From a virus: DNA of 64,000 nt. How positions within the stretch are numbered: the stretch's first letter is position 1; every line of letters begins with the position of its first letter. Positions 1-64,000 of the stretch are shown here, one piece after another. The position numbers and the translations under genes are program-made. The notes under the pieces were generated by a model that saw only the letters and a program-made list of their open reading frames with translations, was not told the origin of the DNA and searched no databases. The stretch is taken from positions 1-64,000 of IMG/VR virus record IMGVR_UViG_3300035670_000068, one strand, 5' to 3'.

Positions 1-60
1 GTCATCGCTCTTCGGCGCTCTCTTGCGAAGTGGCTGAATCGGAAGGCTTTATTTTACCAC

Positions 61-78
61 TAACTAACCAGTTAGTTA
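61..78. promoter_or_regulatory. Dispersed palindrome, copy 1
   Basis: Perfect 18-base palindrome, arms TAACTAAC/GTTAGTTA around CA. It contains the TAA stop of the gene ending at 76. On the minus strand TAAAAT follows after four bases (51-56), a plausible -10 box for whatever lies to the left of the window. It is the cleanest member of a family of about twenty intergenic sites. Confidence 0.8.
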
Positions 79-693
79 CACCCGAGAAGGCAAAAGTGTC
101 TTCGCAAGGTTCTTCCAGGACTGCCCCCAATCCCTCAGTTGGTGAACCAGGGCGATAATGTCGTTCTTCTGCTCCGGGTTCCAAACCGCTTCTTCGATAA
201 GCGGGCAGATGGGGCCGGGTTGCTTGATCAGCCCCAAAATATCTTCGGAGGTAGGCCTCGCTCTCCCCTTGTTCCAGGGTCGGTGCAGTCGTTCGTGAAC
301 TCTTCTAGGGAATGGGCTGCGAAGCTCTTCTGGAAGCTGCTGGGAACCCGCGTAGAACAGCGCGTGTGCGACTTTCTCTGCTTGACCCTCGCTACCCCAC
401 ACGAAGTTTTCTGGATCGTCGTAAAACCGCTCGTAGAGTCGATGCTTGATTACCAGGGAGGCGTGATTCGCTACGTTCGCCAACATCATGTTGGCGGTCA
501 TTTCAGCTTCACCCATGCCGACGCAATTCACTGCAGACAGGCTCACATGAATATCTCCAACCGGCTTCACCACCAGGTTGTATTGGATGCGCTGCGCGCC
601 CAGGTGCTTGAAGTTGAAAAGCAGCTTGTTGACCGGGACTGGCTTGTAAGTGACCTCGATGCAGTCGCCAATGAGGAAGTGACCTCTGAACAT
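76..693 (-). CDS. Hypothetical protein, 205 aa
   Basis: Not recognised. I start it at the ATG at 693 because GGAGAT lies 5 bases upstream; an in-frame TTG four codons earlier overlaps that site. The protein is mixed alpha/beta without signal peptide or membrane segment, with a basic stretch around residues 125-145. It is the last gene of the minus-strand virion block in this window. A terminator lies directly upstream, so it depends on readthrough or an unseen promoter. Its stop codon lies inside palindrome copy 1. A virion accessory role is possible from position only. Confidence 0.7.
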   Translation of the reverse strand: MFRGHFLIGDCIEVTYKPVPVNKLLFNFKHLGAQRIQYNLVVKPVGDIHVSLSAVNCVGMGEAEMTANMMLANVANHASLVIKHRLYERFYDDPENFVWGSEGQAEKVAHALFYAGSQQLPEELRSPFPRRVHERLHRPWNKGRARPTSEDILGLIKQPGPICPLIEEAVWNPEQKNDIIALVHQLRDWGQSWKNLAKTLLPSRV

Positions 694-703
694 TTCTATC
701 TCC

Positions 704-730
704 AAAAGAAAAGCGGCCCGTAGGCCGCTT
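704..730 (-). terminator. Intrinsic terminator (minus)
   Basis: Stem AAGCGGCC/GGCCGCTT (711-718 with 723-730), loop of four, followed on the minus strand by TTCTTTT. It separates the membrane-protein gene ending at 753 from the gene starting at 693, whose ribosome site begins within the T-run. Confidence 0.85.
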
Positions 731-752
731 AACTATCTGCTTAGTGATCTGC

Positions 753-1421
753 CTAGTCAATGGCAGCGCCAATCTGTTTCCTGAACGTGAACGCCTTGTC
801 GGCATCGTCAGGAGCTTGGACTTCATTCGCGTGCTCCGGCTTGATCTTGAAGCCGTAGGTTGTCGCGTTGACAGTCCCATCGTCGTTCAGCTCGATCATC
901 TTGTAACCGTAATACTTGCGGCCAGTGACCTTGTGCGTTGCCTCGATCCAGTATTCGCCCTGCTGGCCAACCACCTTGTCGCTCAGCTTCTCAGCTCCCC
1001 AGAATCGAATCGTGCATTCGTTCACCGGGCAGGCCAGGAGCTTCGAGGTTCGCTTGAACTTGTTGAACGGGTTTCGGCACAACCACAGGTACTGGTTCCA
1101 GAACGATCGCTCTTTACCCTTCACTCTGGCGCTGTGTTTGCCAGATGGCTCACCGAGAGTTCCGTCTTCCAGGTTGTTCCACCAGTCCAGCAGCTTGAAC
1201 GGCGACGCCCAGTATTCCCAGAAGCCAGAACTGCCCTGGTCGATGTACTTTTGCGAGTGAACGCTTTCGGACTCGCCGAACTTGTTCACGGTTTTCTTGG
1301 CAGTCAGCGCGACCAGAATCCCCATCGGGAAGTAGGTCAGCAGAACGCCGATAGAGAACGGCAGCAGAATGCCGATCCATTGCAGCCAGGCTGCGACTTT
1401 GATGCTCAGTGGTGCTTTCAT
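753..1421 (-). CDS. Predicted membrane protein, 222 aa
   Basis: N-terminal 40 residues form one long or two short hydrophobic segments (AWLQWIGILLPFSIGVLLTY at about 11-30, then FPMGILVAL), so the protein should sit in the inner membrane. The rest is soluble, Trp/Lys-rich, with two cysteines near residues 120-126. ATG at 1421 overlaps the upstream stop (ATGA), indicating translational coupling with the three genes before it. No family recognised with certainty. It lies in the distal tail-fibre block. Confidence 0.75.
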   Translation of the reverse strand: MKAPLSIKVAAWLQWIGILLPFSIGVLLTYFPMGILVALTAKKTVNKFGESESVHSQKYIDQGSSGFWEYWASPFKLLDWWNNLEDGTLGEPSGKHSARVKGKERSFWNQYLWLCRNPFNKFKRTSKLLACPVNECTIRFWGAEKLSDKVVGQQGEYWIEATHKVTGRKYYGYKMIELNDDGTVNATTYGFKIKPEHANEVQAPDDADKAFTFRKQIGAAID

Positions 1422-1765
1422 ACGATTGGCTCTACTTCTTGTTGGCCAGTCACCATGAGGCCCAATCGGTAGGCCACTGTGGATTCCGGCAGTGTGATCT
1501 GGTGCTCGGGGCCGTAGACGGTCTCCAGAGCCTGCAGGTGTTGAACAGCCAGCGATTCGGCGCCGAAGATTTTCTCAGCTGAATACTTGTAGCCAGCGAC
1601 GGTTGCCGGCTGCATCGTGGACATAAAGCCCGGCTCGATTGCGGTGTTGCCAGTTGCTTCCCTGGCGTCGATCAGACCCTGCAGGTATCCAGCGCCGTGT
1701 GCGTCCGGGCCGTACAGCGACAGAAGCAGCCGAAGGTGCTCTCGAAGAATGTCTATGGCGTTCAC
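1418..1765 (-). CDS. Hypothetical protein, 115 aa
   Basis: Not recognised. Starts with GTG at 1765 that overlaps the preceding stop (GTGA) and ends in an ATGA overlap with the next gene, so it is embedded in a coupled operon. Mostly helical, no Cys, no signal peptide. The run of genes 1418-2711 follows the tail fibre; such positions often hold fibre-assembly or adhesion accessory proteins, but nothing in the sequence proves this. Confidence 0.7.
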   Translation of the reverse strand: MNAIDILREHLRLLLSLYGPDAHGAGYLQGLIDAREATGNTAIEPGFMSTMQPATVAGYKYSAEKIFGAESLAVQHLQALETVYGPEHQITLPESTVAYRLGLMVTGQQEVEPIV

Positions 1766-2196
1766 TGGCCTACTCCCTTGAAGAATGTGTAATCCCGCAG
1801 CCGCATACCAACTCGCTCAGCGAGCTTTCCCCAGCCCCTGCGTCTGGTTGTAAAGACGATCTGACTGCACCCTCTTTCTGCCGCAATTCGCTCGATCTCG
1901 TTGAACGCAGCGACAATGCCGTCTTCTGGATCGCCCGAACGGATGAAGCCCAGCCAGACGTAGAAGTGAGCAGGGCCGATTGCTGGCTGTACGGTGTGAT
2001 GAACGAAGAAACCTTTGGCTACTCCGTCACGGAAGCCAACCACCATTTCGACCTTGCCCTGCAGCAGCGCGTGATAGATATCCGGCGCGAAGGTGGTGAA
2101 ACCCTGGGTTCTGGATATCCGTTTGCAGCCTTCCTCCAGCAGCGGGAAATACTCCTGAAGGTCGTCGTGAGTTGTGAGTTGCTTGAATGTAATCAC
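1762..2196 (-). CDS. GNAT-like acetyltransferase, 144 aa
   Basis: Looks like a divergent GNAT: strands around VEMVVGFRDGVAKGFFVHH and AHFYVWLGFIRS, helix DGIVAAFNEIERIAAERGC, then SQIVFTTRRRGWGKLAERVG near the C-terminus, the usual beta4-beta5 region with a bound-substrate helix. The acetyl-CoA loop R/QxxGxG is not clear. I start at GTG 2196 because it overlaps the upstream TGA (GTGA) and has AAGGTGG upstream. Phages often place a small GNAT beside tail-fibre genes; its substrate is unknown. Confidence 0.55.
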   Translation of the reverse strand: MITFKQLTTHDDLQEYFPLLEEGCKRISRTQGFTTFAPDIYHALLQGKVEMVVGFRDGVAKGFFVHHTVQPAIGPAHFYVWLGFIRSGDPEDGIVAAFNEIERIAAERGCSQIVFTTRRRGWGKLAERVGMRLRDYTFFKGVGQ

Positions 2197-2711
2197 CAGG
2201 TAAACCACCTTACTCCGCCAGCGCCGCCGAACGGGTTACTTGCAACTGGCGATTGAGTGGCTGAATACCACTGACCGTTGCCGTAATCAGCCCAGGCCCC
2301 GAGCGTGTACGTTGCGATTGGGTTGAAGTTGTTGTCGGTAATTCGAAGGGTTTGCGAACCCGGCTTCGCAGAGCCTGGAGCCGTGCAAAGCCAGATATAC
2401 TTCTTCCCGTCACCAAACGGATCGGCCCAGGCGACAGAGGTCATGTTCTGATTCGAGTAGCCGCCGTCGATGGCGCCGTATGCACCCCAAGGGCTAGCTT
2501 TGTAGCCGTAACCCTTGGCGTCGTTACCAACCACAACCTTTGTTCCAGCCCACTTGCCCGACAGGTCGGACATTGCGATCTGGCCAGAGGTCTTCTGAGC
2601 AAGCCCGCGAACCTGAGCGTCGTTCAGCTCGATGCCATTGGTTTCAGGCCTCTTGAGCTGCACGTTGACCTGGCCAAATGTGATCTGCTCACCTGCAGCT
2701 GGGAGGGCCAT
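2193..2711 (-). CDS. Putative virion protein downstream of tail fibre
   Basis: 172 residues. The N-terminal 50 residues (FGQVNVQLKR, VRGLAQKTSGQIAMSDLSGK) resemble the short conserved segment found in many phage structural proteins near the fibres, where a Gly/Ser-Met-Ser/Asp-Leu-x-Gly-Lys motif ends the domain. The remainder is Gly/Trp/Tyr-rich and beta-like, as expected for a distal fibre or baseplate cap. ATG 2711 overlaps the fibre stop (TAATG), so it is translated with the fibre. Role inferred from position and composition. Confidence 0.65.
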   Translation of the reverse strand: MALPAAGEQITFGQVNVQLKRPETNGIELNDAQVRGLAQKTSGQIAMSDLSGKWAGTKVVVGNDAKGYGYKASPWGAYGAIDGGYSNQNMTSVAWADPFGDGKKYIWLCTAPGSAKPGSQTLRITDNNFNPIATYTLGAWADYGNGQWYSATQSPVASNPFGGAGGVRWFTW

Positions 2712-5700
2712 TAGGCTACCTCCCTTAGCCTGAGCTCAGCCTTGAGTTCGTCGAGCTCGGCTTTTAGCTCTTTGATAGCCTCGACCAACAGAGGAACCAG
2801 GCGCTCGTATTTCAGAGTCAGGTAGTTCTCACCAGACTTCGAGACGTTCGGGTCTTCCGATACGTCGAACGGAGCCAGCTCGACGGCCTCTGGAGCGACC
2901 TTCTTCACGTCCTGAGCGAGAAGGCCGATCTCTTTCTTGCCACGGTCGTATCCGAATGTCGCCGCCAACTCGTTAGCGTTGTAACGAACGCCGGTGAGTT
3001 GGGTCACAGACCACAGCGCGTTCTCGATAGGCTTGATGTTTTCCTTCAAGCGCTCGTCGGAGTAGTAGGCGATGATGTTGCCGGACGCTGCAATTTGGTT
3101 GGCGACGTACAGAGGCTTGCCGCCGTAGCAGCGCATCCATGTGGTGTCGGTCATGTGCCAGCCGCCGCCATAGGATTCCCAATAGATTCCGTTGCTGCCA
3201 GTTGAGCGCACCCACCCTGTTACATACTGTTCACCATTAACCTTAAAGCTCCCGCCGTACAATTCCAGCAAGTCATCGCTTGACAGAATCAGACGAACGT
3301 CAAAGTCGGTAGAGGCGTCATTGGAAAAGTCGAGGAATGGGGTTCCGCCGTTGGATCGCAACTCAGCCCAAGGAGCATGAGCTCCTCCCGTCATCGAAGT
3401 GGCGCCAGTAAAACTCGGAGAGGCAAGAGGCGCCTTCGCGTCCAAAGCTGCCTGCAAGCCATCGACGTTGCCGATGACGTGATTGTGACTGTCGTCGGTG
3501 ACGATCACTGCAATGCTGACGTTGGCCGAGCCATCGAAAGCGACCGAGCCAGATGCGTCGCCAGTCAGACTGATGGTACGGGCCGTCGTCAGCTTGTCGG
3601 CGGAGCCAGCGCTTGCAGCCTGTTGGTTCGCCAGAGCTGTGATCTGAGCTTGGAGCTTGCCGGCTGCAACGAGAATCGAGTCAGTGGCTGCAATAGCGGC
3701 GTTTGTCGATACGGACAGACCAGTCAGAGCTGCGGCACGAACGTCGGTGGCGAAGTCTCTCCAGGTCTTGTCACCTCGCCAGTAATGAACCGTGCCGCCA
3801 GCTGTGATCGCAGGCTCTTTTGTCGAGTCCGCAATGGTGATGTTCGCAGAGCCGTCGAAGGCCACGCCGTTGATCGTGCGCGAGGTCGCCAGCTTGGTAG
3901 CGGTTGCAGCGTTCTTACTGATGCTGATCGGCCAGTTGTTAGCAAAGTCCGTTGCGTCCACCTGGAGCAGAAGACCGCTTGCAGACCAGCCGATCTTGAC
4001 GATGTTTGTGCTCTGGCCCGCCCCGGTGCCTTGCTGAACAGGGGTGAAGCCCAGGGCAGCCTGTTTCCCGTCCAGGGCAGCCTGCAAGCCATCCACGTTG
4101 CTGATGACGTGGTTGTGACTGTCGTCTACAACCACCACGGTGATGGATGCGTTGGCGGAGCCGTCGAAAGACACCGAGCCTGTGGCATCGCCGGTTAGGG
4201 AGATCGTTCTTGCGGTGGCGAGCTTTGAAGCGGCTACAGCTGTGGCGCCGGCTCCCAGTGCTCCAACATCGGAGGCGTTGAGAGTGACAACTCCAGTTTT
4301 GCCGTTGACCGAGGAAACGGACTCGGTGTTGTCGATCTTGTAGAACTGATCCAGGTTCTTGGAGTAGACGAGCGTATCGCCAACGCCATAAACGTCAGTG
4401 CCGACCGTTCCACCGACCGTCACCTTCCAGAAAGCTGCGGTAGATGGTTTTGTCGGATACACACCAGAGGAAAGATCGATGGAGCCGAGTTCTGACATAG
4501 AGCCAGTTAAGCTACCTGCCGCCAAAACAGCCTGATCTCTGGCAGTTTCAGCAGCGGTCTTTGCAGACTCAGCAGCGGTCTTTGCAGTCTGAGCAGCGGT
4601 CTTGGCGGTTTCAGCAGCGGTCTTTGCAGACTCAGCCGCAGTTTTGCTTGCAGAGGCCGCAGTTGCAGAAGAGGCCGCATTAGATGCGCTTGTCGCCGCC
4701 TTGGTAGCGTGATGCTTCGCGGAGAACTTGCCAGTCTCCACAGCAACGTCAACCGCCTCTTCTGCCCACTTGCCAGCCTTCACCTCACTAGCGCTAGCAG
4801 CCGTTGCGCTGGTAGCCGCTGCAGATGCGCTGGTGGACGCCTCAGTAGCTTTTGTAGATGCGGTAGTTGCGCTGGTGGCGGCGGCGTTCTTGCTGCTGGT
4901 AGCGCTGGCCTCCAAGGAAACTACGTTGGACTGTCGGTTGGTTACGTCAGTCTGACGAGTAATCACATCGTTCTGGCGAGTAATCACATCGTTCTGGCGT
5001 GTCTGCGCGTCAGCAGCGCTGTTAGCTGCTGCAGTGGCGTGATGCTTAGCGGAATACTGACCACCGCTAACCGGGCCGCCAGTCTTTTCAGCCCAGTCCC
5101 TTGCAGTGTTCGACGAGGTTTGAGCAGAAGAAGCAGAGCTGGCGGCGTTAGCTTCTGCAGTTTGAGCGCCAGCCCTAGCCGTTTCAGCGGCAGTCTTTGC
5201 TGTTTCGGCTGCCGTCTTGGCAGCTTCAGCGGCGTTCTTGGCTGTCTGAGCTGCAGTTGCGGAGTTTGCGGCGCCAGTAGCGGAGCCGGCAGCGTTCGTT
5301 GCGCTGGTCGCAGCTTCACTCGCCTTCGTCGAAGCGGTGGTCGCTGAGGCTGCAGCGTTCGTTTCAGAGGTTGCGGCGGCATTCTTCGAAGCGGTAGCGG
5401 AGGTCGCTGAGCTCGATGCGCTGGTAGCCGACGCAGCAGCTTTCAGAGCGTGGTGCTTGGCGGAGAACTGGCCCGTTACAACGGCGGTGTTCTCTGGGTT
5501 CTCTGCCCACTTCTGAGCGAGCGTTGCCGAGGCCGCTGCGGCGTTTTTGTACCCGAGAATTTGATCAGCCCAGGTCTGCTGGTTGCCGATAGCTAAGAGT
5601 CGCGCTTCGGCGTCGGTCAGAGCGGCCTGAGTCTCGTCAATCAGGTCTTCCTGCTGCTGGACGCGAAGGTTGTGCTCGTAGTCGAGCTGTCGCGGGCTCT

Positions 5701-6097
5701 TCAGATAGACGGTCACGCCATAGCGATCTGTCATCGGGAACTTGCCGGCGTCTGCAGCTCCGGTCGTGACCGGCTCAGCGTTGATCCAATCAACGAACTC
5801 GTCGAGGGTTCGCTGACGGTCGGTCAGGAACTCTTCGATCTTCTTCATCAGATCGAAGTTGCTGGCGTTGGTCAGGTTGCGAATGATTGCGAACGGAACG
5901 CCGGTTAGGTTTGCTCCGGTCCAGGCGGTAGCCAGCTTGAGCTTGGTGTCGGATTCTGCGCGAACGATCTCGGTCAGAACGCCGTTCACCAGCAGAATGT
6001 CAGAGAAGCGAACTTCGGATTTGAAGGCGGTGCCGACGCCGACAACATCGACACTGCCGTTTACGAGGTTGATCTTGCCTTCGCGATACCAGGACAT
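2711..6097 (-). CDS. Tail fibre with S74 chaperone domain
   Basis: 1128 residues. The N-terminus (MSWYREGKINLVNGS) is the common siphovirus fibre attachment domain; I use the ATG at 6097, with AGG seven bases upstream, not one three codons earlier. Residues about 170-560 are an Ala/Thr/Ser-rich coiled coil with heptads, including RQNDVITRQNDVITRQ. Two copies of a beta module follow (LTGDATGSVSFDGSAN and LTGDASGSVAFDGSAN). The C-terminus is an intramolecular chaperone of the peptidase S74 type: SDERLKENI holds the catalytic Ser-Asp and conserved Arg/Lys, followed by GLLAQDV and a Leu-rich coil. Self-cleavage after trimerisation is the family's known behaviour. It should carry receptor binding. 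Confidence 0.93.
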   Translation of the reverse strand: MSWYREGKINLVNGSVDVVGVGTAFKSEVRFSDILLVNGVLTEIVRAESDTKLKLATAWTGANLTGVPFAIIRNLTNASNFDLMKKIEEFLTDRQRTLDEFVDWINAEPVTTGAADAGKFPMTDRYGVTVYLKSPRQLDYEHNLRVQQQEDLIDETQAALTDAEARLLAIGNQQTWADQILGYKNAAAASATLAQKWAENPENTAVVTGQFSAKHHALKAAASATSASSSATSATASKNAAATSETNAAASATTASTKASEAATSATNAAGSATGAANSATAAQTAKNAAEAAKTAAETAKTAAETARAGAQTAEANAASSASSAQTSSNTARDWAEKTGGPVSGGQYSAKHHATAAANSAADAQTRQNDVITRQNDVITRQTDVTNRQSNVVSLEASATSSKNAAATSATTASTKATEASTSASAAATSATAASASEVKAGKWAEEAVDVAVETGKFSAKHHATKAATSASNAASSATAASASKTAAESAKTAAETAKTAAQTAKTAAESAKTAAETARDQAVLAAGSLTGSMSELGSIDLSSGVYPTKPSTAAFWKVTVGGTVGTDVYGVGDTLVYSKNLDQFYKIDNTESVSSVNGKTGVVTLNASDVGALGAGATAVAASKLATARTISLTGDATGSVSFDGSANASITVVVVDDSHNHVISNVDGLQAALDGKQAALGFTPVQQGTGAGQSTNIVKIGWSASGLLLQVDATDFANNWPISISKNAATATKLATSRTINGVAFDGSANITIADSTKEPAITAGGTVHYWRGDKTWRDFATDVRAAALTGLSVSTNAAIAATDSILVAAGKLQAQITALANQQAASAGSADKLTTARTISLTGDASGSVAFDGSANVSIAVIVTDDSHNHVIGNVDGLQAALDAKAPLASPSFTGATSMTGGAHAPWAELRSNGGTPFLDFSNDASTDFDVRLILSSDDLLELYGGSFKVNGEQYVTGWVRSTGSNGIYWESYGGGWHMTDTTWMRCYGGKPLYVANQIAASGNIIAYYSDERLKENIKPIENALWSVTQLTGVRYNANELAATFGYDRGKKEIGLLAQDVKKVAPEAVELAPFDVSEDPNVSKSGENYLTLKYERLVPLLVEAIKELKAELDELKAELRLREVA

Positions 6098-6129
6098 TGC
6101 CCACACCTAGAAAAATCTGAATGAGCAGT

Positions 6130-6157
6130 ATTATAACTAACTAAGGCGTTAGTTAGT
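6130..6157 (-). promoter_or_regulatory. Palindrome copy 2 with TATAAT
   Basis: Arms ACTAACTAA/TTAGTTAGT around GGCG (6136-6157). TATAAT (6130-6135) abuts the palindrome on the minus strand, 33 bases before the tail-fibre ATG. This is the best example of the palindrome acting in the -35 position of a promoter. Confidence 0.7.
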
Positions 6158-6529
6158 AGTCCAACGCTCCAAGCGGAGATCAGCCATCGTGACCCGATCA
6201 CCTGCTTCGAGAGCGTCTTTCAGCTCCTTGGCCCGTTGGAAGACGTTCAGCGTGTGCCGGCCCATCAGGCTCTCCGCTTTGACCATCAGATCGTACAGTT
6301 CGGCCCGGTTCATCCTCGCACTGGTGTTGTCGTAAAAGAACCACTCGACCTCTTCACCCTCTTCCATACTGGAGATCACGTCGCGCATCCGCTGCCTGCT
6401 GATGTTGTCAAACTGGAGCAGCTTTCCTTCCACTCGAATGACGGTCTCAGCAATGCGCCTGGAAGAGTTGATATCGCCCTTGGTGGCCTCGATCAGCGAT
6501 CTCGGATCGTGATTACCCAACGATGGCAT
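6149..6529 (-). CDS. Hypothetical protein, 126 aa
   Basis: Not recognised. Predicted almost entirely helical with many Arg/Glu, for example SSRRIAETVIRVEGKLLQFD and LNVFQRAKELKDALEAGDRV, and no membrane segment. Its last codons fall inside palindrome copy 2, so gene end and regulatory site overlap. It overlaps the upstream gene by 17 bases. Between methyltransferase and fibre genes; a chaperone or assembly factor would fit the helical character, but this is a guess. Confidence 0.7.
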   Translation of the reverse strand: MPSLGNHDPRSLIEATKGDINSSRRIAETVIRVEGKLLQFDNISRQRMRDVISSMEEGEEVEWFFYDNTSARMNRAELYDLMVKAESLMGRHTLNVFQRAKELKDALEAGDRVTMADLRLERWTTN

Positions 6530-6911
6530 TTACTTCTACCTCTTTGGCTGGGAAGTTGGAGAACTTGAAGTAGTAGCTGCCCGGCTCGTTCGTCGACCAC
6601 TCGATGAAGCCATCATCTACCTTCGTTCTGCCGCCCGGATAGATCAGGTCGGTGCCTACCGGGATTCCTTCGATCCGAAGCACTTCGCCCACTGCCAGGT
6701 AAGCGTCGCCCTGGATGGACAGCGCCATTTCCGGTCTGGGTTCCGGCGAGCCGTCCTTGATGTAGAACTCGCGACCGTCTACTTCAAGATCGAGAATGGC
6801 TTCGAGGTCTTCTCGACCCATCTTTTGCAACAAAACGCTTTCCTCGTCGGGCGCCACGACGTTCATGACGATTCGCCCAGACTGTTTTTCGTATAGCAGA
6901 CCTACTTTCAA
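6513..6911 (-). CDS. Hypothetical protein, 132 aa
   Basis: Beta-rich protein with short strands (KVGLLYEKQSGRIVMNVVAP, EFYIKDGSPEPRPEMALSIQ, GSYYFKFSNFPAKEVEVNAI). Starts at TTG 6911 overlapping the upstream TGA, with AGGAG eight bases upstream. The composition resembles tail-fibre assembly or fibre-attached proteins, and neighbouring genes support a tail-tip location. Family not identified. Confidence 0.65.
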   Translation of the reverse strand: MKVGLLYEKQSGRIVMNVVAPDEESVLLQKMGREDLEAILDLEVDGREFYIKDGSPEPRPEMALSIQGDAYLAVGEVLRIEGIPVGTDLIYPGGRTKVDDGFIEWSTNEPGSYYFKFSNFPAKEVEVNAIVG

Positions 6912-7657
6912 TTTCTTCTCCTGTAATTCGCCTCTATGTATGGCGACGGGTTCATCAGGTGAGATATCGAATCCAACCTGGGTTCATCGAGCTCGAAGCC
7001 AGCTTTCTTCATCGCCTGGTCAATCTCGGATGGAAAGTAAGGCTTCCAGTGAGGCTGCAGCAGCCAGTGCCGGAGTTGCTTCTCTTCCTTGATCATCCGA
7101 TCAACGAACCGCCTCTTGCTGTCGGTAAGCGGCATCGAGCTAACTAAGCTGTGAATTAGCATTTTAGCCTGAGTCATATCGCCAAGCGATAGCCACAAGT
7201 CTAGGAACGCCTCTCTTACCCCTTTCAGATCGCCCCAGAAGAACTCAGAGTCGTACCCGAAGTGAGCTACCGTTCCTGCCATCGAGCACTTCCCCAACAG
7301 AGAAAATACCTGCTCGAATGCCTGCTCTGGAATCCAGGACAGAAGACCTGGTGAGCCTATGAATCCGAAGGAGCCAATGCTCTCGTCGATCTCGGAAAAG
7401 TCCGCTCTGATGTATCTGACGTTCGCCGGCGCCATTCTTCTGGCCGCTTCGATATAGCCCCGATTGAAGTCGATGCCGACAATGGACCAGTCCGGGTTTC
7501 TCAAAGCCATATCGTTGACCGCGATTCCGTCCCCGCAGCCTAGAATCAAAGCGGACTTTAGCTCCGCTCTTTCTATAGCTCTCTCGATTCTCGGCATCTG
7601 CGCTGAGAGATAACTGGTCTCTGCGGAAAGTTGGTAGTTGGAAACACCGTTGATCAT
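6908..7657 (-). CDS. SAM-dependent methyltransferase-like protein
   Basis: About 249 residues. Rossmann-type class I methyltransferase core: motif I ALILGCGDGIAVN near residue 40, motif II acidic end WSIVGIDFN, then VRYIRADFSEID, the adenine-binding Asp loop, and FIGSPGLLSWI as motif IV region. The C-terminal half is a variable helical substrate domain. I take the ATG at 7657 in an ATGA overlap; an ATG four codons upstream is also possible. It is unusual inside a tail-tip block. DNA-methylase catalytic signatures (DPPY, PCQ) are absent, so protein or small-molecule methylation is more likely. Confidence 0.7.
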   Translation of the reverse strand: MINGVSNYQLSAETSYLSAQMPRIERAIERAELKSALILGCGDGIAVNDMALRNPDWSIVGIDFNRGYIEAARRMAPANVRYIRADFSEIDESIGSFGFIGSPGLLSWIPEQAFEQVFSLLGKCSMAGTVAHFGYDSEFFWGDLKGVREAFLDLWLSLGDMTQAKMLIHSLVSSMPLTDSKRRFVDRMIKEEKQLRHWLLQPHWKPYFPSEIDQAMKKAGFELDEPRLDSISHLMNPSPYIEANYRRRN

Positions 7658-8211
7658 CGCTTTCTGCATCCTACGGTTACAGCTCCCAGGAAGACCAGTT
7701 TGATCTCGCCCGTTCCTGTCTGATTGCTCATAGTTGGCGAATCCTGCAGCACCAAACTGTACGAGGTAGCAGAGTTTGCGCTGATCTCGAAGTCGATGAA
7801 ACGAACCACCTGCATAACTGGAATGTAGCCGACAAGACCACCGCCTTTGTCTGCTCTCTTATATTCGGTATTGATGTTCACCGCTTCTGTTCTGTACAGG
7901 GCGCCATTTTTGTACAGGTGAATGTACCCAATGGCATTGATACCCTTCGCTTCGATTCGCATTGGAACAATAATGTCCGCTACCCTGGCAAAAGGCTGGG
8001 CCGGAATTGCGAAGTCCACTCTTTTGGACTCAGCTGCGAAGTTGAAACCGTAATAGGCGGAAACTGCGCCATCGCGGATATTCACTTCTCTAACCGCCTC
8101 GATATTGTCAGACGAGAATGTTCCAGAGAACGTCCCGGATGCACCGACCATTCGACCGCGAAAGATCGCGTTTGCGTCGTTGAACTCTGCCCAACCAGCT
8201 GGAATCGTCAT
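7654..8211 (-). CDS. Tail-tip paralogue A, 185 aa
   Basis: One of three adjacent proteins sharing an N-terminal module: here NAIFRGRMVGASGTFSGTFS followed by IEAVREVNIRDGAVSAYY. The module (FxG-x-hhGAxGxF-x-G-x4-xx-I-x-AV-x-x-x-I) recurs at 8208-8666 and 8668-9276. The C-terminal part is a different beta-sandwich-like domain (GLVGYIPVMQVVRFIDFEIS). Downstream of gpJ, such proteins are expected to decorate the tail tip, with the shared module as the docking part and the rest as the variable binding head. This reading is inference. Confidence 0.7.
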   Translation of the reverse strand: MTIPAGWAEFNDANAIFRGRMVGASGTFSGTFSSDNIEAVREVNIRDGAVSAYYGFNFAAESKRVDFAIPAQPFARVADIIVPMRIEAKGINAIGYIHLYKNGALYRTEAVNINTEYKRADKGGGLVGYIPVMQVVRFIDFEISANSATSYSLVLQDSPTMSNQTGTGEIKLVFLGAVTVGCRKR

Positions 8212-8666
8212 GTATTAGCCAACCCTGTATTTCTGATGTACCTGCAGAAGATATAACCCTTCACCGAAGTTCCGGTGAATCCCGATATCAGTCTTACGTT
8301 ATGAACGCCCTTTGCGAGCGGGATGATCTCTACGAAAGGCAGAAGCTCGAAAGACGGACCTCTTCTGTTTCTATTCGGCCTTGTTGCTCCGTTCACCTGG
8401 AGCGCAGAAGCTCCGTGCCCAAAAGCGATGATCTCGATCCATGCGTTGTTATCCGGCACGTTGATATTCCCGGACAGCATCACACCACCCTGCGCAACCG
8501 CAATGCTCGAATATCGGAAGAAGAAGTTGTAAGTTACCTGGTTGCCGGCGATGTTGATCGTATCGACGGCATTTACAGCCTTCGCAGTCAGCTTGAAGCG
8601 CGCCTGTCCTGTCGCACCTCTCAACTGACCGCGAAACATCACGTTGGATACTTCGATATAGGACAT
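8208..8666 (-). CDS. Tail-tip paralogue B, 152 aa
   Basis: Second of the tandem paralogues. N-terminus NVMFRGQLRGATGQARFKLT then VNAVDTINIAGNQVTYNFFF aligns with the neighbours. The C-terminal part is a compact beta domain (WIEIIAFGHGASALQVNG, GVHNVRLISGFTG). ATG 8666 has AGGAAG upstream; its stop overlaps the next start (ATGA). Likely a structural tip protein; binding partner not visible. Confidence 0.7.
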   Translation of the reverse strand: MSYIEVSNVMFRGQLRGATGQARFKLTAKAVNAVDTINIAGNQVTYNFFFRYSSIAVAQGGVMLSGNINVPDNNAWIEIIAFGHGASALQVNGATRPNRNRRGPSFELLPFVEIIPLAKGVHNVRLISGFTGTSVKGYIFCRYIRNTGLANT

Positions 8667-8667
8667 A

Positions 8668-9276
8668 TCACTTCCTGATGTAGTCTGCCCGAATTGTCAC
8701 GTCGTAGAACTCTGGATATACGTTCGTCGGGTAATCGTGCCAACGATATTGCAGAGCAATTGTGTGATACCCAGGTCCAACCTTCGCGGACACTTCATGG
8801 AAGAAGTATTTGAACACCCGATAGAACCACTTGAACTGAGTGGACTTAGGCGAAGTGAAAACCACCTGGCCGTCGATCAGAATCCTGTACTCAGTCTGGA
8901 AGCGGTCGTTATCCTGCCGCTGGTCGTTGATGTAATACTGGATGCCCGCAGTCACCCAGCCACCCTGCCAGTCACTACTCGGCACCTGGAAGCTGAGCGT
9001 GTGAACGCTTCTCCAAACCGAGTCGTCGTCGAAAATATCAGGCACATACCCGATGTAGCTGACGGTGGTGATAGCAGTCGCCCGGCCAGCGATTGTCAGG
9101 TTCTTCACAGCGTCGATTGCATTGGCAGTCAGTGCGCCGTCGAAGGTTCCCTCCATAGCGGACACATTGCCGTTGAAGATCGCGTTGTTGAACTCTGCCT
9201 GGAAGGCTTCTGATACCACCACCCCGTCGCCTCTATCGTATTCCAGGGTGATGGTGCCTACTTTTTTATGATCCAC
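8668..9276 (-). CDS. Tail-tip paralogue C, 202 aa
   Basis: First-translated of the three paralogues. After a short lead the shared module appears as NNAIFNGNVSAMEGTFDGAL and IDAVKNLTIAGRATAITTVS. The C-terminal part is Trp/Tyr-rich and beta (YHTIALQYRWHDYPTNVYPE). GTG start at 9276 overlaps the gpJ stop by 19 bases, coupling it tightly to the tail-tip protein. The end of gpJ (VIQNAIVGDL) echoes the module, suggesting the paralogues arose from, or bind next to, the gpJ terminus. Confidence 0.7.
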   Translation of the reverse strand: MDHKKVGTITLEYDRGDGVVVSEAFQAEFNNAIFNGNVSAMEGTFDGALTANAIDAVKNLTIAGRATAITTVSYIGYVPDIFDDDSVWRSVHTLSFQVPSSDWQGGWVTAGIQYYINDQRQDNDRFQTEYRILIDGQVVFTSPKSTQFKWFYRVFKYFFHEVSAKVGPGYHTIALQYRWHDYPTNVYPEFYDVTIRADYIRK

Positions 9277-12200
9277 CCCGAGACCCCGGCGACATAGTTG
9301 TCACTCTGCAGGTCTCCGACAATGGCGTTTTGGATCACCACCCTGTTCTTCGCGGCGTCAACGGTGAAGACCGGGATTGTGTTGGTCGTACCAGGCTTCA
9401 CCACCTTGAACCGATCCGCGACGATAGAGAACTCGCTCGCCACACCACCACCAGAAGAGTTTGTAGTAGCCAGTCCAAAGCCAACCACATGACCGTTACT
9501 GTTGATCTTGACGGTGTACTGCGCCTTCAAGCCGTCGATGGAAGTCATCGCCTGGCTGATCGAGGTGGTGTTCTCGCCAACTGTCGAGCTGACGGTATCG
9601 ATCCGGCTACTCAGCGCACTGTCGGCGTTCGCCCGAGCCTGAGACTCGCTGGTGATCTTGCCTTCTGCCGTGCCGACTCTCGAAGTAAGAGTAGTCAGCT
9701 GGCCAGAAAGAGCGGTGTCAGCGTTCGCTCGCGCTACAGCCTCATTGGTGATCGCCGACTGAATGTCGTTGTTCACCTTCGCGCTCAGGGAAGTCACCTG
9801 GGCAGCAATGGCCGAGTCTGCGTCAGCTCGCGCAATCTGCTCTTCCCGCAGGGCTGCAGCGATATCGTCGTTGACCTGGGCGCTCAGCGTCGTGATCTGG
9901 GCGCTCAGCGCGCTATCAGCGTTCGCTCTGGTTTGACTCTCTACCCGCAGCTGGGCAGCGATATCGTCGTTCACGCGAGCTTCCAACTCGGTCAGCATCG
10001 TCGCGATGGCCTGGTCCTCAGTGACCAGAGTTGCGACTTCTTGGCGAACGAACGCCTCTACGCCGGCGATGGCTTCCTTGCGCTGGAAGATTTCCATCTT
10101 GTTCGAGTCGGTGACGTTCTCGACCTTCGCAGCCAGCTGGCTGACAATGGCAGAGATATCCTCCAGACCAGACTCTTTCGTGACCTCGCTTTGCAGCTGG
10201 TCATCCAGATCGGTCAGGCCGATACCGCCAGGGAACAAGTCGGAGATCGTGTCTGCAGGCAGGGTCTTGACCGACAAACCGTTAGTCGGGGCAAAGCCAG
10301 ACTTCTTGTCGTTGGCCAGGATGTTCACCGCTCTCACCCAATAGGTGTAGAAGGTGTCCGGGGCCAGACCGACGTGCGGATAGTGGTCGTTGCCGGTGAT
10401 CGCCAGCAGGGTCGCATCGTTGATGTTGGCGTTTTCGCCAGGCGCTGCCCACACCTCGTAGCGATAGACGTTCTTGTTCGCCGCCCAGGAGTCGATGTTG
10501 CCCCACTTGATCTCAATGAGGTTCTTGCGCGGCTCGGCTCGAATGTCTTCCGGGGCACCAGGTTGCGTCGGAGCACCCGGCAGCACTTCCTTGACGTGGG
10601 TAGCTACAGAGTCGAAGGTCGGCTTGTTGCCCTGGATGTTCACCGGGACGATCTTAACCCGCAGGTTGCCAGACGAAAGCTCGACCTTCGAGCTGGACGC
10701 TGCAGCCTCGTAGAGTCTCCAGGGCTCGCTGTCGATGGAAACGTGGACTTCGCCGTACAGGTAGTTCGGACTCGAGTGTTCCCAGGAGAACTCAACTTCC
10801 GACTTGTACAGGCCTCCAGACAGGTATCGACGTTCCTGGAAGCCTCGGAAGGTCACGTTGCTCAGGACTGGTACAGTCGGAACCGGGGTTGGCTTGAACT
10901 CGACAACCTCGTCGTCGTAGGCCTCGTCCGAATACTCGATTGCGATGATCTTGCGCCAAATGTCGGTCGAGCCGCTGCTGATCGCGTTTACCGAGAAGAG
11001 CCCAACCACGTTTTCAGATACGCCGAATGCCCAGGGCGTTTCTTCTCGCGGTGCGATTTTCAGCGGCGCAGCCAGGTTCAGCTCTGTGTACTCGACAGAG
11101 GTGTCCGAAGGCATGACCACGTTGACGGTCTCGATCACGTCGGTGTCGACCAGCTGGATCGTGTCGCCGATCTTCATGCCTACGGCCGAGTCAACCAGAA
11201 CGCCGTGTCTGCCGAACTGGTCGATCACCGGCTCCAGGACAGCAACGTCCTTACCGCTCGGCACATGGATCAGGCGACGGTAACGATCGATCGATCTCGC
11301 GTTGAAGCCGAAGCTCAGGAACAGGGTGTTGCCCAGAATCGCGTCGATCTCTGCTGTCCACTGGACAACCTTGTCGTGACGGATCATGACGACGTGCTGG
11401 GTGCCGATCTCGAACTTGACCGGCCTGTCCAGCTTGACCTTCGTTTTGGTGGAGCCGGATGCCAGAGCACCGCCCATCCCCCACTTCGCCATATCGTGCT
11501 GAACGGCGATCACGTCGCCGAGCGTACAGGCGATGGAGTCCAGCGGGACTTCGAAGTTGATGGTCTTGAGCAGGACGTTCATGTTCATCGCCAGGGTCGC
11601 TTCCCTGGTGGCCTGCTCCAGATTGTCCACCCCGTACAGCGTCATTTCAGTCGGCTTTGGATGGTCGCCGCGAGCGCGAGCGCGAGGACTGTGAACGGTC
11701 ACAGTCTTCTGCTTGCCGAAGTCGTTCCTGTCGAAGTAGGTCACAGTCACTTCGTTGGCGCGCTCGTCTGCCGGCAGCCAATCGATGTTCATTGAGTCCT
11801 TCTTTACGCTGCTCATGGTGAACAGCTGAACAGGCTTACGCTTGCCTACGATGGAGACCTGAAACTTGGTGCCGGAACGAACAGGCATACCGCGACCGGC
11901 CTTGAAGATCGGCAGCAGAGCGTCCCAGAGGTTCGTTTTCTGGTCGATCACGCCGTTGAACTTGAGACCGTTGGCCTCGCAGTATTCGGCCCATTGGCGG
12001 AAGTAGCTGAGCTTGATTCGCTCCATGCGAATGCCGCCGCCGTAGCGGGTGTTCGTCATCGCATCGACAACGATCCAGGCCGGGTTGTCGGTCCACCGCT
12101 CGACGTAGTTGCCTGTCGCAGCGTCCCACACTCGAACCTTCCGGCCCTTCACTCGGTAGGTGACTTTCGGGATTCCGTTCAGCTGGTCGGACAGCTTGAT

Positions 12201-13379
12201 TCGCAGACCCAGGAGCGCGGTGTAGCGATACTGGATATCGTCGAACAGAATCTCGTTCACGTCGGTCAAGGTGATCGAGTTGGCGGTCTTTTCGCTCTCG
12301 TCATCTTCCGTATGGGTTAGGCGGATTTCGTAGCGCTTGGACTTGTTCAGGGTCGTCGAGTAGTACGACTTCCGCATCGGGGACATGGATTTGCCTTCGA
12401 TGCGAATCTCAGAGCTGCTGCCGTTGAAGGGCAGCCAGGCGCTAGTCCCCTGCTCTCTGATCTCGGCTCTGAAAGCAGTGGAAGTCCCTCTCATGCCGTC
12501 TTCGTCGTCAAGGTAGCTCAGGCCTTTCGGCAGGACGATATCGATCCGCAGACGGTCAACCGGGTCGGTGATCGTGTGAAGAGTCCAGACGCCGGACTTC
12601 AAGTTCACATTGCGGTTGATCGGCTTGATGATGTCGTTGAAGTACGGGATGACTTCCTGATCTTTTGCGCCAAATCGCTTGAAGATTTCGATCTCGGAGA
12701 AGTTCGAGAGCGGCTGGTCGTTCACATGGATATCGGTAATGTCCTCGATTGGACCCTCACCGACGTTCAGCAGCATGTGCAGGTACTGAGTGTCGTCCGA
12801 GTTTTCGACGTAAGTCTGGACGAAGTTGCCCGCAAACCAGGACTCGCCGTACACAACAGGCACGGGCACGTTCTTGGTAGAGAGGTTCTTCGGTCCATCG
12901 ATCCCGTAGGTGGGACTGCTATTAAACCCACTACCTGAGCCTGGCATCTGCGGCTTCGGCGGGGGCAGGATCGCGTTCACCAGCATAGTGCCGCCGATCA
13001 TGACACCGGCAGTCACTACGGCTGCACCGACCGTACCGGCGCCGAACAGGGCCGCGCCAGCATAGGGTGCGAAAATCGCAATGGCGATCATTGCAACAAG
13101 GCGCATGATGGTTTTGCCGCTGCTCTCGCCACCACCACCCAGGAGGATCGGCGCAATGACGACGCAATCGCGCTCAGTCAGATAGGTCTTCGACCATTCC
13201 GACTTATGCACCATGCGGCCAGAAACCGAAACGGCCCACTCTCCATCGAGGGGGCCGAGATACTTGGCCAGGCTCTTGCGTGGCTTGTATTCGCGCTCAA
13301 CCAGGTTGCGGGACTCTGCGGGAGTCAGCGGGTTGGCGATGTAGAGGAAAGTGACCTTACCCTTCTCGATGACCGACAT
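9258..13379 (-). CDS. Fused gpI-gpJ tail-tip protein
   Basis: 1373 residues from ATG 13379. Residues 1-150 look like a tail-assembly gpI: a beta-grasp part, a Gly-rich hydrophobic stretch (MIAIAIFAPYAGAALFGAGT) and a Pro-rich exit. From about 160 the TipJ/gpJ core follows (VPVVYGESWFAGNFVQTYVE, LHMLLNVGEGPIEDITDIHV), then a fibronectin-III-like domain near 950-1050. A coiled coil made of 30-residue repeats around ARANADSALS comes next (about 1150-1320), with a DUF1983-like tip. It should form the central tip fibre contacting the receptor. Having I and J in one chain is the oddity; no separate gpI gene is present. Confidence 0.92.
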   Translation of the reverse strand: MSVIEKGKVTFLYIANPLTPAESRNLVEREYKPRKSLAKYLGPLDGEWAVSVSGRMVHKSEWSKTYLTERDCVVIAPILLGGGGESSGKTIMRLVAMIAIAIFAPYAGAALFGAGTVGAAVVTAGVMIGGTMLVNAILPPPKPQMPGSGSGFNSSPTYGIDGPKNLSTKNVPVPVVYGESWFAGNFVQTYVENSDDTQYLHMLLNVGEGPIEDITDIHVNDQPLSNFSEIEIFKRFGAKDQEVIPYFNDIIKPINRNVNLKSGVWTLHTITDPVDRLRIDIVLPKGLSYLDDEDGMRGTSTAFRAEIREQGTSAWLPFNGSSSEIRIEGKSMSPMRKSYYSTTLNKSKRYEIRLTHTEDDESEKTANSITLTDVNEILFDDIQYRYTALLGLRIKLSDQLNGIPKVTYRVKGRKVRVWDAATGNYVERWTDNPAWIVVDAMTNTRYGGGIRMERIKLSYFRQWAEYCEANGLKFNGVIDQKTNLWDALLPIFKAGRGMPVRSGTKFQVSIVGKRKPVQLFTMSSVKKDSMNIDWLPADERANEVTVTYFDRNDFGKQKTVTVHSPRARARGDHPKPTEMTLYGVDNLEQATREATLAMNMNVLLKTINFEVPLDSIACTLGDVIAVQHDMAKWGMGGALASGSTKTKVKLDRPVKFEIGTQHVVMIRHDKVVQWTAEIDAILGNTLFLSFGFNARSIDRYRRLIHVPSGKDVAVLEPVIDQFGRHGVLVDSAVGMKIGDTIQLVDTDVIETVNVVMPSDTSVEYTELNLAAPLKIAPREETPWAFGVSENVVGLFSVNAISSGSTDIWRKIIAIEYSDEAYDDEVVEFKPTPVPTVPVLSNVTFRGFQERRYLSGGLYKSEVEFSWEHSSPNYLYGEVHVSIDSEPWRLYEAAASSSKVELSSGNLRVKIVPVNIQGNKPTFDSVATHVKEVLPGAPTQPGAPEDIRAEPRKNLIEIKWGNIDSWAANKNVYRYEVWAAPGENANINDATLLAITGNDHYPHVGLAPDTFYTYWVRAVNILANDKKSGFAPTNGLSVKTLPADTISDLFPGGIGLTDLDDQLQSEVTKESGLEDISAIVSQLAAKVENVTDSNKMEIFQRKEAIAGVEAFVRQEVATLVTEDQAIATMLTELEARVNDDIAAQLRVESQTRANADSALSAQITTLSAQVNDDIAAALREEQIARADADSAIAAQVTSLSAKVNNDIQSAITNEAVARANADTALSGQLTTLTSRVGTAEGKITSESQARANADSALSSRIDTVSSTVGENTTSISQAMTSIDGLKAQYTVKINSNGHVVGFGLATTNSSGGGVASEFSIVADRFKVVKPGTTNTIPVFTVDAAKNRVVIQNAIVGDLQSDNYVAGVSGWIIKK

Positions 13380-13743
13380 ATCGGTAGAAGCCCTCGATGC
13401 GTTTTTGCCAGTCTTCGAGTCTTTCAACGACGACGCCGCCACTGCCTTCCCAGGCATGAATGAAGGTGTAATCGTCTAGCACAACGCCGACGTGGCACGG
13501 ATACTTGTAAATGCGGATCAGGACTACGCAGCCGGGATGCGGATCGCATCGCTCCCACTCGTCCATCTGGCAAGCCATCAGAGCGTGATTCACGTCCAGG
13601 CTTTCGGAGAACTGGCGAACCGGGTAGTTGGCCCCGCTTCTGCGGCCCATTTCCACCACCACGCCATAGCAATCGAGGCCGCCGTCTTCGAGACTGCGGC
13701 CCCCGTATTTGAAGGGCTTACCCAGCAGGTCGATGTAGTCCAT
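13357..13743 (-). CDS. NlpC/P60 tail peptidase (gpK-like)
   Basis: 128 residues from ATG 13743, which sits in a TGATG overlap. Catalytic Cys in LEDGGLDCYGVVVEM near residue 30 and the His in YPCHVGVVLDDYTFIHAWEG near 95 are the NlpC/P60 pair, so it should cleave peptidoglycan cross-peptides or process tip proteins during tail assembly or entry. Lies between gpL- and gpJ-like genes as in lambda (L-K-I-J). It lacks the N-terminal JAB/MPN half of lambda gpK, so it is a short form. The overlap with gpJ suggests coupled synthesis. Confidence 0.87.
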   Translation of the reverse strand: MDYIDLLGKPFKYGGRSLEDGGLDCYGVVVEMGRRSGANYPVRQFSESLDVNHALMACQMDEWERCDPHPGCVVLIRIYKYPCHVGVVLDDYTFIHAWEGSGGVVVERLEDWQKRIEGFYRYVGHREG

Positions 13744-14369
13744 CAACCCCTCACAATGATGCCTGGATAGCCACCGAAGTTTTTCGAGTTCCACTTTGCC
13801 CTGCAGCCGTTCGGCCCGTTCAGGGTCAGATCGCAGGTGCCGGCAGGGCCGGTATATCCGCAGTTCTGGTCCTTGAAGCGGAAGCCGCACTGCTCGTCCT
13901 CCTGGCGCCTGGCCGGGAAAATCTGACGAAGCGGGTTTTCTGCCCCCAATGTCCAGCTAACCACATAGTTCGAGACGCCCGAACTGATGACCTGGAAATA
14001 CTCGGTGAGCTCCGGGTCGGCTTCGGTGTCAGTTGCGGTGGTAGCACGCACGATGATCAGGTCAACGTCGAATCCGACGCCGCCGCCGTATCGCTGCATG
14101 TAGGACTGGACGATCTGGGTCTGGTCCTGGATCGTGATAGTGAGGGTGGGAAGCTCGTTCGCCTTCTCGTTGATCGAGATCGAGAACGGGAAAGGCTCGT
14201 AGTCTTCGCCCTGGATCGAGGTGATCTCGGTGTTGTTCACAACACGGATTACCTCAACCACAGAGTTGGTCTCGGGGTCACGGACATGAATCTTGAGCGC
14301 GATCAGCCAGGCCTCGTCCGACTGGATTTGGTTCTTGGCGATGATCGATGCAATCGAGAGGTTCTTCAT
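13743..14369 (-). CDS. Minor tail protein L-like (Fe-S cysteines)
   Basis: 208 residues. The N-terminal two thirds are beta-rich tail-hub folds of the DUF1833/gpL type. The C-terminal 55 residues carry four cysteines (EQCGFRF, QNCGYTG, GTCDLTL, NGCRAKW), the pattern that binds an iron-sulphur cluster in lambda gpL. The spacing C-x8-C-x8-C-x9-C is visible directly. Position between gpM-like and gpK-like genes matches lambda. It forms part of the tip complex capping the tail tube. Confidence 0.88.
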   Translation of the reverse strand: MKNLSIASIIAKNQIQSDEAWLIALKIHVRDPETNSVVEVIRVVNNTEITSIQGEDYEPFPFSISINEKANELPTLTITIQDQTQIVQSYMQRYGGGVGFDVDLIIVRATTATDTEADPELTEYFQVISSGVSNYVVSWTLGAENPLRQIFPARRQEDEQCGFRFKDQNCGYTGPAGTCDLTLNGPNGCRAKWNSKNFGGYPGIIVRG

Positions 14370-14381
14370 GGCCTGCTCAAG

Positions 14382-14399
14382 TAACTAACTTGGTAGTTA
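14382..14399. promoter_or_regulatory. Dispersed palindrome, copy 3
   Basis: TAACTAAC-TT-GGTAGTTA, one mismatch between arms, in the short gap between the gpM-like and gpL-like genes, 12 bases before the latter's ATG. No good -10 box follows on either strand. Confidence 0.6.
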
Positions 14400-14408
14400 T
14401 TTTACAGG

Positions 14409-14777
14409 TTAAACCTCAATCAGTTCAATGTCGGTGATGTTCCACAGACGGGTCGGCCCCATGCCCTTATACTTTGCGGTGAAATTCTTGTTGAACCTGA
14501 CCTCGTGGGTAGTCCCAGTCGCCGGGTTCGTGTAACCGAACTTCGAGTAGGTGCCGACAAGTTCGTAGAAGGCCTCCAGGATGTTCATCTGATCCTGAGT
14601 GATCATCGTGAAGCCCGTCTTGAACGTCTTTCTCGGCCGCCTGGTGTGGCGAGGTCTGACGTGAACATAGCCGCCGTCAGCCTCACCCTTTAGACCCTTG
14701 TCCTCATACTCGATGCCGAAGTATTGAGAGTCCTGGATTTCCGCCAGGACACTCGGGAAGTTAATGCTTGTAGCCAT
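14409..14777 (-). CDS. Minor tail protein M-like, 122 aa
   Basis: Matches the small gpM family of lambda-type tails: N-terminal FPSVLAEIQDSQYFGIE, central RRPRKTFKTGFTMITQDQMN helix that begins the conserved core, and GTTHEVRFNKNF near the end. Follows the tape-measure gene with a TAATG overlap, as in lambda (H then M). It helps to initiate the tail tip on which the tape measure assembles. Confidence 0.8.
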   Translation of the reverse strand: MATSINFPSVLAEIQDSQYFGIEYEDKGLKGEADGGYVHVRPRHTRRPRKTFKTGFTMITQDQMNILEAFYELVGTYSKFGYTNPATGTTHEVRFNKNFTAKYKGMGPTRLWNITDIELIEV

Positions 14778-17700
14778 TACGCTGCACCTTTCACTGCGTC
14801 ACGGAGGGCGCCTGGGCGGTTGACCGCTTTCAGCACCACGTCCACGACAAACTGTTCACCGTCGAAGGATTGGCCAGTCTGTTCACCGTTCATCTGAGTG
14901 CCGGACTGGTTGATCACGTTCACCGAAACTCTCGGCTGTTGAGCCGGCTGCTGACCGCCACCTCCAGCCATCTGACCCTGGAGCGTTACCGGAATTGTTC
15001 TTCCGTCAGGTAGCGGAACGTAGGCCTCTGCCATAGAGCCCTCGCCGAACACAGCTACTTGCGGGGATCGCGCGATGCCGCCATTGGCGTATTCCTTTAG
15101 CTTGGCGTTGCCCCACTTGGTCATGATGCCGCCATTGGCATAAGGCTGAGCTGCTACCCAATTGGAGAAGTCGGTTCCGGTGTAGCCAGCCTGTGTTGCA
15201 CCAGCAGACATAGAACCGCTTGCTGCGCCCGCCCCGCTCCAAGCTCCGGCGATGGACGTTGCGATACCAGCAACGGCCTTTGCGACCTGAATCTTGATCA
15301 GCTCCTTCAGGACGTACTGCACGAAGTCGGCGATCTGAAACTTGCCCTCGATCAGACCATCTGCAACGGTGTCGGAGAAGCTGTCCATCGCGGAGCCCCA
15401 CAGGGACTTGTACTGCTCAGAAGCGTCCTGGTTCTCTCGAATCCACTTCTGCAGGCCGGACTCAGTGTCACGTTCGTGCTTGGCTCGCAGAGCCGAGATA
15501 TAGCTGTAGTAGGCGTTCCAATCAGCCTCGCTCACATCCTGCGCGCTTGCCAGCTCGGCGTAGTATTCCCGAGCCTGCTGCATCTGATACTCGAACTCCT
15601 GGTCGATCAGCTGACTCTGGGTCTTCATCGAGTCTTCGATTTCCTTGGTGCGAGCGTTCAGAGCTTTAGTAGCTCCGCTGATCGCAACACGGTCGATCTT
15701 CTCGTCCAGGTCTTCGATTACGGCTCTCGCCTCGTCGATCTTCGCAGAGAGCTCGGTTTCGCCCTGAGCGTTGGCAGTGGCTTGAGCTCGGGCCAGTTCT
15801 TCCTGAATACCGACGATCTCTTCGCGGTAGCGCTCAGCGTCAGCGCTCGCCTTGAGCCACTGGTTTTCGTTCTCGTTCTTGAGCTGCTTGCCGGTCAGCA
15901 CCTTCTCAATCTGGTTCACTCTGTCGAGAGATGCCTGATAGGAGTCGGTAGCTTCCTTGACAGCTTTGGTGGCCTTCTCCTGCTCCCAGCGCTGAGCCGC
16001 GAACTGTCGAGCCTTCTCGATCATGGCCGGGTCGGCGCTCTGACCCATTTCAGCCATGTTCTGCAGAACCTGTTCGAGCTGAGCCAGGTGCGGGTTCGCT
16101 TCTTCCGCAGTAGCGCCGGCCTTCGCGACGCTCAGAGACAGGCTGCTCATGAACTTGACGAGCGGGTTGAACTTGGCCGCCCCACCAGCAGCGCCAGCGC
16201 CCCCACCGACAATGGTGTCTTGCAGGTTGGTCTTCTGAATGCTGTTCAGGCTGTCGCGAGCTTCGTTCAGCTTGAGAGTGTACTCGTCAGCCTGCTTGGT
16301 CGCGGATGCCAGTCTCTCCCTCAAGCCCTGGCTTGCCGAGTCGCCGGCCAGCTTGATCGTCTGTTCAAGGCTGGCACGCTGCGCTTCGACTTTGCTCAAC
16401 GCTTCGGTGTACTGGTCAATCTGATCCTGAACGCCCAGACGGCCAAGCTGACCAAGACCATCAACATACTGTTCCTGGGTGATCTCGCCGCGCTCGCGCT
16501 GGTCAGCCAACTTCTTCTTGTTGATCTGGTACTGGCGAGTCAACTCGGCGACTTTCTTCTCTTCGGCCAGGATCGCGGCACGAGCTTCCCGCTCGCCGTA
16601 GATTTGAGCGAGCTCTTGCCTACCCTTAGAGATATCCTCGTCTACCTTGCGAATCTCTGCTTCGGCCTTAGCTTTGGCGGCTCGGTATTCGCGCACGTTC
16701 GCGAAGTCGCCCTGCATACCGATTGTGTAGTTGCCTCGACCGAATCGCTCTTCCAGCTTCTCCTGGAGAGATTTCTTGTGATCGAGCAGGGTTTGCAACT
16801 GAGCGTTGTTGGTCAGAGCGCCATTCAGAGACAGAACCTCGTCGCGAGTTTTGCGAACCTCGTCCTGATACTCCTTCCAGGCCAAGCCACCGGCAACAGC
16901 GGCCATAGTGACCATGCCAATTGGGCCTGTGATTACACCGAGAGCGCCGCCCAGAAGACCCAGACCGCCTCGCAGCAGAGTGGATTGGGTAGCTGCGCCG
17001 GCAATCGATTGAGCGGCCTGGGTGGTCGGGTTGGTGAAGTTCACCATCGACCGGCCTGTGGTGGCGAGCATAGCGCTCAGACCCATGCCAGCTTGTTGCG
17101 CGAGCGCGACCTTGCCTGCAAGCGAAGAGATACTGCCGGCCATCGCGTCGGTTACGCCCTTGATGACGCTGTAGCCCTTCACAGCGCCGTAGACGTACAG
17201 GAACGCCTTGCCCCACTCATACAGAGCTTCGCGATGCTCAACGATCCACTTCACGCCTTCCGCTGCGATCTTGACTAGCTCAGCTAGGGCGCGGCCGAAC
17301 TCTCTCGCGGAGTCGATCATTTCCGGGTCGGAGAGGATATCGTTCAAGCTATTCAGCTCGCCGGTTAGCGTGCTGAAATAGCCGCCCTCTTCGTAGCCGT
17401 CGTCGTTCAGGCCGCCGATGGCCAGAGCGAGGCGCTTGGTGGTGGTTTCGAACTGAGCGACAGCGCCGTTCCAGGTCTCTGTCATTGCTGCGGCGCGGCC
17501 TTTGAACGAGCGCTCAAGCTCGGCCATCATCGCTGCCAGAGCAGGCTCAGATTTTACCCGGCCCAGGCTGATTTGCTTCACCAGGTCGGAGTAGGTGGTG
17601 CCCAGCGCATCGGCCATTGCGTTGATGGCCACAGGAACGCTCTCGCCGAGCTGTTGACGCAGCTCTTCCATACTGACCACCCCTTTACCAGCCATTTGCT

Positions 17701-18235
17701 GAATAGCAACAGCGGCTCGTTGGAGGTTCTGGTCAGTGCCGCCGAACGCAGCAACAGAGTCGATCAGGGTGTTCAGGCTCTTTTCGGCAGGATCGAGGCC
17801 GGCGACGCGCAGCTTCACAAAGCTGTCAGTGATCGAGTTCAGGCTGAAAGGCGCAGTGGATGCGCGGTCGAGCAGACCCTGCACATCAGCAATCGCCTCT
17901 GCGGTTGCTTTGGTGCTATCGGTCTGCATCGAGAAGTTTTTCATCAGCTGGATCGAGCGTTCCATTTCGGCGTTGACCGAAACGATTGCCCGCTGCCAGC
18001 CAAATGCGGCGTCGGAGACGTTCTGAATTGCGGATCGAATCAGGGAAAGGACGATCACGCCGTCACGCAGGGCGCTTCCCCACGAACGGGTAGACCGCTC
18101 AGCTCTGCGAATGGCCTGATCTGCAGCGCCACTTCGCTGAATGAACTGAGCCAACTGGCCGTCAGCTCTCTTGAGGTTGAGCGTAAATTCGCTGCCATCG
18201 AGAGACAGCTCTACAACCAGTTGACCCAAGCTCAT
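14777..18235 (-). CDS. Tape measure protein
   Basis: 1152 residues. The N-terminus (VELSLDGSEFTLNLKRADGQ) is the start typical of tape-measure proteins, followed by about 200 residues of the tape-measure N-domain. Residues 370-460 hold Gly/Ala-rich hydrophobic helices (LLGGALGVITGPIGMVTMAA) that probably enter the host membrane at DNA injection. From 480 to 960 it is long helical coiled coil. Near the C-terminus are YANGGI repeats at two places, a feature of this family. At the usual 1.5 angstrom per residue the tail would be roughly 170 nm. Lies between chaperone GT and gpM as expected. Confidence 0.95.
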   Translation of the reverse strand: MSLGQLVVELSLDGSEFTLNLKRADGQLAQFIQRSGAADQAIRRAERSTRSWGSALRDGVIVLSLIRSAIQNVSDAAFGWQRAIVSVNAEMERSIQLMKNFSMQTDSTKATAEAIADVQGLLDRASTAPFSLNSITDSFVKLRVAGLDPAEKSLNTLIDSVAAFGGTDQNLQRAAVAIQQMAGKGVVSMEELRQQLGESVPVAINAMADALGTTYSDLVKQISLGRVKSEPALAAMMAELERSFKGRAAAMTETWNGAVAQFETTTKRLALAIGGLNDDGYEEGGYFSTLTGELNSLNDILSDPEMIDSAREFGRALAELVKIAAEGVKWIVEHREALYEWGKAFLYVYGAVKGYSVIKGVTDAMAGSISSLAGKVALAQQAGMGLSAMLATTGRSMVNFTNPTTQAAQSIAGAATQSTLLRGGLGLLGGALGVITGPIGMVTMAAVAGGLAWKEYQDEVRKTRDEVLSLNGALTNNAQLQTLLDHKKSLQEKLEERFGRGNYTIGMQGDFANVREYRAAKAKAEAEIRKVDEDISKGRQELAQIYGEREARAAILAEEKKVAELTRQYQINKKKLADQRERGEITQEQYVDGLGQLGRLGVQDQIDQYTEALSKVEAQRASLEQTIKLAGDSASQGLRERLASATKQADEYTLKLNEARDSLNSIQKTNLQDTIVGGGAGAAGGAAKFNPLVKFMSSLSLSVAKAGATAEEANPHLAQLEQVLQNMAEMGQSADPAMIEKARQFAAQRWEQEKATKAVKEATDSYQASLDRVNQIEKVLTGKQLKNENENQWLKASADAERYREEIVGIQEELARAQATANAQGETELSAKIDEARAVIEDLDEKIDRVAISGATKALNARTKEIEDSMKTQSQLIDQEFEYQMQQAREYYAELASAQDVSEADWNAYYSYISALRAKHERDTESGLQKWIRENQDASEQYKSLWGSAMDSFSDTVADGLIEGKFQIADFVQYVLKELIKIQVAKAVAGIATSIAGAWSGAGAASGSMSAGATQAGYTGTDFSNWVAAQPYANGGIMTKWGNAKLKEYANGGIARSPQVAVFGEGSMAEAYVPLPDGRTIPVTLQGQMAGGGGQQPAQQPRVSVNVINQSGTQMNGEQTGQSFDGEQFVVDVVLKAVNRPGALRDAVKGAA

Positions 18236-18238
18236 TTA

Positions 18239-18930
18239 CTATCCACCTATCAAACTCAAGAACTTGTCTTTGGCGCCTGGTTCTGGAGCGACGTGGATGT
18301 TCCGTCGAAGCCTCGCCGTCTCACCGATCTCCAGGGTCAGGCGACCCACATACTCTTCAATCCGTCGAGACTGGTCGGTGGTCTGCGGAGGCGTGATCAT
18401 CGTCCCGCGCTGCACAGACCTGATTTCTTCCTCTGCTCTGATCCGCTCGATCTGCCGCTCCAACATCCAGAACCGGCGAGCTGGCATTGCCAGCACATGC
18501 GTGTCAGTCCATCCGTAGAAGCGGCAGAAGCGGGCGAACAGGAAGGCGAAATCGATTGCCTCGACGGCTGCTACTCCCCCGATACGGGGGCAACGCTCTC
18601 CACTGCGCCGGTCTTGCCTTCGGCCTTCGCCTGGGCTTCGGCTTCGGCAGCCAGCTTGTTCGGGTCTTGGTTCACGAACTCGATCAGCGCGACCATCTGG
18701 CGCAGGCTCATGGAGCGAATCACCTCTTGCGGGGCGTCCGGGATCACGGCTTCGATGGTCTTCACCATCGAGTTCAGGAAGTCTTCTTCGGTCTGCACGC
18801 CGCCCTTACGAGTGATGGCGATGGACTCGATCATTTGGCCGACAGAGCGATCCACGACCGGGTAGCGCTTGCCGCGCAGGGTGACGAAGCGTTCCAGGGT
18901 GGTCAGTTCGTCCAGGTTCAGCAGTTCCAT
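18239..18930 (-). CDS. Tail chaperone G-T frameshift product
   Basis: The T part (ending 18239) has no good start of its own: its frame is open upstream through DFAFLFARFCRFYGW back to the slippery heptamer at 18574-18580. A -1 shift there joins it to the G reading frame, giving about 229 residues. The T segment (MPARRFWMLERQIERIRAEE) is the helical part that recruits the tail-tube subunit in lambda GT, while G binds the tape measure. Gene order G-GT-tape measure matches lambda. Seen: open frames and heptamer. Inferred: that slippage occurs. Confidence 0.85.
18571..18930 (-). CDS. Tail assembly chaperone (gpG-like)
   Basis: 119 residues, acidic and helical (LDELTTLERFVTLRGKRYPV, PQEVIRSMSLRQMVALIEFV), then an Ala/Glu linker. 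ATG 18930 has AGGAG nine bases upstream. Ends with TAG at 18571-18573 directly after the slippery run. The short form is expected to be made in excess and to coat the tape measure during tail assembly without entering the virion. Confidence 0.85.
   Translation of the reverse strand: MELLNLDELTTLERFVTLRGKRYPVVDRSVGQMIESIAITRKGGVQTEEDFLNSMVKTIEAVIPDAPQEVIRSMSLRQMVALIEFVNQDPNKLAAEAEAQAKAEGKTGAVESVAPVSGE
18574..18580 (-). other. -1 ribosomal frameshift heptamer
   Basis: Minus strand reads G GGG GAG in the G frame. The P-site GGG can re-pair perfectly with GGG after a one-base slip, and the A-site changes from GAG to GGA. A hairpin CCCCCG-TAT-CGGGGG overlaps the site from upstream. The new frame stays open to 18239. 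Confidence 0.8.
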
Positions 18931-18945
18931 TTCTTTCTCCTAAGC

Positions 18946-18968
18946 AGCAGCCCCGATGTGGGGCTGCT
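18946..18968. other. Hairpin before tail chaperone
   Basis: Nine-base stem AGCAGCCCC/GGGGCTGCT with five-base loop, 16 bases upstream of the chaperone ATG, without a T-run on either strand. It lies just after palindrome copy 4, giving the order palindrome-hairpin-gene also seen at 22.7 kb and 28.3 kb. Confidence 0.65.
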
Positions 18969-18978
18969 TATTGGGTGA

Positions 18979-18998
18979 CACTAACTAAGTCGTTAGTG
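18979..18998. promoter_or_regulatory. Dispersed palindrome, copy 4
   Basis: CACTAAC-TAAGTC-GTTAGTG, perfect seven-base arms, between tail-tube and tail-chaperone genes. No clear -10 box follows. Confidence 0.65.
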
Positions 18999-19000
18999 AG

Positions 19001-19543
19001 TTACGGGGTTGCTACGACGGCTTTGTCGCCGTAGATGAACAGCACGCCGGTGTCCGCGTCCGGGTAGCCCTTGAACTCGCAGTTGAATACGCGCTCTTGG
19101 TCGTACTTGTACGCGAAGTTCATGCCACCAGCGGTAGCGGCCAGCGGGATCACCAGGTCTTCGGACTTGTCCGACAGCGGCTTGGAGATCGGGTGCAGCA
19201 CCAGCTCCTTCGCACGCTCCAGCAGCGAGATACCAGTACCCGACTTCACTTCGACCTTCTTCTTCGGAGCAGAAGGGTTGGTGTTGTCGGTGATCAGGGT
19301 CGCGCCCGGAATCACGGCGGCCATGTTGTCCAGGGTGGTTTCGGCCAGCGGAGCCTTGACCACGATGTTACGACCCATGATGTACTCGTTCGCGACGGTA
19401 TCGCCGAACTGGTCCACTTTGGTTTCGTGAGTGGTAGTGGTCACTTCCACTTCCACACCGCCCATCGTGAAGCCCAGGTCAACGCCGTCGTACAGCAGGG
19501 TGCAAGTACCCATGCGGATATTTTCGGTGGAGTTGTTCGCCAT
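19001..19543 (-). CDS. Major tail tube protein
   Basis: 180 residues from ATG 19543, with GGGAG nine bases upstream (a TTG two codons earlier is less likely). The pattern is that of siphovirus tube subunits: TCTLLYDGVDLGFTMGGVEV at the start, a beta core with NEYIMGRNIVVKAPLAETTL, and a C-terminal strand with CEFKGYPDADTGVLFIYGD. Lies just before the chaperones and flanked by palindromes, as suits a highly expressed gene. Hexamer rings of this protein stack to form the tail tube. Confidence 0.88.
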   Translation of the reverse strand: MANNSTENIRMGTCTLLYDGVDLGFTMGGVEVEVTTTTHETKVDQFGDTVANEYIMGRNIVVKAPLAETTLDNMAAVIPGATLITDNTNPSAPKKKVEVKSGTGISLLERAKELVLHPISKPLSDKSEDLVIPLAATAGGMNFAYKYDQERVFNCEFKGYPDADTGVLFIYGDKAVVATP

Positions 19544-19549
19544 CTCCAA

Positions 19550-19930
19550 TTACTCCCAGTTGTCAGCAACGAATTGGTAATTGACAGAAGCCTCGTACTG
19601 GCCGCCGTCTGTTCGCGGAAACACAAGAGGCTCGTGTTTCGGGAGGATGAACTTGAACTTCACCCCGCCCAGCTCCGCTCCTTCAAGCCGCAACACTTTC
19701 TTGATCGCGGCGGCCCTGTCGTAAGCCTGAGCGCTTTTCATTGCTCGGCTCACGACCTGGAAGGTTCCTTTGTTGATCCCGGTGTACGGGTCGATATCGA
19801 TCATCACCCGAGCCAGAACAACGCTTCCCGAATCGATCTCTGCCGGCATGTAGCCGTAGAACAGATCGACCCCTTGAGTGCCCAGGCCCTGAGCCTGGAT
19901 GTAACCTGTGATCGCCTCCAGCAGCTTCAT
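19550..19930 (-). CDS. Tail terminator protein (gpU-like)
   Basis: 126 residues with the mixed alpha/beta layout of tail terminators: N-terminal helix MKLLEAITGYIQAQGLG, strand VVLARVMIDIDPYTG, helix AYDRAAAIKKVLRLEGA, and a C-terminal strand pair EASVNYQFVADNWE. Position between a gp10-like neck protein and the tube protein is the standard place. It should cap the finished tail and bind the head. Confidence 0.75.
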   Translation of the reverse strand: MKLLEAITGYIQAQGLGTQGVDLFYGYMPAEIDSGSVVLARVMIDIDPYTGINKGTFQVVSRAMKSAQAYDRAAAIKKVLRLEGAELGGVKFKFILPKHEPLVFPRTDGGQYEASVNYQFVADNWE

Positions 19931-20361
19931 AGCTTCGCCAGCTCCTTAAACACTGCAGCGGCCTGGGCTTTGATGAACGCCCTGTTTTCCTCTGCCGCTC
20001 TTTCGAGAAACTTGGCGCCTACTACGACTTCCGGGTAGACCGACTGCTTGATCTTCGACTTCGGACCCAGGTTCTCCCAGCCAATGCCTTCGTGAATCCT
20101 GATGGTGTAGTCGTAGCCCTGGTGGTCTTCGAGATCGATCAGTGACTTGTCGATGAAAACACTCACCGTCTTTTGCGAGGTGAGTCTTGAAACAATGGCT
20201 TGCTCCATGTCCCTGGTATCAATCGGAGCTCGCTTCTGAGCTTCCTTCTTGACGAACTCGCCAATGAGTTCGAGCCACTGCTTCTGCAGGCCTTCCATTC
20301 GAGCCTTTACCAGCGTGAAGCTGGCTCTGATACCTGGACCGCCTTTGATCCGAACGCCCAT
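19927..20361 (-). CDS. HK97 gp10-like tail completion protein
   Basis: 144 residues; helix-rich N-terminal half (MEGLQKQWLELIGEFVKKEA) ending in QKRAPIDTRDMEQAI, which is the conserved APvDTG-like turn of the HK97 gp10/lambda gpZ group, then beta strands and the C-terminal helix. The Gly of APvDTG is Arg here. ATGA overlap with the next gene. It acts in joining tail to head. Confidence 0.78.
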   Translation of the reverse strand: MGVRIKGGPGIRASFTLVKARMEGLQKQWLELIGEFVKKEAQKRAPIDTRDMEQAIVSRLTSQKTVSVFIDKSLIDLEDHQGYDYTIRIHEGIGWENLGPKSKIKQSVYPEVVVGAKFLERAAEENRAFIKAQAAAVFKELAKL

Positions 20362-20699
20362 TACAGTTCGACCTGGTAGTGATCGATCTTGCCGTCCATC
20401 GAGAAGACGGGGCGGACGCCGGTGATCTCATACTCGACGCCGCGAATCTCCAGCTTGTCGCCCTCTTTGGGCGTGTGGCGCGGGTGCATCAATACCCTGC
20501 CCTTCTCCAGCTGCTCGTCGGCGTAGCTCTTGGTGCCAGATTTGTCAGCGCGAACGGAAGTCTGGCTCACCGAAGTGGCCAGACGAATGATGCTGATACC
20601 GACTTTGACAGGCAGTTCAAAGAGTCGATCTCCAGTGACGGTGAACCCGGCACTGGATTTGATCAGCTTGGCGGTATTGACAGGAATGAACGGAGTCAT
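20361..20699 (-). CDS. Head closure protein (Hc1-like)
   Basis: 112 residues, beta-barrel type with the C-terminal part KEGDKLEIRGVEYEITGVRP followed by DHYQVEL, the characteristic last strands of SPP1 gp16/HK97 gp7-like head-closure proteins. First gene of the tail-completion set, preceded by TATAAT at 20707-20712 and palindrome copy 5. Confidence 0.72.
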   Translation of the reverse strand: MTPFIPVNTAKLIKSSAGFTVTGDRLFELPVKVGISIIRLATSVSQTSVRADKSGTKSYADEQLEKGRVLMHPRHTPKEGDKLEIRGVEYEITGVRPVFSMDGKIDHYQVEL

Positions 20700-20706
20700 G
20701 CCAACA

Positions 20707-20740
20707 ATTATAACACGCCACTAACTAACAGAATAGTTAG
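20707..20740 (-). promoter_or_regulatory. Palindrome copy 5 with TATAAT
   Basis: CTAACTA-ACAGAA-TAGTTAG (20721-20740), perfect seven-base arms, includes the TAA stop of the upstream gene. TATAAT at 20707-20712 lies eight bases before the head-closure ATG, so a transcript from it would be nearly leaderless. Confidence 0.6.
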
Positions 20741-21438
20741 CTTGGAACTTGCAGGAGGGCTTTGCTGTTGTGGTGGAAGATCGATCCAGACCTCTTGTCG
20801 TAGTCTTCCAGGCTCAACTTGGTGCCGCTGTTCGAACCGCCGTCAACAACGAACTCTTCCAGGCCCAGCGCGGAGGCTGAGAACAGCAGTGTCGTGTTGT
20901 AGTTGGCTCGATAGCTCCAGTTGATCTCGCGACTGATGTGGTCAGCCGAATCGATCTCTCGACCTGCTTTGTCCCGGAACTTGAACTCCAGCTCCCGCGC
21001 AAGCTCTTCGGAGGTAGCGAACGATCTGCCGCCCATCAGTTGCTTTCGCACGAAGTCCTCGGCTACTCGAACGTCTGCGCGCATCTGAGTCGCAAGCGTG
21101 CTCAAGATACTGTCGGTAAAGCTCGCTACGAGCGTTTCTGCGACGGCAAAGCTGCGATCAGTAGCGTGACTACTGCTCGCGCTTTCCGACGCTGCTATCG
21201 CGCTCCCAGAGCCCTCCCTGAGTGCTGAGCCAACCATGCCTACGAACACATGCTCGAAGTCGTCTGCAATTCGCTTGAAGTCCCGGTCCATCGCGACCAG
21301 AGACTTGGTTCCATTGCTGACGCCGGCAAGAAGTTCAGCTGCTGCGCCGCGAAGGCCTGTCAGGAAGTGCTTGTAGAGGGTCACGGCTTCCTTGACGTGA
21401 CCACCTACTGCCTGGTTATCGACCGATACGGATTGCAT
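20737..21438 (-). CDS. Putative minor head protein, 233 aa
   Basis: Starts at ATG 21438 inside the end of the previous gene. Helical N-terminal two thirds, then ARELEFKFRDKAGREIDSAD and INWSYRANYNTTLLFSASAL, which vaguely resembles the C-terminal MuF/SPP1 gp7 minor head motif where an Arg-rich helix is followed by Asn and Tyr. Alternatively it could be an unrelated neck protein. Position between capsid-associated and neck genes supports a head role. Low certainty on family. Confidence 0.55.
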   Translation of the reverse strand: MQSVSVDNQAVGGHVKEAVTLYKHFLTGLRGAAAELLAGVSNGTKSLVAMDRDFKRIADDFEHVFVGMVGSALREGSGSAIAASESASSSHATDRSFAVAETLVASFTDSILSTLATQMRADVRVAEDFVRKQLMGGRSFATSEELARELEFKFRDKAGREIDSADHISREINWSYRANYNTTLLFSASALGLEEFVVDGGSNSGTKLSLEDYDKRSGSIFHHNSKALLQVPS

Positions 21439-22201
21439 AGTTGATGATCCCGCGCAGCTCGACAGCAGCACGCTTGCTGATTGGCAGTTCGAGCGGCTTG
21501 GAGGTGCGATAGAAGTGAGTGGATTCGCCGGCAGCATGGGACAGCAGACCCAGGATGCGCTGGCGTTCGATTGGGTTTCCGCCCAGGAGCGAGTCGGCTT
21601 CGGCCAGCTGGCAGCGAATCAGCTGCTTCACCACTTCCGGCTTGAGCTTGGAAATCTGGTCGGCGGTCAGAGATCGAGTTGAGCCGATCTTCGCCATATC
21701 AGACGGCATGATCGACAGTGGATCGATCAGGTGGCGATGGTTGAAGAAGCTCACGCTCATGGAGCCGGCGTTGTAGTACGCGGTGATCAGAGCTGCGATC
21801 TGCTCTTCCTTCGAGGCGTCTTTGAAGGTGGCCAGGTCGGTCATGTTGAACGACTCGATGATCAGCTCCTGGTAACTGGCGAAGCTGTTCTCACCCACCA
21901 CCAGCAGGTTGTCGGACTCGATCACGATCTCGGTCGCTACCGAGCTGATCAAGTTGCCGTCAGCGTCCTTGAAGTCGTAGGTCGCGATTGCGAAGGCTCG
22001 ACCAGAACTGATCTGAGTTGCGGACGATGGCAGATTGACCCCTGCCGTCAGGGCATCGGCGAACAGGAAGTCGCCGGCGTAGGTTTCAGCTCCACCAACC
22101 GTCACCTTCACCGAAACGGTGTGAGCGGTCATCGGGTGACCGCCCACGCCAGGCTCGATTTGATAACGAATGGCAGTGCCGGATTTCACGACACTGACCA
22201 T
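21416..22201 (-). CDS. Putative head-tail connector protein, 261 aa
   Basis: The first 125 residues are beta-rich (VSVKVTVGGAETYAGDFLFA, AIATYDFKDADGNLISSVAT); the remainder is helical (EEQIAALITAYYNAGSMSVS, ISKLKPEVVKQLIRCQLAEA). This two-part design, next to the capsid gene, would fit an adaptor protein joined to a beta decoration domain, but I do not recognise the family. AAGGAG lies seven bases before ATG 22201. Confidence 0.6.
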   Translation of the reverse strand: MVSVVKSGTAIRYQIEPGVGGHPMTAHTVSVKVTVGGAETYAGDFLFADALTAGVNLPSSATQISSGRAFAIATYDFKDADGNLISSVATEIVIESDNLLVVGENSFASYQELIIESFNMTDLATFKDASKEEQIAALITAYYNAGSMSVSFFNHRHLIDPLSIMPSDMAKIGSTRSLTADQISKLKPEVVKQLIRCQLAEADSLLGGNPIERQRILGLLSHAAGESTHFYRTSKPLELPISKRAAVELRGIINYAIRIGR

Positions 22202-22204
22202 GCC

Positions 22205-22702
22205 TTACTCCTTGTTGGACTCGGCGGCTTCTTTCAGAGCCAGCAGCTCTTCGATGATCTCGACGATGGAGCGGCCCTTGATGCCGTGTTGCGAACCCAG
22301 GTTGCGCAGACCGGCGATGCCTTCGGCGTCGGCCAGGGCTTCCAGGTCTTCACGGGTGAAGTCGAACTTGGGCTTTTCGGCAGAACTATTGACGGACTCG
22401 CCCTGCCCTTCGCTCTGAGCGTCGACCTGGTTCTCAGTCTGAACCTGGTTCTGCTCTTGGGCGCCCAGGTTGGATACTTCGTGGCCGGTGCCGTGCAGGT
22501 CGTTCAGGTCTTTGTTGCGAACGTCCACCATGCGCTGAGTAGCGCTGGGGTTTTCGCCTTCCAGGGTTTCGCAGGCGACGATGCAGCCCAGGCGCTCGGC
22601 CTCGACGGAGCTGATGTGCTCGGATACGCCATCTTCGAACTTGATGTTGCCGAAGTAGCCAGTGAAGCCGGCGAAGCCGGGGTCAGTCAGACGAATTTGC
22701 AT
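22205..22702 (-). CDS. Head-associated protein with SAP/HeH-like tail
   Basis: 165 residues. N-terminal 45 residues are compact (MQIRLTDPGFAGFTGYFGNI), then a Gln/Glu/Ser-rich linker (about 70-115) and a C-terminal 40-residue helix-extension-helix (LEALADAEGIAGLRNLGSQH then GRSIVEIIEELLALK). This tail matches the small SAP/HeH-type motif found at the end of many phage head proteins and thought to contact nucleic acid or a partner. Its first domain is typical of small proteins beside the capsid gene. Confidence 0.65.
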   Translation of the reverse strand: MQIRLTDPGFAGFTGYFGNIKFEDGVSEHISSVEAERLGCIVACETLEGENPSATQRMVDVRNKDLNDLHGTGHEVSNLGAQEQNQVQTENQVDAQSEGQGESVNSSAEKPKFDFTREDLEALADAEGIAGLRNLGSQHGIKGRSIVEIIEELLALKEAAESNKE

Positions 22703-22722
22703 TGATATTGTCTCCAGGAGAA

Positions 22723-22757
22723 ATGAAAAGAGGGGCGTGGTTTCCCATGCCCCTCTT
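22723..22757 (-). terminator. Terminator-like hairpin after capsid gene
   Basis: Stem AAGAGGGGC/GCCCCTCTT with 12-base loop then TTTTC on the minus strand. It separates the capsid gene from the one starting at 22702 and follows palindrome copy 6 by 11 bases, so a promoter there would run straight into it. Confidence 0.75.
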
Positions 22758-22786
22758 ATACCACACTAACTCACTGCTTAGTGAGT
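22755..22786 (-). promoter_or_regulatory. Palindrome copy 6
   Basis: ACTCACT-GCTT-AGTGAGT (22769-22786), arms of seven. TATAAG follows at 22755-22760 on the minus strand. This copy uses the CTCACT variant of the arm, like copies near 18.98 kb and 41.3 kb. Confidence 0.6.
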
Positions 22787-22795
22787 CCAACGTCC

Positions 22796-23701
22796 TTAGA
22801 CGTTGGTGACACCGCGCAGAGCAGCCAGCGACTTGGTGGCCTTGAGGGCCAGGCCGCAGTACCACTTCAGACGGGTGCGGGTGGCGTCCTTGTTCTGGAC
22901 GGTGCCGATATCCTCGATGCGGATACCAGCGGACTCGCCGCCGAACAGGCCGTGAACACCGTCAACTTCGTTCAGGCGCAGGGCGTAGATCGAGCAGGTG
23001 TTCGCGGCGGAACCCTGAGCAACGTCGCCCGGAATGAACTCGTTGATGATGATCGGGATGCCGTCGTGAGCCGGCACTTGCAGACCGAAGTTGTCGATCT
23101 GGAGCATACCGCCAGTGTTGCCACCAGCTGCACGCCACAGGGTTTTCAGGGCGCGGAAAGTGCCCGGACGCATCATCAGAGCGTCAGGACGACCGTTCAC
23201 CTTGTCGATCAGCTCGTCCAGCATCGCCAGGCTGATGGCAGCGCCATTCGGGCCAGCGGTGATGAAGTTGCCGGTGTCGCTCACCAGCTTGTTCAGGCCG
23301 TCGAAGGACTTCGGGTTGACCGAGCTGTCGCCTTGCACCAGAGCACGACGGAAGACGGTGGCCAGGCCCTTCGCCTTCATGGCGATCTGGATCGCCAGCT
23401 GCTGATTGGTGTCGGACATGGTTTCGTTCAGGAACTTATCCACGTCCACGTCACCAGCGATGATACGCAGCTTGGTGACCACTTCTTCGACTTCGGACGC
23501 GCCTTCCGGCACGACTTCGTTCACGTCCAGGAACACGCCTTCGCTGTTGGTCTTCTCGCGGACGTAGACGTAAGCCTTACCGTCGGTGCGGGAGAACGGC
23601 AGCAGGGCCATCAGATCGTCCTTGTGGACGATTTCTTCGATCACGCCGCGCACCATGTCCTCTTGGGACAGAGTTTCGGCGATATCACGCATCAGAGGCA
23701 T
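22796..23701 (-). CDS. Major capsid protein, HK97 fold
   Basis: 301 residues. N-arm followed by VREKTNSEGVFLDVNEVVPE (E-loop region), the spine helix KFLNETMSDTNQQLAIQIAM, the P-domain with RRALVQGD and FDGLNKL, and LNEVDGVHGLFGGE near the C-terminus, all in the order of HK97-type coat proteins. Lies directly after the scaffold gene. The RBS AAGGAG sits in the loop of palindrome copy 7, eight bases before ATG 23701, so the palindrome could fold over the ribosome site in mRNA. Confidence 0.93.
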   Translation of the reverse strand: MPLMRDIAETLSQEDMVRGVIEEIVHKDDLMALLPFSRTDGKAYVYVREKTNSEGVFLDVNEVVPEGASEVEEVVTKLRIIAGDVDVDKFLNETMSDTNQQLAIQIAMKAKGLATVFRRALVQGDSSVNPKSFDGLNKLVSDTGNFITAGPNGAAISLAMLDELIDKVNGRPDALMMRPGTFRALKTLWRAAGGNTGGMLQIDNFGLQVPAHDGIPIIINEFIPGDVAQGSAANTCSIYALRLNEVDGVHGLFGGESAGIRIEDIGTVQNKDATRTRLKWYCGLALKATKSLAALRGVTNV

Positions 23702-23702
23702 A

Positions 23703-23720
23703 TAACTAACTCCTTAGTTA
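23703..23720. promoter_or_regulatory. Palindrome copy 7 around capsid RBS
   Basis: TAACTAA-CTCC-TTAGTTA, arms of seven. On the minus strand the loop reads GGAG as part of AAGGAG, the ribosome site of the capsid gene, and ATAT follows directly. This copy could act in RNA as well as DNA. Confidence 0.65.
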
Positions 23721-23733
23721 GCTTGGATTTCGG

Positions 23734-23773
23734 AAAACTCAGTAAAGCCCCGGCCTTGTCGGACCCTTCACTG
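23734..23773 (-). terminator. Terminator between scaffold and capsid
   Basis: Outer stem CAGTGAAG/CTTTACTG (one G-T pair) on the minus strand with GC-rich inner loop, followed by AGTTTT. It overlaps the scaffold stop. Together with copy 7 it isolates the capsid gene as its own unit. Confidence 0.6.
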
Positions 23774-24649
23774 ATTCTTGTTGCTGAGCGCCTGAGCGAT
23801 GCGGTTCACACCAGTAGCGACAGGCTTCGGAGCCTCGACCTTCTTGCCGGTGTCCAGGTTGCCACTTCCGCTACCCGGCTTACCCTTCTGCTTGATCAGA
23901 GAAGCGGCTTCCGGGTGGGCCGAATACAGCGCTGCAATCGCGTCCTCGAACGCCTTGTATTTGCCGTTCGCATCCACCAGCGGAGTACGGTCGGCAGCGC
24001 CTTTCGGCTTGTCGTACACAACGACCTGGCCGTCGATCAGCTCGACGTGATTGCCAAATTCCTTGCGAGCGATGCTGGCCGGAATCTTGGACTGCTCACG
24101 AATGAACACCGACTCGGAGAAGGCACGACCTACGGTCATTTCCTGAATCTGCGAATCGCGCTCATTGAGCTGCGCTTTCAGAGCCTCGATCTGCTCGGAC
24201 AGAGTGCTCTTTTCCTTGGTGTGCTCAGTACGCACTTGCTCCAGGATGCGGTCGTACTCGCCACGCTTCTCCAGGTTCAGGCGTTCCTGTTCCTTTTGCT
24301 GCGCTACGAGAGCGGCCACATCTTCCGGTTTCAGGTCGCCCAGGGCGCCCTTGAGAGCGTTCAGCTGCTCTTCTGCCTGCTTGGCGCGATCTTTGTGCTT
24401 CATCACGTCACGCAGCAGCTTGGCGGCCTCGTCGCTCAGACCGGACTTGGAGCCGGGCTTGTCGTCTTCGCCTTCACCACCATCGGAACCAGGCTGGTTG
24501 TCACCAGGCTTGTTGTCCGGGGTGTTGTCATCACCTGCATTGTCGGCGCCATCGCCGTTACCACCGGGCAGATCGTTGCCGTTGCCGTCGTTGGCTTCCA
24601 TTACAGGGATGCCGGCTCGACCGAAGAGCCAAACAAGATGTTGGGGCAT
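23768..24649 (-). CDS. Capsid scaffolding protein
   Basis: 293 residues, ATG 24649 with AGGAG ten bases upstream. Low-complexity Gly/Asp/Asn N-terminal segment (about 18-75), a long charged coiled coil (LRDVMKHKDRAKQAEEQLNA through about 190, including TLSEQIEALKAQLNERDSQI), and a basic C-terminal tail, which is the usual scaffold build where the tail contacts the coat protein. Lies between portal and capsid. No protease domain is visible, so a separate protease would be required for removal, or the scaffold exits intact. Confidence 0.85.
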   Translation of the reverse strand: MPQHLVWLFGRAGIPVMEANDGNGNDLPGGNGDGADNAGDDNTPDNKPGDNQPGSDGGEGEDDKPGSKSGLSDEAAKLLRDVMKHKDRAKQAEEQLNALKGALGDLKPEDVAALVAQQKEQERLNLEKRGEYDRILEQVRTEHTKEKSTLSEQIEALKAQLNERDSQIQEMTVGRAFSESVFIREQSKIPASIARKEFGNHVELIDGQVVVYDKPKGAADRTPLVDANGKYKAFEDAIAALYSAHPEAASLIKQKGKPGSGSGNLDTGKKVEAPKPVATGVNRIAQALSNKNQ

Positions 24650-24656
24650 AAATTAC

Positions 24657-26264
24657 TTACTCCTGGCCTTTCGCTTGGCCGCTGGATTTGCCGTTCTCTC
24701 GGCTTTGGGTTTCTGTCTTCTTGGAGGCCGCTTGGTCGCGATTCCGTTTGGCTTCCTCGACGACACGCTTGGCTGCATCCGAACCTTCGGCACGAACCTG
24801 CTCTGCGCTCTCTTGCAGATCAGAGGCCCAGGTCTTCAACTCGCCACGCATTTTCTTGAGAAGGTCATCCCCGAGGTCCGGGAACAGCTTCTCGACGGTG
24901 CGGAACATCTGCTCTTCCATGAGGATCGCGGGCACGCTCATGAGGCGGAGCTTCATGGCCACGTCGATCTCGTCGTACAGCGTCCGCACGTCAAACTGGC
25001 TTTCGACCGGGTAGGTCACAACGTCCTTTTCAGGAGCGTCGGCTTCTGCCCAGGCGCAAACCACCTTGACGATCTTGTTCTCGACGGTCTCCAGGGCATC
25101 TGCTTTGGACGACAGCAGAGCTACGACGCGCTCGAAGTCCTTGGACTTGGCTACGCCAGAGCTGTTGTCGATGCCCTTGCTGTTGTCCTGCTTGGTGCGC
25201 TCACCAGCCAGACCAACCGAGTGGTAGATTTCGTTGATCAGCTGCTGGATGGCGCTGATGATCAGCGTGGCCTGGCGCGGGTCCGGGCTCAGGTACGCAG
25301 GAGGCTGACCGCCTTCACCGTCGTACAGGAACACCCGCTTGGTGCCCATTTCCAGCAGCTTGTTGTAGGCGTCATCACCCGGTAGGACGTTCTGTGCCGG
25401 CATGGCCAGCTGCGAGAAGGTCTGATCCTGGATGATGGCGTCGAGGTTCGAGGCGTAGTTCGCGACAGCGCGATCCAGATACGCCACGTCGGCAATCAGG
25501 GCTGGGCAGTCCCAGAGGTCGGCGACGACGGAGTTGTTTGCCGGAATAACAGGAACCAGTCCCAGGTCATGCTGACCGCCTCCCTGAACTTCCCACGCGC
25601 CACCCAGCTTGCCAGTACCTTTCCTGAACCCAAATAGGGTCCAGCTAGTGCGAGTCCACAGGCGATAGCGAAGCGAGAGGTCGCCTGTCGAAGTAATTGG
25701 GTCTTTGTCGTCACGGTATTGTTCCTCGATCAAAACCCACAGCAGTTCGCCGGCCTCGTCGAAGGCGTAGTCAACCACTTGCTGCGGGGGAACGATGTAG
25801 GCGTAGAGATCAACGCCCTCTTCCTTCACATCGTCTTCTTCGTCACCGGCCGCTTCCGGGGTTTCGGTGACTCGGTTGTCGATCACGATCCAGGGGCGGC
25901 CGTAGATCGAGGACTTGAGCGAGACGATACGCATGAACTCGTCGATGCTCAGGCCCTGGGCATCGACTTTCTTCCAGAAATTCTTGACCTCTTCGGGAAC
26001 GTCATCATCCTTGCGGCTGATCGGCGCACGGAACAGATACTTGTTCACCAGGTCCACGACTTCGCGGGTGTGGTTGAATCGGTAGGCCCGCTTCACACGG
26101 TCGCCGTACTCGATATCGCCCTCTTTGATGTAGCGGAAGATGTTCTTCTCGAACCAGGAGCGACCGCCCTTGTACGACTCGCCAAGAAACTCCCAATGCG
26201 GCAGCAGCTCCCGATACAACGGGTGCCTACGGTCGATGATTTTCTTGATCGCCTTACTGTCCAC
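24657..26264 (-). CDS. Portal protein
   Basis: 535 residues. I start at GTG 26264 because the frame upstream runs through palindrome copy 8 and has no other start near a ribosome site. The N-terminal part (RRHPLYRELLPHWEFLGESY, YGDRVKRAYRFNHTREVVDL, VNKYLFRAP) is the DUF4055-like portal pattern; core and stem helices follow, and the C-terminal 60 residues are Lys/Glu-rich. Sits between terminase and scaffold. It forms the dodecameric DNA channel and binds TerL. Confidence 0.9.
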   Translation of the reverse strand: MDSKAIKKIIDRRHPLYRELLPHWEFLGESYKGGRSWFEKNIFRYIKEGDIEYGDRVKRAYRFNHTREVVDLVNKYLFRAPISRKDDDVPEEVKNFWKKVDAQGLSIDEFMRIVSLKSSIYGRPWIVIDNRVTETPEAAGDEEDDVKEEGVDLYAYIVPPQQVVDYAFDEAGELLWVLIEEQYRDDKDPITSTGDLSLRYRLWTRTSWTLFGFRKGTGKLGGAWEVQGGGQHDLGLVPVIPANNSVVADLWDCPALIADVAYLDRAVANYASNLDAIIQDQTFSQLAMPAQNVLPGDDAYNKLLEMGTKRVFLYDGEGGQPPAYLSPDPRQATLIISAIQQLINEIYHSVGLAGERTKQDNSKGIDNSSGVAKSKDFERVVALLSSKADALETVENKIVKVVCAWAEADAPEKDVVTYPVESQFDVRTLYDEIDVAMKLRLMSVPAILMEEQMFRTVEKLFPDLGDDLLKKMRGELKTWASDLQESAEQVRAEGSDAAKRVVEEAKRNRDQAASKKTETQSRENGKSSGQAKGQE

Positions 26265-26289
26265 ACGAACACCTACGAAGAAAGTGCCA

Positions 26290-26317
26290 TATATAGTAAC
26301 TAACTGGTGAGTTAGTT
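26290..26317 (-). promoter_or_regulatory. Palindrome copy 8 with TATATA
   Basis: AACTAACT-GGTG-AGTTAGTT, perfect eight-base arms (26298-26317), followed on the minus strand after two bases by TATATA (26290-26295), 25 bases before the portal GTG. Likely promoter for portal-scaffold. Confidence 0.7.
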
Positions 26318-26322
26318 GGCAA

Positions 26323-27591
26323 CTACAAAGAACGACCAGCGATAACAATTTGCTTGGTCGGGAACTCAAGCTCGATGGGATAACCCATCGCGTCAGTGAT
26401 GTGTTCCATACCAGCGGCCTTGTCGATATCGCGGGAACCCGCTTTGTAGAGCGTCTGTTCCAGGGACTCGATGACGTTGCGGCAGCCCTGCCCTACCAGC
26501 AGGCGCATGTTGCCATCGGCAGACTGCAGCATCCGGTTTACCGAGTTCACACGGTCGGCAACAAACGGGTGCTTCTTGCGATACTTGATCCGCTTGAAGC
26601 CCTTCTGCCGGAAGATATCCAGGTCAGACTCACCGCGAGCGTGCTGACGTGCGCCGCCTGCAGGGTCGGGATAGATCGTGATCTTGTCCATGTAGCGCCA
26701 ATACCGGCGCTCCAGTTCCTCGCACATTTCGGCCGTGTTGGAGTTGTGCAGGAACACCTCGTCCACGATCCAGAGCTGGCCGTTGGTTTGCGGCTGAATG
26801 ATCGCGGCGGACATGGGGTCGATGTTGAAGTCTACGCCTACCCAGATCGGCAGAGCCGGGTTGAACACGACCTTGCTGTGGACATGCTTGTGACGGTCGA
26901 ACGGGTAGTACACGCGACCGGACATGGTTTCGAAGCTAGCCTCGAACTCCTGGCGGAAGGTGCGCGGGTCCATATCGCGGCGAGCGTCGGCGATCTCTTC
27001 CTCGGGAATGAACGGCGAGGTGATCGTAGGGAACTGGTAGCTCGACCAGGCGGTGCGGCTGTCGTCCTGACCCAGCATGTACAGCTCGTAGAGCTGGTTG
27101 TATGCCTTTGGGGTGCCGATGAACAGCGCTTCACCGCGATCCTTCGCCAGCGTCGGTCGAATGATCGTTGTCCAGGTCTCGGTGCGAATGTCCTGGAACT
27201 CGTCCAGGACGACGAAGTTCAGACCCACACCGCGCAGTGTGTCCGGGTTGTCAGCGCCCTTACACTCGATGATCGTGCCGTTGGCCAGCGTGACCGACAT
27301 TTCGGTTTCGTGGATACGAACGATCCAGTCACGCGGAATCGACTCTTTGAGGTCGTTCCACATGATCTGCTTGGCCATGCGGTAGGTCGGAGCGATGTAC
27401 CAAATCTTCTGCTTGGGCGTTCTGGCCCTGGCGAGGATTTCGCTCTTCGAGAGGTTGGTCTTGCCCCAGCGGCGGCCGGCGACGACTACCCGGAAGCGGG
27501 CTGTGTCCAGAAAGACCTCGGCCTGCTTTGGGTGCAGGCCGGTTTCAATGTCGAACTTGGGCTTGAAGACCTTCGCTGGGCGAATCTTCAT
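26323..27591 (-). CDS. terL: Terminase large subunit
   Basis: 422 residues. ATPase domain with Walker A VVVAGRRWGKT near residue 36-46 and Walker B NFVVLDEFQD near 135. The nuclease domain has VGVDFNIDPMS (first Asp) near 255 and YPDPAGGARQH near 330 (catalytic Asp). Length and order fit the RNase H-type TerL family. ATG at 27591 overlaps the TerS stop by one base. It pumps DNA through the portal and cuts concatemers. Confidence 0.95.
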   Translation of the reverse strand: MKIRPAKVFKPKFDIETGLHPKQAEVFLDTARFRVVVAGRRWGKTNLSKSEILARARTPKQKIWYIAPTYRMAKQIMWNDLKESIPRDWIVRIHETEMSVTLANGTIIECKGADNPDTLRGVGLNFVVLDEFQDIRTETWTTIIRPTLAKDRGEALFIGTPKAYNQLYELYMLGQDDSRTAWSSYQFPTITSPFIPEEEIADARRDMDPRTFRQEFEASFETMSGRVYYPFDRHKHVHSKVVFNPALPIWVGVDFNIDPMSAAIIQPQTNGQLWIVDEVFLHNSNTAEMCEELERRYWRYMDKITIYPDPAGGARQHARGESDLDIFRQKGFKRIKYRKKHPFVADRVNSVNRMLQSADGNMRLLVGQGCRNVIESLEQTLYKAGSRDIDKAAGMEHITDAMGYPIELEFPTKQIVIAGRSL

Positions 27592-28274
27592 CAGGCGGCC
27601 TCTTCCGGCTCGCCCTCGACCAAGATTTCGTCCAGCTCTTCCAGCTCTTCTGGGGTGAGGCCTTCAAGCTCGTCATCGATCATTTCACCGGCAGCCTCTG
27701 CGGCTTCTCGACGCTGCTTCTCGCGAAGCTCCTTCACGTCTTCCTCGGTCATGATCTTGATGCGCAGTTCGGACAGCTCTTCGCCTTCATCCAGCTCGCG
27801 ATCCAGACCCAGGATGTTGGCCCCGGTCTGGTAGTTCTGCGAAATTATCTTGGATGCTTCGGAGATCGCCTTGAGGTCGGTCAGTCGCTCACCAACCGGC
27901 GTGCCGTCCTTGATCGCTTTGGCCACGTCTGCGTAGGCCTTGCGATTGAACAGGTCGATGGCCTTGAGGGCGTTCATCTTGAGATCGTGGGCGTAGCTCG
28001 CCAGCTCTTCCGCCTGGGCAGCCGCAGTTCTCTCAATGGACTTCTGAACGGCAGCAGCGGTCTTGTCCGCGAATGAGCCACGCTTCACGCCGTCTTTTTT
28101 GAACCGGCGCGACAAAGCCGTAGCGCTCACGCCCACGGCTTCTGAGATTTCGGAAAGCGAGTAGTCGCCGGACTGCCACATGGATTTGGCTTTGGCGTAC
28201 TCTCTCGGCGTCAGACGTTTACTGAGGGCCGGAGTGCTCGATTCTGCTGGGTTGGCTACGGTTTCGTCTGTCAT
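27591..28274 (-). CDS. terS: Terminase small subunit
   Basis: 227 residues. N-terminal helix-turn-helix of the terminase/homeodomain-like kind (LTPREYAKAKSMWQSGDYSL, SEISEAVGVSATALSRRFKK), then an oligomerisation coiled coil and an acidic C-terminal tail (EELDEILVEGEPEEAA). Directly upstream of TerL. The ATG at 28274 lacks any ribosome site because a terminator hairpin ends four bases before it; a TTG six codons earlier is no better. Translation may therefore be leaderless or depend on processing. Confidence 0.88.
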   Translation of the reverse strand: MTDETVANPAESSTPALSKRLTPREYAKAKSMWQSGDYSLSEISEAVGVSATALSRRFKKDGVKRGSFADKTAAAVQKSIERTAAAQAEELASYAHDLKMNALKAIDLFNRKAYADVAKAIKDGTPVGERLTDLKAISEASKIISQNYQTGANILGLDRELDEGEELSELRIKIMTEEDVKELREKQRREAAEAAGEMIDDELEGLTPEELEELDEILVEGEPEEAA

Positions 28275-28277
28275 CTG

Positions 28278-28299
28278 AAAAAAGGCGGGCAAGCCCGCC
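28278..28299 (-). terminator. Strong terminator abutting terS
   Basis: GGCGGGC-TT-GCCCGCC then TTTTTT on the minus strand; the terS ATG begins right after TTTTTTCAG. It should end transcripts of the upstream modification operon, unless antiterminated. Confidence 0.88.
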
Positions 28300-28370
28300 G
28301 AAGGAGAAAAACGCTGCCCGTGGAGTCGGCAACCGGACTACATTCTCCTATGACTTCCGGGTGGTGTCAA

Positions 28371-28388
28371 TAACTAACCAGTTAGTGT
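28371..28388. promoter_or_regulatory. Dispersed palindrome, copy 9
   Basis: ACTAAC-CA-GTTAGT core. On the minus strand TTGACA overlaps its edge, but the matching -10 region is poor. About 97 bases before terS. Confidence 0.55.
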
Positions 28389-28723
28389 GGTTGGAGGCTA
28401 CCGGAGTGAGCTAACCCCTTGATTTCTCCCGGCTTGTGTAAGGTTTTAGAAAATTTGCTTCCCAACGCCACGCTGCGTATATTTATAATACTTCTAACTA
28501 ATTAAATACTTACTATCCCTCTATCTCCCCCTATAGTCCCCCTCTTTCTCCCTTTCACGACGACCCATCTACCCGGCCCGCCGCGCTCATGAAAATTTCC
28601 AAGCTGCCCCTCGCCATTCACACCATAATCGCGTCCGGGAGCTTTGTCGCGCCCAGCTCGGTTAGCAAGTAACGAATCGGTTATTTGATAGCTCGGGAAC
28701 CCGTCTGGTTTCGCGTATAACGC

Positions 28724-28770
28724 ACGATCTCGCTCAAGACGACCCGATGTAGCGCCCAGAGCGAGATCGT
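28724..28770. repeat. 12-base inverted repeat
   Basis: Perfect arms of 12 separated by 23 bases, 21 bases after the stop of the winged-helix gene. No T-run. Could be a protein site, for example for terminase small subunit. Confidence 0.65.
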
Positions 28771-28791
28771 TCAACCAGCGCGAAAATAGAG

Positions 28792-29130
28792 CTATTCCAG
28801 AATCAGCTCCACCACGTCATCCTCCACCACTTCGCGGTAAGTCACCGGAGCGGGCTTGGATGCCGGGTTGAGGATTCTCTTGGCCACAGCCGTTGGCGCT
28901 ACTGTCTGCCTCGCCCGACCATCCCGGATTTCCTTGCCTTCGCGCTCGATCCACCCCTGGTTGACCAGGATTCGAATCGAGCACATCAGCGACTCGCGGG
29001 AGGTCTTGTACGGCAGCCGATCCAGAATCTGCTGGTAGTCGCACCAGCTGACCCAGGCGCCTTTCGCATCGATGTTGCCGGCCATGACGACTTTCATCAG
29101 GGCGGTCTGCTTTCTTGTGAGTGGCTTCAT
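28792..29130 (-). CDS. Winged-helix DNA-binding protein, 112 aa
   Basis: N-terminal winged helix: LTRKQTALMKVVMAG (helix 1), WVSWCDYQQILDRL (helix 2), TSRESLMCSIRILVNQGWIE (recognition helix and wing) and an Arg-rich wing EIRDGRARQTVAP. Last gene of the ParB/ABC/GNAT operon, ATG overlapping the upstream stop. It is the clearest regulator-like protein of the window and a candidate reader of the dispersed palindromes, though nothing ties it to them directly. Confidence 0.7.
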   Translation of the reverse strand: MKPLTRKQTALMKVVMAGNIDAKGAWVSWCDYQQILDRLPYKTSRESLMCSIRILVNQGWIEREGKEIRDGRARQTVAPTAVAKRILNPASKPAPVTYREVVEDDVVELILE

Positions 29131-30005
29131 AGCAAATCAAGCCTCAGAGGTTCGTTGGGTTTCTGGAAGTCGAAGGCTTTCAGTGGAAGTCGATCAGGCA
29201 GCTTCCGGCCCAGGTCAGGGTTCTGCCAAATCCCGTAGACCGGGCTTGCGAACACCAACTGCTGCAGCTCGCGGAGCAAGTGCGCCGGCTCCATTGCATC
29301 GACCTTGCCCGTGCCGACGTTCAGGTTCGATCCGGTTTTTTCGCGACTGGAGTGCCGGTAGTAAAACGCCCTCATCTCTTCAAGAGCCTTCTCGCAAAGA
29401 GCCGGTGGCATCTGGGCCAGTTCTTCCATGACAGCCTGGTGATCCGCAGGGTGAGCCTTGAACAGACTCCGCATGAATTTCAGACCCTTCTCGTAGGCCG
29501 CTGCGGATTTCAGGTGCGCGTGCTTGAAACCGGACTTGGTGTCGAAGGGGTTGAACTTGCTCATGGACGACTGGATTTCCACGAACTTGTAACCCTCCAT
29601 CCGCATGGCCAGGTTGACCATCCGGTAGCTCACGCCCACGCCTCGGTACATGGTGTCCGTGACGATCCGCGCCGCTCGACGGAAGTTCGCGTTCAGGTAT
29701 GTCGCTCGATGGACGTTGGTGAAGTGCGAGTCCTTGCCAGGCTTCAACTTGGGGAAGACCTGGTGTCGCGGAGCCAACAGCAGCGCAACCGAGCTCAGCA
29801 CCACCACGCCAACCAGGGAGTTATCCCGGTAGTTGACGCAGCGCCAGAAGTGCGGACCTGCAGGCAGGGTTTCCGCCTTGTAGTGGAGGTCGTGCAGCTC
29901 GTCCCAATCTGCCTTGGTTCCGCGCTCGACCCACATATCGTCCATCAGCGAAAACCGGGGCTTTGCGTCGTCCCTGCGTTCGATGATCAGGTCGTGGTCA
30001 GTCAC
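29127..30005 (-). CDS. Mom-like GNAT acyltransferase
   Basis: 292 residues from GTG 30005 (GGAG upstream, overlapping the previous stop). Features of the Mom/GNAT group: LHDLHYKAETLPAGPHFWRC with the His-Tyr of the active centre, strand LVGVVVLSSV, VHRATYLNANFRRAARIVTD as the linking helix, and YRGVGVSYRMV as the acetyl-CoA pyrophosphate loop (RxVGVS). FVEIQSSMSKFNPFDTKSGF then matches the last strand and helix. Mom of phage Mu adds an acyl-type group to adenine in DNA. The adjacent ABC ATPase reproduces, as two genes, the COG2401 fusion of an ABC ATPase with an acetyltransferase. Substrate unknown. Confidence 0.75.
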   Translation of the reverse strand: MTDHDLIIERRDDAKPRFSLMDDMWVERGTKADWDELHDLHYKAETLPAGPHFWRCVNYRDNSLVGVVVLSSVALLLAPRHQVFPKLKPGKDSHFTNVHRATYLNANFRRAARIVTDTMYRGVGVSYRMVNLAMRMEGYKFVEIQSSMSKFNPFDTKSGFKHAHLKSAAAYEKGLKFMRSLFKAHPADHQAVMEELAQMPPALCEKALEEMRAFYYRHSSREKTGSNLNVGTGKVDAMEPAHLLRELQQLVFASPVYGIWQNPDLGRKLPDRLPLKAFDFQKPNEPLRLDLL

Positions 30006-30318
30006 TGGAACCGCTCTCCGTCGGTTGCAGGCCCTTTTCCAGCTTTGCGACCAGACTCTTGAGACAGTCGATCGCCTCTTGATCACTGATCAAGTCACCG
30101 TCCATGAGCATCGCTTCACCGTCCACCGCGATCACGATCATGCGGTTCGGATCGCCGCCCTCACCGGCAGTCGAAACAGCCAGGTCAGCCATTGCTGCAG
30201 TCAGACCCTTGAAGTCTTCGTCCTTGTACGGGTTGTAAACCGGGGCTTCCTCACCCAGCTGCTCGCGGCCTTTCACCTTGCGGTTCTTGAAGTCCACACG
30301 AATCAGTTCACAGGTCAT
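29998..30318 (-). CDS. Small protein of modification operon, 106 aa
   Basis: Not recognised. Strand-rich N-terminus (CELIRVDFKNRKVKGREQL), middle PYKDEDFKGLTAAMADLAVS, and strand RMIVIAVDGEAMLMDGDLIS. No Cys pair or membrane segment. Sits between the ABC ATPase and the acyltransferase, overlapping both, so it is probably made in fixed ratio with them and may be an adaptor. Confidence 0.65.
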   Translation of the reverse strand: MTCELIRVDFKNRKVKGREQLGEEAPVYNPYKDEDFKGLTAAMADLAVSTAGEGGDPNRMIVIAVDGEAMLMDGDLISDQEAIDCLKSLVAKLEKGLQPTESGSSD

Positions 30319-30952
30319 TTCTTGTCACCATCATTTCGATCTTGTCCTTGAAGCGCTTCTCGACGTAGATCGTCGGCGCCAGCTCTTCCAGGAGGTCTTT
30401 GTGGGTAGTGGCCACGATCAGAGTCGCGCCACACTGTTTTGCGAATTTGCGGACGTTGAAGCCAACGACCTTGGCGGTTGTGCGATCCAGAACGGCGCCG
30501 AACTCGTCAGCGACCCAGACCTTGCAGCCGCTCTCCATGAGCTTCGCGACCCGGAAGCGGTAACGCTGGCCGTCAGACAGCTCGCTCGGCTTGCGGATGA
30601 ACAGGTAGGCGTCGTTCAAGCCGGCCAGGTTCAGGATGCGAATCGCCTCTTCGGTGGTCTTACCCACCTGGTCGATCAGCGGCACTTCCAGGAGCTCAAC
30701 CTTGTCGATATCAGCGACCGGCTGCTCTTCGGCGATCTGCTTGGCCAGCTCTTTCAGCAGCAGGGACTTGCCCGAGCCTGACTGGCCGGTGATGTAGATC
30801 ACGTCGCCCTGGCGAACATCGAGCATCAGGTCGTCGTAGACCGTGAACTCTTTGTCTTCCAGGCCCAGGCCGAACGCTTCTGCGCACTCCAAGACCCGCT
30901 GAGAGCGGGTCACGGTGGTCTTGAACGACTTGCGGATCAGGTAGCTGCTCAC
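30308..30952 (-). CDS. ABC-type ATPase of modification operon
   Basis: 214 residues, GTG start in a GTGA overlap. Walker A ITGQSGSGKSLLLKELA near 50-66, signature ELSDGQRYRFRVAK near 130, Walker B CKVWVADEFGAVLDR near 145-160, H-loop VATTHKDL. No membrane domain, so not a transporter; it belongs with soluble ABC ATPases such as those fused to acetyltransferases in COG2401. It may load or clamp the acyltransferase on DNA. The YRFRVAK after the signature is consistent with that group. Confidence 0.85.
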   Translation of the reverse strand: MSSYLIRKSFKTTVTRSQRVLECAEAFGLGLEDKEFTVYDDLMLDVRQGDVIYITGQSGSGKSLLLKELAKQIAEEQPVADIDKVELLEVPLIDQVGKTTEEAIRILNLAGLNDAYLFIRKPSELSDGQRYRFRVAKLMESGCKVWVADEFGAVLDRTTAKVVGFNVRKFAKQCGATLIVATTHKDLLEELAPTIYVEKRFKDKIEMMVTRNDL

Positions 30953-31641
30953 GCCTCACCCCCAGCGAACTGGCCGGCGAATACGGTCAGAGCCTCGGCA
31001 CCCTGCAGGCCTGTTTCAGCCTCGATGATCGCGACGAACTTCTTGACCAGGCGAGCCTGCTCGCTGGTGAAGCTGGCGAAGCCCAGGACTTTGCCGACCG
31101 GGACAGAAGACTTGTCGGACTGCTCGATCTCGGTGGCGGTGCGCTCGGTCTGCTCGATCACTTCTGCGGAAATGTCATCGCTCAGCGCGCCAAGGTCGAT
31201 CTCGCCCAGGTCGTCGATGGCGAAGTTCAGATCGCGCTCGTCGAAGAACTTGGACATATCGAAGTCCAGGTCCAGCACCAGCTCGCGCAGTTCCTCGGAC
31301 AGCAGGCCTGTGTCGTAACCGCCCTCTTGGACCTTGTTGTCGATCAGGCGGAGGGCTCGGGCTTGCTCCTTCGTGATGCCTTTCAGCACCAGCACCGGGA
31401 CTTCGCCCTTCGGGTCAATCGAGATCGCTGCCAGGCGGCGACCATGACCGGCGATGATCGTGCCGTCTTCTTCAACGACGATGCGGGTGATCCAGCCGTT
31501 CTGGCGAATCGACTCTGCGATCTTGGCCACCTGCTTGGGCTCATGCTTCTTGGCGTTCTTCTCATACGGAATGAGCCTGGACACCGACCAGGTTTCTTCG
31601 GAGCGGACGATGCCGCTGAAATCAGTCGAAGTGGTTGCCAT
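30949..31641 (-). CDS. ParB-fold protein B, 230 aa
   Basis: ParB/Srx-like N-terminal domain: LIPYEKNAKKHEPKQVAKIA, SIRQNGWITRIVVEEDGTII, AGHGRRLAAISI with the GHGR box that binds a nucleotide in ParB. The remainder is acidic and helical. Starts at ATG 31641 (three codons after an alternative TTG). Two different ParB-fold proteins in one operon with an ABC ATPase and a Mom-like enzyme suggest roles in DNA recognition or nucleotide handling for modification, not plasmid partition; there is no ParA. Confidence 0.85.
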   Translation of the reverse strand: MATTSTDFSGIVRSEETWSVSRLIPYEKNAKKHEPKQVAKIAESIRQNGWITRIVVEEDGTIIAGHGRRLAAISIDPKGEVPVLVLKGITKEQARALRLIDNKVQEGGYDTGLLSEELRELVLDLDFDMSKFFDERDLNFAIDDLGEIDLGALSDDISAEVIEQTERTATEIEQSDKSSVPVGKVLGFASFTSEQARLVKKFVAIIEAETGLQGAEALTVFAGQFAGGEA

Positions 31642-31798
31642 CAAAATCAAGTTCCATGCTGGTGAAGTCTTCGGTCGATTCCCAGGTCAGGTCACGATCC
31701 GGGTTCAGCGGGCGCACCCGCTCGGGCTTTTCCCGTTTCAGGCGCTCGCAGGCCTCTTCAACGGGGTTCAGTGCGATGTGAGGTCTTTCTTTCGGCAT
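31622..31798 (-). CDS. Small acidic protein, 58 aa
   Basis: Short open frame between the two ParB-fold genes, starting ATG 31798 and overlapping the second ParB gene by 20 bases. Sequence begins MPKERPHIALNPVEEACERL and ends MELDFDGNHFD; the amino-acid make-up and tight packing look like a real gene, but the ribosome site is weak because the palindrome lies just upstream. Confidence 0.55.
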   Translation of the reverse strand: MPKERPHIALNPVEEACERLKREKPERVRPLNPDRDLTWESTEDFTSMELDFDGNHFD

Positions 31799-31801
31799 AG
31801 G

Positions 31802-31817
31802 TAACTAACCGATTAGT
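31802..31817. promoter_or_regulatory. Dispersed palindrome, copy 10
   Basis: ACTAA-CCGA-TTAGT core, containing the TAA stop of ParB-fold protein A. It lies four bases before the start of the 58-residue gene. Confidence 0.55.
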
Positions 31818-32571
31818 GAGACGAAAGCAGAAGATGAACCAGCGCATCGCCGTCGTTGGTCATATCGTCGGACTCCATGAAGCCCTGCTCGGCGCGGACC
31901 TTCTTGACGATCTCGCCGATCTTGGCTGCGTCCTCAACCGACACGCGGAAGCGGATGATCTGGTGGGTTCGAGTTGCAGCACCAGCGCCCAGGTCGATGG
32001 CAGCGCCCTTCTCTTCCTCGTCGTCGCCCAGGATCGAGTCGATCTCGACCTCGACTTTCTCGGCGGTGAGGTGGGAGAAGTAGCCGGCCAGCTCTTCCTC
32101 GTCGATGGGCATGGTCATCAGCAGCTCTTCGGCGCTGCCGATCTCCGGGTCTTGCAGCAGCGCAGAGAAGCGCAGCGCGTCGTCGGAGCCGTAGCGGAAG
32201 TTGTCGATCAGAGTCTCGCGCTTGGCGTCGGCATCGCTGATCTTGCCGCGATTGATAACCGGCACTCGGTCGTAGCCCAGAGAGATAGCCGCCATCGTGC
32301 GGTGCTGGCCGCCGATGATTTCCAGGGAGCCGTCTTCCAGGGTGCGAACCACGATGGGCCGCTTGATCCCGTCTTTCTGGATCGATGCCTCCAGCTTGAG
32401 CTGGTTGATCGGGTCCACGATGTTCGGGTTCCAGGGGTTCGGACGCAGGTCTTTCGGGTTGACCTCTTCCACCTGCATATCGTTGTACGCCAGTGGCAGG
32501 TCAGCCGGGGTCAGACCACCCGAGTTCAGGAATGCGTCCAGGTCTTCCAGGTCAGAAAAATCAGTGTTCAT
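31813..32571 (-). CDS. ParB-fold protein A, 252 aa
   Basis: ParB/Srx domain at about 30-125: VNPKDLRPNPWNPNIVDPIN, LEASIQKDGIKRPIVVRTLE, EIIGGQHRTMAAISLG with the GQHR box. The C-terminal half is acidic with a short beta segment (THQIIRFRVSVEDAAKIGEI). First gene of the operon, divergent from the helicase across an 80-base region with palindrome copy 11. Shares fold but little sequence with protein B, so the two probably have distinct tasks. Confidence 0.87.
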   Translation of the reverse strand: MNTDFSDLEDLDAFLNSGGLTPADLPLAYNDMQVEEVNPKDLRPNPWNPNIVDPINQLKLEASIQKDGIKRPIVVRTLEDGSLEIIGGQHRTMAAISLGYDRVPVINRGKISDADAKRETLIDNFRYGSDDALRFSALLQDPEIGSAEELLMTMPIDEEELAGYFSHLTAEKVEVEIDSILGDDEEEKGAAIDLGAGAATRTHQIIRFRVSVEDAAKIGEIVKKVRAEQGFMESDDMTNDGDALVHLLLSSH

Positions 32572-32593
32572 TGAATTGCCTTGTTGGTGAACT

Positions 32594-32620
32594 TAACTAA
32601 CCACATAGTTATGCTAGAAT
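32594..32620 (+). promoter_or_regulatory. Palindrome copy 11, divergent promoter
   Basis: TAACTA-ACCACA-TAGTTA (32594-32611), with TAGAAT three bases later on the plus strand (32615-32620), 32 bases before the helicase ATG. It lies between the divergent modification operon and helicase genes and could serve both. TTGACA occurs at 32626-32631 but has no room for a -10 before the ATG. Confidence 0.65.
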
Positions 32621-32651
32621 AACTCTTGACAGTGTTAATCGGAAGTGTTCC

Positions 32652-34343
32652 ATGTCCAAATTCGTCAAGATTGTGTTCAACCCGGTCATCGCAGCCCTGG
32701 TTGAGCCAGATCGTGATGCCAAGCTCCTGGTCAACGATCTTCTGACCTACAAGATCGAGACCGGCATGAAGGGCATGGGCGTAGCTCACGGCTCGATGTT
32801 CGATATGAACAAGTGCCGTTTCCCGACAGGCTTCGTTCGCCTGGTCACGAAGAAGCTCGAAGGCGCCGGGTATCGTGTGCAGGTGGTTGGTAAGCCCGCT
32901 CCTGAACCTGCAGGCCCGTCCAACCCGGTTGTTGACTCGAACGCGCCGGACCCGCGCTACGACTATCAAGAAGAGACGATGAATCGTCTGGTCGTGCTCA
33001 AGCGCATGATTGCCCAGATCGCAACGGGCGGCGGTAAGTCTCGCACGTTCAAGCTGTGCTGCGAGCGCATCGCCCTCCCCACTCTGTTCCTGACCACTCG
33101 CAAGTCGCTGATGTACCAGATGGCTGCCGGCTATCGAACTGTGAAGTCTGGCCGCCCCGTTGGATTTATCGGTGACGGCCACTGGAAGCCCGAGCCGACC
33201 GGCGTGAACTTCGCCATCGTCGATACCCTGGTTTCTCGTCTTGAGGTCTGCTCTTTCGAGAGCGAGCTGGACAAGGCCGTCACCAAGCACGTCGAGGCGG
33301 TCGAGAAAGAAGTCCAGGCCGCGCTCAAGCGATTCAAGCTGCCGACGAACCCATCGACTCTGCGTCACGCCGACAAGGACACTCTGGCCAAGATCGCCAG
33401 CGTGAGATCGCGCGTGGAGCTTGCGAAGAAGCTCGACGAGAAGGCTCTTCAGGAGAAGATCAAGCGTAAGGTCGAAAAGCAGCAGGCTATTCGCGAAGAA
33501 ACTCTGCAGTTTCTGGCTCAGGTCGGATTCTTGTGCCTCGAAGAAGCGCACGAAGTCTCCGGTCAGGGCTTCTTCGATCTCTGCAACTCGATGCCGAACG
33601 CCCACTACCGCCTGGCTCTGACCGCAACCCCATTCATGAAGGACAGCGAAGAGGCTAATCTGCGCCTCATGGCGGTCACTGGAACGATCGGCATCAAGGT
33701 CAGCGAGAAAGACCTGATCGACCGGGGCATCTTGGCCAAGCCTTACTTCATGATCATGCCGTCGAAGCGCCCAGATGGAGTTTTGCGGGGAACCGCTTGG
33801 CAGGCCGCCTACGAACGCGGAATCGTCTCCAACACGGGCCGCAACATGCAGATCGTCCAGGCTGTTCAGATGGCCCGGCGTTATGGTCTGACCGCGATCA
33901 TCCTGGTGCAGCGAACCAAGCACGGCGAAGAGCTCAAGACCCTACTCAGCAACATCGGCGCTCGAACCGACTTCATCTACGGCGAGAACGAGCAGTCTGA
34001 GCGTCAGGCCGCCCTGGACAAGCTCGGCGCCGGCGAGATCGATGTGCTGATCGGCACCACAATTCTCGACGTTGGTGTGGACTGCCCATCTGTCGGCATG
34101 GTGATTCTCGCCGGTGGCGGCAAAGCAGAAGTGGCTCAGCGCCAGCGAATCGGTCGCGGCCTGCGTGCGAAGAAGTCCGGCCCCAACGTCTGCTTTGTGG
34201 TCGACTTCGACGATGTGTGGAACAACCACACTCACGGCCACTCGGTCGAGCGTCGCAGGATTATCGAATCGACGCCTGGGTTCGCCGAGAACATCGTCCC
34301 CTACTTCGATTTCGAAGGATTGGGCTTCAAGAGAGCCGCCTAA
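32652..34343 (+). CDS. SF2 helicase, UvsW-like
   Basis: 563 residues. N-terminal domain of 110 residues, then the helicase core: motif I QIATGGGKS near 120, motif Ia LFLTTRKSL, motif II LEEAHE (Glu in place of the first Asp of DEAH), motif III LALTATPF, motif V IGTTILDVGVDCP and motif VI QRIGRGLR. A charged coiled-coil insert of about 90 residues separates motifs Ia and II. Such helicases remodel forks and recombination structures (T4 UvsW is the model). First gene of the plus-strand unit; a terminator follows. Confidence 0.92.
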   Translation: MSKFVKIVFNPVIAALVEPDRDAKLLVNDLLTYKIETGMKGMGVAHGSMFDMNKCRFPTGFVRLVTKKLEGAGYRVQVVGKPAPEPAGPSNPVVDSNAPDPRYDYQEETMNRLVVLKRMIAQIATGGGKSRTFKLCCERIALPTLFLTTRKSLMYQMAAGYRTVKSGRPVGFIGDGHWKPEPTGVNFAIVDTLVSRLEVCSFESELDKAVTKHVEAVEKEVQAALKRFKLPTNPSTLRHADKDTLAKIASVRSRVELAKKLDEKALQEKIKRKVEKQQAIREETLQFLAQVGFLCLEEAHEVSGQGFFDLCNSMPNAHYRLALTATPFMKDSEEANLRLMAVTGTIGIKVSEKDLIDRGILAKPYFMIMPSKRPDGVLRGTAWQAAYERGIVSNTGRNMQIVQAVQMARRYGLTAIILVQRTKHGEELKTLLSNIGARTDFIYGENEQSERQAALDKLGAGEIDVLIGTTILDVGVDCPSVGMVILAGGGKAEVAQRQRIGRGLRAKKSGPNVCFVVDFDDVWNNHTHGHSVERRRIIESTPGFAENIVPYFDFEGLGFKRAA

Positions 34344-34355
34344 TAGCCCACGAAT

Positions 34356-34378
34356 ACCCCACGAATGCGGGGTTTTTG
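34356..34378 (+). terminator. Terminator after helicase
   Basis: ACCCC/GGGGT stem with eight-base loop, then TTTT on the plus strand, 13 bases after the helicase stop. Short stem, so moderate strength. Confidence 0.65.
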
Positions 34379-34409
34379 TTGGTGAATCAAAAAAATCTCA
34401 AAAAAGCTG

Positions 34410-34438
34410 TTGCATACCCGAGAGTCGCTGTGTAAATT
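34410..34438 (+). promoter_or_regulatory. sigma70-like promoter
   Basis: TTGCAT (34410-34415), 17-base spacer, TAAATT (34433-34438) on the plus strand, preceded by an A-rich stretch (UP-like). It should drive the SLOG-TerB-tRNA unit starting at 34486. A half-site of the palindrome family (CAGTTAGTTAG, 34458-34468) lies just downstream. Confidence 0.65.
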
Positions 34439-34485
34439 TTGCATCGTGTTCAGTAAGCAGTTAGTTAGCGAAGACGGAGACAGCG

Positions 34486-35022
34486 ATGAAGTTCTATGTG
34501 GGCTGCGGCTCTACAGAAGCTCCACCGCAAATCCTCAAGCTGATGTGCAAGCTGGCAGCTCTGATGGATCAACGAGGGTTCACCCTCAGAACCTCAGAGC
34601 AACCTGGGCCGGATGAAGCGTTCAGGCAAGGATCGGGCGGTAAGTTCTTCACCTACCTGGCCGATCAGGACTTCGAAGGGAAAAGCGTGTGGGGTATCCC
34701 CGCCGACATAACCTTCGGTGGAGCACGCTCGGTCCTTGCCCGAAAGCTGAACCCGATGTTTGTGATGCTCCCGGATAGCGAAAAGCGCTGGGAGATCGTA
34801 GCGAATCAGGTGCTGCTCGGTAGCTCAGGCGACGACCTCGCGAAGCTGCTGATTACTTGGACAAAGGACGGCGCGACGAAGCCTGCAGAGTTCACCGAGA
34901 ACACTGGCAACGTCGCAAGGTATCTGAAACTGGCTGATCGCTTCGGCGTGCCGGTGATGAATCTGGCCCGTCGAGATCACCGGGACAAGGCGCTGTCTTG
35001 GCTTGGGTTGAAAAGTAAGTAA
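34486..35022 (+). CDS. SLOG/DprA-like Rossmann protein, 178 aa
   Basis: N-terminal KFYVGCGSTEAPPQILKLMC, then GFTLRTSEQPGPDEAFRQGS (a variant of the RSGgA-GaD-aFe signature), and ITWTKDGATKPAEFTENTGN with GVPVMNLARRDHRDKALSWL at the end. This is the layout of a phage protein family with a SLOG/DprA-like Rossmann fold. The loop SGGA is here SEQP, so nucleotide binding may differ. DprA proteins load RecA on single-stranded DNA; SLOG domains often bind nucleotide signals, which might matter in counter-defence. Function not shown. Confidence 0.65.
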   Translation: MKFYVGCGSTEAPPQILKLMCKLAALMDQRGFTLRTSEQPGPDEAFRQGSGGKFFTYLADQDFEGKSVWGIPADITFGGARSVLARKLNPMFVMLPDSEKRWEIVANQVLLGSSGDDLAKLLITWTKDGATKPAEFTENTGNVARYLKLADRFGVPVMNLARRDHRDKALSWLGLKSK

Positions 35023-35048
35023 CCGCTTAAATAGAAGGAAAATGTCTC

Positions 35049-35483
35049 ATGCTGGGCAAACTGTTTGGTAAAGGTCGCGAAGCTCGTGCTGCTGTGGCCA
35101 AGCTGGAAAACCGCGACATGATGCAAGCTGCTGTCTACGGCTGCTTCTACGTCGCCTCCGCCGATGGCGAGATCGAAGCTGCAGAGCTGGCGAAGGTCGA
35201 GTCTCTGCTGCGCAACAACCCGGCTCTGTCCGCCTTCGGCGTCGAGCTGAGCAAGGTCATCGATCAGGCCAAAGCTGACTTCCAGGAAGGCGGCGCCCGC
35301 ATCATCCGCATGAACGCCGAGCGCGAGCTGGCTGATCTGGCTCACGATCCGAAGTCTGCCGAAACCGTCCTCAACTTCATGCTGACCGTCTCCGAAGCGG
35401 ACGGCGAGATCGAGGACGCCGAAATGCACGCCCTGGAGCGCGCTGCCGGCAAGATGAACCTGCGTCTCAAGGACTACCTGTGA
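35049..35483 (+). CDS. TerB-like protein, 144 aa
   Basis: Two acidic loops, ASADGEIEAAELAKVESLL and SEADGEIEDAEMHALERAA, in an otherwise helical protein, are the TerB/DUF533 signature of tellurite-resistance-type proteins that bind a divalent metal. TerB modules are known in phage and in stress or anti-phage settings. Stop overlaps the start of the membrane gene that follows. Confidence 0.82.
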   Translation: MLGKLFGKGREARAAVAKLENRDMMQAAVYGCFYVASADGEIEAAELAKVESLLRNNPALSAFGVELSKVIDQAKADFQEGGARIIRMNAERELADLAHDPKSAETVLNFMLTVSEADGEIEDAEMHALERAAGKMNLRLKDYL

Positions 35484-35734
35484 TCAACAAGATCGCCGGT
35501 GTGTTCGGCACGAAGTTCACCGAGAAGGGTAAGCGGTTCGTCAAGGTTCTGCTTATCGTCTGGGCGCTCTTCATGGTCGTCAGCTTCGTAGCAACCCGGC
35601 TCTTCGCCTGGGGCGTCTGCGAGTGGTACGGCAGTGAGACGGGTCGTGAAGTTCGCTACGCAACCTTCATCGGTTGCATGGTGAAAGTGAACGATACCTG
35701 GGTGCCGCGAAACGAACTTCGCATCGTGCAGTGA
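35480..35734 (+). CDS. Small membrane protein, 84 aa
   Basis: Single membrane segment (VKVLLIVWALFMVVSFVATR at about 21-40) after a basic N-terminus, then a soluble tail with two cysteines (GVCEWYG, IGCMVKV). GTGA-type overlap with the TerB-like gene suggests the two act together at the membrane. No family recognised. Confidence 0.75.
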   Translation: MINKIAGVFGTKFTEKGKRFVKVLLIVWALFMVVSFVATRLFAWGVCEWYGSETGREVRYATFIGCMVKVNDTWVPRNELRIVQ

Positions 35735-35743
35735 CGGTTTCGA

Positions 35744-35764
35744 GCCTTTGTCCGCAACAAAGGC
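35744..35764 (+). other. Hairpin after membrane gene
   Basis: GCCTTTGT-CCGCA-ACAAAGGC hairpin 10 bases after the stop, no T-run; could mark mRNA processing before the tRNA cluster. Confidence 0.5.
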
Positions 35765-35766
35765 TC

Positions 35767-35839
35767 CATCTGAAAACCTACTGGCTGCTCAAAAGGGCTT
35801 GCCATGACCCGGACTCCACAGTCAGTAGGTTTTCAGATG
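35767..35839 (+). repeat. 17-base inverted repeat before tRNAs
   Basis: CATCTGAAAACCTACTG and its exact reverse complement CAGTAGGTTTTCAGATG, 39 bases apart, ending one base before tRNA-Asn. A long stem just 5' of the tRNA could direct RNase processing. Confidence 0.8.
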
Positions 35840-35840
35840 T

Positions 35841-35917
35841 TGGTGCGTAGCTCAGTTGGTAGTAGCAGGTGACTGTTAATCACCAGGTCGAAGGTTCGAG
35901 CCCTTCCGCACCAGCCA
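35841..35917 (+). tRNA. tRNA-Asn (GTT)
   Basis: Acceptor TGGTGCG/CGCACCA, anticodon arm GGTGA-CTGTTAA-TCACC with anticodon GTT, T arm GAAGG-TTCGAGC-CCTTC, discriminator G and encoded CCA. The D arm is slightly irregular. Confidence 0.92.
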
Positions 35918-35929
35918 GTTTGTTTTTGC

Positions 35930-36006
35930 CGGCGCATAGCTCAACTGGACAGAGCATCGGGCTTCTATCCCGTTGGTTGTAGGTTCGAGTCCTACTGCGT
36001 CGGCCA
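35930..36006 (+). tRNA. tRNA-Arg (TCT)
   Basis: Acceptor CGGCGCA/TGCGTCG, anticodon loop CTTCTAT with anticodon TCT, T arm GTAGG-TTCGAGT-CCTAC, encoded CCA. Reads AGA/AGG, rare codons in GC-rich hosts. Confidence 0.92.
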
Positions 36007-36027
36007 CTTGAGATAGAGAGGTTGAAG

Positions 36028-36210
36028 ATGGAAGTGTTGTCTGGCGGTATCGCCACTCTGATGAACGCGCACGACGCCTATAGCGTCAACGCCCCGATTC
36101 ACGAAGCGGAAGGCAATCATGAGCAGGCTCAGTTCTGCCGCGATATGGCTGCCGACCTGCAGCTTTCCATCGTTGCTCTCAAGATGGTTCAGAGTTCCGA
36201 GCCGGTATAG
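36028..36210 (+). CDS. Small protein inside tRNA cluster, 60 aa
   Basis: ATG 36028 with GAGAGG upstream. Short helical protein (HEAEGNHEQAQFCRDMAADL) without recognised family. Its TAG stop is formed by bases 8-10 of tRNA-Thr, so the gene ends within the tRNA; processing of that tRNA would cut the mRNA's 3' end. Confidence 0.65.
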   Translation: MEVLSGGIATLMNAHDAYSVNAPIHEAEGNHEQAQFCRDMAADLQLSIVALKMVQSSEPV

Positions 36211-36276
36211 CTCAGTTGGTAGAGCAGCTGCTTTGTAAGCAGAGGGTCGTGGGTTCGAAACCTACTGCCGGCACCA
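36201..36276 (+). tRNA. tRNA-Thr (TGT)
   Basis: Acceptor GCCGGTA/TGCCGGC, anticodon loop TTTGTAA with anticodon TGT, T arm GTGGG-TTCGAAA-CCTAC, encoded CCA. Overlaps the end of the 60-residue gene by ten bases. Confidence 0.92.
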
Positions 36277-36283
36277 GAGCAAT

Positions 36284-36359
36284 GCGTAGGTAGCTCAAAT
36301 GGGAGAGCGACGGATTCCAAATCCGTTGGTTGGTGGTTCGACTCCATCCCTGCGCGCCA
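36284..36359 (+). tRNA. tRNA-Trp (CCA)
   Basis: Acceptor GCGTAGG/CCTGCGC, anticodon loop TTCCAAA with anticodon CCA, T arm GGTGG-TTCGACT-CCATC, discriminator G as usual for Trp, encoded CCA. Confidence 0.9.
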
Positions 36360-36800
36360 GACACCCCTGACCGGGTGGCCCTGAAAGACCTGGATGACTA
36401 CAGGTATCGCTCAGGCTGATGCAGTCGCCCCGAGGGGCTTTCAGCAAGAGAGTGGGCAGTCGAGCGTAAAGCCGCTCAATGCGGAAGGTGAGCTTCCTTA
36501 TCCGAAAGGACGACCGTGGCGACGGGCAACGCAACCCTCCTGGCCGGGTAAAAGACCAGGAAGAGCAACTGCGGTACGTTCGTGGCTGGTGTCATGAGTC
36601 TGCTAGGGTAAGGTGGCTTTCGTGCCGAGCCCAACGTGCAGAGCCGGCCTGCCACCACGAATGAAGGGCGTTTTTTCTCCTTTTACGCCCGAGCAAAGGC
36701 CGGCTACCTCCTGACCTGTCGCCCCGGCAGGAACGAAACTCGCGGGGCTTCCCAGCCCTGGTCTGACACCTCACCCAATCGTCAGACCAGGGCTTTTTTC
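36360..36800 (+). ncRNA. Candidate large structured RNA
   Basis: About 440 bases without a credible gene, directly after four tRNAs and ending in a strong terminator. Visible helices in order: CCTGA/TCAGG enclosing ACCTG/CAGGT (36380-36415), GCCCC-GA-GGGGC, GAGCG/CGCTC, GGAAG/CTTCC, TCC-GAAA-GGA with a GNRA loop, CCGT-GGCG-ACGG, TCCTGG/CCAGGA, GGTGGC/GCCACC, a nine-base pairing AGCCGGCCT with AGGCCGGCT that crosses the previous helix, GGGCGT/ACGCCC, and GCCCCG/CGGGGC. It does not show RNase P, tmRNA or group I intron landmarks. GOLLD and ROOL, large RNAs of unknown role, sit near phage tRNAs in the same way; I cannot match this to either. Confidence 0.55.
36754..36800 (+). terminator. Strong terminator of tRNA/ncRNA unit
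   Basis: Perfect 14-base stem AGCCCTGGTCTGAC/GTCAGACCAGGGCT with 13-base loop, then TTTTTC on the plus strand. Confidence 0.93.
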
Positions 36801-36894
36801 GTCTGTCAGAAAGCAGCAGCTCGAACAGCGTGGCAAGCGCTCAGATTTGCGCTGTGCTGCGCGATCTCTCTTGACGTGCATCGACGTAGCGCTA

Positions 36895-36932
36895 GAAAAG
36901 AAAAACGCTCAGAGCGCGAACCCTGAGCGTTT
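36895..36932 (-). terminator. Terminator of Ntn-hydrolase/Acb2 unit
   Basis: AAACGCTCAG/CTGAGCGTTT ten-base stem followed by TTCTTTTC on the minus strand. Faces the plus-strand terminator 95 bases away, so converging transcripts end here. Confidence 0.88.
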
Positions 36933-36968
36933 CTGTGAAGCTGGAGATCGATCGTTAGGCGAGCGCTT

Positions 36969-37442
36969 TCATACGAACCCCCAGCTCTCGATATCGAAGG
37001 TCTTGATGCGACCACCAGAGAAGCAGTCCAGCTCGCAGGCCACCTTGACCGCTTCGGTAGCAGACTTGCCCAGAGACATTGCTGCCATCGCGAAGTCTGT
37101 ACCGCTACCGATGGCCACCGGGCTCTCAGTCGGCATGGGGACCAGACGATGCTCCAGGACGAACGCTTCGCCAGTCTCCAGGATCAGCAGGCCGCTCATT
37201 TCACCCGGCTCGAACTCGGGGATCATTTCGCAGTCGTGCAGATCGTTGCCTTCCAGGTGCTTCTTGAGCAGCAGGATCGACTCGTAGCTGCCGGCGCCAG
37301 CGAGAACAGCTTTAACTTCGACACCGTTGGCGCGAGTGACCAGCGGGAAAATCTTCTGGGTGGACTTGGCTGAGATCAGGTTGCCGAGCGTTGCGCGACC
37401 ATCAGCGGCCAGGAACTGTCCGTCGAATGCGACTGTGGTCAT
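36969..37442 (-). CDS. Proteasome/HslV-like Ntn hydrolase
   Basis: 157 residues from ATG 37442. MTTVAFDGQFLAADGRATLG gives Thr2 as potential N-terminal nucleophile after Met removal, with the AxDgR strand of the proteasome beta fold. VLAGAGSYESILLLKKHLEG, GLLILETGEAFVLEHRLVPM and PVAIGSGTDFAMAAMSLGKS follow in family order. No HslU-like ATPase is in the window, so it may act alone, use a host unfoldase, or be a non-proteolytic relative. Co-transcribed with acb2; TGATG-type overlap. Confidence 0.82.
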   Translation of the reverse strand: MTTVAFDGQFLAADGRATLGNLISAKSTQKIFPLVTRANGVEVKAVLAGAGSYESILLLKKHLEGNDLHDCEMIPEFEPGEMSGLLILETGEAFVLEHRLVPMPTESPVAIGSGTDFAMAAMSLGKSATEAVKVACELDCFSGGRIKTFDIESWGFV

Positions 37443-37684
37443 CAGAAGCCCTCCGGGCAGGCGACAGCGCGAGTGATCGCCATGAAGCCCTTCTGCAGAT
37501 CGGTCGTGCCGATGCTCAGCCAGCGCATATCGATCTGGTGTCCGCCAGTTTGGTAGTGAGTCGCTTCCAGGTAGGTGATCAGGTCTTTCACCTCCTGGGC
37601 CTTGGCCTTGATCTTGTTGATGCAATCGATCTCGTCCTCGGTCAGATCGCGATAGCCCTTGATCAGACGATGCTGATTATCCAT
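37442..37684 (-). CDS. acb2: Acb2-like anti-CBASS sponge
   Basis: 80 residues matching the Acb2/Tad1 hairpin family: KGYRDLTEDEIDCINKIKAK at 9-28 and DMRWLSIGTTDLQKGFMAIT at 52-71 ending RAVACPEGF. Tyr11 and Lys26, which I recall as ligand-contacting residues in Acb2 of phage PaMx33, fall at exactly these positions. Acb2 hexamers sequester cyclic di- and trinucleotides and so block CBASS signalling. First gene of its unit, divergent from glutaredoxin across palindrome copy 12. Confidence 0.9.
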   Translation of the reverse strand: MDNQHRLIKGYRDLTEDEIDCINKIKAKAQEVKDLITYLEATHYQTGGHQIDMRWLSIGTTDLQKGFMAITRAVACPEGF

Positions 37685-37703
37685 TCCGCCACCTACTGCA
37701 AAG

Positions 37704-37724
37704 TAACTAAGTAGTTAGTATTAT
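37704..37724 (+). promoter_or_regulatory. Palindrome copy 12, divergent promoter
   Basis: TAACTA-AG-TAGTTA (37704-37717) followed on the plus strand by TATTAT (37719-37724) and further A/T, 33 bases before the glutaredoxin ATG; on the other side it is 20 bases from acb2. Confidence 0.65.
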
Positions 37725-37757
37725 ATCACTTTGCCGAATATGCCCATAAGGAGCCCT

Positions 37758-38030
37758 ATGTTCACCGTTTATTCCATGCCCAACTGCCCGGACTGCATGA
37801 ACGCCAAAAACCTGCTCAAGCGAGAAGGCATGGAGTTCCAAGAGAAGGTCGCTGGCCAAGATTTCACGCGCGAAGAGCTGGTAGACCTGATCGGCCCGGT
37901 ACGCACTCTCCCGCAGATCACTCGCTCTACCGAAGAGGGTCTGTTTCACATCGGCGGCTATCGTGATTTGGTGGCTCTGATGAACGGCGGAGGCTCTACC
38001 GTGCGCAAAATCGAGCAGCCGGTCGTCTGA
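37758..38030 (+). CDS. Glutaredoxin
   Basis: 90 residues from ATG 37758 (AAGGAG seven bases upstream). Redox motif CPDC in YSMPNCPDCMNAKNLLKREG, cis-Pro in RTLPQI, and HIGGYRDLVALM at the end, all standard. Phage glutaredoxins reduce ribonucleotide reductase, though none is in this window. A strong terminator follows. Confidence 0.92.
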   Translation: MFTVYSMPNCPDCMNAKNLLKREGMEFQEKVAGQDFTREELVDLIGPVRTLPQITRSTEEGLFHIGGYRDLVALMNGGGSTVRKIEQPVV

Positions 38031-38127
38031 TCGTTGTGTCAAAAATTCGCGATGTTGGTTGCTGAAACCTCTTTTAGCCTCTAACGTGCGCGGCCTTTGC
38101 GGTTTGTTCTCCACACTATCCCGCATC

Positions 38128-38166
38128 CCCGAACCAAGGCAGAACCAGACTTGGTTCGGGTTTTTT
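38128..38166 (+). terminator. Strong terminator after glutaredoxin
   Basis: CCCGAACCAAG/CTTGGTTCGGG 11-base stem and TTTTTT on the plus strand. Confidence 0.92.
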
Positions 38167-38230
38167 CCCGCCTAGACTTCTTCGCGTCTATAACGGTGAC
38201 AGAGCAACCACGAAAAACGAGGTATCTGTC

Positions 38231-38452
38231 ATGCACTTTCTTATCGCAACCAGCCCGCAAGGTCATCGACTGGTTGACTTCGGCGACGAGATCATGAGGC
38301 TCAAAACCTCGATGAACGCCTACCTGGAGAGCCATATCGGCCACCAGCCGGCGATCTTTAACGAAAAAATGGTTCGGGACGCTTTCCTCTGTGACGAGTA
38401 CGGCGTCCCGATTCAAGACGACGGATATCTGATCCGTCTCGACGATCTCTGA
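38231..38452 (+). CDS. Hypothetical protein, 73 aa
   Basis: ATG 38231 with GAGG upstream, behind a possible TATAAC -10 box (38191-38196). Acidic alpha/beta protein with no recognised family (MRLKTSMNAYLESHIGHQPA; CDEYGVPIQDDGYLIRLDDL). Monocistronic and converging with the next gene. Confidence 0.7.
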   Translation: MHFLIATSPQGHRLVDFGDEIMRLKTSMNAYLESHIGHQPAIFNEKMVRDAFLCDEYGVPIQDDGYLIRLDDL

Positions 38453-38467
38453 CAGGATCGAGGAAGG

Positions 38468-39205
38468 TTAGGCGTTCAGCTTCGCTCTGCTGAGCGCCTG
38501 GCTTGCCAGCTTAGAGACCAGCCCGCCGTTTGCTTTGCTTCTTGCCTGCAGAGCGTTCTCCCGCAAAACAGCCCCCTTCGCAATGAAGTCAGCCACGTCA
38601 TCGTTCAGAACGCTCACGCGCATGGCTTCGTCACGCATGATCAGCAGCTCACCCTCGGACACTTCTCGATAGGGATCGGGGTCGTCTCGATTGATCCGGC
38701 TCTCGATGACCAAGGCTGTAGCGATGCGAGAGATCAGCAGCTCCTGGTCTGCAGCAACCTTTCTGTCGCTCCCAATCGTGACGCTCTTTGTCTTGCCCAC
38801 CAAGGGCGAGTACACGCTGCAATACATGAACGGGGTAGCGTCAACCACCTTCCAGTGCAGCTTCACACGGTCGCTGAGCATGATCGGCTGCGCGTGCTTG
38901 CACTGAGCGTCGTTGCGGTTGACCAGCTTCACTGCTTTGCCGACCTTCTTGAGCTGGCCAAGCTCGGACTCGATACGCCGGATGACTGCAGCCAGGCTTT
39001 CAGCCGGATCGACGCCGGCATCAGATACCGAGCCGGAAATCAGCACCTGACCCTTGCGCTCGATCTTGATCTGCCAGGAATTGCTCTTGTAGTTCCGGGC
39101 GACACCTCGCGGAACGAGCATGAGCCTGTCGTTGACTTCGATTTGACGCGCCGGGAACTTGGTATCGCCGATTACCAGGTGCTGAGCTTGTTTGCTTTCG
39201 GACAT
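38468..39205 (-). CDS. Hypothetical protein, 245 aa
   Basis: Not recognised. N-terminal half has repeating strand-basic patterns (PARQIEVNDRLMLVPRGVAR, SWQIKIERKGQVLISGSVSD) that could bind nucleic acid; middle HAQPIMLSDRVKLHWKVVDA; C-terminal third helical with basic end (SKANGGLVSKLASQALSRAK). Monocistronic, preceded by a 100-base AT-rich gap that should hold its promoter. Confidence 0.75.
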   Translation of the reverse strand: MSESKQAQHLVIGDTKFPARQIEVNDRLMLVPRGVARNYKSNSWQIKIERKGQVLISGSVSDAGVDPAESLAAVIRRIESELGQLKKVGKAVKLVNRNDAQCKHAQPIMLSDRVKLHWKVVDATPFMYCSVYSPLVGKTKSVTIGSDRKVAADQELLISRIATALVIESRINRDDPDPYREVSEGELLIMRDEAMRVSVLNDDVADFIAKGAVLRENALQARSKANGGLVSKLASQALSRAKLNA

Positions 39206-39303
39206 TTTTCTACCTGTGTGTTATTCGCTGAGTTTTACGGCCAATATATTTGGCTCTGTTCTATAAAGCGTTATGTCGCAAAGTATATAGTGTTAAAACC
39301 GTT

Positions 39304-39693
39304 TTAGAAACCTTCTTGTCCCCATCCAGTGCCAGGCATTTCGTAGCTGTAGTACAGGCCGATCTCTTCGTAGGTCGGGATCGCCAGTGCGCAGTCATCT
39401 TCCTCTGCAGGGTGAGCGAACCGAGTCTTGCGAATCGGACAGACCGGGAACTCGCCCTTCTCAGTGCGCACCTGGAGAATGCCGTCGCGACCCGAGATCA
39501 CGATCTCACCCTCTGGGTAGAAGTAGTGAGCGATCTTGATCCAGCCAGTCTTCGCTTCTCTGCGAGCCTTTTCTTCTGATTCGCGCTCCTTCCGGCACTC
39601 GTCGCACTCTTCCTTCAGATAGCCGCCCATTTCATGCCCAGAGCGCACAGAGGGCGTATTTGCAGCGGTCGCGTACACGCATTTACAGGTCAT
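39304..39693 (-). CDS. Hypothetical Cys-rich protein, 129 aa
   Basis: N-terminus MTCKCVYATAAN and EECDECRKERESEEKARREA carry two CxC/CxxC pairs that may bind zinc, then a charged helix and a beta region (EGEIVISGRDGILQVRTEKG) with a further Cys. No family recognised. Overlaps the start of nothing downstream; last gene of a five-gene coupled set. Confidence 0.65.
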   Translation of the reverse strand: MTCKCVYATAANTPSVRSGHEMGGYLKEECDECRKERESEEKARREAKTGWIKIAHYFYPEGEIVISGRDGILQVRTEKGEFPVCPIRKTRFAHPAEEDDCALAIPTYEEIGLYYSYEMPGTGWGQEGF

Positions 39694-40102
39694 GTTTGTC
39701 TACCTTCTTGAACAACGTCGGACTGATGGTTTCTTCGCCATTGGTGATCGTCTGAAAGCCTTTGCCTAGCAGGTGATCACGCAGACGATGGTTGTTGATC
39801 GACTCGACCACTACAGCGTCGTAACCCCGGAGGCGAGCGAGCATCTTCAGGTTCTCCAGCAGCTCTTTGAAAATGCTCTGGCTTCTGCGACGAGGGTCTA
39901 CCTCAATGGTCGCTATCGTGATCACCTTCAGCATTTCGCCCTTGCACATGCGAACCTGAGCCCGAGCGTAGAGGTTGATCGGCGCGTAGCAGAGCCATCC
40001 AGACTTGGACGAGAAGTAGTTCTTGGCGCTTATGTCGTCGATCATCTGCTCCACATTGCGAACGATGAACCCGATAGCGCCTTTGGCTTCCAGATCAATC
40101 AT
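39683..40102 (-). CDS. GNAT acetyltransferase, 139 aa
   Basis: GNAT core: strand MLKVITIATIEVDPRRRSQS followed by IFKELLENLKMLARLRGYDA, with RRRSQS as the acetyl-CoA loop (RxxxS variant), then VVVESINNHRLRDHLLGKGF and ISPTLFKKVDK as the last strands. Different from the Mom-like and tail-block GNATs, so the window holds three acyltransferase-type genes. Substrate unknown. Confidence 0.75.
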   Translation of the reverse strand: MIDLEAKGAIGFIVRNVEQMIDDISAKNYFSSKSGWLCYAPINLYARAQVRMCKGEMLKVITIATIEVDPRRRSQSIFKELLENLKMLARLRGYDAVVVESINNHRLRDHLLGKGFQTITNGEETISPTLFKKVDKHDL

Positions 40103-40406
40103 GTTTGCTCACCAACCTGTAGATATCCTGCTCGTACAGCGAGTTCGGATAAATCGCTTCGCCCTGAGCCAGACAAGTGTGTATATCGCGCAGCAGCTCA
40201 AGCGCCTTTTCCAGCGTGACTCTCGCCGGTTCCTGGCTCAGCTTGTTGATCTTGCCCTTGAGTCTGGCGATCTCAGCCTTCTGTTCGAAGATTAGCTCCT
40301 GGTCACGCGCCCAAGCCGCTTGCGCTGTTTCGAGAGTGTTGGGAGCTTGTTCGCCACGCGCAAACTGAGCGCTATGTGCTCGCCAATCGATTGGTTTGTC
40401 GGTCAT
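40095..40406 (-). CDS. Hypothetical coiled-coil protein, 103 aa
   Basis: Helical with a charged coil (WARDQELIFEQKAEIARLKG then KINKLSQEPARVTLEKALEL). ATG in an ATGA overlap with the gene upstream. Not recognised; typical early phage accessory protein. Confidence 0.68.
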   Translation of the reverse strand: MTDKPIDWRAHSAQFARGEQAPNTLETAQAAWARDQELIFEQKAEIARLKGKINKLSQEPARVTLEKALELLRDIHTCLAQGEAIYPNSLYEQDIYRLVSKHD

Positions 40407-40627
40407 GGCAGTTCCTCAAAGTGGTCTGAGTGAAGCATGTAACGGTTAAGCGACCCTTCGACCTCGACAGCCCAGAAGTCCTCCGAATCGATGTAATCGC
40501 TATCGCTGACCCAGGTGATTTTGGTTTCAGCAGCGCACTTGGCGTCTTCCTCAGAAGTGACCAAACCCCCTCTCCAGCCCTCCCGTGAGAGCTTTACGCG
40601 CTGACCTACAAATGGCTTGCTCTTCAC
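40403..40627 (-). CDS. Hypothetical protein, 74 aa
   Basis: Small beta-type protein starting with MKSKPFVGQRVKLSREGW, an SH3-like N-terminus (GQRVKLS), and ending RYMLHSDHFEELP. Overlaps both neighbours by four bases. Function unknown. Confidence 0.68.
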   Translation of the reverse strand: MKSKPFVGQRVKLSREGWRGGLVTSEEDAKCAAETKITWVSDSDYIDSEDFWAVEVEGSLNRYMLHSDHFEELP

Positions 40628-40836
40628 GACAGGTACTCCATAGCAGCGTCGTAAACGGCAGCGGCGTCTTTGCCCGCTTGGACGACTGCTTCGCGAAGCG
40701 CGGCGTCGTCCAATGGGTCGAGATCGCCTTTTGCCACCATGTTCGTCACGATCTCAGTGGCTATCTCGCGTATCCGCTTGGTGCGCTCGTTTGCTTTCTG
40801 TTTGGCAATCGCCGGCTCAATCCAACTATCGTCCAT
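40624..40836 (-). CDS. Hypothetical protein, 70 aa
   Basis: Short helical protein (KQKANERTKRIREIATEIVT; DAALREAVVQAGKDAAAVYD). First gene of the set 39304-40836; its promoter must lie in the 40.84-41.02 kb gap. Confidence 0.68.
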   Translation of the reverse strand: MDDSWIEPAIAKQKANERTKRIREIATEIVTNMVAKGDLDPLDDAALREAVVQAGKDAAAVYDAAMEYLS

Positions 40837-41105
40837 TTTGCTTACTCCGCTTGGTTGTGAAAGGTTAGCTCCGTAGCCCGCTCTCCCCTATTCCCGTTTT
40901 CGTCGTGACTCCCGGCAGTCCCATAACCCGTAGGTTGTGTAAGGGGTGAGGTTCTAGATTCCTCCTGCCGGCTGTGTAAGGACGACTTCCGGGTATTCGG
41001 CTCGCAGGCTCCTGTAGGGCCAGACTGTTAAACTTTTTTCTAAGACTTTGACACTTTGCATATATGCGCAAGTGTTCTAGATTCACACTCGCATATATAC
41101 ATATA
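40837..41105. other. Intergenic gap with TGTGTAAGG motifs
   Basis: About 270 bases with no credible gene. Left part is GC-rich and contains two TGTGTAAGG elements (about 40935 and 40974), one followed by GGTTCTAGATT. At 41018-41022 the composition switches abruptly to the GG/CC-free island. An imperfect hairpin ACACTTGC/GCAAAGTGT lies at about 41046-41076. Confidence 0.6.
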
Positions 41106-41285
41106 TTATTGTTCGATAATATCATTCATCGCTTTAATATATAACTTCGCGCTTATTGCTTTAAGTGCGCGCATTTTCATCAGCTCAAACAATTGCGCTG
41201 CAACTTCAAACGATACAACTTTAACGCGATACTTCGTACTAACAATTACGCAGTCAGCGTTAATAACTCGAATATTGATGCTCAT
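41106..41285 (-). CDS. Gly/Pro/Trp-free protein, 59 aa
   Basis: Small gene in the GG/CC-free island. ATG 41285 with GCGAGAG nine bases upstream (a ribosome site without GG). The protein starts MSINIRVINADCVIVSTKYR, has a strand-helix layout and a basic helix (LFELMKMRALKAISAKLYIK). It contains no Gly, Pro or Trp, exactly the residues whose codons need GG or CC. Preceded by TATAAT at 41307-41312 and palindrome copy 13. Codon use is very unlike the rest of the window. Function unknown; size and early-type promoter would suit an inhibitor of a host system. Confidence 0.8.
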   Translation of the reverse strand: MSINIRVINADCVIVSTKYRVKVVSFEVAAQLFELMKMRALKAISAKLYIKAMNDIIEQ

Positions 41286-41306
41286 ATATAATCTCTCGCT
41301 TATTTA

Positions 41307-41346
41307 ATTATATATCTAGTGAGTTAGCTATTAACTAACTCACTAG
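41307..41346 (-). promoter_or_regulatory. Palindrome copy 13 with TATAAT
   Basis: CTAGTGAGTTAG-CTATTAA-CTAACTCACTAG, perfect 12-base arms (41316-41346), the longest of the family, with TATAAT at 41307-41312 on the minus strand. Contains no GG or CC, unlike the loops of many other copies. Confidence 0.75.
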
Positions 41347-41358
41347 ATAGTGTACAAG

Positions 41359-41904
41359 TTACTTGCTGTAAACTTCGAGCAATGCTTTCAGAAACGCATT
41401 GCTATAATCGAAAGTTACTTTCTTATCACTTGCGCTGTACTGCGCGAAGCTAAAGAACTGAGCGAAAGTCTTAAAGTAGCTTGCTTGCGTCAGCGTTTCG
41501 TGCTGCATCTCGCGCTTGATCTGTTCGAGCGTCAAGCTAGCGTCGTGCTTTGCTGCGAGTCGCTGCAGCAGCGCGTCAAGCGCTTTGTCGCGTACTCGCG
41601 CAGAGTGCGCGACAGCTTCGAGCATTGCGATAGAACGCTTCTTACACTCGCGCGACTGCTGAGCGAGCTGCTTAGCGTCGAGCTTGTGCGAGTGCAGCAG
41701 CGCTAGCGCTTTTTCGCTCATATCTGCGAGCGCTTGAGTGTAAGTCTCGTGAGTGTGAGCGCGCTTTGCTGTTTTAGTGAGTGCGTCGCGCTCTTCTTGA
41801 GCTTCGACACTTTCGAGCTTTTGCAGCGCTTCATTTTTAACGCTTTCGTGCTCGTTAGCAGCTACAGCGAAAACATTCTTGATTGCTTCGATTGCTTTAG
41901 TCAT
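41359..41904 (-). CDS. Gly/Pro/Trp-free helical protein, 181 aa
   Basis: ATG 41904 with AAGAGAGAG upstream (purine-rich but without GG). Nearly all-helical, Ala/Lys/Glu/Leu-rich (MTKAIEAIKNVFAVAANEHE, EKALALLHSHKLDAKQLAQQ), His-rich middle (AKRAHTHETYTQAL), aromatic C-terminal part (SYFKTFAQFFSFAQYSASDK). No Gly, Pro or Trp in 181 residues. The frame is open upstream to 42150 with two CxxC pairs, but offers no start codon there, so I treat it as leader. No family recognised. Two sigma70-like promoters upstream predict strong, early expression. Confidence 0.82.
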   Translation of the reverse strand: MTKAIEAIKNVFAVAANEHESVKNEALQKLESVEAQEERDALTKTAKRAHTHETYTQALADMSEKALALLHSHKLDAKQLAQQSRECKKRSIAMLEAVAHSARVRDKALDALLQRLAAKHDASLTLEQIKREMQHETLTQASYFKTFAQFFSFAQYSASDKKVTFDYSNAFLKALLEVYSK

Positions 41905-42073
41905 GATTTTTCTCTCTCTTGAAAATTGCGCTTTTTGCGCTATTGATTTAAGTTTGATTTTCTTTGCTTCATTGTGCGCGACAGACTGCGCGCAGATAAA
42001 GCATCGATCTAGATTGTTAAAGAGCGTCGAGCTTTTCAGCTCTAGAGAGTGTGTTTCGTCTCTCTTGATGCAC

Positions 42074-42101
42074 AGTTTACAGCGTACAGGAACAGCGTCA
42101 A
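42074..42101 (-). promoter_or_regulatory. sigma70-like promoter P2 of the island
   Basis: Minus strand TTGACG (42096-42101), 16-base spacer, TAAACT (42074-42079), preceded by AAAAAACGC. The only GG near here (42089-42090, CC on this strand) lies in the spacer. Confidence 0.75.
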
Positions 42102-42189
42102 GCGTTTTTTGAGAAAAAATAGAATTTTTTCGACTTTTTTTAGTGCTCAAAAAATGATCAGTTTTGACTATCTATTACATGCGCGCACG

Positions 42190-42218
42190 CGAGTAGGACA
42201 GCTAGAAAAGTCTGTCAA
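42190..42218 (-). promoter_or_regulatory. sigma70-like promoter P1 of the island
   Basis: Minus strand TTGACA (42213-42218), 17-base spacer, TACTCG (42190-42195), also preceded by AAAAAACGC. P1 and P2 share the AAAAAACGCTTGAC block, a duplicated strong promoter with UP-like A-tract. The single GG here again lies in the spacer. Confidence 0.7.
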
Positions 42219-42271
42219 GCGTTTTTTGTGCAAAATAGAAAATTCGCAAAAGTCAAGAAGATTTTTTTGGG

Positions 42272-42566
42272 TGAGGATCATCCGCATCGGCGGGCCGTCC
42301 GCACTTGAGGAACTCCCACGGATAAGGAAGGACCACGGTTGAGGATGATCCGCATCCGGGTCCACAGCCGTGGGTGAGGACGATCCGCATCCGCAGCCAA
42401 GGGCGATCCTCAACCGAGGATCAGCCGTGGTGGTATGGCGCTCCCGCCACGGGGCTTGTTCATCCGGCAGCCTTATACCTAAAGGCCGCCATAGGAAAAT
42501 TCCTGGGCCACGGCTATCCCTATATAGGCGCTATGGAAACTCCCACGGTGACTCCCGGACTGACAA
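42272..42566. repeat. Non-coding region rich in CCACGG/CCGTGG
   Basis: About 295 bases with no gene. Repeats of GATGATCCGCATCCG/GAGGATC type and seven CCACGG or CCGTGG hexamers. It borders the GG/CC-free region and is the opposite in composition. Confidence 0.7.
42470..42505. repeat. AGCCTTATA repeat element, copy 1
   Basis: AGCCTTATA, then AAAGGCC, then ATAGGAAAATTCC. The same order appears at 44116-44150 with small differences, in a similar CCGTGG-rich setting. Confidence 0.7.
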
Positions 42567-42595
42567 AAGAGCAGCTGCGGTGAACAACTGCTCTT
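42567..42595 (-). terminator. Terminator after 42.6 kb gene
   Basis: AAGAGCAG/CTGCTCTT stem with TT on the minus strand; ends the unit of the gene at 42604-42840. Confidence 0.65.
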
Positions 42596-42603
42596 GGCTG
42601 TGA

Positions 42604-42840
42604 TCAGTATTCAGCGGTCATGCTGACGAGATCATGGGGATCGTCTTGGTAGTAGTCGTCGAACAGCTTGGCGATAGCTCGCTCTTTGTCGGTGAGCACA
42701 ACAAACGGTCGTTCGTTCAGGTGCTCAGAGAAGACTTGAAAGTTGGCAGACGGGATGTGCTCGATGCGGCGTTCGACGATCTCGACGGTCAGCATGTCGG
42801 TGGATTCGTCGTACTGGACTACGGTGATTTCGTTTTTCAT
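42604..42840 (-). CDS. Hypothetical protein, 78 aa
   Basis: Short acidic protein (VVQYDESTDMLTVEIVERRI; HLNERPFVVLTDKERAIAKL), strand-rich N-terminus then helix. Monocistronic with its own terminator, in the region of small early-type genes. Not recognised. Confidence 0.68.
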   Translation of the reverse strand: MKNEITVVQYDESTDMLTVEIVERRIEHIPSANFQVFSEHLNERPFVVLTDKERAIAKLFDDYYQDDPHDLVSMTAEY

Positions 42841-43010
42841 CTGGTTTCGATCTCTCGGTCTGTTCAGCGTCGAAGTGCGCTGAATCAGAGCGCATTTTAT
42901 CGTGCTGAGAACGGCAAGAGACGGCTCCTAAGCGTTTAGACGAGCTCACCCACGGGTTTTCTCAAACCTCGCTCAAAACGGCTTATAGAGCGTTCTAGAG
43001 GGGTATGCGC

Positions 43011-43036
43011 GTGGCCGGAATCCGGTGGACTGGACC
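43011..43036. repeat. GTGGCCGGAATC repeat, copy 1
   Basis: GTGGCCGGAATC-CGG-TGGACTGGACC; copy 2 at 44661-44686 differs only in the three central bases. ATGGACTGGACC recurs at 43061-43072. Confidence 0.8.
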
Positions 43037-43075
43037 TTACACGCGCATGGCCTGGTTTATATGGACTGGACCTGG

Positions 43076-43360
43076 TTAGACCAGCTCTTCCAGGCGAACC
43101 GACTTCTTGGACGGTGCTCGGGTCTGGAAGTCTTCCTGAGAAACGGGCTTGTACGTCCCGGCTTCGAGCTCGGCCAGGTATTTTTCCCATTCAGCTTGCT
43201 TGAGGTTGGCGGGTTTCTTACCAGGCTTCTGGTTCAGGATGGGCTTGATGTTTTCAGGGCTGGCGTAGCGGGTGACCTCCCCGCCGTAAATCTGCTCGTA
43301 GCGCTCGGTTTCGTGAGCGAGCATGGCGCGTAGTGCTTCTTTGCTCATGGCTTTACTCAT
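43076..43360 (-). CDS. Hypothetical protein, 94 aa
   Basis: ATG 43360 with GGGAG upstream. Charged helical protein with Lys/Pro-rich middle (NIKPILNQKPGKKPANLKQA) and EWEKYLAELEAGTYKPVSQE. Monocistronic; upstream lies palindrome copy 14. Not recognised. Confidence 0.7.
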   Translation of the reverse strand: MSKAMSKEALRAMLAHETERYEQIYGGEVTRYASPENIKPILNQKPGKKPANLKQAEWEKYLAELEAGTYKPVSQEDFQTRAPSKKSVRLEELV

Positions 43361-43462
43361 GGTTGAAGACTCCCGTTTGGTTTAGCTGATTCATCTGGCA
43401 GCGTCTAGCGCGCTGCTCAGACTTGAGTCTATCAACTATCTAACGGGCTAGTGAGTCTTGCG

Positions 43463-43478
43463 TAACTAAGCCCTTAGT
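43463..43478. promoter_or_regulatory. Dispersed palindrome, copy 14
   Basis: ACTAAG-CC-CTTAGT core within TAACTAAGCCCTTAGTGC; a degenerate second site CTAACGGGCTAGTG lies 20 bases away. Upstream of the gene starting at 43360. Confidence 0.55.
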
Positions 43479-43526
43479 GCTACCGGGTGCCAAGGGAGCC
43501 GTGGTGTGCCGTGGGTAAGCCTGCTC

Positions 43527-43554
43527 AAAAGAGAGCACCGTTGTAGGCGCTCTC
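43527..43554 (-). terminator. Terminator after 43.6 kb gene
   Basis: GAGAGC/GCTCTC stem followed by TTTT on the minus strand, just after the stop at 43562. Confidence 0.75.
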
Positions 43555-43561
43555 CGGTAGA

Positions 43562-43798
43562 TCACTGACCAAAAACAGCCGCTGCTGGTTCGATTCGGCC
43601 GTAGTCTATGTCGGCAGCCCAGCACTGAATCTTGCCGTTCACATAGTTCACCGCTTCTTGCAGATTGGTGAACGTCTCATGATCCACCAGCTCGTTGATT
43701 TCGCTGTACTGGTGAAAGTCGTACAAGCCGTTTGCTTTCAAGGTGATCTCGAACAGATCACCCATGAAGTTGGCCTTGAAGATAACCATGTTTGCCAT
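43562..43798 (-). CDS. Hypothetical protein, 78 aa
   Basis: ATG 43798. MANMVIFKANFMGDLFEITL then ANGLYDFHQYSEINELVDHE, a small alpha/beta fold; contains a Trp and a Cys (IQCWAADIDYG). Monocistronic with its own terminator. Not recognised. Confidence 0.7.
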   Translation of the reverse strand: MANMVIFKANFMGDLFEITLKANGLYDFHQYSEINELVDHETFTNLQEAVNYVNGKIQCWAADIDYGRIEPAAAVFGQ

Positions 43799-44182
43799 TT
43801 TTGCTTCTCTCGTCAGTGCAGCCTCTAGCGTGCTGCTCGACTTGTATTGTCTCAACTGACAAGCGGCATGAGCTGGCTCCCGGAGAGTGGTAACTGGCTA
43901 GCCGTGGTGCAGCCGTGGGTGAGCCTTATCCTGGGTAGACCTTGGTTCTGCCGTGGCGATGATCCGGGATTTACCGAGTGCCTACTGGTAAGCCGTGGTG
44001 CAGCCTATTCAGGTAGTGCCGTGGCTCACCAGGACTGCCAAGGTGTGCCTTGGAGCTGCCACGGTTGCCGTGGGTATTTCTACGGCAGCGCCTAACCGTG
44101 GCTAATTGGAAACCCAGCCTTATATATAAAAGGCCCTATGGAAAAATTCCCGCGCATGTACATGCCGTGGCGTGTATAGGCA
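43799..44182. repeat. Non-coding region rich in CCGTGG
   Basis: About 380 bases without a gene. Nine CCGTGG and one CCACGG hexamer between 43898 and 44172, plus CCTTGG/CCAAGG variants. Includes repeat element copy 2. It should also hold the promoter of the gene starting at 43798. Confidence 0.75.
44116..44150. repeat. AGCCTTATA repeat element, copy 2
   Basis: AGCCTTATATATAAAAGGCC then CTATGGAAAAATTCC; matches 42470-42505. Confidence 0.7.
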
Positions 44183-44223
44183 AAAAAATAGCCCGATTAG
44201 AGGGGTTAGCTCTAACCGGGCTC
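44183..44223 (-). terminator. Strong terminator
   Basis: AGCCCG-G-TTAGAG paired with CTCTAA-T-CGGGCT and followed by ATTTTTTT on the minus strand. Ends the unit that includes the 33-residue membrane peptide. Confidence 0.88.
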
Positions 44224-44303
44224 AACAGTCAGTGGTTCGGGGAGACTGACTGAAACGAGAGGGAGGGTATTACAGCGCGCCCCCTGCCTGGCGCTGAAAC
44301 CGT

Positions 44304-44405
44304 TTAGCTGAGCTTGTTCCTGATCTTGACCAGTTCCCGGTGGCAATCGATCAGCTTGAACCAGACCAGTAGTAAGACTATTACACCAAGAGCCACTGGA
44401 ACCAT
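44304..44405 (-). CDS. Single-span membrane peptide, 33 aa
   Basis: ATG 44405 with TAGG eight bases upstream. MVPVALGVIVLLLVWFKLID is one membrane span followed by a basic tail (CHRELVKIRNKLS). A strong terminator 80 bases downstream and the lack of any other gene in the unit support it. Small phage membrane peptides of this kind often modify host envelope proteins; no family is identifiable. Confidence 0.55.
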   Translation of the reverse strand: MVPVALGVIVLLLVWFKLIDCHRELVKIRNKLS

Positions 44406-44878
44406 TTTGCGACCTATCTCTTTAGGTGCAGACTGGTTAAAAATCTAACCAGTCTATACTCAATCTTTTAGCCAGCTGACTGACGTTCTGTCTGTCTCGC
44501 TGCTCAGTTACTAGAACTATACAGACTGACTAGAGGCTGATCTTGTCTGCCAGGTAGGTAGAACTGTAATTCCAGAGGCATTACTACAGGTTGCCGTGGC
44601 AAAGGATAGAAACCACAACCAGACCAATCTAGTCTCGTACCTGTGTGTACCAGCGCACCCGTGGCCGGAATCTCATGGACTGGACCAAGCCTGGTAGCCA
44701 AGGACCGATGGACTCCTGTTCTGGTGAATGGGAGAGCGGTTAGAACGAGAGCGGGCTGCCGGGTGGTGTAAGAAAAGTTTTAGAACGGCTGAACGCACGA
44801 TGATTTGAATACAACCACCCCACCAATCTTTACTCTTACCTATTACACATCCCCTCTATGGTTCTCCATTTCCTTCCC
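44406..44878. other. Non-coding gap, 470 bp
   Basis: Contains repeat copy 2 (44661-44686), two CCGTGG hexamers, a GTGTAAG-TTTTAGAA element at 44767-44783 and a pyrimidine-rich AT stretch to 44880. A 65-codon frame on the minus strand overlaps the repeats and looks accidental. Confidence 0.6.
44661..44686. repeat. GTGGCCGGAATC repeat, copy 2
   Basis: GTGGCCGGAATC-TCA-TGGACTGGACC, see 43011-43036. Confidence 0.8.
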
Positions 44879-45178
44879 CTATACCCAACCGTCTCTCTTT
44901 ACCAGATTCGTTTCATCCTCTAGCCATACGAAGCTAACCTCTCCTGGTGTTCTCTCACTAGGCATTGGTTGTCTCATATAGGGCGGAGGCTCAATTTCTA
45001 TTGCTGTGCATTGGGTAAGGTGCTTTACCTCTATTGGGTTTGTGACGCCTATGAGGTGCAGCCACAGATTGTCGTCGCTGTCTTGTCCTATGTAGCCGAT
45101 CTTCCAGTCGTGGTACTGGTTGAGCATGATCCAGTAGTGCTTACCGGCTTCAAGGTTCTCTTGCTTGAGTATGTTCAT
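44879..45178 (-). CDS. Hypothetical protein, 99 aa
   Basis: Small beta protein (HYWIMLNQYHDWKIGYIGQD, LWLHLIGVTNPIEVKHLTQC, EVSFVWLEDETNLVKRDGWV). Last gene of the operon 44879-47936. Its N-terminal part GKHYWI..DWKIGYI resembles small SH3-like phage proteins. Function unknown. Confidence 0.7.
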   Translation of the reverse strand: MNILKQENLEAGKHYWIMLNQYHDWKIGYIGQDSDDNLWLHLIGVTNPIEVKHLTQCTAIEIEPPPYMRQPMPSERTPGEVSFVWLEDETNLVKRDGWV

Positions 45179-45205
45179 TGGCGTGGTTCTTCTATCTCTA
45201 TGGTT

Positions 45206-45667
45206 TCAGACTGCTGCGTACCGGATCAGGTCGAATGCACGCTTCTCGTATTCACCTAACTGCTTGTAGGTTTCCCATGCTTGGGTAACTGTAGTAATCG
45301 GCGGCTCGTACATTTTGCGCATGATCTCTTTTTGGGAGTGAGACAGTCCTTCCCACCAATCCATTGCCAGTTCGTATTCTGGGTGCATGGAGTCAGCCAG
45401 GAGCTCTTCCATTGTTGCTTCACCCGGACCTCTGTGGGCATCGATGATCTCGAACATCTTTTCCATCGTCATGGGTTGAGAAGGCTGATTGGAGGTGAGC
45501 TTGTATTGATAGGTAGAACCGGGCTTGATTGTTCCTTGTCCTGAGCTTGAGAACGACAGGCTGCCTACGATCTCTTCCATGATCGGGATGATCATGTCCT
45601 TGTATTGGCTATCTATGTCGAAATCGATTGAGAGGTTCAGGACGATCCGGTTCTGGTTATCGGTCAT
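45206..45667 (-). CDS. Operon protein, helical C-terminus, 153 aa
   Basis: ATG 45667 in an ATGA overlap. N-terminal strands (IVLNLSIDFDIDSQYKDMII), then helices with VTQAWETYKQLGEYEKRAFD, reminiscent of the AW-x-x-F/Y helix shared by the four genes upstream. It lacks the C-terminal GxWS tail. Not recognised. Confidence 0.7.
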   Translation of the reverse strand: MTDNQNRIVLNLSIDFDIDSQYKDMIIPIMEEIVGSLSFSSSGQGTIKPGSTYQYKLTSNQPSQPMTMEKMFEIIDAHRGPGEATMEELLADSMHPEYELAMDWWEGLSHSQKEIMRKMYEPPITTVTQAWETYKQLGEYEKRAFDLIRYAAV

Positions 45668-46152
45668 GAGAAGGCTCCAAAGGCTTGTGGTCTTGGCGGT
45701 GCTTTTGCTGCTGGTACAGGTTGCTCTTCTACCACTTCTCCGTCGATCTGGAACAGGTTTCTCAGGTGGTTGGTCAGGTAGGTGATTTCGTTTCGGTCGA
45801 GCCTTTCTTCTGTGAGCCTTCTCACTAGGATTTGGACGTAGGCTCTCCACGCTATCTTGAAGTCCTTGTATTCACCTGCGTCGGACTGATCCACCACCCA
45901 GACTTTCTTGGTGCCGTTCCATCCCAGGAACACCGGCATTCTGTAGGCTCCGTCGAAGATGAATTTGGCGAAGAACTGGCCATTGCTCTGGCTCATGTTC
46001 ACCGGGATTCCTTCGTCGTCCAGCTCAACGTCCCACAGGTAATGCAAGCCTGCTTCTGCTCTGCACAGGCCTTCTTCTGCCCGATTCATGTGGACCAGAA
46101 AGAACCTGGCGATCTCAGGGACTATCTTGGGATCGTGCTTGAGGTTTCTCAT
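45664..46152 (-). CDS. GxFS-tailed paralogue 1, 162 aa
   Basis: Member of a tandem family: KVWVVDQSDAGEYKDFKIAW, then a helix RAYVQILVRRLTEERLDRNE, a Pro/Ala linker and the terminal QAFGAFS. The F-x-x-AW-x-x-F/Y helix and aromatic strand before it recur in the three genes upstream. The tail FGAFS is shared with many other proteins here. Function unknown. Confidence 0.72.
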   Translation of the reverse strand: MRNLKHDPKIVPEIARFFLVHMNRAEEGLCRAEAGLHYLWDVELDDEGIPVNMSQSNGQFFAKFIFDGAYRMPVFLGWNGTKKVWVVDQSDAGEYKDFKIAWRAYVQILVRRLTEERLDRNEITYLTNHLRNLFQIDGEVVEEQPVPAAKAPPRPQAFGAFS

Positions 46153-46709
46153 GACCAGGTTCCGTATGAGCTTGGTTTCGGTGCTTGTGGCTGTGGCTCA
46201 ACCAGTGGCTTATTGGGGTCTTGAAGCCTGTACAGCTGCATGAGCAAGCGGGCGTCTATCGGGTTGCTGGTTATCGTGTGGCAGAAGCATTCCCAGGCCT
46301 TCTCGAAGGTCGTGAACCGCTGGTCGTCGTTGGGCTCTGTTATCCAGGTGCCGTCTGCGCCGATCTCGTCCGTGCAGACGATCCAGACCATTCTCTCGGG
46401 CTCCCAGACTATCCAGGCCGACCCTAGCCTCTTGCCATATTTGGCTACAGCCAGGGCGAACACACCGTCTTTGGCTACCGGCTCTTCAACCCTTCCAATG
46501 CTGTTCTCCCAGCTCTCGTAGTAGGCAAAGCCTGTGGGCAGCACCAGCACCTCGTCGGAATACTCGAACGAGATCAGGTGAGGGCTGCGCTTCAATTTGG
46601 TCAGGAAGTTCGGGGTGCCATCTACGCAGACCAGAAAGGCGGTTCTATCCCGGATTTCTTCGAACGATATGGCTCTGTTGACCAGGACGTTCTGGTATTT
46701 CTTGCTCAT
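46149..46709 (-). CDS. GxWS-tailed paralogue 2, 186 aa
   Basis: Core RMVWIVCTDEIGADGTWITE and RFTTFEKAWECFCHTITSNP, then LMQLYRLQ, a Pro/Gln linker (VEPQPQAPKPSS) and the tail SSYGTWS. N-terminal 100 residues form a separate beta-rich part. ATGA overlaps with both neighbours. Confidence 0.72.
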   Translation of the reverse strand: MSKKYQNVLVNRAISFEEIRDRTAFLVCVDGTPNFLTKLKRSPHLISFEYSDEVLVLPTGFAYYESWENSIGRVEEPVAKDGVFALAVAKYGKRLGSAWIVWEPERMVWIVCTDEIGADGTWITEPNDDQRFTTFEKAWECFCHTITSNPIDARLLMQLYRLQDPNKPLVEPQPQAPKPSSYGTWS

Positions 46710-47191
46710 GACCAGGCTCCATAGAGTCTTGGCTTAGGTGTCTTGTCAGGCACTTTGCGAGGTGGCTCTTGAGCAGGTCGAGCCTCATCCCTGGCCAGGT
46801 AAACCAACATGGCCATCTTCATTTCAAACTCTTCGGAGCAAGAGCTGATCAGCTGGGAGAAGGTTGCCCAGGCATCGTGAAAATGGTCGTGGTATTCGTT
46901 CCCGGAGCACCAGCAGTTGCCTGTCCAGTAGACCTGGGCGATCACCTCTTGGTCCCGCACCAGCATGGCGAATCTCTGCTTGGCAGCCATGTTTCTCGGG
47001 ACATAAACCTCGCTGATCCGGGAGTGATCTCGAACCAGCTCCACGCCTTCTACGACCGTCAACCCCTCGTCGTTTCCGATGTGTGTCGTTACCGGCTTGA
47101 GGTTCACCGGCTTGTCGTAGAGGTCTTGACCAGGCTCATTGACCAGCTTTGGAATCATGGAGTGGTTGATCTTGATCCACACCACTTCACT
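46706..47191 (-). CDS. GxWS-tailed paralogue 3, 161 aa
   Basis: Starts at ATG 47191 (overlap with the upstream stop). Core TGNCWCSGNEYHDHFHDAWA then TFSQLISSCSEEFEMKMAML, Lys/Pro linker, tail RLYGAWS. Four of its five cysteines (NCWC, SSCSEEF) lie close together and might bind metal. Same layout as its neighbours. Confidence 0.72.
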   Translation of the reverse strand, partial: SEVVWIKINHSMIPKLVNEPGQDLYDKPVNLKPVTTHIGNDEGLTVVEGVELVRDHSRISEVYVPRNMAAKQRFAMLVRDQEVIAQVYWTGNCWCSGNEYHDHFHDAWATFSQLISSCSEEFEMKMAMLVYLARDEARPAQEPPRKVPDKTPKPRLYGAWS

Positions 47192-47715
47192 CATGAGAAG
47201 GCTCCAAAGCACTCAGGCTTTTTGACGGTCTTGATCTTGGTTGGCTTCACGGCGGTCGTTTGAGCCTTGTAGATTCGCTTCATGATCCTGGCCTGGTCTG
47301 GCTCAAGTGAAACCAGGTCTGCGAACTCTTCCCAAGCCTGCATGAACAACGGGAAGGTCTCGACCTCCTTAGTGGGCACAGCGTTCTTGCTGCCGGCGCT
47401 GACGTTGTTTACAACCCAGCAGCAGCCGTCAGTGCGGTCAGGCTCGTAGTAGATCGAAAACGAGCTCCATGAGCCTTTGGCGTTCTCGAAGCGGATCAAG
47501 GCTACCGGGTTCCAGTGCTCGTCTTGAAGCCTGTCGAACGGGAAGTCCCTGCCCTCTTCCACCTCGACGTTCACGAAGTCCCGTAGGTAGAGAATCTGGT
47601 CGCTGTCGTAAGCGCCCATGCCCTCCATGATGACCTGGTAGCCTTTTACCTCTTGGTCTTCGTTAAGCCAGGTCTCAAGCGGCCCGAGCATCAGTTCGTA
47701 GGACTTGGTGGTCAT
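47191..47715 (-). CDS. GxFS-tailed paralogue 4, 174 aa
   Basis: ATG 47715 in an ATGA overlap. Core CCWVVNNVSAGSKN, EVETFPLFMQAWEEFADLVS, then EPDQARIMKRIYKAQ, a Lys-rich linker and tail ECFGAFS. The N-terminal half differs from the others (YQVIMEGMGAYDSDQILYLR). Confidence 0.72.
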   Translation of the reverse strand: MTTKSYELMLGPLETWLNEDQEVKGYQVIMEGMGAYDSDQILYLRDFVNVEVEEGRDFPFDRLQDEHWNPVALIRFENAKGSWSSFSIYYEPDRTDGCCWVVNNVSAGSKNAVPTKEVETFPLFMQAWEEFADLVSLEPDQARIMKRIYKAQTTAVKPTKIKTVKKPECFGAFS

Positions 47716-47936
47716 GCCCACTCCCCGAACGATTCAGGCTTCGGAGCTGGAATCCGGGATTGCTCGATCTTCTCCACATGGCGATCGATCGCTCGCTTCA
47801 TGAGTTCGGTTTCGCTGGGTATCTGCTTCATCAGGGCTCTGACGGCGGCAGCTCCTACCTCTGGAGGCAGCGGCTTGTGCATGGCCGCCTCCCGACGCTC
47901 AACCTCTTTCATCAGGTAGTCAAAGTAGTCCGACAC
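47712..47936 (-). CDS. GEWA-tailed small protein, 74 aa
   Basis: GTG 47936 is the only sensible start downstream of palindrome copy 15; GAGAGG lies 11 bases upstream. Helical (MKEVERREAAMHK; ETELMKRAIDRHVEKIEQSR), then linker IPAPKP and tail ESFGEWA. First gene of the operon. Confidence 0.62.
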   Translation of the reverse strand: MSDYFDYLMKEVERREAAMHKPLPPEVGAAAVRALMKQIPSETELMKRAIDRHVEKIEQSRIPAPKPESFGEWA

Positions 47937-47976
47937 TTCCCAATGCCTCTCTGCGTTTATTAGTAAATGGTTAATA

Positions 47977-47994
47977 ACTAACTCTCTAGTTAGT
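47977..47994 (-). promoter_or_regulatory. Palindrome copy 15 with TATTAA
   Basis: ACTAACT-CTCT-AGTTAGT, perfect seven-base arms, followed on the minus strand by TATTAA; 40 bases before the GTG start of the 44.9-47.9 kb operon. Confidence 0.65.
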
Positions 47995-48343
47995 AGTATG
48001 ACAGTGAGGACTTGGGAATGACAGATCACCTCGTCCGGGAGCCTGTCTCTGGAAACGCTCTATAAGCTCGTCTGACGCTTGCCCATTTCGAAGCGCTATC
48101 TGCGCTCGTCTTTTTCGAGATCGTTCGATACCGCGCAAATCTGAGCGCTTCCCGAGCGCTTCCCTGCTCAGTCATCAGCTCAGTTTTCGACTAGCGCGGG
48201 TCTATGAACAAAATCGCAACTTTTGTTGCGCTCCCGGCAGGCTGAGAGCGTGACTTGGTGCGGGGTTGGAGCTACCCGAGGTGGCATTTTGTGAAGTTCA
48301 AGTTCACAGAGGTTCACGCCTCGGTTGATCATTTTTTGAGCAA
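47995..48343. other. Intergenic gap, 350 bp
   Basis: No credible gene. Contains several AGCGCTT/GAGCGC words, a small hairpin CGCAAC-TTTT-GTTGCG (about 48211-48226), and the terminator of the next unit at its right end. Confidence 0.55.
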
Positions 48344-48368
48344 TAAAAAGCCCTCACTAGGAGGGCTT
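48344..48368 (-). terminator. Terminator of 48.4-48.9 kb unit
   Basis: AAGCCCTC-ACTAG-GAGGGCTT, followed by TTTATT on the minus strand, three bases after the stop at 48372. Confidence 0.85.
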
Positions 48369-48371
48369 GGA

Positions 48372-48602
48372 TCACATGGCCATCTTGTATTCGTGGTACA
48401 GATAGTCGAGCAGAATGGCTTTCTTGGTGTCTCTGTCGAGAACCGACCACTGAGCTTCTGCTGGCGAGCCAGAGAAGAACATGGATGCGTTCATTCCGTC
48501 ACCCTGGTCGATGAAGTCCTGGATCAGCCTTACGGAGTCATCGAGGTCGCTGTACTCACAGGCGTCGTCGATCAGCTGCTTGATCTTGGTCAGGTGACTC
48601 AT
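48372..48602 (-). CDS. Hypothetical protein, 76 aa
   Basis: ATG 48602 in an ATGA overlap with GGGGG upstream. Acidic helical protein (LIDDACEYSDLDDSVRLIQD; LDRDTKKAILLDYLYHEYKM). Forms a two-gene unit with the next one. Not recognised. Confidence 0.7.
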   Translation of the reverse strand: MSHLTKIKQLIDDACEYSDLDDSVRLIQDFIDQGDGMNASMFFSGSPAEAQWSVLDRDTKKAILLDYLYHEYKMAM

Positions 48603-48916
48603 TTCGGACCCCCAGCCTGCAGGCAAGCATAGACTTTGAGGCTGACTTCCAGATCACCGAACTCGTACAGACCGGCCTGGTATCCACCGGCGTCGTAGCT
48701 CTGCAGAACGTCCTCGTTGCGAATCTTGTCGCCAATTCGAACCACGTTCAGCACTCCGCTGATGTGGCGATCTGCATCGACGAAGGCAACCCGGTCGACA
48801 TACACCATCGAGCCATCGTCGCTCTTGTCTTCCTCGACCACCGTGTAGGCGATGCGCTGACCGTTGGTTAGGCAGTACATGCGGCCGGTGTTGAAGGCGT
48901 AGAACTTGTCGTTCAT
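48599..48916 (-). CDS. Hypothetical protein, 105 aa
   Basis: ATG 48916 preferred because GGAG sits seven bases upstream; an ATG two codons earlier overlaps it. Beta-rich (MYCLTNGQRIAYTVVEEDKS; DKIRNEDVLQSYDAGGYQAG). Not recognised. Confidence 0.7.
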   Translation of the reverse strand: MNDKFYAFNTGRMYCLTNGQRIAYTVVEEDKSDDGSMVYVDRVAFVDADRHISGVLNVVRIGDKIRNEDVLQSYDAGGYQAGLYEFGDLEVSLKVYACLQAGGPK

Positions 48917-48998
48917 GGTCATACTCCGTTTACCCTTTCTCGCTTGTTTGTTGCTGTTGCGAGCATTTTACAAGCGAGATCGAGGCAGAAGGAGGCAA

Positions 48999-49415
48999 TT
49001 AGGACAGGCTAAGCGGGGGCCATTTGCTCAGATCGACACCGCACATGAGGCTCAGAACACCTTCGGGGATAGGCGAGAACCTGGGGAAAGACTCCTGGAC
49101 CCAATACTCGAAGCGCTGCTGGTCTGGCCAGAACACTCCATGCTGAGCAGCTGGTCCCATCCACATGCGAGCCCGGTAGTCGATGTAGGTGCCATCCGGC
49201 AGTTCGATCCACCAGTGAGTGACGCCAACCAGGTCGTCACCGGACACCGCTTCGTCATCCATGAGCGCGCGGTCAGTGAGTAGGCCTGTGTTGATGTGGT
49301 GATCGATGCCGTTCTTGTCCAGGAGCAGCGATATCACCCTGGACATGCCGTCACATTCCATGTGCCTGATTGGATCGAGGGGATCGAGCCAGGCCTGCAG
49401 CTTATCCACGCCCAT
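48999..49415 (-). CDS. Cys-His-Asp hydrolase-like protein, 138 aa
   Basis: HMECDGMSRVISLLLDKNGI places a Cys at the start of a helix near residue 22. VTHWWIELPDGTYIDYRARM then gives His and Asp on two strands, the spacing of a papain/transglutaminase-type triad. A role as peptidase or amidase is possible, but the family is not identified. Last gene of the run 48999-50992. Confidence 0.6.
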   Translation of the reverse strand: MGVDKLQAWLDPLDPIRHMECDGMSRVISLLLDKNGIDHHINTGLLTDRALMDDEAVSGDDLVGVTHWWIELPDGTYIDYRARMWMGPAAQHGVFWPDQQRFEYWVQESFPRFSPIPEGVLSLMCGVDLSKWPPLSLS

Positions 49416-49798
49416 CAGTCGTGATCCGCAGTCACCGCAGCGTACAGAATCCCTTCTGCGGTCTTCTTGGCCTCTTCCAGCTTGGCTTGCATCCGCGCAA
49501 CCATCTGCCTGTGAGCAGCCTCTGCATCTGACCAGACTGACGTTCTGAATACCGGCTCGAAGTGGCTCGGTTTCAACCTGCCTTCTTCGTGCATGAACAC
49601 CATAGTCTCGAAGAACAGAGGCTCCTGACCAAACCTATGGGACAGGTCGTAGCCCATGAACACAGTGCTGACCCATACATTCTCTATCATGGTCTCAGCG
49701 ACTCGCCGCTCTTCGCTTTGCATGAACAGCACCCATTCCTCTACGGATTCGCAGAGAACCGGCGCCTTGTCCTTGAGAATGTATCGGCCAAATCTCAC
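49415..49798 (-). CDS. Conserved phage protein, 127 aa
   Basis: GTG 49798 (GTGA overlap, AGAAGG upstream). VWVSTVFMGYDLSHRFGQEP and LFFETMVFMHEEG follow the widespread phage pattern VSTVFLGLDH-x-PLLFETMVF. Helical C-terminus. The family is common in tailed phages but of unknown role. Confidence 0.75.
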   Translation of the reverse strand: MRFGRYILKDKAPVLCESVEEWVLFMQSEERRVAETMIENVWVSTVFMGYDLSHRFGQEPLFFETMVFMHEEGRLKPSHFEPVFRTSVWSDAEAAHRQMVARMQAKLEEAKKTAEGILYAAVTADHD

Positions 49799-50331
49799 TG
49801 CTTCACACCTTCTACCCACCAGTCGATGCTGGAGAACTCATTGGCGTACAGAACAATGTCGTTGTTCGGCATGATCTGCGCCACCTGGAAGCCATCGGTC
49901 AGCCCCAGACCGAATTTTTCTGGCTTGTTGCTTGAGCCAGAGGATATCACCTGCAGCTCACCCGGCTTAAACCCGTTGTTCTCGATGCGCTCGAAGGCCG
50001 CATACTTGAACTTCGGCATCGCAATGAACGGGCAGACCTGGACAGCGTACTCGGCACATTCCTTGTGCATGGGCAGATCAGCGAACAGTCGGTTGGAAAT
50101 ACTGATCGGGCCGCCAACGAAAGCCATTTGACCATCAAGCCTTTGACCGCAAATGCCGCACTTGTGGTTTTTGACCGCATCCACCCACTTGAGCTGATCG
50201 ATCACCCGGAAGTCAGGCTTGCCGTTGACCCACTGAACAGTGTGCGGGATCGGATAACCCCGCTCGTCCTTCTGCAGATCAGCCACGCGAGCAGGCGTTT
50301 CAACCAGGTTCAGGTCTTTCCAGGTTTTCAT
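49795..50331 (-). CDS. Zinc-binding conserved phage protein, 178 aa
   Basis: RGYPIPHTVQWVNGKPDFRV, HKCGICGQRLDGQMAFVGGP and LPMHKECAEYAVQVCPFIAM reproduce a phage family with a C-x2-C ... H-x3-C ... CPF zinc site. C-terminal beta domain. ATG start, coupled to the genes on both sides. Function unknown. Confidence 0.75.
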   Translation of the reverse strand: MKTWKDLNLVETPARVADLQKDERGYPIPHTVQWVNGKPDFRVIDQLKWVDAVKNHKCGICGQRLDGQMAFVGGPISISNRLFADLPMHKECAEYAVQVCPFIAMPKFKYAAFERIENNGFKPGELQVISSGSSNKPEKFGLGLTDGFQVAQIMPNNDIVLYANEFSSIDWWVEGVKQ

Positions 50332-50522
50332 GCTTCAAACCACTCGATCACGGACCAGTCGTAGCTCAGCTCAGAGCCATCCGGGAGGCGCCAGTTGCAG
50401 TCGCTTTCATCGACGGCGACCAGTTCGTGCTCCTGGACGTTCTTGGAGCTGCAGTGCTCAATTCGGCACAACACCTGAGAGCCCGGCTTCGGCTGTTTCT
50501 CAAGAGCCTTGACCCAGCCCAT
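50328..50522 (-). CDS. DUF551-like protein, 64 aa
   Basis: MGWVKALEKQPKPGSQVLCR followed by NWRLPDGSELSYDWSVIEWF matches the short DUF551 layout (W-x-x-V ... VLC ... W ... ViyW). ATG 50522 in a TGATG overlap. Unknown role. Confidence 0.65.
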   Translation of the reverse strand: MGWVKALEKQPKPGSQVLCRIEHCSSKNVQEHELVAVDESDCNWRLPDGSELSYDWSVIEWFEA

Positions 50523-50992
50523 CACATGAACCTCGCAAGCATCGGCTGTACCTTGCCGAACTTCTCTTTCTCGTAGCCTTCCTGCCAGGGCAGTTTGCCT
50601 TTGGTGTCAGGCCACACCCACTGCACAAACTCGGGCTTCTTCCAACCCATGTCCTCTGCGAAGGCGAAGGCTTGAACCGCATAGTCGTCAGCTCGACCGC
50701 TCTCGACGTTGACCACGCTCATGGGCATGTTGAACCAGTCGTCTTCCGGGCTGAGCACACCAGGGCCGCCACAGCGAGTCTTCTGGTTGACGATCTCGTC
50801 GTAGTAGCGATTCAGGTACGGAGCCACCATTCGCATATCCAGGCCGAACACGATGACTTCCGGGAGTCCGTGCGCAGCGAAGCCGATGGTGTAGGTAAAT
50901 GGCGGCGACTTCTCGTCACCGAAGATGCCGAACAGGTGCAGGCCGCAGCGGTCGACGTTCTGCTTGATATCGCCGTAGTAGGGGGAAATCAT
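50522..50992 (-). CDS. DUF4262-like protein, 156 aa
   Basis: CGLHLFGIFGDEKSPPFTYT then IGFAAHGLPEVIVFGLDMRM is the DUF4262 signature (faYTiGL ... PElivfGL). First gene of the run 48999-50992, with palindrome copy 16 upstream. Function unknown. Confidence 0.78.
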   Translation of the reverse strand: MISPYYGDIKQNVDRCGLHLFGIFGDEKSPPFTYTIGFAAHGLPEVIVFGLDMRMVAPYLNRYYDEIVNQKTRCGGPGVLSPEDDWFNMPMSVVNVESGRADDYAVQAFAFAEDMGWKKPEFVQWVWPDTKGKLPWQEGYEKEKFGKVQPMLARFM

Positions 50993-51012
50993 TTTAGGTT
51001 CTCGCTTTCGAT

Positions 51013-51030
51013 TAACTATGCGCTTAGTTT
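51013..51030. promoter_or_regulatory. Dispersed palindrome, copy 16
   Basis: AACTA-TGCGCT-TAGTT core, 20 bases upstream of the DUF4262-like ATG; no clear -10 box. Confidence 0.5.
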
Positions 51031-51062
51031 ATCGAAGCGCATCTGGCAAGTGCTGGGCTTTG

Positions 51063-51455
51063 TCAGGGGAAGTAGCTTATTGCCGCGTGAGCAGAGTATT
51101 TCTGGAGGGTGGCGTCGTGGGTCAGCAGGATCATGCCTTCGATCTGAGCCTGGCCAATCAGAGCGCGGTCGAAGGGATCGCCGTGAATGTGAGGAAGGCT
51201 GGAGGCAGCGATAGCGTGATCGGAGCTCATGGCGAGCTCCAGGTAGCCGGCACCAACGAGAGCCGTCCTGATCACCCCAGGGTCGTACATGAAGGCGATC
51301 TTGTTGAGCGCTCGTTTGATGCCGATCTCCCAGATGCTCATGGAGCTGAAATACAGCTCGCCGGGACCGTTGATGATCTGAGGCACGCCGTTCGGAAGAG
51401 CTCCTGGACATACGCAGGCCCAGAGCAGCAGGTGAGTGTCGAGAAGGTACTTCAT
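51063..51455 (-). CDS. PIN-domain toxin (VapC type)
   Basis: 130 residues. First acidic residue in MKYLLDTHLLLW, Glu in MSIWEIGIKRAL, Asp in HIHGDPFDRALIGQAQ and final Asp in ILLTHDATLQKY make the PIN nuclease quartet. Translated from an overlap with the Phd-like antitoxin. VapC-type toxins cut tRNA or rRNA. In a phage the pair could maintain a replicon or act against competing phages. Confidence 0.9.
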   Translation of the reverse strand: MKYLLDTHLLLWACVCPGALPNGVPQIINGPGELYFSSMSIWEIGIKRALNKIAFMYDPGVIRTALVGAGYLELAMSSDHAIAASSLPHIHGDPFDRALIGQAQIEGMILLTHDATLQKYSAHAAISYFP

Positions 51456-51694
51456 AGACCGAACATTTCCTCGATCTCCTTCTGGAACGGCGTGTCGATA
51501 TCATCAGGCACAGGTGGGTAAACCCCAACCAGCATACCCATGCGGCTCTTCTTCTCGGGCTCGTAAGCGACAACCTTGACCATAGGCTTGCCGGCTTTAG
51601 CGATGACGTACTCGCAGCCGCCGCTGACCACCTTCTCGATGACTTTGGACAGGTTTGTCTTGGCGTCGTGGATGTTCATGGTTTCGGTCTTCAT
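51452..51694 (-). CDS. Phd/YefM-type antitoxin
   Basis: 80 residues, ATG 51694 with GGAGG five bases upstream. IHDAKTNLSKVIEKVVSGGC and YVIAKAGKPMVKVVAYEP form the Phd DNA-binding domain; the C-terminal part (DDIDTPFQKEIEEMFGL) should wrap the toxin. A 26-base inverted repeat lies 16 bases before the start and is the likely autoregulatory operator. Confidence 0.9.
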   Translation of the reverse strand: MKTETMNIHDAKTNLSKVIEKVVSGGCEYVIAKAGKPMVKVVAYEPEKKSRMGMLVGVYPPVPDDIDTPFQKEIEEMFGL

Positions 51695-51710
51695 GATGAC
51701 CTCCGCTTGT

Positions 51711-51736
51711 GATTAGCTAAATCAGTCTAGCTAATC
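51711..51736 (-). promoter_or_regulatory. Toxin-antitoxin operator
   Basis: GATTAGCT and AGCTAATC, perfect arms separated by ten bases, directly upstream of the antitoxin ATG. Different from the dispersed palindrome family. Confidence 0.75.
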
Positions 51737-51767
51737 CATCGCGGCGCGTGAACAGCGTTTCGTCGCA

Positions 51768-51792
51768 AGAAAAAGCCACCCGTAGGTGGCTT
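51768..51792 (-). terminator. Terminator before toxin-antitoxin pair
   Basis: AAGCCACC-TACG-GGTGGCTT then TTTCTT on the minus strand, overlapping the stop at 51791. It insulates the toxin-antitoxin genes from the operon upstream. Confidence 0.87.
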
Positions 51793-52084
51793 ATTTGAAC
51801 ACTCGACTGACCGCAGCGTCTGCCGTGATCTCCATCAAGGCCTTGAAACCTGTAAAGACCCCGTTTCGGTGCAGAATCTGGTCGTACATGCCTTCGCTAT
51901 CCCGGTACACAACCGGCGTGTTCGTCAGATCGAAAGCCTCATGAGCTACAGCGATCACATCCTCTGCATCGTTGGTCACGCTCATGGCGCCGCGATTCAG
52001 ATCGACGATGATCAAGCAGCGGCCTTGATCGGTTTCCGCCAGTGTCCAGGTCCACTCAGACCGAGTTTTTCTTGGGCTTTTCAA
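51791..52084 (-). CDS. Hypothetical protein, 97 aa
   Basis: Begins at TTG 52084 (AGGAT seven bases upstream) or TTG 52090. Alpha/beta protein (WTLAETDQGRCLIIVDLNRG; NDAEDVIAVAHEAFDL). Overlaps the gene upstream by 29 bases. Not recognised. Confidence 0.6.
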   Translation of the reverse strand: MKSPRKTRSEWTWTLAETDQGRCLIIVDLNRGAMSVTNDAEDVIAVAHEAFDLTNTPVVYRDSEGMYDQILHRNGVFTGFKALMEITADAAVSRVFK

Positions 52085-52466
52085 TGCCAATATCCTCTGG
52101 CTCGATGATCAGGTCGTGGAAGGGCTTGAAGTCTTCCGGGTTGTAAACGTGCATTCGCCGCATGACCTGCATCAGTTGGTTCTCGACGCCCAGCTTCTGC
52201 ATCATGATCAGCGAGCCGGCGCATTGCTTCTCGTTGCCGCTCTGTTCGTAGACCTCGTTGCCGTCTTCGTCTTCCGTCCAGGTGCCACCAGTCTTTCGGT
52301 TGTGGACCGTCTTGTGACAGGAGAAGCTGGTCGCTTCCCCCGTCAGCAGGTCTTTGACGATACCCGGAACCCGCTCGGGGTGAAGATCGATAGCCTTGCT
52401 CTTGTCCTTGAGGAACGGGCAGTTGGCACACGGCTTCTTGAGCGAGTAGGGGTTCCATTTAGCCAT
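52056..52466 (-). CDS. Cys-rich phage protein, 136 aa
   Basis: ATG 52466. KKPCANCPFLKDKSKA, TSFSCHKTVHNRKTGG and EKQCAGSLIMMQKLGV give the C-x2-CPF ... CHK ... CAG pattern of a phage family that probably binds zinc or an iron-sulphur cluster through four cysteines. Role unknown. Confidence 0.75.
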   Translation of the reverse strand: MAKWNPYSLKKPCANCPFLKDKSKAIDLHPERVPGIVKDLLTGEATSFSCHKTVHNRKTGGTWTEDEDGNEVYEQSGNEKQCAGSLIMMQKLGVENQLMQVMRRMHVYNPEDFKPFHDLIIEPEDIGIEKPKKNSV

Positions 52467-52773
52467 GATCTTCGGCCTTGATCGTGTGAGATTCAGGGAT
52501 TGGACCGCGAGCAAACTCCCAGCGAGCAACCGGCTGACTTGGCCGCTCAATGCTGTCCAGCCAGTCCTCGACGTAGCCTAATTTCTTGCCGATGAAGTGG
52601 AACATCTGAGCGTCTTTGACGGTCATCCAGCGGAAGAAATTGAGCGGCGAGCCCCCGTAGGTGCTGCGGGTCATCACTGTATCAGACTGACCAACGTACT
52701 CGATCTCCATATAGCGGACCCAATCGTCCCCCCTGATCACGTCGTCTCGTTCAAGGATGCCGATGCTGATCAT
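52459..52773 (-). CDS. Hypothetical protein, 104 aa
   Basis: Beta-helix mix (DDWVRYMEIEYVGQSDTVMT; FFRWMTVKDAQMFHFIGKKL; VEDWLDSIERPSQPVARWEF). Coupled to both neighbours. Not recognised. Confidence 0.68.
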   Translation of the reverse strand: MISIGILERDDVIRGDDWVRYMEIEYVGQSDTVMTRSTYGGSPLNFFRWMTVKDAQMFHFIGKKLGYVEDWLDSIERPSQPVARWEFARGPIPESHTIKAEDHG

Positions 52774-53180
52774 ACGCGGCCACCCTTGATATCGCCGCTC
52801 ACAGTTCTGACATTGCCGGCGATGTTCCCACCAGCCTGCACGTCACCGCTCACGGTCTGTACGTCACCGAAGCAGCTCTGGTTCACGCGCACATCGCCGC
52901 TGGTGGTCTTGATATCGCCCACGTCACCCGCAACAGCGACGTAGCCGCTGACCGTGTTCAGGGAGTTGAGCGATCCAGTGACCTCGATGTTGATCGGCCC
53001 GATGTTGCAGAGGCTGTCGATCACGGTCTTGCCGTCGATGATCACGCTGTTGCCGACCACCAGATCACCACCAACGTAGGTGCCGCTGATGTTCACGCCT
53101 TTGATCTCGATCTTGGCTTTGGTGGAGCCGCACAACGATCGGTTAATTTTCGCGAGCAAGCTCTTGAGACGGTTTTCCAT
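52770..53180 (-). CDS. Beta-helix repeat protein, 136 aa
   Basis: After a basic N-terminus the sequence repeats short strands about every 10-11 residues (GDVGDIKTTSGDVRVNQSCF, GDVQTVSGDVQAGGNIAGNV, RTVSGDIKGG), a bactofilin/DUF4097-like beta-helix. It may form a scaffold or bind ligands along the helix. First gene of the run to 51791. A degenerate palindrome half-site lies upstream (about 53190). Confidence 0.75.
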   Translation of the reverse strand: MENRLKSLLAKINRSLCGSTKAKIEIKGVNISGTYVGGDLVVGNSVIIDGKTVIDSLCNIGPINIEVTGSLNSLNTVSGYVAVAGDVGDIKTTSGDVRVNQSCFGDVQTVSGDVQAGGNIAGNVRTVSGDIKGGRV

Positions 53181-53273
53181 TTTCAGTTTCCGATTAGTTA
53201 CTCGGCATGTAAACGCATGGGTAGAACGTAAGTCACCCGTTAGTGAGCGTTTCGGACAAACTAAGGCTAGGCC

Positions 53274-53789
53274 TCAGTCGATGATCTCCGCGATCTCGGA
53301 GAGCTCCGGGTGCTTCGAAAGACGGGGGACAATCAAGTCCAGTTCCTCTTCCGTCAGATCACGGCAGCCCTCACCTTCCCCTTTCGTGATCATGAAGCGC
53401 ACACGGCCGGCGAGCATATCCAGCAGACCGTGATACTGGTCGTGGATGTAGTCGCGCAGAGGGTGGTCAGGCTTCTTCTCAGCCAGCTCCATCGAGATCA
53501 TGGAGAGGGTCATGAGCCAGATTCCGTAGCTCACAGCTTCCATGCTGCAGGTGACGTAGTTGCCGTTGAAGGTGATCGGCTCGACTTCGGTGCTGTCCGG
53601 GAAGACCATGCACACAGCGCCATTCGGATACTTGCGGAACTCCCACATACCGCCCTTGTACTTCTCGCCGCACATCTTGGTCATGAAGTGGTAGGGGTAG
53701 GTGTCCAGAGGAACCGCTATGTCCTCGTAGTGAGTCAGCAGCGGGTTCGACTCATGCGGAAGAACGTCATACGGCTGGATGGTGCTCAT
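53274..53789 (-). CDS. ArdB/KlcA-like antirestriction protein
   Basis: 171 residues. KMCGEKYKGGMWEFRKYPNG and YVTCSMEAVSYGIWLMTLSM follow ArdB/KlcA (YxGGxWxfy-x-l-x-NGgf ... mS-x-daxGi), and PRLSKHPELSEIAEIID matches the end (r-x-ya-x-HPE-x-x-x-IfxiiD). ArdB proteins counter type I restriction in the cell without binding the enzyme directly. Monocistronic. This is one of several counter-defence functions in the window. Confidence 0.82.
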   Translation of the reverse strand: MSTIQPYDVLPHESNPLLTHYEDIAVPLDTYPYHFMTKMCGEKYKGGMWEFRKYPNGAVCMVFPDSTEVEPITFNGNYVTCSMEAVSYGIWLMTLSMISMELAEKKPDHPLRDYIHDQYHGLLDMLAGRVRFMITKGEGEGCRDLTEEELDLIVPRLSKHPELSEIAEIID

Positions 53790-53864
53790 TGATCTCTCCT
53801 TGTGATTTTGTTTCTGAGCGTATTGTCTCGCGCTCAGCGCGGCAGCGATACGCTGTCCTTGCGG

Positions 53865-54119
53865 CTACCGTCTTGCGATCCAGCCTACCGGCTCGCTGTC
53901 ACGGTCTTCGAGTCGGTCGAACTCGCTGTGAGCGAGCTCCACATTGTCGAAGCAGAACCTGTTGGCGTAACCGCAGTAGTCAACGTCGGTCACAATAGCG
54001 GTGGTGAACATCAGCTTGATCATGGCCACATAGGTTCCGTCTTCGAGCTGACGCCACCTGAAATACCCGTTGGACGGGTTCTCAAGCTGCCTCTCGATCT
54101 CCGGGACTCGATCAGCCAT
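53865..54119 (-). CDS. Hypothetical protein, 84 aa
   Basis: Short phage protein with RWRQLEDGTYVAMIKLMFTT and DVDYCGYANRFCFDNVELAH; two cysteines. ATG overlaps the stop upstream. Pattern of DGtY-x-x-M-x-f is common among small phage proteins, function unknown. Confidence 0.68.
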   Translation of the reverse strand: MADRVPEIERQLENPSNGYFRWRQLEDGTYVAMIKLMFTTAIVTDVDYCGYANRFCFDNVELAHSEFDRLEDRDSEPVGWIARR

Positions 54120-54498
54120 CGCACTTGCCCGTCTGGAGCCTGTTCAGGAACTTCTGAGAGATAGGCGTTGCAAAGCTCTCGAAGGAGGAAAGGGTGAGCT
54201 TCGTGCCGCCATCACCCTCGGCTCTGCCTCGAATCAAATCAGTCGCTTGGCCGCCTGCAGAGAGTGGGGAGTTGGCGATGAAGCGAATCTCGAAAGACTG
54301 GCTGTAGCCGTCGAACCGGCTATCCAGGCGCCAGTTGAAGCCGCAGTAAGGGTAGGCATTCAGATTGTCGTAGACCTGCTGAGCAGGCATATCGACAGTC
54401 ACAACCTTGTAGGGCTCGCGATGCTCCAAAGGAGCGCCGGCGCAACCGGCTAGAACAGCCCCAACCACAGCAAATCCAAACAGTCGCGCCAGCACCAT
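54112..54498 (-). CDS. Lipoprotein, 128 aa
   Basis: Signal peptide MVLARLFGFAVVGAVLAGC with lipobox LAGC (Cys at 19), so it should be lipidated and exported. The mature part resembles a beta-rich BON/START-like region (VVTVDMPAQQVYDNLNAYPY). Phage lipoproteins often cause superinfection exclusion; that is a possibility only. Confidence 0.8.
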   Translation of the reverse strand: MVLARLFGFAVVGAVLAGCAGAPLEHREPYKVVTVDMPAQQVYDNLNAYPYCGFNWRLDSRFDGYSQSFEIRFIANSPLSAGGQATDLIRGRAEGDGGTKLTLSSFESFATPISQKFLNRLQTGKCDG

Positions 54499-54818
54499 CA
54501 ATTGATCTCCGATCTTTCAAGCAAAACGGCATTGCCGACGATCATATCATCGATGGGTAGAGCCCCCATAAGCGTGACCATCGACGTGGCCACCATGTTC
54601 AGAGGCAGCTTCATGAGCTTGCCTTCCTCGTTGCAGGCCAGGTAGGCGTACTCGACACCGGCGATCTTCAAAGGCTGGGCGAACGTCACAAGCTCCACCC
54701 AGCCACCGAAGAACTCGCGCAGCTTTTCCATGTTGATTAAGCCTTCCTCGAACCAGCCACCCGGAGAGCTCTGGTCGATCATGAAGGCGTTGCCGTTATG
54801 CGGGATTGCAAGCGCCAT
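54498..54818 (-). CDS. DUF3846-like protein, 106 aa
   Basis: FGGWVELVTFAQPLKIAGVE then YAYLACNEEGKLMKLPLNMV and DDMIVGNAVLLE follow the DUF3846 layout (GgxvE ... neEGklxxLPxN-x-at ... GnvvLv). Common in phages and mobile elements, unknown role. TGATG overlap with the lipoprotein gene. Confidence 0.7.
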   Translation of the reverse strand: MALAIPHNGNAFMIDQSSPGGWFEEGLINMEKLREFFGGWVELVTFAQPLKIAGVEYAYLACNEEGKLMKLPLNMVATSMVTLMGALPIDDMIVGNAVLLERSEIN

Positions 54819-54990
54819 AAGTCACCCCACCATCCTTTGCGCCGATCACGTTCTTACGGAACACCGAGCGCTGTCCTTCGTCGAGCGGCCAGTCGATCTC
54901 ATGACCACAGCCAGTACACATCTTCTTGTCTTCACCGTGCAGCAGCACCAGCTCGGAGCACTTGCACTTAGGGCAAACCTTCGTCGTCAT
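54796..54990 (-). CDS. Zinc-ribbon protein, 64 aa
   Basis: CPKCKCSELVLLHGEDKKMC and CTGCGHEIDW form a C-x2-C ... C-x2-C zinc ribbon. I take the ATG at 54990 because it overlaps the stop of the 52-residue gene (ATGA). Small zinc ribbons often bind nucleic acid or act as adaptors. Confidence 0.75.
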   Translation of the reverse strand: MTTKVCPKCKCSELVLLHGEDKKMCTGCGHEIDWPLDEGQRSVFRKNVIGAKDGGVTYGACNPA

Positions 54991-55145
54991 CCCCATGTCC
55001 CATACTTGCTTTTGACTTCAAACTCTTCGAGCTCGGCGATGCCGTCCTCGATCTCCTGCAGTTCGTTGGCCCTGGCCTGCAGAACGCCGGCGAGCTCGGT
55101 CAGAACGAACTTGCGCAGCCGCTCTTCGAACGGCGGAAGGCTCAC
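54987..55145 (-). CDS. Small YGTWG-tailed protein, 52 aa
   Basis: GTG 55145 in a GTGA overlap; stop in an ATGA overlap, so the gene fits its operon perfectly. A single acidic helix pair (LTELAGVLQARANELQEIED, GIAELEEFEVK) and the tail SKYGTWG, a variant of the GxWS terminus. Confidence 0.7.
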   Translation of the reverse strand: MSLPPFEERLRKFVLTELAGVLQARANELQEIEDGIAELEEFEVKSKYGTWG

Positions 55146-55351
55146 AGCTCACCTCGCAGCTTGCGAATCCGAGCGACGTTGCGAGCGATGGCATCGATCA
55201 TCACCTGCTCACGCTCCTTGAAGCGATCCAGCGGAAGACCCTGCTTCTCTGCGTCGGCGGTTTGTTCACGCGCAGCCTTGAGGCCCATGCCCAGGACGCC
55301 GCACTTGACGCTCAGAACGAACGCCAGCGGCCAGGTAACAAGGCGGCGCAT
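55142..55351 (-). CDS. Small membrane-anchored protein, 69 aa
   Basis: N-terminal segment VTWPLAFVLSVKCGVLGMGL is a membrane span or signal anchor, followed by a charged helix (RFKEREQVMIDAIARNVARI). TGATG overlap with the gene upstream. Not recognised. Confidence 0.68.
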   Translation of the reverse strand: MRRLVTWPLAFVLSVKCGVLGMGLKAAREQTADAEKQGLPLDRFKEREQVMIDAIARNVARIRKLRGEL

Positions 55352-55749
55352 CACTGCGCCGCCAGGCTTACGGAGATCGACCAGGTGTCGCCCTGGAGCA
55401 GCAGCTGCTTGGTGTCCAGGTCTACACCGCCGCAGTCATGACCGAACGAAGCAACGACCGTGTGGTTGTCGCCGCTCTTCGAGAAACTGAGGTGAGTCAG
55501 CTCGATCACGGTGCCGGCGTCGAAGTCACCCAGGAAGGGCTGAACGCCTTTCTCTCGGCTCAGCTCTTCGACCAGGCTCAGCGCCTCGATATCGGAGAAC
55601 TTGAAGGTCTGCTTGTTGCCTGCCTCGTTGGGCACGAACAGCTTCTGGAAGGCTTCCTTCTCAGCAGTCCGGCCCTTGAAGATGATCTTGCCGCTGATCT
55701 CAGCAGGCCGGCTCTGGGTCGCAACCCGGAGTTGTCGTTTCTGTCGCAT
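55351..55749 (-). CDS. Hypothetical protein, 132 aa
   Basis: ATG 55749 with AGGAG five bases upstream. Beta-rich (AEISGKIIFKGRTAEKEAFQ; TVIELTHLSFSKSGDNHTVV). Not recognised. Confidence 0.68.
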   Translation of the reverse strand: MRQKRQLRVATQSRPAEISGKIIFKGRTAEKEAFQKLFVPNEAGNKQTFKFSDIEALSLVEELSREKGVQPFLGDFDAGTVIELTHLSFSKSGDNHTVVASFGHDCGGVDLDTKQLLLQGDTWSISVSLAAQ

Positions 55750-55757
55750 ATTGGCTC

Positions 55758-56036
55758 CTATGACCATGTTCCAAATTCTTGAGGTCTACTGACCTTCTTG
55801 ACTTGCTTCGGCCTCGATTCGAGGTCGCTGTTCTCAGCCAGGCTGTCGTATTCGTCCAGCGCCATCAGATCGACCTCCTTAGCCTTCTCCATCATCGTCT
55901 TGAAGGCCTCGATGGCTTTCTTCTCCTGCATGGCTTTCATGACAGCCTCATAGGCTTCCTTCTCCACTCCGAGCTTTTCGATGGAATCGATCAGCTCGGG
56001 CATACTGGAGAAAATGCTTTTGCCTTTCCCTCGCAT
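55758..56036 (-). CDS. GTWS-tailed helical protein, 92 aa
   Basis: ATG 56036 in a TGATG overlap. Helical (KLGVEKEAYEAVMKAMQEKK), acidic end, linker KQVKKVSRP and tail QEFGTWS. Not related in its body to the paralogues at 45-48 kb although the tail is the same. Confidence 0.72.
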   Translation of the reverse strand: MRGKGKSIFSSMPELIDSIEKLGVEKEAYEAVMKAMQEKKAIEAFKTMMEKAKEVDLMALDEYDSLAENSDLESRPKQVKKVSRPQEFGTWS

Positions 56037-56416
56037 CACGCAGCCTTCGGAAGCTGACCGCTCTCTTCCAGGAACTCGACGATCACCTGGATCGCTTTGT
56101 CCGTGAACGGAGTCGAGCGCTGATCGACTTCAACAGCCCAGGCACCGCAGCGAGAAAGGTTGCGTGCGTCATCGAGCGCTTCGGTCAGAGTGTTGAACTT
56201 CACCACGTCGAAGCGGACACCCGGCTGCTGCTCGTCTCGGCTGACGCGATACCAGGTGTTCTTGAGCTTGCCGTCCACCGTGCGGATGTACAGGATGCCC
56301 TGGTCATCCGGGTTGACGGTGCTGACAACGTGCGCGACGAAAGAGCCGTACAGCTTGTTCGTCGGGTCAAACTGGAGCGGTTTCGGGTCGCTCACACCAT
56401 CGATCATCACTACCAT
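56036..56416 (-). CDS. Hypothetical protein, 126 aa
   Basis: ATG 56416 with GAGG eight bases upstream. Beta-type (VVMIDGVSDPKPLQFDPTNK; DGKLKNTWYRVSRDEQQPGV) with helical C-terminus. First gene of the operon 53.9-56.4 kb; palindrome copy 17 lies upstream with TATGCT. Confidence 0.68.
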   Translation of the reverse strand: MVVMIDGVSDPKPLQFDPTNKLYGSFVAHVVSTVNPDDQGILYIRTVDGKLKNTWYRVSRDEQQPGVRFDVVKFNTLTEALDDARNLSRCGAWAVEVDQRSTPFTDKAIQVIVEFLEESGQLPKAA

Positions 56417-56451
56417 CTGTTTCACCTCGTTGCTTTGTTTGTTCTGTTCAC

Positions 56452-56478
56452 AGCATACAGCTAACTAAGCGGTTAGTC
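56452..56478 (-). promoter_or_regulatory. Palindrome copy 17 with TATGCT
   Basis: ACTAA-GCGG-TTAGT core (56464-56477) within CTAACTAAGCGGTTAGTC; TATGCT (56452-56457) follows on the minus strand. Drives the operon starting at 56416. Confidence 0.6.
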
Positions 56479-56484
56479 ATTCTG

Positions 56485-57126
56485 TCAGCTAAAAGACCCG
56501 AACCCTGGAACGCTGCTGGGAACGCTCTCTGAGCGCGTTTCTGTCTGAGCGCTACGCTTGCGCGTAATCGACTGGAGAACGTCACTAGCGAGCGTTTTGC
56601 GCGCTTCCCGACGCTGTTCCTGATCGACTTCTGCAGACTCGCGAACGTATCTGTCGCCGTTGTCCAACCAGGACAGATTGATCGACCATTCAAACTGGCT
56701 TCGCCACTCCCAGCGATTCATTTCGACCTCTGCATAGGCTTCTGCCATGTGCAGCGGCCAATTGTTGACCTTCGCCATGTGCTTGAGCGTGGGTTCCAGG
56801 AAGCCCATGCGCGCAGCGTTGCCGATATGCTTAACCCGGTGGCAGCTCGGGCAAAGGCTGATCAGCCCGGTCAGGGTCTGGACCTTTTTGTCGTCGTCGT
56901 AGTGCCAGATTTCATGGCACTCGACAGGGTGCTTCTTCCCTACCCCGCCGCAGATTTCACAGCGATGACCGGCGTAGACAAAACAGGCTTTCTTGAGCAG
57001 ACCCCACTGACTCTCTGTGATCCTGGCCCGCACGTTGTCGAACCACTGACCGAACGGGACCAGCTCGATGGTCAGCCTGGGCGGATCGAAGGGTTCGAAT
57101 GGGTTTTCAGCGATCATATTTGTCAT
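56485..57126 (-). CDS. HNH endonuclease-like, GSFS tail
   Basis: 213 residues. CEICGGVGKKHPVECHEIWH and TGLISLCPSCHRVKHIGNAA give two CxxC zinc pairs and the H-E-x-W-x-H HNH core, with His replacing the usual first Asn pattern. So it is a zinc-supported HNH protein, nuclease or structural. The C-terminus ends VPGFGSFS, the shared tail. HNH proteins near terminase help DNA packaging, but this one is far from it; a free-standing nuclease is likelier. Confidence 0.78.
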   Translation of the reverse strand: MTNMIAENPFEPFDPPRLTIELVPFGQWFDNVRARITESQWGLLKKACFVYAGHRCEICGGVGKKHPVECHEIWHYDDDKKVQTLTGLISLCPSCHRVKHIGNAARMGFLEPTLKHMAKVNNWPLHMAEAYAEVEMNRWEWRSQFEWSINLSWLDNGDRYVRESAEVDQEQRREARKTLASDVLQSITRKRSAQTETRSESVPSSVPGFGSFS

Positions 57127-57370
57127 ACCAGCTCTTGTTGCAGAAGCCGCCGATGTGACCCTCTTCGTTCATTCGAGGGATGATTCCACCTGCAGGGTTG
57201 CCGACGTACTGACAGCCCGTCTTTGCGTCGGTGAACAGCATCAGACCACTGCGGCCGTTCTCCGGGTCAGTGTCGTCTTTGTCCTTGAAGTAGCCATGAA
57301 GGCTGGAAACTACGATGGCGATGATCACCAGCCTGATCAGGTCTTTCTTCACCTGTTTGTAGACTTCCAT
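57107..57370 (-). CDS. DUF6440-like membrane protein, 87 aa
   Basis: Membrane segment LIRLVIIAIVVSSLHGYF near residues 11-28, then LFTDAKTGCQYVGNPAGGII and PRMNEEGHIGG, the DUF6440 pattern (TGvqYl ... glTPRxdxxG). ATG 57370 with AGAGGTGG upstream. Overlaps the HNH gene by 20 bases. Confidence 0.72.
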   Translation of the reverse strand: MEVYKQVKKDLIRLVIIAIVVSSLHGYFKDKDDTDPENGRSGLMLFTDAKTGCQYVGNPAGGIIPRMNEEGHIGGFCNKSWYDKYDR

Positions 57371-57379
57371 AGCCACCTC

Positions 57380-57616
57380 TTACGACCAGGAGCCTACAAC
57401 TTCGGATTCGGTCTTCACGGCCTCTTCCTCTGCTGGCTTGTCTTCGATCAGAGCCAGCACATGCACCCGCCCGGCGATGTAATGCCAGTCGTGCTTGTAG
57501 CCGGTTCGCTTGGTTTCGGCAGCACAGTAGTCTTCTGCCTCCTGCTTGGACATGGCGAAGAGACCCATGCTCTTGCCCCGATCAAACACTTCCTGGTCAC
57601 ACTTTTCGGTACTCAT
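57380..57616 (-). CDS. GSWS-tailed small protein, 78 aa
   Basis: Helical with Cys pair (EKCDQEVFDRGKSM; EAEDYCAAETKRTGYKHDWH), acidic linker (EDKPAEEEAVKTESE) and tail EVVGSWS. TGGAG eight bases before ATG 57616. Confidence 0.72.
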   Translation of the reverse strand: MSTEKCDQEVFDRGKSMGLFAMSKQEAEDYCAAETKRTGYKHDWHYIAGRVHVLALIEDKPAEEEAVKTESEVVGSWS

Positions 57617-57636
57617 TTCTGTTCTCCAAATGCCAT

Positions 57637-57658
57637 GAAGCCTGCTTTCGCAGGCTTC
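57637..57658. other. Hairpin between units
   Basis: GAAGCCTGC-TTTC-GCAGGCTTC perfect nine-base stem between the genes at 57616 and 57674, without T-run on the minus strand; may stabilise or process the transcript. Confidence 0.6.
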
Positions 57659-57673
57659 GGGCTCTTCCGTTGA

Positions 57674-58441
57674 TTAGGCGGACAGCATCGGCAGCAGCAG
57701 ACTGTCCGGGTTGGCGACGAGCTTCCCACCGTCCTTGCGGGCGAGCTCCAGGACTTGCAGCACCTTCATCAGCTGGGTGCATTGCGAGTTGGCAGTGCCG
57801 ACGCTGTACGGGCGAGCGATGTAGGCGTCACGCAGAGCCTTCGATGTGATCTCGCCTTGCTTGACGAGAATGTCCACCGCGATCTTGGTGTAGTTCGACA
57901 GCGAGGCGCCGTTGCTCAGGTGGGCGTAGAAGTTCACGACCTTCTCCTGAATCTTGATCGGCAGCGCATCGATCTCACCGAGCTTGGCGTCGATGACGGC
58001 TTTCAGATCGTCAGCCGGCAGCTCAGCGTTCTGCATCGTCAGAGCCAGGTAGTCGTTGAGCTTCGCGCCCAGCGCTTTCGACAGCGCTTCGGACTTCTTC
58101 ACACCGGCGACGGTGATGCGCTTGGTGGACGGAGCAGTGCGCTTGGGCTTGGTCGGCTCGATGCTGCCGGTAGCGATGCCTGCAGCGTCATCGACGGGCT
58201 CACCCACTTCGTCCATTTCAGCCAGCGCTTCGTTGCGGGCTTCTTCGATGCTGGCCTGGATGCCAACTTCTTCCAGCTCGTCGTCGCTCAGCTCGGCAAC
58301 GGGCTCTTCGATCACCAGTTCACCGGAGCCATCAGCTTCCAGTTCTTCGAACATGGCTTCCAGCTCGTCCAGTTGATCGAGCGGATCAACGGCAGCGGTG
58401 GTGGTAACAACTTCTTCTTGAACTTTCAGAGCAGCTTCCAT
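57674..58441 (-). CDS. Hypothetical protein, 255 aa
   Basis: Acidic N-terminal half (about 10-90, Asp/Glu-rich), a Lys/Thr linker (PTKPKRTAPSTKRITVAGVK), and a helical C-terminal domain (ALGAKLNDYLALTMQNAELP; TNSQCTQL region then LMKVLQVLELARKDGGKLVA) that resembles a winged-helix end. It could be a regulator with an acidic tail. Monocistronic with GAGG upstream. Not recognised. Confidence 0.7.
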   Translation of the reverse strand: MEAALKVQEEVVTTTAAVDPLDQLDELEAMFEELEADGSGELVIEEPVAELSDDELEEVGIQASIEEARNEALAEMDEVGEPVDDAAGIATGSIEPTKPKRTAPSTKRITVAGVKKSEALSKALGAKLNDYLALTMQNAELPADDLKAVIDAKLGEIDALPIKIQEKVVNFYAHLSNGASLSNYTKIAVDILVKQGEITSKALRDAYIARPYSVGTANSQCTQLMKVLQVLELARKDGGKLVANPDSLLLPMLSA

Positions 58442-58566
58442 CTTGAGACACCTCGTATTGGTTTAAGCGTTCTGCGCTTCTTTTGTGTCGCGCTTCAACA
58501 GTTCAAATACTAAAGATCATCCTGCGGCTGATATATAGCGCCGAAAGGAAGCCCGTAGGATTGCCG

Positions 58567-59169
58567 TTACAACACCGGAATCAACGGATCAGATATCACC
58601 AAGTTAGTGCCATCAGTCATGAAGTTAGCCGGATTCTGCAGGTCAAGAAGAACATCGTGGTCGCTCTTCTCGATGTAGTCGGATATCGCCAACAATGCCC
58701 AGGACACCGATGCCGAAAACATCCTTGAAGCCGTCAGGTCTTTCAGCGCTCTCGCATGGGAAAACTTGCCCAACTCCGGCTTCTCTCCAAGCTCGCGCGC
58801 TGCAAGCCTGAAATCAACTGCGCTGGCTACGGCTTTACTCTCCAGAACCATAGTTTCATTTTCCCACTTATCCAGCGGGCGCAACTTGACCACTTCCAGC
58901 AGAGATATTTGACCGTAGTCCTGGCAGTTGAAACTTCCGTAGTCGTTCACCAACTTGGGAACACCTGGCACTCCAGACTTCAAACGAACAAAGTCTGGAT
59001 ATACCGGGTCGCAAGTTAGTTTGAGAACCGTATTGTCGGTGCATTCGTAGACGATTGAATAACAGCCGCGACCGACAATTTTCTTGCCGGTCAGAACTGG
59101 AAACTTCTCAATAATCAAATCCCGGTCTGGGTCGAATGACTCAGTGCCGGATTCACCGAATGCCATCAT
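58567..59169 (-). CDS. Protein-kinase-like protein, 200 aa
   Basis: Gly-rich loop GKKIVGRGCYSIVYEC near 30-42, candidate Lys in TVLKLTCD, middle YGQISLLEVVKLRPLDKW as hinge, then HDVLLDLQNPANFM and LVISDPLIPVL as catalytic loop (D-x4-N) and DFG-like SDP. It is shorter than usual, lacking most of the C-lobe after the DFG region. Phage kinases such as T7 gp0.7 modify host RNA polymerase; this one's substrate is unknown. Confidence 0.68.
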   Translation of the reverse strand: MMAFGESGTESFDPDRDLIIEKFPVLTGKKIVGRGCYSIVYECTDNTVLKLTCDPVYPDFVRLKSGVPGVPKLVNDYGSFNCQDYGQISLLEVVKLRPLDKWENETMVLESKAVASAVDFRLAARELGEKPELGKFSHARALKDLTASRMFSASVSWALLAISDYIEKSDHDVLLDLQNPANFMTDGTNLVISDPLIPVL

Positions 59170-59660
59170 TACGACCAGCCCCCGATATTGATGCCTTTCG
59201 CGCTCGCTGCTTCCAGGAGCTCTTCGTCAACATCGATGGCCAGCTCCTTCATCACCGGCGCCAGCTCGTTGCCCTCTTCAACCAGCACCATTTCCCCGTC
59301 CTCGTCTTCGTCGAGGTAGGAGCCTGTGTATTTCAGGAGAACGTCTTCATAGGCAGCCATCGCTGCAGACTTGGTGCGGAAGGTTTCGGTGGCGCCGTGA
59401 TCGATCACCCAGCCCTTGTCTTCCAGGACACTCTCTTCCTCCCACTCGCTCTTGCGAACCTGGAGGCGGGTGCGAACGAAGATGCCGTGCGAATGCCGGT
59501 ATTCGGCGGGGAGCTTCTTGTCGTAGCGACCGATCCACTCAACCGCGATCCAGATGCGGTCGTTGCGGAACTCTTTGATGATCCAGTCCTTGCAGTGGCT
59601 CTTTTCCTCCCACTGCTTCTTCGACAGGCCTTTGCCGTCAATGTCCTGGTAGATGAACAT
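59169..59660 (-). CDS. GGWS-tailed protein, 163 aa
   Basis: ATG 59660 with AGGAG upstream and palindrome copy 18 before it. Body basic then acidic (KKQWEEKSHCKDWIIKEFRN; RTRLQVRKSEWEEESVLEDK), tail GINIGGWS. Followed by the kinase-like gene with TAATG coupling, so the two may act together. Confidence 0.7.
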   Translation of the reverse strand: MFIYQDIDGKGLSKKQWEEKSHCKDWIIKEFRNDRIWIAVEWIGRYDKKLPAEYRHSHGIFVRTRLQVRKSEWEEESVLEDKGWVIDHGATETFRTKSAAMAAYEDVLLKYTGSYLDEDEDGEMVLVEEGNELAPVMKELAIDVDEELLEAASAKGINIGGWS

Positions 59661-59676
59661 GATGTTTTAGCTCCTG

Positions 59677-59694
59677 TAACTAACGGTTTAGTTA
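59677..59694. promoter_or_regulatory. Dispersed palindrome, copy 18
   Basis: TAACTAA-CGGT-TTAGTTA, perfect seven-base arms, 16 bases before ATG 59660; the gene's AGGAG starts right after it. No clear -10 box. Confidence 0.65.
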
Positions 59695-59705
59695 GCCATC
59701 CTCTC

Positions 59706-59732
59706 AAAAAAACGGGCCATATTTCATGCCCG
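59706..59732 (-). terminator. Terminator after exonuclease unit
   Basis: CGGGC/GCCCG stem and TTTTTTT on the minus strand. A second hairpin ACACACGGAA/TTCCGCGTGT lies upstream at 59760-59785, so two hairpins in tandem end the exonuclease transcript. Confidence 0.8.
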
Positions 59733-59837
59733 CAAGAGAGATCAAAAATCAGCTAAAACACACGGAAGACGATATTTCCGCGTGTTTCAGTATGTCAATT
59801 TACCGCTAAATATTCAACATCCTCCTGAATTGTGGTT

Positions 59838-60416
59838 CTAAATGCCAACAAATTGACAGGGCTTGTCGAACATGCCGAACTCGATGCCGTTCCAGTAGGC
59901 TTTTTCAAGCACCTCAACGTCGTAATCGGCGGCGTGAGCAGCATCCGGGTCGTAATCAACGCCAGTTGCCCAGCAAAGCTCTCTCAGGTTCGGAACCTTA
60001 CCGAACCCGGTAGATGGTCGGCCTTTCAGCATCGTATCGAACACCTTGATCGGCGGCACTCGATAGCCCAAACGAATCAACTCCAGGGCGATGAAGGGTG
60101 CGTCAAAACCTTCGCCATTATGGGCGACAAAAATCTGACACATGGACATGATCTTGTGGACCTTCGGGGCAACATCCTCCCAAACCGGGCAGCCACGCAG
60201 GTCAGTGATCGAAATCCCATGCACTGCTTGAGCGCCTGGATCGATATCACGCATGGGGTTGATACGCTGATTCCAGGTCGAGCCGACCTTGCGCTTATCG
60301 CCCGTCGCCGGGTCGTATTTCCAGACACCGAAAGCTACTTCGATGATGCGGTGGCCGGACTCCTGGCTCAAGCCAGTGGTCTCGATATCGCCAACGCAGA
60401 TGTTGATGGTGCTCAT
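59838..60416 (-). CDS. DnaQ-like 3'-5' exonuclease
   Basis: 192 residues from ATG 60416 (ATGA overlap). DEDDh motifs: ExoI ICVGDIETTGLS, ExoII VAHNGEGFDAPFI, ExoIII AHAADYDVEVLEK with the catalytic His. Such single-domain exonucleases trim DNA or RNA ends and may serve proofreading, recombination or nucleotide recycling. Two hairpins follow the stop. Confidence 0.93.
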   Translation of the reverse strand: MSTINICVGDIETTGLSQESGHRIIEVAFGVWKYDPATGDKRKVGSTWNQRINPMRDIDPGAQAVHGISITDLRGCPVWEDVAPKVHKIMSMCQIFVAHNGEGFDAPFIALELIRLGYRVPPIKVFDTMLKGRPSTGFGKVPNLRELCWATGVDYDPDAAHAADYDVEVLEKAYWNGIEFGMFDKPCQFVGI

Positions 60417-60859
60417 ACCAGCTCCGTAAAGCCGCGCTTTGTCAGTCCTTCTGCCAGCTCGTTGAAGTGCTGGCAGGCCCATTTGTACTCGTCATCTGCC
60501 GAGTCGTTCTTGATTTCCTTCGTGGCCACGCGAACATCAGGCTGACGAACGATCGCAGTCATCAGCACTCGGCCAGACTCGCGATCCAGCTTGAGGATCA
60601 CGATGCGCTCAGCGGTGTAGAAGGCACGAACATCGCCGGCATCGATGTGCGACAAGCTCATGCGGCGCTCAGACGCCCACCTGCTGTACTCGTCTGGAAT
60701 CAGGCCAAGAAGAGCCATATCCAGGGCGATCAAAGCATTGAAGAAGGCGTTGTCGCTCAAGCACCCGCGCTTGTACTGGTTATCGAGCCAGGAATAGGCC
60801 TCACCAGCTTTGCGAGTAAGCTCTTCGGACAAGCTGAAATCTTCTGCCTGCATGACCAT
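60413..60859 (-). CDS. Hypothetical protein, 148 aa
   Basis: Starts at ATG 60859 (MVMQAEDFSLSEELTRKAGE). Helix-strand protein (WLDNQYKRGCLSDNAFFNAL; RIVILKLDRESGRVLMTAIV). Coupled to the exonuclease gene by ATGA. Not recognised. Confidence 0.68.
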   Translation of the reverse strand: MVMQAEDFSLSEELTRKAGEAYSWLDNQYKRGCLSDNAFFNALIALDMALLGLIPDEYSRWASERRMSLSHIDAGDVRAFYTAERIVILKLDRESGRVLMTAIVRQPDVRVATKEIKNDSADDEYKWACQHFNELAEGLTKRGFTELV

Positions 60860-60861
60860 GA

Positions 60862-61014
60862 TCACGCACTCGCCAGCCGACGCTTCTGACGAATCCGGCT
60901 GCACTTCGAATGGTTAGTGGTGGCGTTACGGTGCCTGCCGCAAACGTCGCAGTAGGAATTGCACGCCTTCACGATGCTGCGCATACGCAGCGGGACAACC
61001 TTGAACTCTTGCAT
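60862..61014 (-). CDS. Small zinc-finger protein, 50 aa
   Basis: Short basic protein: CNSYCDVCGRHRNATTNHSK followed by a Cys and RIRQKRRLASA. C-x3-C-x2-C ... H-x2-C suggests a zinc finger with a basic tail, likely nucleic-acid binding. ATG 61014, stop two bases before the next start. Confidence 0.7.
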   Translation of the reverse strand: MQEFKVVPLRMRSIVKACNSYCDVCGRHRNATTNHSKCSRIRQKRRLASA

Positions 61015-61075
61015 ATTGGAACTCACTCACTCGTTACTGATTTATTATGACAGCGCTACGACGGCAGGGGTTGGG

Positions 61076-61432
61076 TCACAGCCCTGCCCTCTCTTCTGCT
61101 GCCAGGAGAGCGTCACGACGCTTCGAGAAGCCGATGCAGGCGACGTTCTTGCCGCACGGCTCGCCCGTTGGGTAAACAGCCACGCTATCCGGGTCATCGA
61201 CAGCCTGAGCGTTCTTGATCATCCAGTCGGGCAGACAGGAAATGCTCGGGCTCTGCTGGTTCTCGTCATAGACCCAGCAAGTGACCTGGCGAACCTTGTC
61301 GTGGCGCACACTGACGTAAGGGAACGGCTCGTTGATCGACTTGTGGCGAGCTTCACGAAGGCGCTCAGCGTCAGTTTGAGGCTTGCAGCCGGCGATAATC
61401 AGAGCAGCGGCGATCAGGATCAGGCGCTTCAT
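61076..61432 (-). CDS. Lipoprotein, 118 aa
   Basis: Signal peptide MKRLILIAAALIIAGC with lipobox IAGC (Cys at 16). Mature part has four more cysteines (VTCWVYD, SISCLPD, EPCGKNVACIG), probably disulphide-bonded in the periplasm. Second lipoprotein of the window; superinfection exclusion is possible. Confidence 0.8.
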   Translation of the reverse strand: MKRLILIAAALIIAGCKPQTDAERLREARHKSINEPFPYVSVRHDKVRQVTCWVYDENQQSPSISCLPDWMIKNAQAVDDPDSVAVYPTGEPCGKNVACIGFSKRRDALLAAEERAGL

Positions 61433-61824
61433 GAGAACATTCCTATGCCGAGCTTCTCGGCGTTCTGAGCGATTTCCAGTCGAACAGCTTCGACCAGGCG
61501 CTCCAGGGTTTGACGATCCAGAGCCAGGTCTTTGCCGACTCGCTTCATGACCGCGATGAACTGGCCCTGCATAGCGTCACTGGACGCCAGCAGCGCTTCG
61601 CGAACCATGCTCTCGATCATGGCCTCGTCGGAGATCACCTTTTCGAGAGCTCGACTCACCGCAGCCTTGATCACCAGCTCGTTGCCGGTGATCACCTGGT
61701 CGACCATTCGATTGACCTGAACCTTGATCTGAGAACCGCTGCCGAGCATGGCGTCGCGGATTGCCTGGTGAGCAGCAGCCTCAACTGTGCTCTGCAGGCC
61801 GGTGATGGTCAGAGAATCAGTCAT
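61429..61824 (-). CDS. GMFS-tailed helical protein, 131 aa
   Basis: Helical throughout (LQSTVEAAAHQAIRDAMLGS; VISDEAMIESMVREALLASS), tail KLGIGMFS, the most divergent of the C-terminal tails. ATG overlaps both neighbours. Not recognised. Confidence 0.68.
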   Translation of the reverse strand: MTDSLTITGLQSTVEAAAHQAIRDAMLGSGSQIKVQVNRMVDQVITGNELVIKAAVSRALEKVISDEAMIESMVREALLASSDAMQGQFIAVMKRVGKDLALDRQTLERLVEAVRLEIAQNAEKLGIGMFS

Positions 61825-62086
61825 CAGCCCTGATCTCCAACTTGCCCCCGTTCTTCTCCATGCTCGACTTCGCGGCGAGGATCATGCAAACGTCCTCTTC
61901 GGTCTGGCTGTAGCCTGCAGCGCACTTCGCAGCCATCGGATCGATGCCAGCTTCGATTGCGCGGTTGATGGTGTTCAGCTCAGCTTCGGTTTCCTGGGAC
62001 TTACAGGAAGCGATCTGACCCACAGCGATAGAGAGGGAGATAACGGCCGCGACACCGAATATCGTCCAGCCTTTCGTTTCGTCCAT
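61817..62086 (-). CDS. Membrane-anchored small protein, 89 aa
   Basis: N-terminal span WTIFGVAAVISLSIAVGQIA (about 7-26), then a soluble acidic part with three cysteines. Signal anchor likely; periplasmic domain. Not recognised. Confidence 0.7.
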   Translation of the reverse strand: MDETKGWTIFGVAAVISLSIAVGQIASCKSQETEAELNTINRAIEAGIDPMAAKCAAGYSQTEEDVCMILAAKSSMEKNGGKLEIRADD

Positions 62087-62087
62087 T

Positions 62088-62306
62088 TCAGATGCCTTTA
62101 CGGGTGTTGATGATTGCGCGGGCTTCGGTGCGATAGAAGCCGGCCGGGAGTTCGCGGATCAGGTCTTCCAGCTCGTCGTCAGGCTTGTCTGCCAGGTTCG
62201 CGACGATGGGCTCCAGGAGATCATCCTGAGCCGCATTGAGTTGGCTGATCAGCAGCTCGATCTTGCGAGCTTGATCGAGGCGCAGTTTGCGTTCTTGCAG
62301 TTCCAT
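62088..62306 (-). CDS. Hypothetical protein, 72 aa
   Basis: Helical, charged (MELQERKLRLDQARKIELLI; DDELEDLIRELPAGFYRTEA). TGATG overlap with the gene upstream. Not recognised. Confidence 0.68.
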   Translation of the reverse strand: MELQERKLRLDQARKIELLISQLNAAQDDLLEPIVANLADKPDDELEDLIRELPAGFYRTEARAIINTRKGI

Positions 62307-62608
62307 CAGATCACCGCCGTCATTGTCTTGGAGCCATCGCCGCTCTCGGTGGTGATCATCATCGGAGCTGCGCGACCGCCACGACGCAGGAAGGTGACGC
62401 AGCCGGCGAACATCTTGTTGTGATTGCCATCGCCATCCGGCACCAGGGAGGTGCAGAGCAGGTTGGAGCAGTCCTCGCCGTTCGGGCCTTCGCCATCGTG
62501 AGCAATGTCGAAGCTGGCCATCATGGCGATGCCGTTCTCCTGGCAGATTTCGATGATCTGACGCATCAGCGGGCTGATTTGGGCGTCGTAGATTTGTTCC
62601 TTGTTCAT
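62306..62608 (-). CDS. Hypothetical protein, 100 aa
   Basis: MNKEQIYDAQISPLMRQIIE then a beta part (MMASFDIAHDGEGPNGEDCS; TFLRRGGRAAPMMITTESGD). Resembles small phage proteins of unknown role that begin with a helix ending QIIxICkxxgI. Overlaps neighbours. Confidence 0.68.
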   Translation of the reverse strand: MNKEQIYDAQISPLMRQIIEICQENGIAMMASFDIAHDGEGPNGEDCSNLLCTSLVPDGDGNHNKMFAGCVTFLRRGGRAAPMMITTESGDGSKTMTAVI

Positions 62609-63309
62609 GCTACTTTGACCTCGATGGGCGCCAGGTCAGCGAGGAAGCTGCGGACCTGTTCGGCGTTGACGTTGGACGGGAGAGTGGCTGGTTGATGCTT
62701 GCCGACGACTTCCAGGATCAAACCCTTGATCTCCGGCAGCTTCTCGATCAGCGACTCGACGTTGTGCGTGGACTTCACGACTTCATGAACGCCACGCAGC
62801 GCATCGAAGCTGGCCGGAGCTTTCGAGAATTTTTCGAAGACCTGGGAGCGGAAGTGAGCTGCGATCTTGGCCAGGTTCTCGCTGCCCTGCAGGCGAACAG
62901 CAACGTCTGCCATCAGATCGGCCGGGTACTTGATATCGTCGGTCTCGAAATTGACCAACACGGTATGGAGAGTGCAGTCGCTCCAGAAAACACCCAGGTG
63001 CTCACCCAGGAAGCGCCAGTCGCCACTGCCGAAGCTCTGGTGCATATCGCGGAACGAGTCGTTGCCGCCGATGAAGGCGTCATCGAGGTTCAGGTGAGTG
63101 AGTGCTTTGACCAGACCGGCTTTGTGCAGAGTCTGCCAGCTGTTGTGAAGCTCGCCGTGACCGTACAGCTCCTGGTAGAAGGCTTGGGTTTGATTGCGTA
63201 CCGCCTGACGCAGAGCATCGCGGTCAATCGCTTTGAGGATCGCGCTCTTGAAGATCGCCTGCATGATCGACTTCTTCATGGCGGCGCTGAGCTTGGTCTT
63301 TGCAGACAT
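62605..63309 (-). CDS. Hypothetical protein, 234 aa (Nmad5-like?)
   Basis: AGGAG eight bases before ATG 63309. Helical N-terminus (MKKSIMQAIFKSAILKAIDR; QAFYQELYGHGELHNSWQTL) somewhat like nucleotide-modification-associated domain 5 proteins; the similarity is weak and judged by eye. Later part helical (NLAKIAAHFRSQVFEKFSKA; VESLIEKLPEIKGLILEVVG). First gene of an operon with the extended palindrome copy 19. Confidence 0.6.
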   Translation of the reverse strand: MSAKTKLSAAMKKSIMQAIFKSAILKAIDRDALRQAVRNQTQAFYQELYGHGELHNSWQTLHKAGLVKALTHLNLDDAFIGGNDSFRDMHQSFGSGDWRFLGEHLGVFWSDCTLHTVLVNFETDDIKYPADLMADVAVRLQGSENLAKIAAHFRSQVFEKFSKAPASFDALRGVHEVVKSTHNVESLIEKLPEIKGLILEVVGKHQPATLPSNVNAEQVRSFLADLAPIEVKVA

Positions 63310-63341
63310 TGGCTTACTCCTGATTGTGGTTTATGTGTAAC

Positions 63342-63374
63342 TAACTGCTGACTGAGATTATCAGTCAGCAGTTA
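63342..63374 (-). promoter_or_regulatory. Extended palindrome, copy 19
   Basis: TAACTGCTGACTG-AGATTAT-CAGTCAGCAGTTA on the plus strand: 13-base perfect arms, with TAACTAAC overlapping the left arm (63338-63345). A variant of the palindrome family with a longer stem; upstream of the gene at 63309. Confidence 0.7.
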
Positions 63375-63388
63375 CGGGACAGCAAGCG

Positions 63389-63955
63389 TTAAAGAGTCAA
63401 CGCCCTGATCTCTTCCACCCGCTGAGCCAGGTCAGAAGAGCGGATCGTGGAGAACTCGATGCCGTTGGCCGAGAGGATGCCGCGCAGGATAGTGTCCAGC
63501 TTATAGCTGTAACCCCAGGACAGATTCGCACGCATCTTGTCGGTGCTTCCTTCGACGAAGCACTGATTCGGCAGAACAACCAGCTTGTCGAAGAACTTGA
63601 CGTAGTTGCCCAGACAGTTGCCCAGGTAGTAGGAAAGCATGGCCTCCTGCTTCTCGGTCAGCTTGTCGTAGGTGTCAACGTCAGCCAGCGTGTAACCCAT
63701 CAGATCGATTGGGGTTCTATCAGTGATAGCGTTCTCGCCGGCGTAGCTCTGCCACTCGACACGCAGCTCGTTGAGGATCGCGTACTGGACCTCCAGGCGC
63801 TCGTCGAATGTCATGCGAACAGCCGGGTCTTTACCCAGGCGCTTGTAAACGTCGGAAGTCGAGGTCTTGCAGAAGTGGTAGCCGAGCTTGTCGGCTACCT
63901 CCTGAGCGAGAGTCGTCTTCCCGGTGCCGTGAACACCGATCAGACCGATCATCAT
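63389..63955 (-). CDS. P-loop nucleotide kinase-like protein
   Basis: 188 residues. Walker A IGLIGVHGTGKTTLAQEVA at 3-21, NAITDRTPIDLMGY as Walker B-like/DR-x-P segment near 80, and helical lid. Layout fits phage deoxynucleoside (mono)phosphate kinases or the AAA_28 group. ATG 63955 overlaps the stop of the gene cut by the window edge. In a phage with possible modified DNA such a kinase could act on precursor nucleotides; not shown. Confidence 0.78.
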   Translation of the reverse strand: MMIGLIGVHGTGKTTLAQEVADKLGYHFCKTSTSDVYKRLGKDPAVRMTFDERLEVQYAILNELRVEWQSYAGENAITDRTPIDLMGYTLADVDTYDKLTEKQEAMLSYYLGNCLGNYVKFFDKLVVLPNQCFVEGSTDKMRANLSWGYSYKLDTILRGILSANGIEFSTIRSSDLAQRVEEIRALTL

Positions 63956-64000
63956 GCCGAGACTTCCTCTACCAGCTTGGTGTTCTCGACGACAGCTTCC
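63952..64000 (-). CDS. Partial gene cut by window edge
   Basis: The last codons of a gene entering from the right: EAVVENTKLVEEVSA then TGA at 63952-63954, overlapping the kinase ATG. The frame is open to 64000; nothing can be said of its function. Confidence 0.65.
   Translation of the reverse strand, partial: EAVVENTKLVEEVSA

What the first reader, a model, noticed from the sequence alone, without database searches (positions are those of the whole stretch)
28792..32571. ParB + ParB + ABC ATPase + Mom-like acyltransferase: a probable DNA-modification operon
Six coupled genes: two distinct ParB-fold proteins (GQHR and GHGR boxes), a soluble ABC ATPase, a small unknown protein, a Mom-like GNAT with HY and RGVGVS motifs, and a winged-helix protein. 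Mom of phage Mu is a GNAT-fold enzyme that modifies adenine in DNA, and ABC ATPase-acetyltransferase fusions (COG2401) exist in archaea and phages. Here the fusion partners are separate and joined to two ParB proteins but no ParA, so the job is probably site recognition and DNA modification protecting against restriction. The chemistry is unknown.
Basis: partly seen in the sequence, partly recalled or inferred. Interest (0 to 1): 0.82.

Follow-up and report, generated by a model that had tools for sequence, protein, structure and literature searches.

The report
Phage ParB-ATPase-acyltransferase DNA-tagging operon
A family of phage-plasmids carries, right beside its DNA-packaging genes, a fixed set of genes (two ParB-type DNA-handling proteins, an ATPase and an acyl-group transferase) that probably attaches a chemical tag to the phage's own DNA; the tag is unknown and has never been tested.

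Summary
The operon is real and almost as described: ParB, ParB, ABC ATPase, small protein, GNAT, small DNA-binding-like protein, in that order, with overlapping genes. It lies in a 110-kb phage-plasmid related to Pseudomonas nickie phages and SSU5. The order is conserved in IMG/VR relatives, always between an SF2 helicase and the terminase, and it is core: the same 30 phage records hold the GNAT, the ABC protein and a closely related terminase. The ABC and GNAT proteins are homologous to ABC-GNAT fusion proteins of unrelated phages (Leptospira LE4, Pasteurella, Streptococcus, Lactococcus P335, Gordonia), where a ParB gene usually lies directly upstream and a terminase downstream. The ParB2 domain is otherwise found fused to DNA methyltransferases, which can occupy the same slot. 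The GNAT model has the GNAT fold and an intact acyl-CoA motif. It resembles Mu Mom no more than other GNATs do and is not a Mom-family member by sequence. The phage has a separate ParA-ParB pair elsewhere, so partition is unlikely. Best reading: ParB-targeted, ATP-driven acylation of phage DNA. ABC-GNAT DNA modification was predicted before (Iyer 2013, cited in PMC7824862) and is untested. A packaging or protein-acylation role is the main rival.

The parts
31813..32571 (-). ParB1: ParB N-domain protein, GQHR box (phrog_723)
   Evidence: Pfam ParB_N E 2e-12; phrog_723 E 4e-54; first gene of the operon in relatives
31622..31798 (-). 58-aa ORF between the two ParB genes, no family; a similar-sized ORF is annotated at this place in Rhizobium phage N1_15
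30949..31650 (-). ParB2: ParB/Noc-type nucleotide-binding N-domain with invariant GHGR, plus a helical C-terminal part; its relatives are mostly ParB-DNA methyltransferase fusions
   Evidence: phrog_930 E 3e-73, phrog_498 (DNA methyltransferase) E 3e-32; GHGR 100% of 81; model vs Noc 7ng0 Z 14.8 over 92 residues
30308..30952 (-). soluble ABC-type ATPase with intact Walker A, signature, Walker B and H-loop; homologous to the ABC half of phage ABC-GNAT fusions
   Evidence: hhalign E 1e-26 vs fusion
29998..30318 (-). 106-aa protein of unknown family between ABC and GNAT
   Evidence: no hits in Pfam or PHROGs
29127..30005 (-). GNAT-fold acyltransferase (phrog_886), H41-Y42-K43 and R121-x-x-G124-x-S126 motifs (numbering of the 292-aa form); GTG start at 30005 likely (ORF extends to 30086)
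28792..29130 (-). 112-aa protein (phrog_900), possible winged-helix DNA-binding protein
   Evidence: phrog_900 E 4e-13, O-like initiator E 0.002; same place in relatives
28293..28791 (.). gap between the operon and TerS; in relatives this gap holds a dyad and, in SSU5 and Cyrano, the record ends (likely cos)
   Evidence: the dyad is weaker in this window
27591..28292 (-). probable small terminase subunit (phrog_867, HTH)
   Evidence: syntenic with annotated TerS in Cyrano
26323..27591 (-). large terminase subunit
   Evidence: 81% identical to annotated large terminases of Nickievirus
32652..34343 (+). divergent SF2 (UvsW-like) helicase that bounds the operon

Best explanation
A phage DNA-modification module. 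Inferred mechanism: the ParB proteins bind phage DNA (as nucleotide-switched clamps or as nucleotide-binding target-recognition domains) and recruit the ABC ATPase with the GNAT. The ATPase uses ATP to open, move along or license the DNA, and the GNAT transfers an acyl group from an acyl-CoA onto an exocyclic amine of a base (adenine or cytosine). This happens before or during packaging, so virion DNA is protected from host nucleases. Shown here: the gene set, its conservation and core status; the homology to ABC-GNAT fusions; the GNAT fold and intact CoA motif; the intact ATPase motifs; the ParB/Noc-type fold of ParB2; and the ParB-methyltransferase parallel. Inferred: that DNA is the substrate, the chemistry, the role of ATP, and the anti-restriction purpose.
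For: GNAT fold (model pLDDT 88.6; Z up to 11.7; Mu Mom 8bv8 Z 11.5 over 173 residues; the RNA cytidine acetyltransferases TmcA and NAT10 among the Foldseek hits). Canonical acyl-CoA motif conserved in 88 homologues. The same 30 records hold GNAT and ABC. ABC homologous to the ABC half of fusions (E 1e-26) and GNAT to the GNAT half (95.9%, E 6e-9). In 160 fusion loci a ParB lies directly upstream in 102 of 149 assessable. ParB2's outside relatives are mainly ParB-DNA methyltransferase fusions, and in MW202748 such a fusion takes the same place before TerS-TerL (TerL downstream in 19 of 50 loci). No N6/N4, D12 or C5 DNA methyltransferase in this genome. ABC-GNAT was earlier predicted to acylate a DNA base (PMC7824862).
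Against: No chemical or restriction data were found for any carrier phage. Most GNATs modify proteins or small molecules, and the fold match to Mom is not better than to those. The module is strictly core and tied to the terminase, unlike many accessory modification genes; terminase adjacency is more frequent (88 of 114 assessable) than for ParB-methyltransferase fusions (19 of 50), which favours a packaging link.
Confidence: 0.6

Rival explanations
1. Packaging module: the ParB proteins and ABC ATPase load on the DNA near the genome end (cos) and, with the GNAT acylating terminase, a capsid protein or a host factor, control when and where packaging starts.
For: The operon is always directly upstream of TerS-TerL in this supergroup; fusion relatives have TerL within 6 kb downstream in 88 of 114 assessable loci; the likely cos lies between the last operon gene and TerS; cassette and TerL distances correlate (Mantel r 0.77-0.82, 0 of 500 permutations); core in 30 of 30 records.
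Against: Some carriers have the fusion with no ParB and away from terminase (VmeM-32, P12024S, Komp_PAO1_1). ParB-methyltransferases, plain DNA modifiers, can sit in the same place. TerL relatives at 43% identity or below lack this GNAT, so this type of terminase does not need it.
Confidence: 0.22
2. Partition or plasmid maintenance of the phage-plasmid prophage by the operon's ParB proteins.
For: ParB-type folds; the carriers B1VFA and V1VFA-S are described as phage-plasmid-like with parA, parB and repC (PMC12509600).
Against: This genome has a separate ParA (93803-94300) followed by its own ParB (94873-95139); the operon has no ParA; ParB2 is nearest to methyltransferase-linked ParB domains.
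Confidence: 0.05
3. Host take-over: the GNAT acylates a host protein (for example RNA polymerase or a defence protein), with ParB and ABC as partners.
For: Phage GNATs such as phiKMV Rac act on RNA polymerase (PMC7824862); generic GNAT fold matches are as good as Mom.
Against: Obligate link to two DNA-handling ParB proteins and an ABC ATPase, and the ParB-methyltransferase parallel.
Confidence: 0.1

Closest known systems
Phage ABC ATPase-GNAT fusion (COG2401/MK0520-type annotation, phrog_11143), predicted DNA acyl-modification system (Iyer et al. 2013, cited in PMC7824862)
   Same: Homologous ABC and GNAT domains with the same order of motifs (HY, then [Q/R]xxGx[G/A/S]); ParB usually directly upstream and terminase downstream
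   Different: Here ABC and GNAT are separate genes with a small protein between them, there are two ParB genes and an extra phrog_900 protein; the GNAT is longer (292 aa) with a helical C-terminal extension; core in the whole phage supergroup
Mom of phage Mu (methylcarbamoylase mom, 8bv8)
   Same: GNAT fold, HY motif, phage-encoded
   Different: No significant profile similarity; canonical CoA motif present here; Mom has no ParB or ABC partners in Mu
ParB-DNA methyltransferase fusions of phages (phrog_498)
   Same: ParB2-type domain with a DNA-modifying enzyme, can lie just before TerS-TerL
   Different: Methyltransferase instead of ABC and GNAT, no ATPase
TmcA/NAT10 RNA cytidine acetyltransferases
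   Same: ATPase coupled to a GNAT that acetylates a nucleobase amine (established for TmcA/NAT10; Foldseek hits)
   Different: Helicase-type ATPase rather than ABC, RNA substrate; only a distant fold match

Membership tests
GNAT acyltransferase superfamily | GNAT fold | tested here: met
   Model pLDDT 88.6; best PDB matches are all GNATs, Z up to 11.7
GNAT acyltransferase superfamily | acyl-CoA motif (Q/R)-x-x-G-x-(G/A) | tested here: met
   R121-G-V-G124-V-S126 with S/A/G at the last place across homologues
Mom family | sequence-profile similarity to Mom homologues | tested here: not met
   hhalign probability 2-5%
Mom family | conserved SFAD and YQAxNF motifs of Mom | tested here: not met
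   Mom alignment against GNAT alignment: IQSSMSKFNPF at the likely equivalent place
Mom family | methylcarbamoyl adenine in DNA | not testable with these tools
   needs LC-MS of virion DNA
ABC-GNAT predicted DNA-modification system | homologous ABC ATPase with intact catalytic motifs | tested here: met
ABC-GNAT predicted DNA-modification system | homologous GNAT domain | tested here: met
   hhalign 95.9%, E 6e-9
ABC-GNAT predicted DNA-modification system | ABC and GNAT in one polypeptide (usual, but not in P335 or Oenococcus members) | tested here: not met
   separate genes here; also separate in P335 and Oenococcus phages
ABC-GNAT predicted DNA-modification system | acylated base in DNA | not testable with these tools
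   never shown for any member found in the papers searched
ParABS partition | adjacent ParA | tested here: not met
   none in the operon; ParA plus another ParB at 94 kb
ParB nucleotide-binding (CTPase) fold | ParB/Noc N-domain fold with GxxR box | tested here: met
   ParB2 model vs Noc and ParB Z 13-14.8; GHGR invariant
ParB nucleotide-binding (CTPase) fold | CTP binding or hydrolysis | not testable with these tools
   needs biochemistry

The most novel reading that the evidence does not exclude
A widespread class of phage DNA modification in which ParB clamps, loaded from sites near the genome end, recruit an ABC ATPase and a GNAT that acylates bases along the DNA just before packaging, giving a new acylated nucleobase and coupling modification to packaging.
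Probability: 0.25. Interest if true: 0.9.

Novelty: new variant of a known kind. Interest (0 to 1): 0.62.

Why it matters
If right, a whole supergroup of phage-plasmids (SSU5-like, Nickievirus, Rhizobium and Stenotrophomonas phages) and many unrelated phages carry an unknown DNA hypermodification that nobody has looked for, and it can be tested in phages already in laboratories. It would also give a role to ParB proteins outside partition, as recruiters of DNA-modifying enzymes next to the packaging machine, and might explain why these genes are annotated as 'ABC transporter' and 'partition protein' although they are probably neither.

Tried and rejected
Mom-family membership: rejected by profile comparison, despite a tied fold match. 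Relation to Tenacibaculum pT24 gene 39: no similarity; the real pT24 relatives are its split ABC-GNAT genes 37/38. Partition: rejected because of the separate ParA-ParB pair. A second modification system in this genome: no N6_N4, C5 or D12 methyltransferase. Literature: Iyer 2013 (gkt573, PMC3763556) and the D6/SSU5 comparison (virol.2017.12.019) are not held, so I could not check whether ParB or terminase linkage was already reported there. PMC11780129 concerns other phages. No restriction or modification data for Nickievirus or B1VFA in the papers read. Mom as a neighbourhood control failed: the alignment was too divergent to scan with, and the single-protein scan returned only close copies of Mu Mom.
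Full report
WHAT IS THERE. The window is part of a 110,316-base virus record. On the - strand, 32571 to 28792, lie ParB1, a 58-aa ORF, ParB2, an ABC-type ATPase, a 106-aa protein, a GNAT-fold protein and a 112-aa phrog_900 protein. Coordinates overlap by a few to about 30 bases at every junction except the one after ParB1 (14-base gap), as in a coupled operon. It is bounded by a divergent SF2 helicase (32652-34343, +) and by TerS (27591-28292) and TerL (26323-27591). Pfam finds ParB_N in ParB1 (2e-12) and weakly in ParB2 (0.0011, below cut-off), and ABC_tran in the ATPase (3e-12); the GNAT is not recognised by Pfam or NCBIfam but matches phrog_886 at 8e-127. PHROGs calls phrog_886 'ABC transporter ATP-binding subunit', which looks like a misnomer inherited from the COG2401 name ('ABC-type ATPase fused to a predicted acetyltransferase'); that name is written out in the Cyrano and Klebsiella records.

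CONSERVATION. tblastn of the GNAT finds 30 phage records (27 distinct genomes, since nickie, SSU5 and RHEph10 are each listed twice): Pseudomonas, Rhizobium, Stenotrophomonas, Salmonella SSU5, Escherichia and Klebsiella; raising E to 10 with the SSU5 protein finds no further record. The ABC protein has the same 30 records at 80% coverage or more, and TerL at 56% identity or more gives the same 30, with the next TerL at 43%. The operon is therefore core to the group. In IMG/VR 231 places encode a relative of the GNAT; in the 80 fetched the order helicase(-) ParB1 ParB2 ABC GNAT HTH TerS TerL recurs, with gaps mostly where contigs end. GNAT, ABC and ParB2 distances correlate with TerL (Mantel r 0.77-0.82, no permutation of 500 reaching it), consistent with vertical descent together.

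THE PROTEINS. In 88 GNATs the H-Y-K motif, R-G-x-G, Y-R, E and several N/S/K residues are (nearly) invariant. R121-x-x-G124-x-[S/A/G] is the canonical acyl-CoA motif. The AlphaFold model (pLDDT 88.6) is a GNAT fold with an extra helical C-terminal part; PDB matches are GNATs (Z 11.7 down), with Mu Mom 8bv8 fourth at Z 11.5 and the longest alignment (173 residues, rmsd 4.5), tied with ordinary GNATs. Foldseek also lists TmcA and NAT10, which acetylate cytidine in RNA, and a Salmonella phage Mom. Profile comparison with Mom is not significant. The ABC protein keeps Walker A GQSGSGKS, SDGQ, ADE and the H-loop in nearly all of 85 sequences; no gene in the operon is annotated as a permease, so 'transporter' is unlikely. 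The ParB2 model has the ParB/Noc N-domain (Noc 7ng0 Z 14.8 over 92 residues, rmsd 1.4).

RELATIVES ELSEWHERE. The ABC protein's only other phage relatives at E 1e-5 are ABC-GNAT proteins: Leptospira LE3/LE4 gp15, annotated as GNAT, and a Vibrio phage protein. LE4 gp15 is an ABC-GNAT fusion, preceded by a ParB gene and followed, after three small genes, by TerL and portal. tblastn with it finds 75 phage records. Its ABC half matches ours at E 1e-26 and its GNAT half at E 6e-9, 95.9%. Gene neighbourhoods: ParB, ABC-GNAT, then TerS/TerL in Pasteurella Pmp13, Streptococcus Javan141 and Gordonia Axumite (genes 1, 2 and 4); in Lactococcus P335 and Oenococcus Vinitor-27 the ABC and GNAT parts are separate ORFs. 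In 160 further loci (80 viral, 80 GTDB genomes) ParB is directly upstream in 102 of 149 assessable and TerL lies within 6 kb downstream on the same strand in 88 of 114. These 160 are the best-scoring matches, related to each other, so the fractions are not independent counts. Without ParB upstream: Vibrio VmeM-32, Nonlabens P12024S and Komp_PAO1_1.

THE METHYLTRANSFERASE PARALLEL. ParB2 matches the ParB part of phrog_498 (ParB-DNA methyltransferase) over 149 residues at 3e-32, and most of its distant phage relatives are annotated as DNA modification methylases. Some of these annotations are on short ParB-only genes, as in Javan141. In MW202748 a real ParB-methyltransferase fusion is followed by a DNA-binding protein, terminase and portal; 19 of 50 assessable relatives have TerL downstream, a lower bound because TerL detection is imperfect. 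So a ParB domain appears with two different enzymes, a methyltransferase or ABC plus GNAT, in the same kind of place. This is the main argument that the GNAT acts on DNA; it is circumstantial.

PARTITION IS UNLIKELY. The genome has a ParA (93803-94300) followed by its own ParB (94873-95139), outside the window. The phage is probably a phage-plasmid, like B1VFA and V1VFA-S, reported as phage-plasmid-like with parA, parB and repC.

PACKAGING RIVAL. In SSU5 and Cyrano the records end at the same point between the last operon gene and TerS, inside a dyad that shuffles rarely match in SSU5, a Klebsiella phage, B1VFA and N1_15 (0 to 3 of 200), but more often in Cyrano, hairong and the window. If these are the real ends, the operon is at the right end of virion DNA, next to cos. 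Terminase adjacency is more frequent for ABC-GNAT than for ParB-methyltransferases, so a packaging-linked role, or modification timed with packaging, cannot be excluded.

KNOWN OR NEW. PMC7824862 states that a GNAT coupled with an ABC ATPase was earlier predicted to carry out an uncharacterised acyl modification of a DNA base (Iyer et al. 2013), and names pT24; the pT24 genes are phrog_11143 members. The idea is therefore not new. I could not read the 2013 paper, so ParB and terminase linkage may already be described there. New as far as I could see: the two-ParB, split version as a strict core gene set of a phage-plasmid supergroup, the quantified ParB-ABC-GNAT-terminase linkage, and the separate partition genes. 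No experiment on any member was found.

Noticed in passing
window 28293-28791; SSU5 and Cyrano record ends (L003 1-62, L389 1-133, L005 8162-8223, L390 1-134): A dyad-symmetric AT-centred element between the operon and TerS; SSU5 and Cyrano records end at the same point inside it, so it is probably the cos site.
   Followed up: partly
G000:C1 93803-95139 (outside the window): A ParA and its own ParB: the phage is probably a phage-plasmid.
   Followed up: partly
window 35841-36359: Four tRNA genes (Asn, Arg, Thr, Trp) close to the helicase end of the operon.
   Followed up: no
L110 3785-5514 (Pseudomonas phage Komp_PAO1_1): An ABC-GNAT gene after tail-fibre genes, followed by a gene annotated as phosphoribosylglycinamide formyltransferase; a formyl-transfer partner would hint at the acyl chemistry.
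   Followed up: no
L108 1805-2452 (Gordonia phage Axumite): A gene annotated as tRNA-methyltransferase lies between ABC-GNAT and terminase.
   Followed up: no
L105 4001-5061 and L107 3716-4770: In Oenococcus and Lactococcus P335 phages the ABC-GNAT protein is split into overlapping ORFs, with the GNAT ORF starting just after the HY position; the P335 ABC ORF lacks a visible HHYL, so the split may be a frameshift or decay.
   Followed up: partly
GTDB loci L191-L270: ABC-GNAT loci are common in contigs of Planctomycetes and Nonomuraea genomes, many with ParB and TerL, suggesting unrecognised prophages.
   Followed up: no

Follow-up and report, generated by a model that had tools for sequence, protein, structure and literature searches.

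A single operon per genome purged of GG and CC by selection on DNA in related phages

In related phages of 80-120 kb, each genome has one transcription unit, located at a matching place, that ongoing selection on DNA keeps purged of the dinucleotides GG and CC or, depending on the phage, of the trinucleotides GGB and VCC. The purge spans the DNA from the inferred transcription start of a gene referred to here as gene A to the promoter of the next operon, and a weaker avoidance of GG/CC extends over about 150 bp upstream of this strict zone. That the constraint operates at the DNA level and is tied to transcription is well supported by the evidence presented below.

The window analysed here is a stretch of 64,000 nucleotides, the first 64 kb of a virus record with a full length of 110,316 bp. 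Positions 41022-42088 contain 0 GG and 0 CC in 1067 bp where composition predicts 101.8, in line with the original prediction of none against about 100 expected. A CC at 41020 and a GG at 42089 flank the run, so these bounds are exact, and the entire record has no other GG/CC-free run longer than 106 bp. The island encodes two proteins on the minus strand, of 181 residues (gene A, 41359-41904) and 59 residues (gene B, 41106-41285), both of which lack Gly, Pro and Trp, as had been noted. Synonymous resampling with the phage’s own codon usage yielded 52.5 +/- 6.2 GG/CC for gene A (minimum 34 in 5000) and 11.0 for gene B, while both genes have 0; the 341 bp of non-coding DNA in the island also contain 0, against 23.0 expected. 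These synonymous-codon and non-coding tests rule out a cause acting on the protein only, and any protein-level cause is unlikely. Low G+C was likewise ruled out, given the island’s G+C content of about 43% and the normal GG/CC of AT-rich control windows. An assembly artefact, the objection raised in advance, was ruled out by the presence of the same pattern in independent isolates and assemblies. Besides the GG/CC words, no further forbidden 3-5-mers were detected in the island, and no known RNA family matched it above threshold.

The non-coding elements within the island obey the same rule. Gene A is preceded on the minus strand by a predicted sigma70-like promoter (42074-42101, TTGACG-16-TAAACT) with a layout common to 14 phages, and a CC in its spacer, corresponding to the GG at 42089-42090 on the plus strand, sets the island boundary. 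In the leader 3’ of the -10 (41905-42073, minus strand), direct reading shows the ribosome site GAGAGAGA in place of GGAGG; ribosome sites expected to be of GAGAG type indeed read as GAGAGA. The anticipated palindrome is real: it is GG/CC-free and separates genes A and B (41313-41349). The 3’ edge of the island is marked by a promoter-like element of the next operon (41026-41054, minus strand, TGTCA-17-TTAACA), the spacer of which holds a conserved CAAAGTCTTAG. Next to it, at 40853-40981 on the minus strand, lie the repeats CCTTACACAGCC (from 40981), CCTTACACAACC (from 40944) and CCTTTCACAACC, which adjoin the island in relatives as well. Upstream of the island, an array of imperfect palindromes of the TGAGGATCATCCGCA type (42268-42428) possibly represents operators, and diverged palindrome arrays occupy the matching upstream place in relatives; in L011, for example, the island starts at 7840 and an array of TGAGAATCATTCTCA-type palindromes lies in the 550 bp or so that precede it.

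Homologues of gene A were found in Nickievirus (nickie, for which two records represent one phage, Nican01, phiK7B1, ZY21 and hairong (Pseudomonas syringae)) and in IMG/VR contigs. Homologous islands are present in all 6 Nickievirus records and in IMG/VR relatives, with GG/CC-free runs of 1083 (Nican01), 1115 (phiK7B1), 1137 (nickie) and 1108 (ZY21), these four being gap lengths between flanking GG/CC, 1124 (hairong), 1489 (L011), 1071 (L012) and 1291 (L013); in L010 one CC splits the run into 875+176, and the L022 island has a single exception, AGGA. Gene A proteins of the close group share 48-59% identity with that of the window. Between the pairs tested, 25-51% of the shared identical residues use differing codons, and each gene contains 0 or 1 GG/CC. 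Within-gene shuffles of synonymous codons, which mostly test codon junctions, gave means of 13-24 GG/CC and never reached the observed value in 2000 trials. Codons therefore drift while GG/CC stays near 0, indicating that the rule is actively maintained and does not reflect recent descent. The comparison with relatives that had been proposed as a check thus upholds the view that the constraint lies on the nucleic acid. L028 contains two gene A paralogues (2851-3402 and 5674-6195), only the second of which lies in a motif-free island; the homologue outside the island is unconstrained and contains GG/CC freely. A leaky island was also seen in L024 (5701-6759, about 5 GG/CC against about 90 expected), which may show per-site tolerance.

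Some phages follow a longer word. The island of L016 has 19 GG, all within GGA, and 16 CC, all within TCC, so that GGB and VCC are absent over 1289 bp, where the next-best run without them is 111. The same GGB/VCC rule holds in L078 (61% G+C) over 1430 bp with one exception and 12 TCC kept, and in the island copy of L028 for about 660 bp, with 9 TCC kept and a single exception located after the promoter. Since GGA and TCC occur in these three phages near the number predicted from composition (GGA higher in L028), the third base must be read, and since GGB and VCC are exact reverse complements, the rule is as expected for a word read in duplex DNA. Both strands obey it in 18 of the 19 tabulated islands. 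The exception is L017, where the rule holds mainly on the sense strand: this strand obeys GGB (16 GGA, 3 others), while 44 non-T CC are present and CC is about half depleted, as expected if template-strand sites matter most. Which variant is followed, GG/CC or GGB/VCC, depends on the phage lineage.

The edges of the island were compared with those of the predicted transcript; promoters and terminators are readings of the sequence, the former made by eye. In the 14 phages, the gene A promoter is of the TTGCAC-16-TAGAAT type. Its spacer contains a GG/CC violation in 8 of the 14, while the 40 bp after the -10 contain none in any of them (0 in 560 bp). As a ratio to the composition-based expectation, GG/CC stands at about 1.0 between -500 and -400, falls to 0.2 between -150 and -6 and to 0.00-0.03 downstream of the -10, and recovers to 1.3 once 30 bp past the conserved CAAAGTCTTAG, compared with 0.87-0.97 for control windows rich in AT. 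Thus, about 150 bp of untranscribed upstream DNA are depleted some 5-fold, which favours DNA over RNA as the target and sustains the earlier deduction of double-stranded DNA from strand symmetry, although an RNA-level cause could be readmitted if the upstream depletion came from unrecognised upstream transcripts. Given this depletion, we dropped the notion that the upstream edge is exactly the transcription start. In L078, the sole exception sits between the intrinsic terminator of gene A and the promoter of gene B, as read from the sequence, and in RHph_X66 the first GG lies about 26 nt past the predicted intrinsic terminator. The constraint is limited to one predicted transcription unit, the flanks of which are full of CC. 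Just past the island, the sense strand is strongly C-rich and G-poor in L016 (8932-9200), L017 (after 8960) and L078 (7027-7230), and these stretches resemble Rho-dependent terminators.

The island-bearing phages have replication and packaging genes common to the SSU5 phage-plasmid group, Rhizobium phages and Stenotrophomonas phages. A scan located islands in the Rhizobium phages RHEph10 (NC_034248, ~98.8-100.0 kb) and RHph_X66 (MW960030, ~6.7-7.5 kb), and further islands of the Rhizobium type measure 1349 bp (L099), 1338 bp (L100) and 1125 bp (L098); no full island was seen in two wider relatives, Stenotrophomonas ANB28 and the part of SSU5 before position 98999. The neighbourhood of the Rhizobium islands is comparable, with an HslV-type peptidase, then helicase, ParB-like genes and terminase. 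Relative to the CAAAGTCTTAG-type element, the genes there run the other way round, and a single conserved GGG lies some 75-85 bp inside it. The Rhizobium island proteins are of two types with a mutual identity of only 25%; the 188-residue protein is similar in size to the gene A product, with no detectable homology to it, and its single-sequence fold prediction reached a pLDDT of 43.7. In RHEph10, the annotated plus-strand gene gp097 (L095 2106-2786, equivalent to NC_034248 99105-99785) is probably spurious, the actual GG/CC-poor gene for the 188-residue protein being on the opposite strand at 99198-99761.

The AlphaFold2 model of the gene A product (mean pLDDT 95.8) begins with two long helices at the N terminus, and its C-terminal part shows the order of helices and strands seen in a winged helix. 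Foldseek returned many MarR-type winged-helix look-alikes in the PDB, none with an E value of 0.1 or lower, which leaves the winged helix as an interpretation of the model; against viral models it returned one uncultured phage protein (E = 6e-4). Judging from the model, the gene A product is probably a DNA-binding protein. Searches of gene A by Pfam, PHROGs, PADLOC and PDB sequence gave nothing useful, no relatives were found in one representative genome per species, and a search of plasmids with the L022 gene A protein returned none. Among Pseudomonas-type phages, we found no non-structural family of clear size other than gene A that tracks the island; gene B is absent in relatives or swapped for unrelated small genes.

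Together, these data require a factor that recognises GG/CC or GGB/VCC (in DNA, on the simplest view), that matters for one operon, that matters most where RNA polymerase passes, and whose word varies by phage lineage. They suggest that a GG or CC in the operon would let some GG/CC reader shut it off. A phage-encoded transcription block with an exempt operon fits all four requirements, its main versions being a silencer protein, a base modification of virion DNA and a primase site, while an RNA-level model is weaker. We tentatively favour, at somewhat below an even chance, the explanation that a phage-encoded motif reader blocks transcription and that the island is exempt. During infection, a phage-encoded activity would read the GG/CC-type motif in duplex DNA, by binding or chemical marking, and would hinder RNA polymerase wherever it acts. 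The island operon alone would still have to be transcribed during the block, so that each GG/CC within it would cost fitness; since GG/CC abound elsewhere in the genome, the block would have to be transient, or later genes would need a way around it. The narrower proposal, in which a phage-encoded global silencer reads a 2-3-bp word (GG or GGB) in host and phage DNA alike, with one operon purged and the word co-evolving, is plausible but doubtful. The winged-helix product of gene A might itself read the motif or be a partner of the reader, and gene A would then be spared from silencing by its own product. It is the candidate we favour for this role because the motif tracks the lineage and gene A tracks the island, but to name it as the reader is a guess; the presence and absence of other genes across phages singled out no motif reader, and the lack of homology between gene A and the Rhizobium island protein counts against the favoured explanation, although the two are similar in size and the Rhizobium types themselves have little sequence identity to each other.

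Several known systems resemble the exemption of one operon proposed here. T4 Alc terminates transcription on cytosine-containing DNA, and is thus also a phage factor that stops host RNA polymerase according to template chemistry with its own genes exempt; T4, however, exempts its whole genome through hydroxymethylcytosine, whereas here the exemption would be written in the sequence of one operon. Phages also avoid restriction sites, which is again selection against a short DNA word, but the island rule concerns 2-3 bp, is non-palindromic and spans about 1 kb, while the remaining genome shows the word at normal frequency. The chlorella virus enzyme CviPII (CCD), of the frequent nicking and methylation system type, reads a 3-base CC-type motif; no such enzyme was seen here, and the island motif is VCC, not CCD, and is avoided in one operon only. 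Finally, Pseudomonas aeruginosa phages avoid CC through PAM depletion, which is statistical and genome-wide (PMC12174588), unlike the absolute rule of the island, which covers both strands of one operon and allows TCC in several lineages. In open-licence papers, we found no description of such a GG/CC-free island, nor of a sequence-based self-exemption of one operon. Selection against a dinucleotide is here strong enough to strip conserved proteins of Gly, Pro and Trp, and ribosome sites of GG; the one-operon rule is held across phages of gamma- and alphaproteobacteria, and the reader of the word seems to recognise 2-3 bp of double-stranded DNA. If true, this would give a virus a novel means of distinguishing one of its own genes from all other DNA in the cell, an idea directly testable in cultured phages such as nickie and RHEph10.

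Other explanations place the cause outside a transcription block, or at the level of RNA. Were a CC-preferring deaminase to erase CC/GG in the transcribed region, the resemblance of VCC to a deaminase context and the CT/AG steps at about 1.2-1.3 times expectation would follow, but the absolute number of GC steps exceeds that in the flanks, the avoidance at codon junctions operates context by context, and the loss of all Gly/Pro/Trp codons from conserved proteins is hardly achievable by mutation alone; we regard this origin as extremely improbable. Escape from host defence, whether type I-F CRISPR, restriction or another system, is scarcely more credible. CC is the type I-F PAM and I-F-targeted P. 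aeruginosa phages show genome-wide CC depletion (PMC12174588), and type I-F escape had been the leading example in the original prediction. However, TCC, still a CC PAM, is near neutral in L016, L078 and L028, CC is no more than about half depleted in L017, the CC-rich remainder of each genome is targetable, RHEph10, RHph_X66 and their relatives carry the island as well, and the motif follows phage lineage; the type I-F idea is thus not supported. An mRNA that escapes a phage or host ribonuclease or RNA-binding protein recognising GG and CC is improbable rather than far-fetched: the strict zone coincides with the inferred transcript and L017 mainly keeps the sense-strand rule. Yet that GGB and VCC are exact reverse complements (L016, L078) is natural for duplex DNA but would be coincidental in a single RNA strand, the depletion extends to upstream DNA that is untranscribed, and a constraint on the transcribed strand only, as for mRNA-interferase escape, is at odds with the two-stranded rule in nearly all islands. 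The RNase idea had already been called less likely, and the motif symmetry and upstream depletion agree with that judgement.

Two further explanations keep the motif at the DNA level, in a form other than a silencer protein. In the one, which we consider quite unlikely, GG/CC (VCC on the template strand) would be the start site of a phage DnaG-type primase and the island a primer-free zone at a transcription-primed origin. A single cis-like element at a conserved position with repeats on both sides, a short motif of the primase type, the one-strand case of L017 and the presence of a phage DnaG in records of nickie, SSU5 and Rhizobium phages all speak for it; against it, the island edges track promoter and terminator, the only violation in L078 falls in an untranscribed gap, and the rule in L028 holds over about 660 bp only. 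In the other, a phage-made base modification at GG/CC (or VCC) in virion DNA would slow host RNA polymerase, with the first-expressed operon spared. This remains on the unlikely side, although the lineage-specific 2-3-bp motif, the strand bias of L017 and the DNA-level signal all fit, and a conserved module adjoining the terminase comprises two ParB-like proteins and an ABC-type ATPase; ParB domains have been reported next to phage cytosine-modification genes (PMC12783734). Pfam recognised no modification enzyme among 49 nickie proteins, however, the sole chemistry nearby is a thymidylate synthase, and the phrog_886 part of the module also occurs in SSU5, where the scan showed no island. The original suggestion of the phage’s own base modification therefore lives on as a version of the favoured transcription block, while no dedicated hypermodification enzyme was recognised.

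The terminase-adjoining module lies at 3383-7187 in nickie (L007) and at 28792-31650 in the window. One of its ParB-like proteins is labelled as a DNA methyltransferase, its ABC-type ATPase resembles the MADS defence proteins mad3/mad8, and phrog_886 is annotated elsewhere as an ATPase fused to an acyltransferase.
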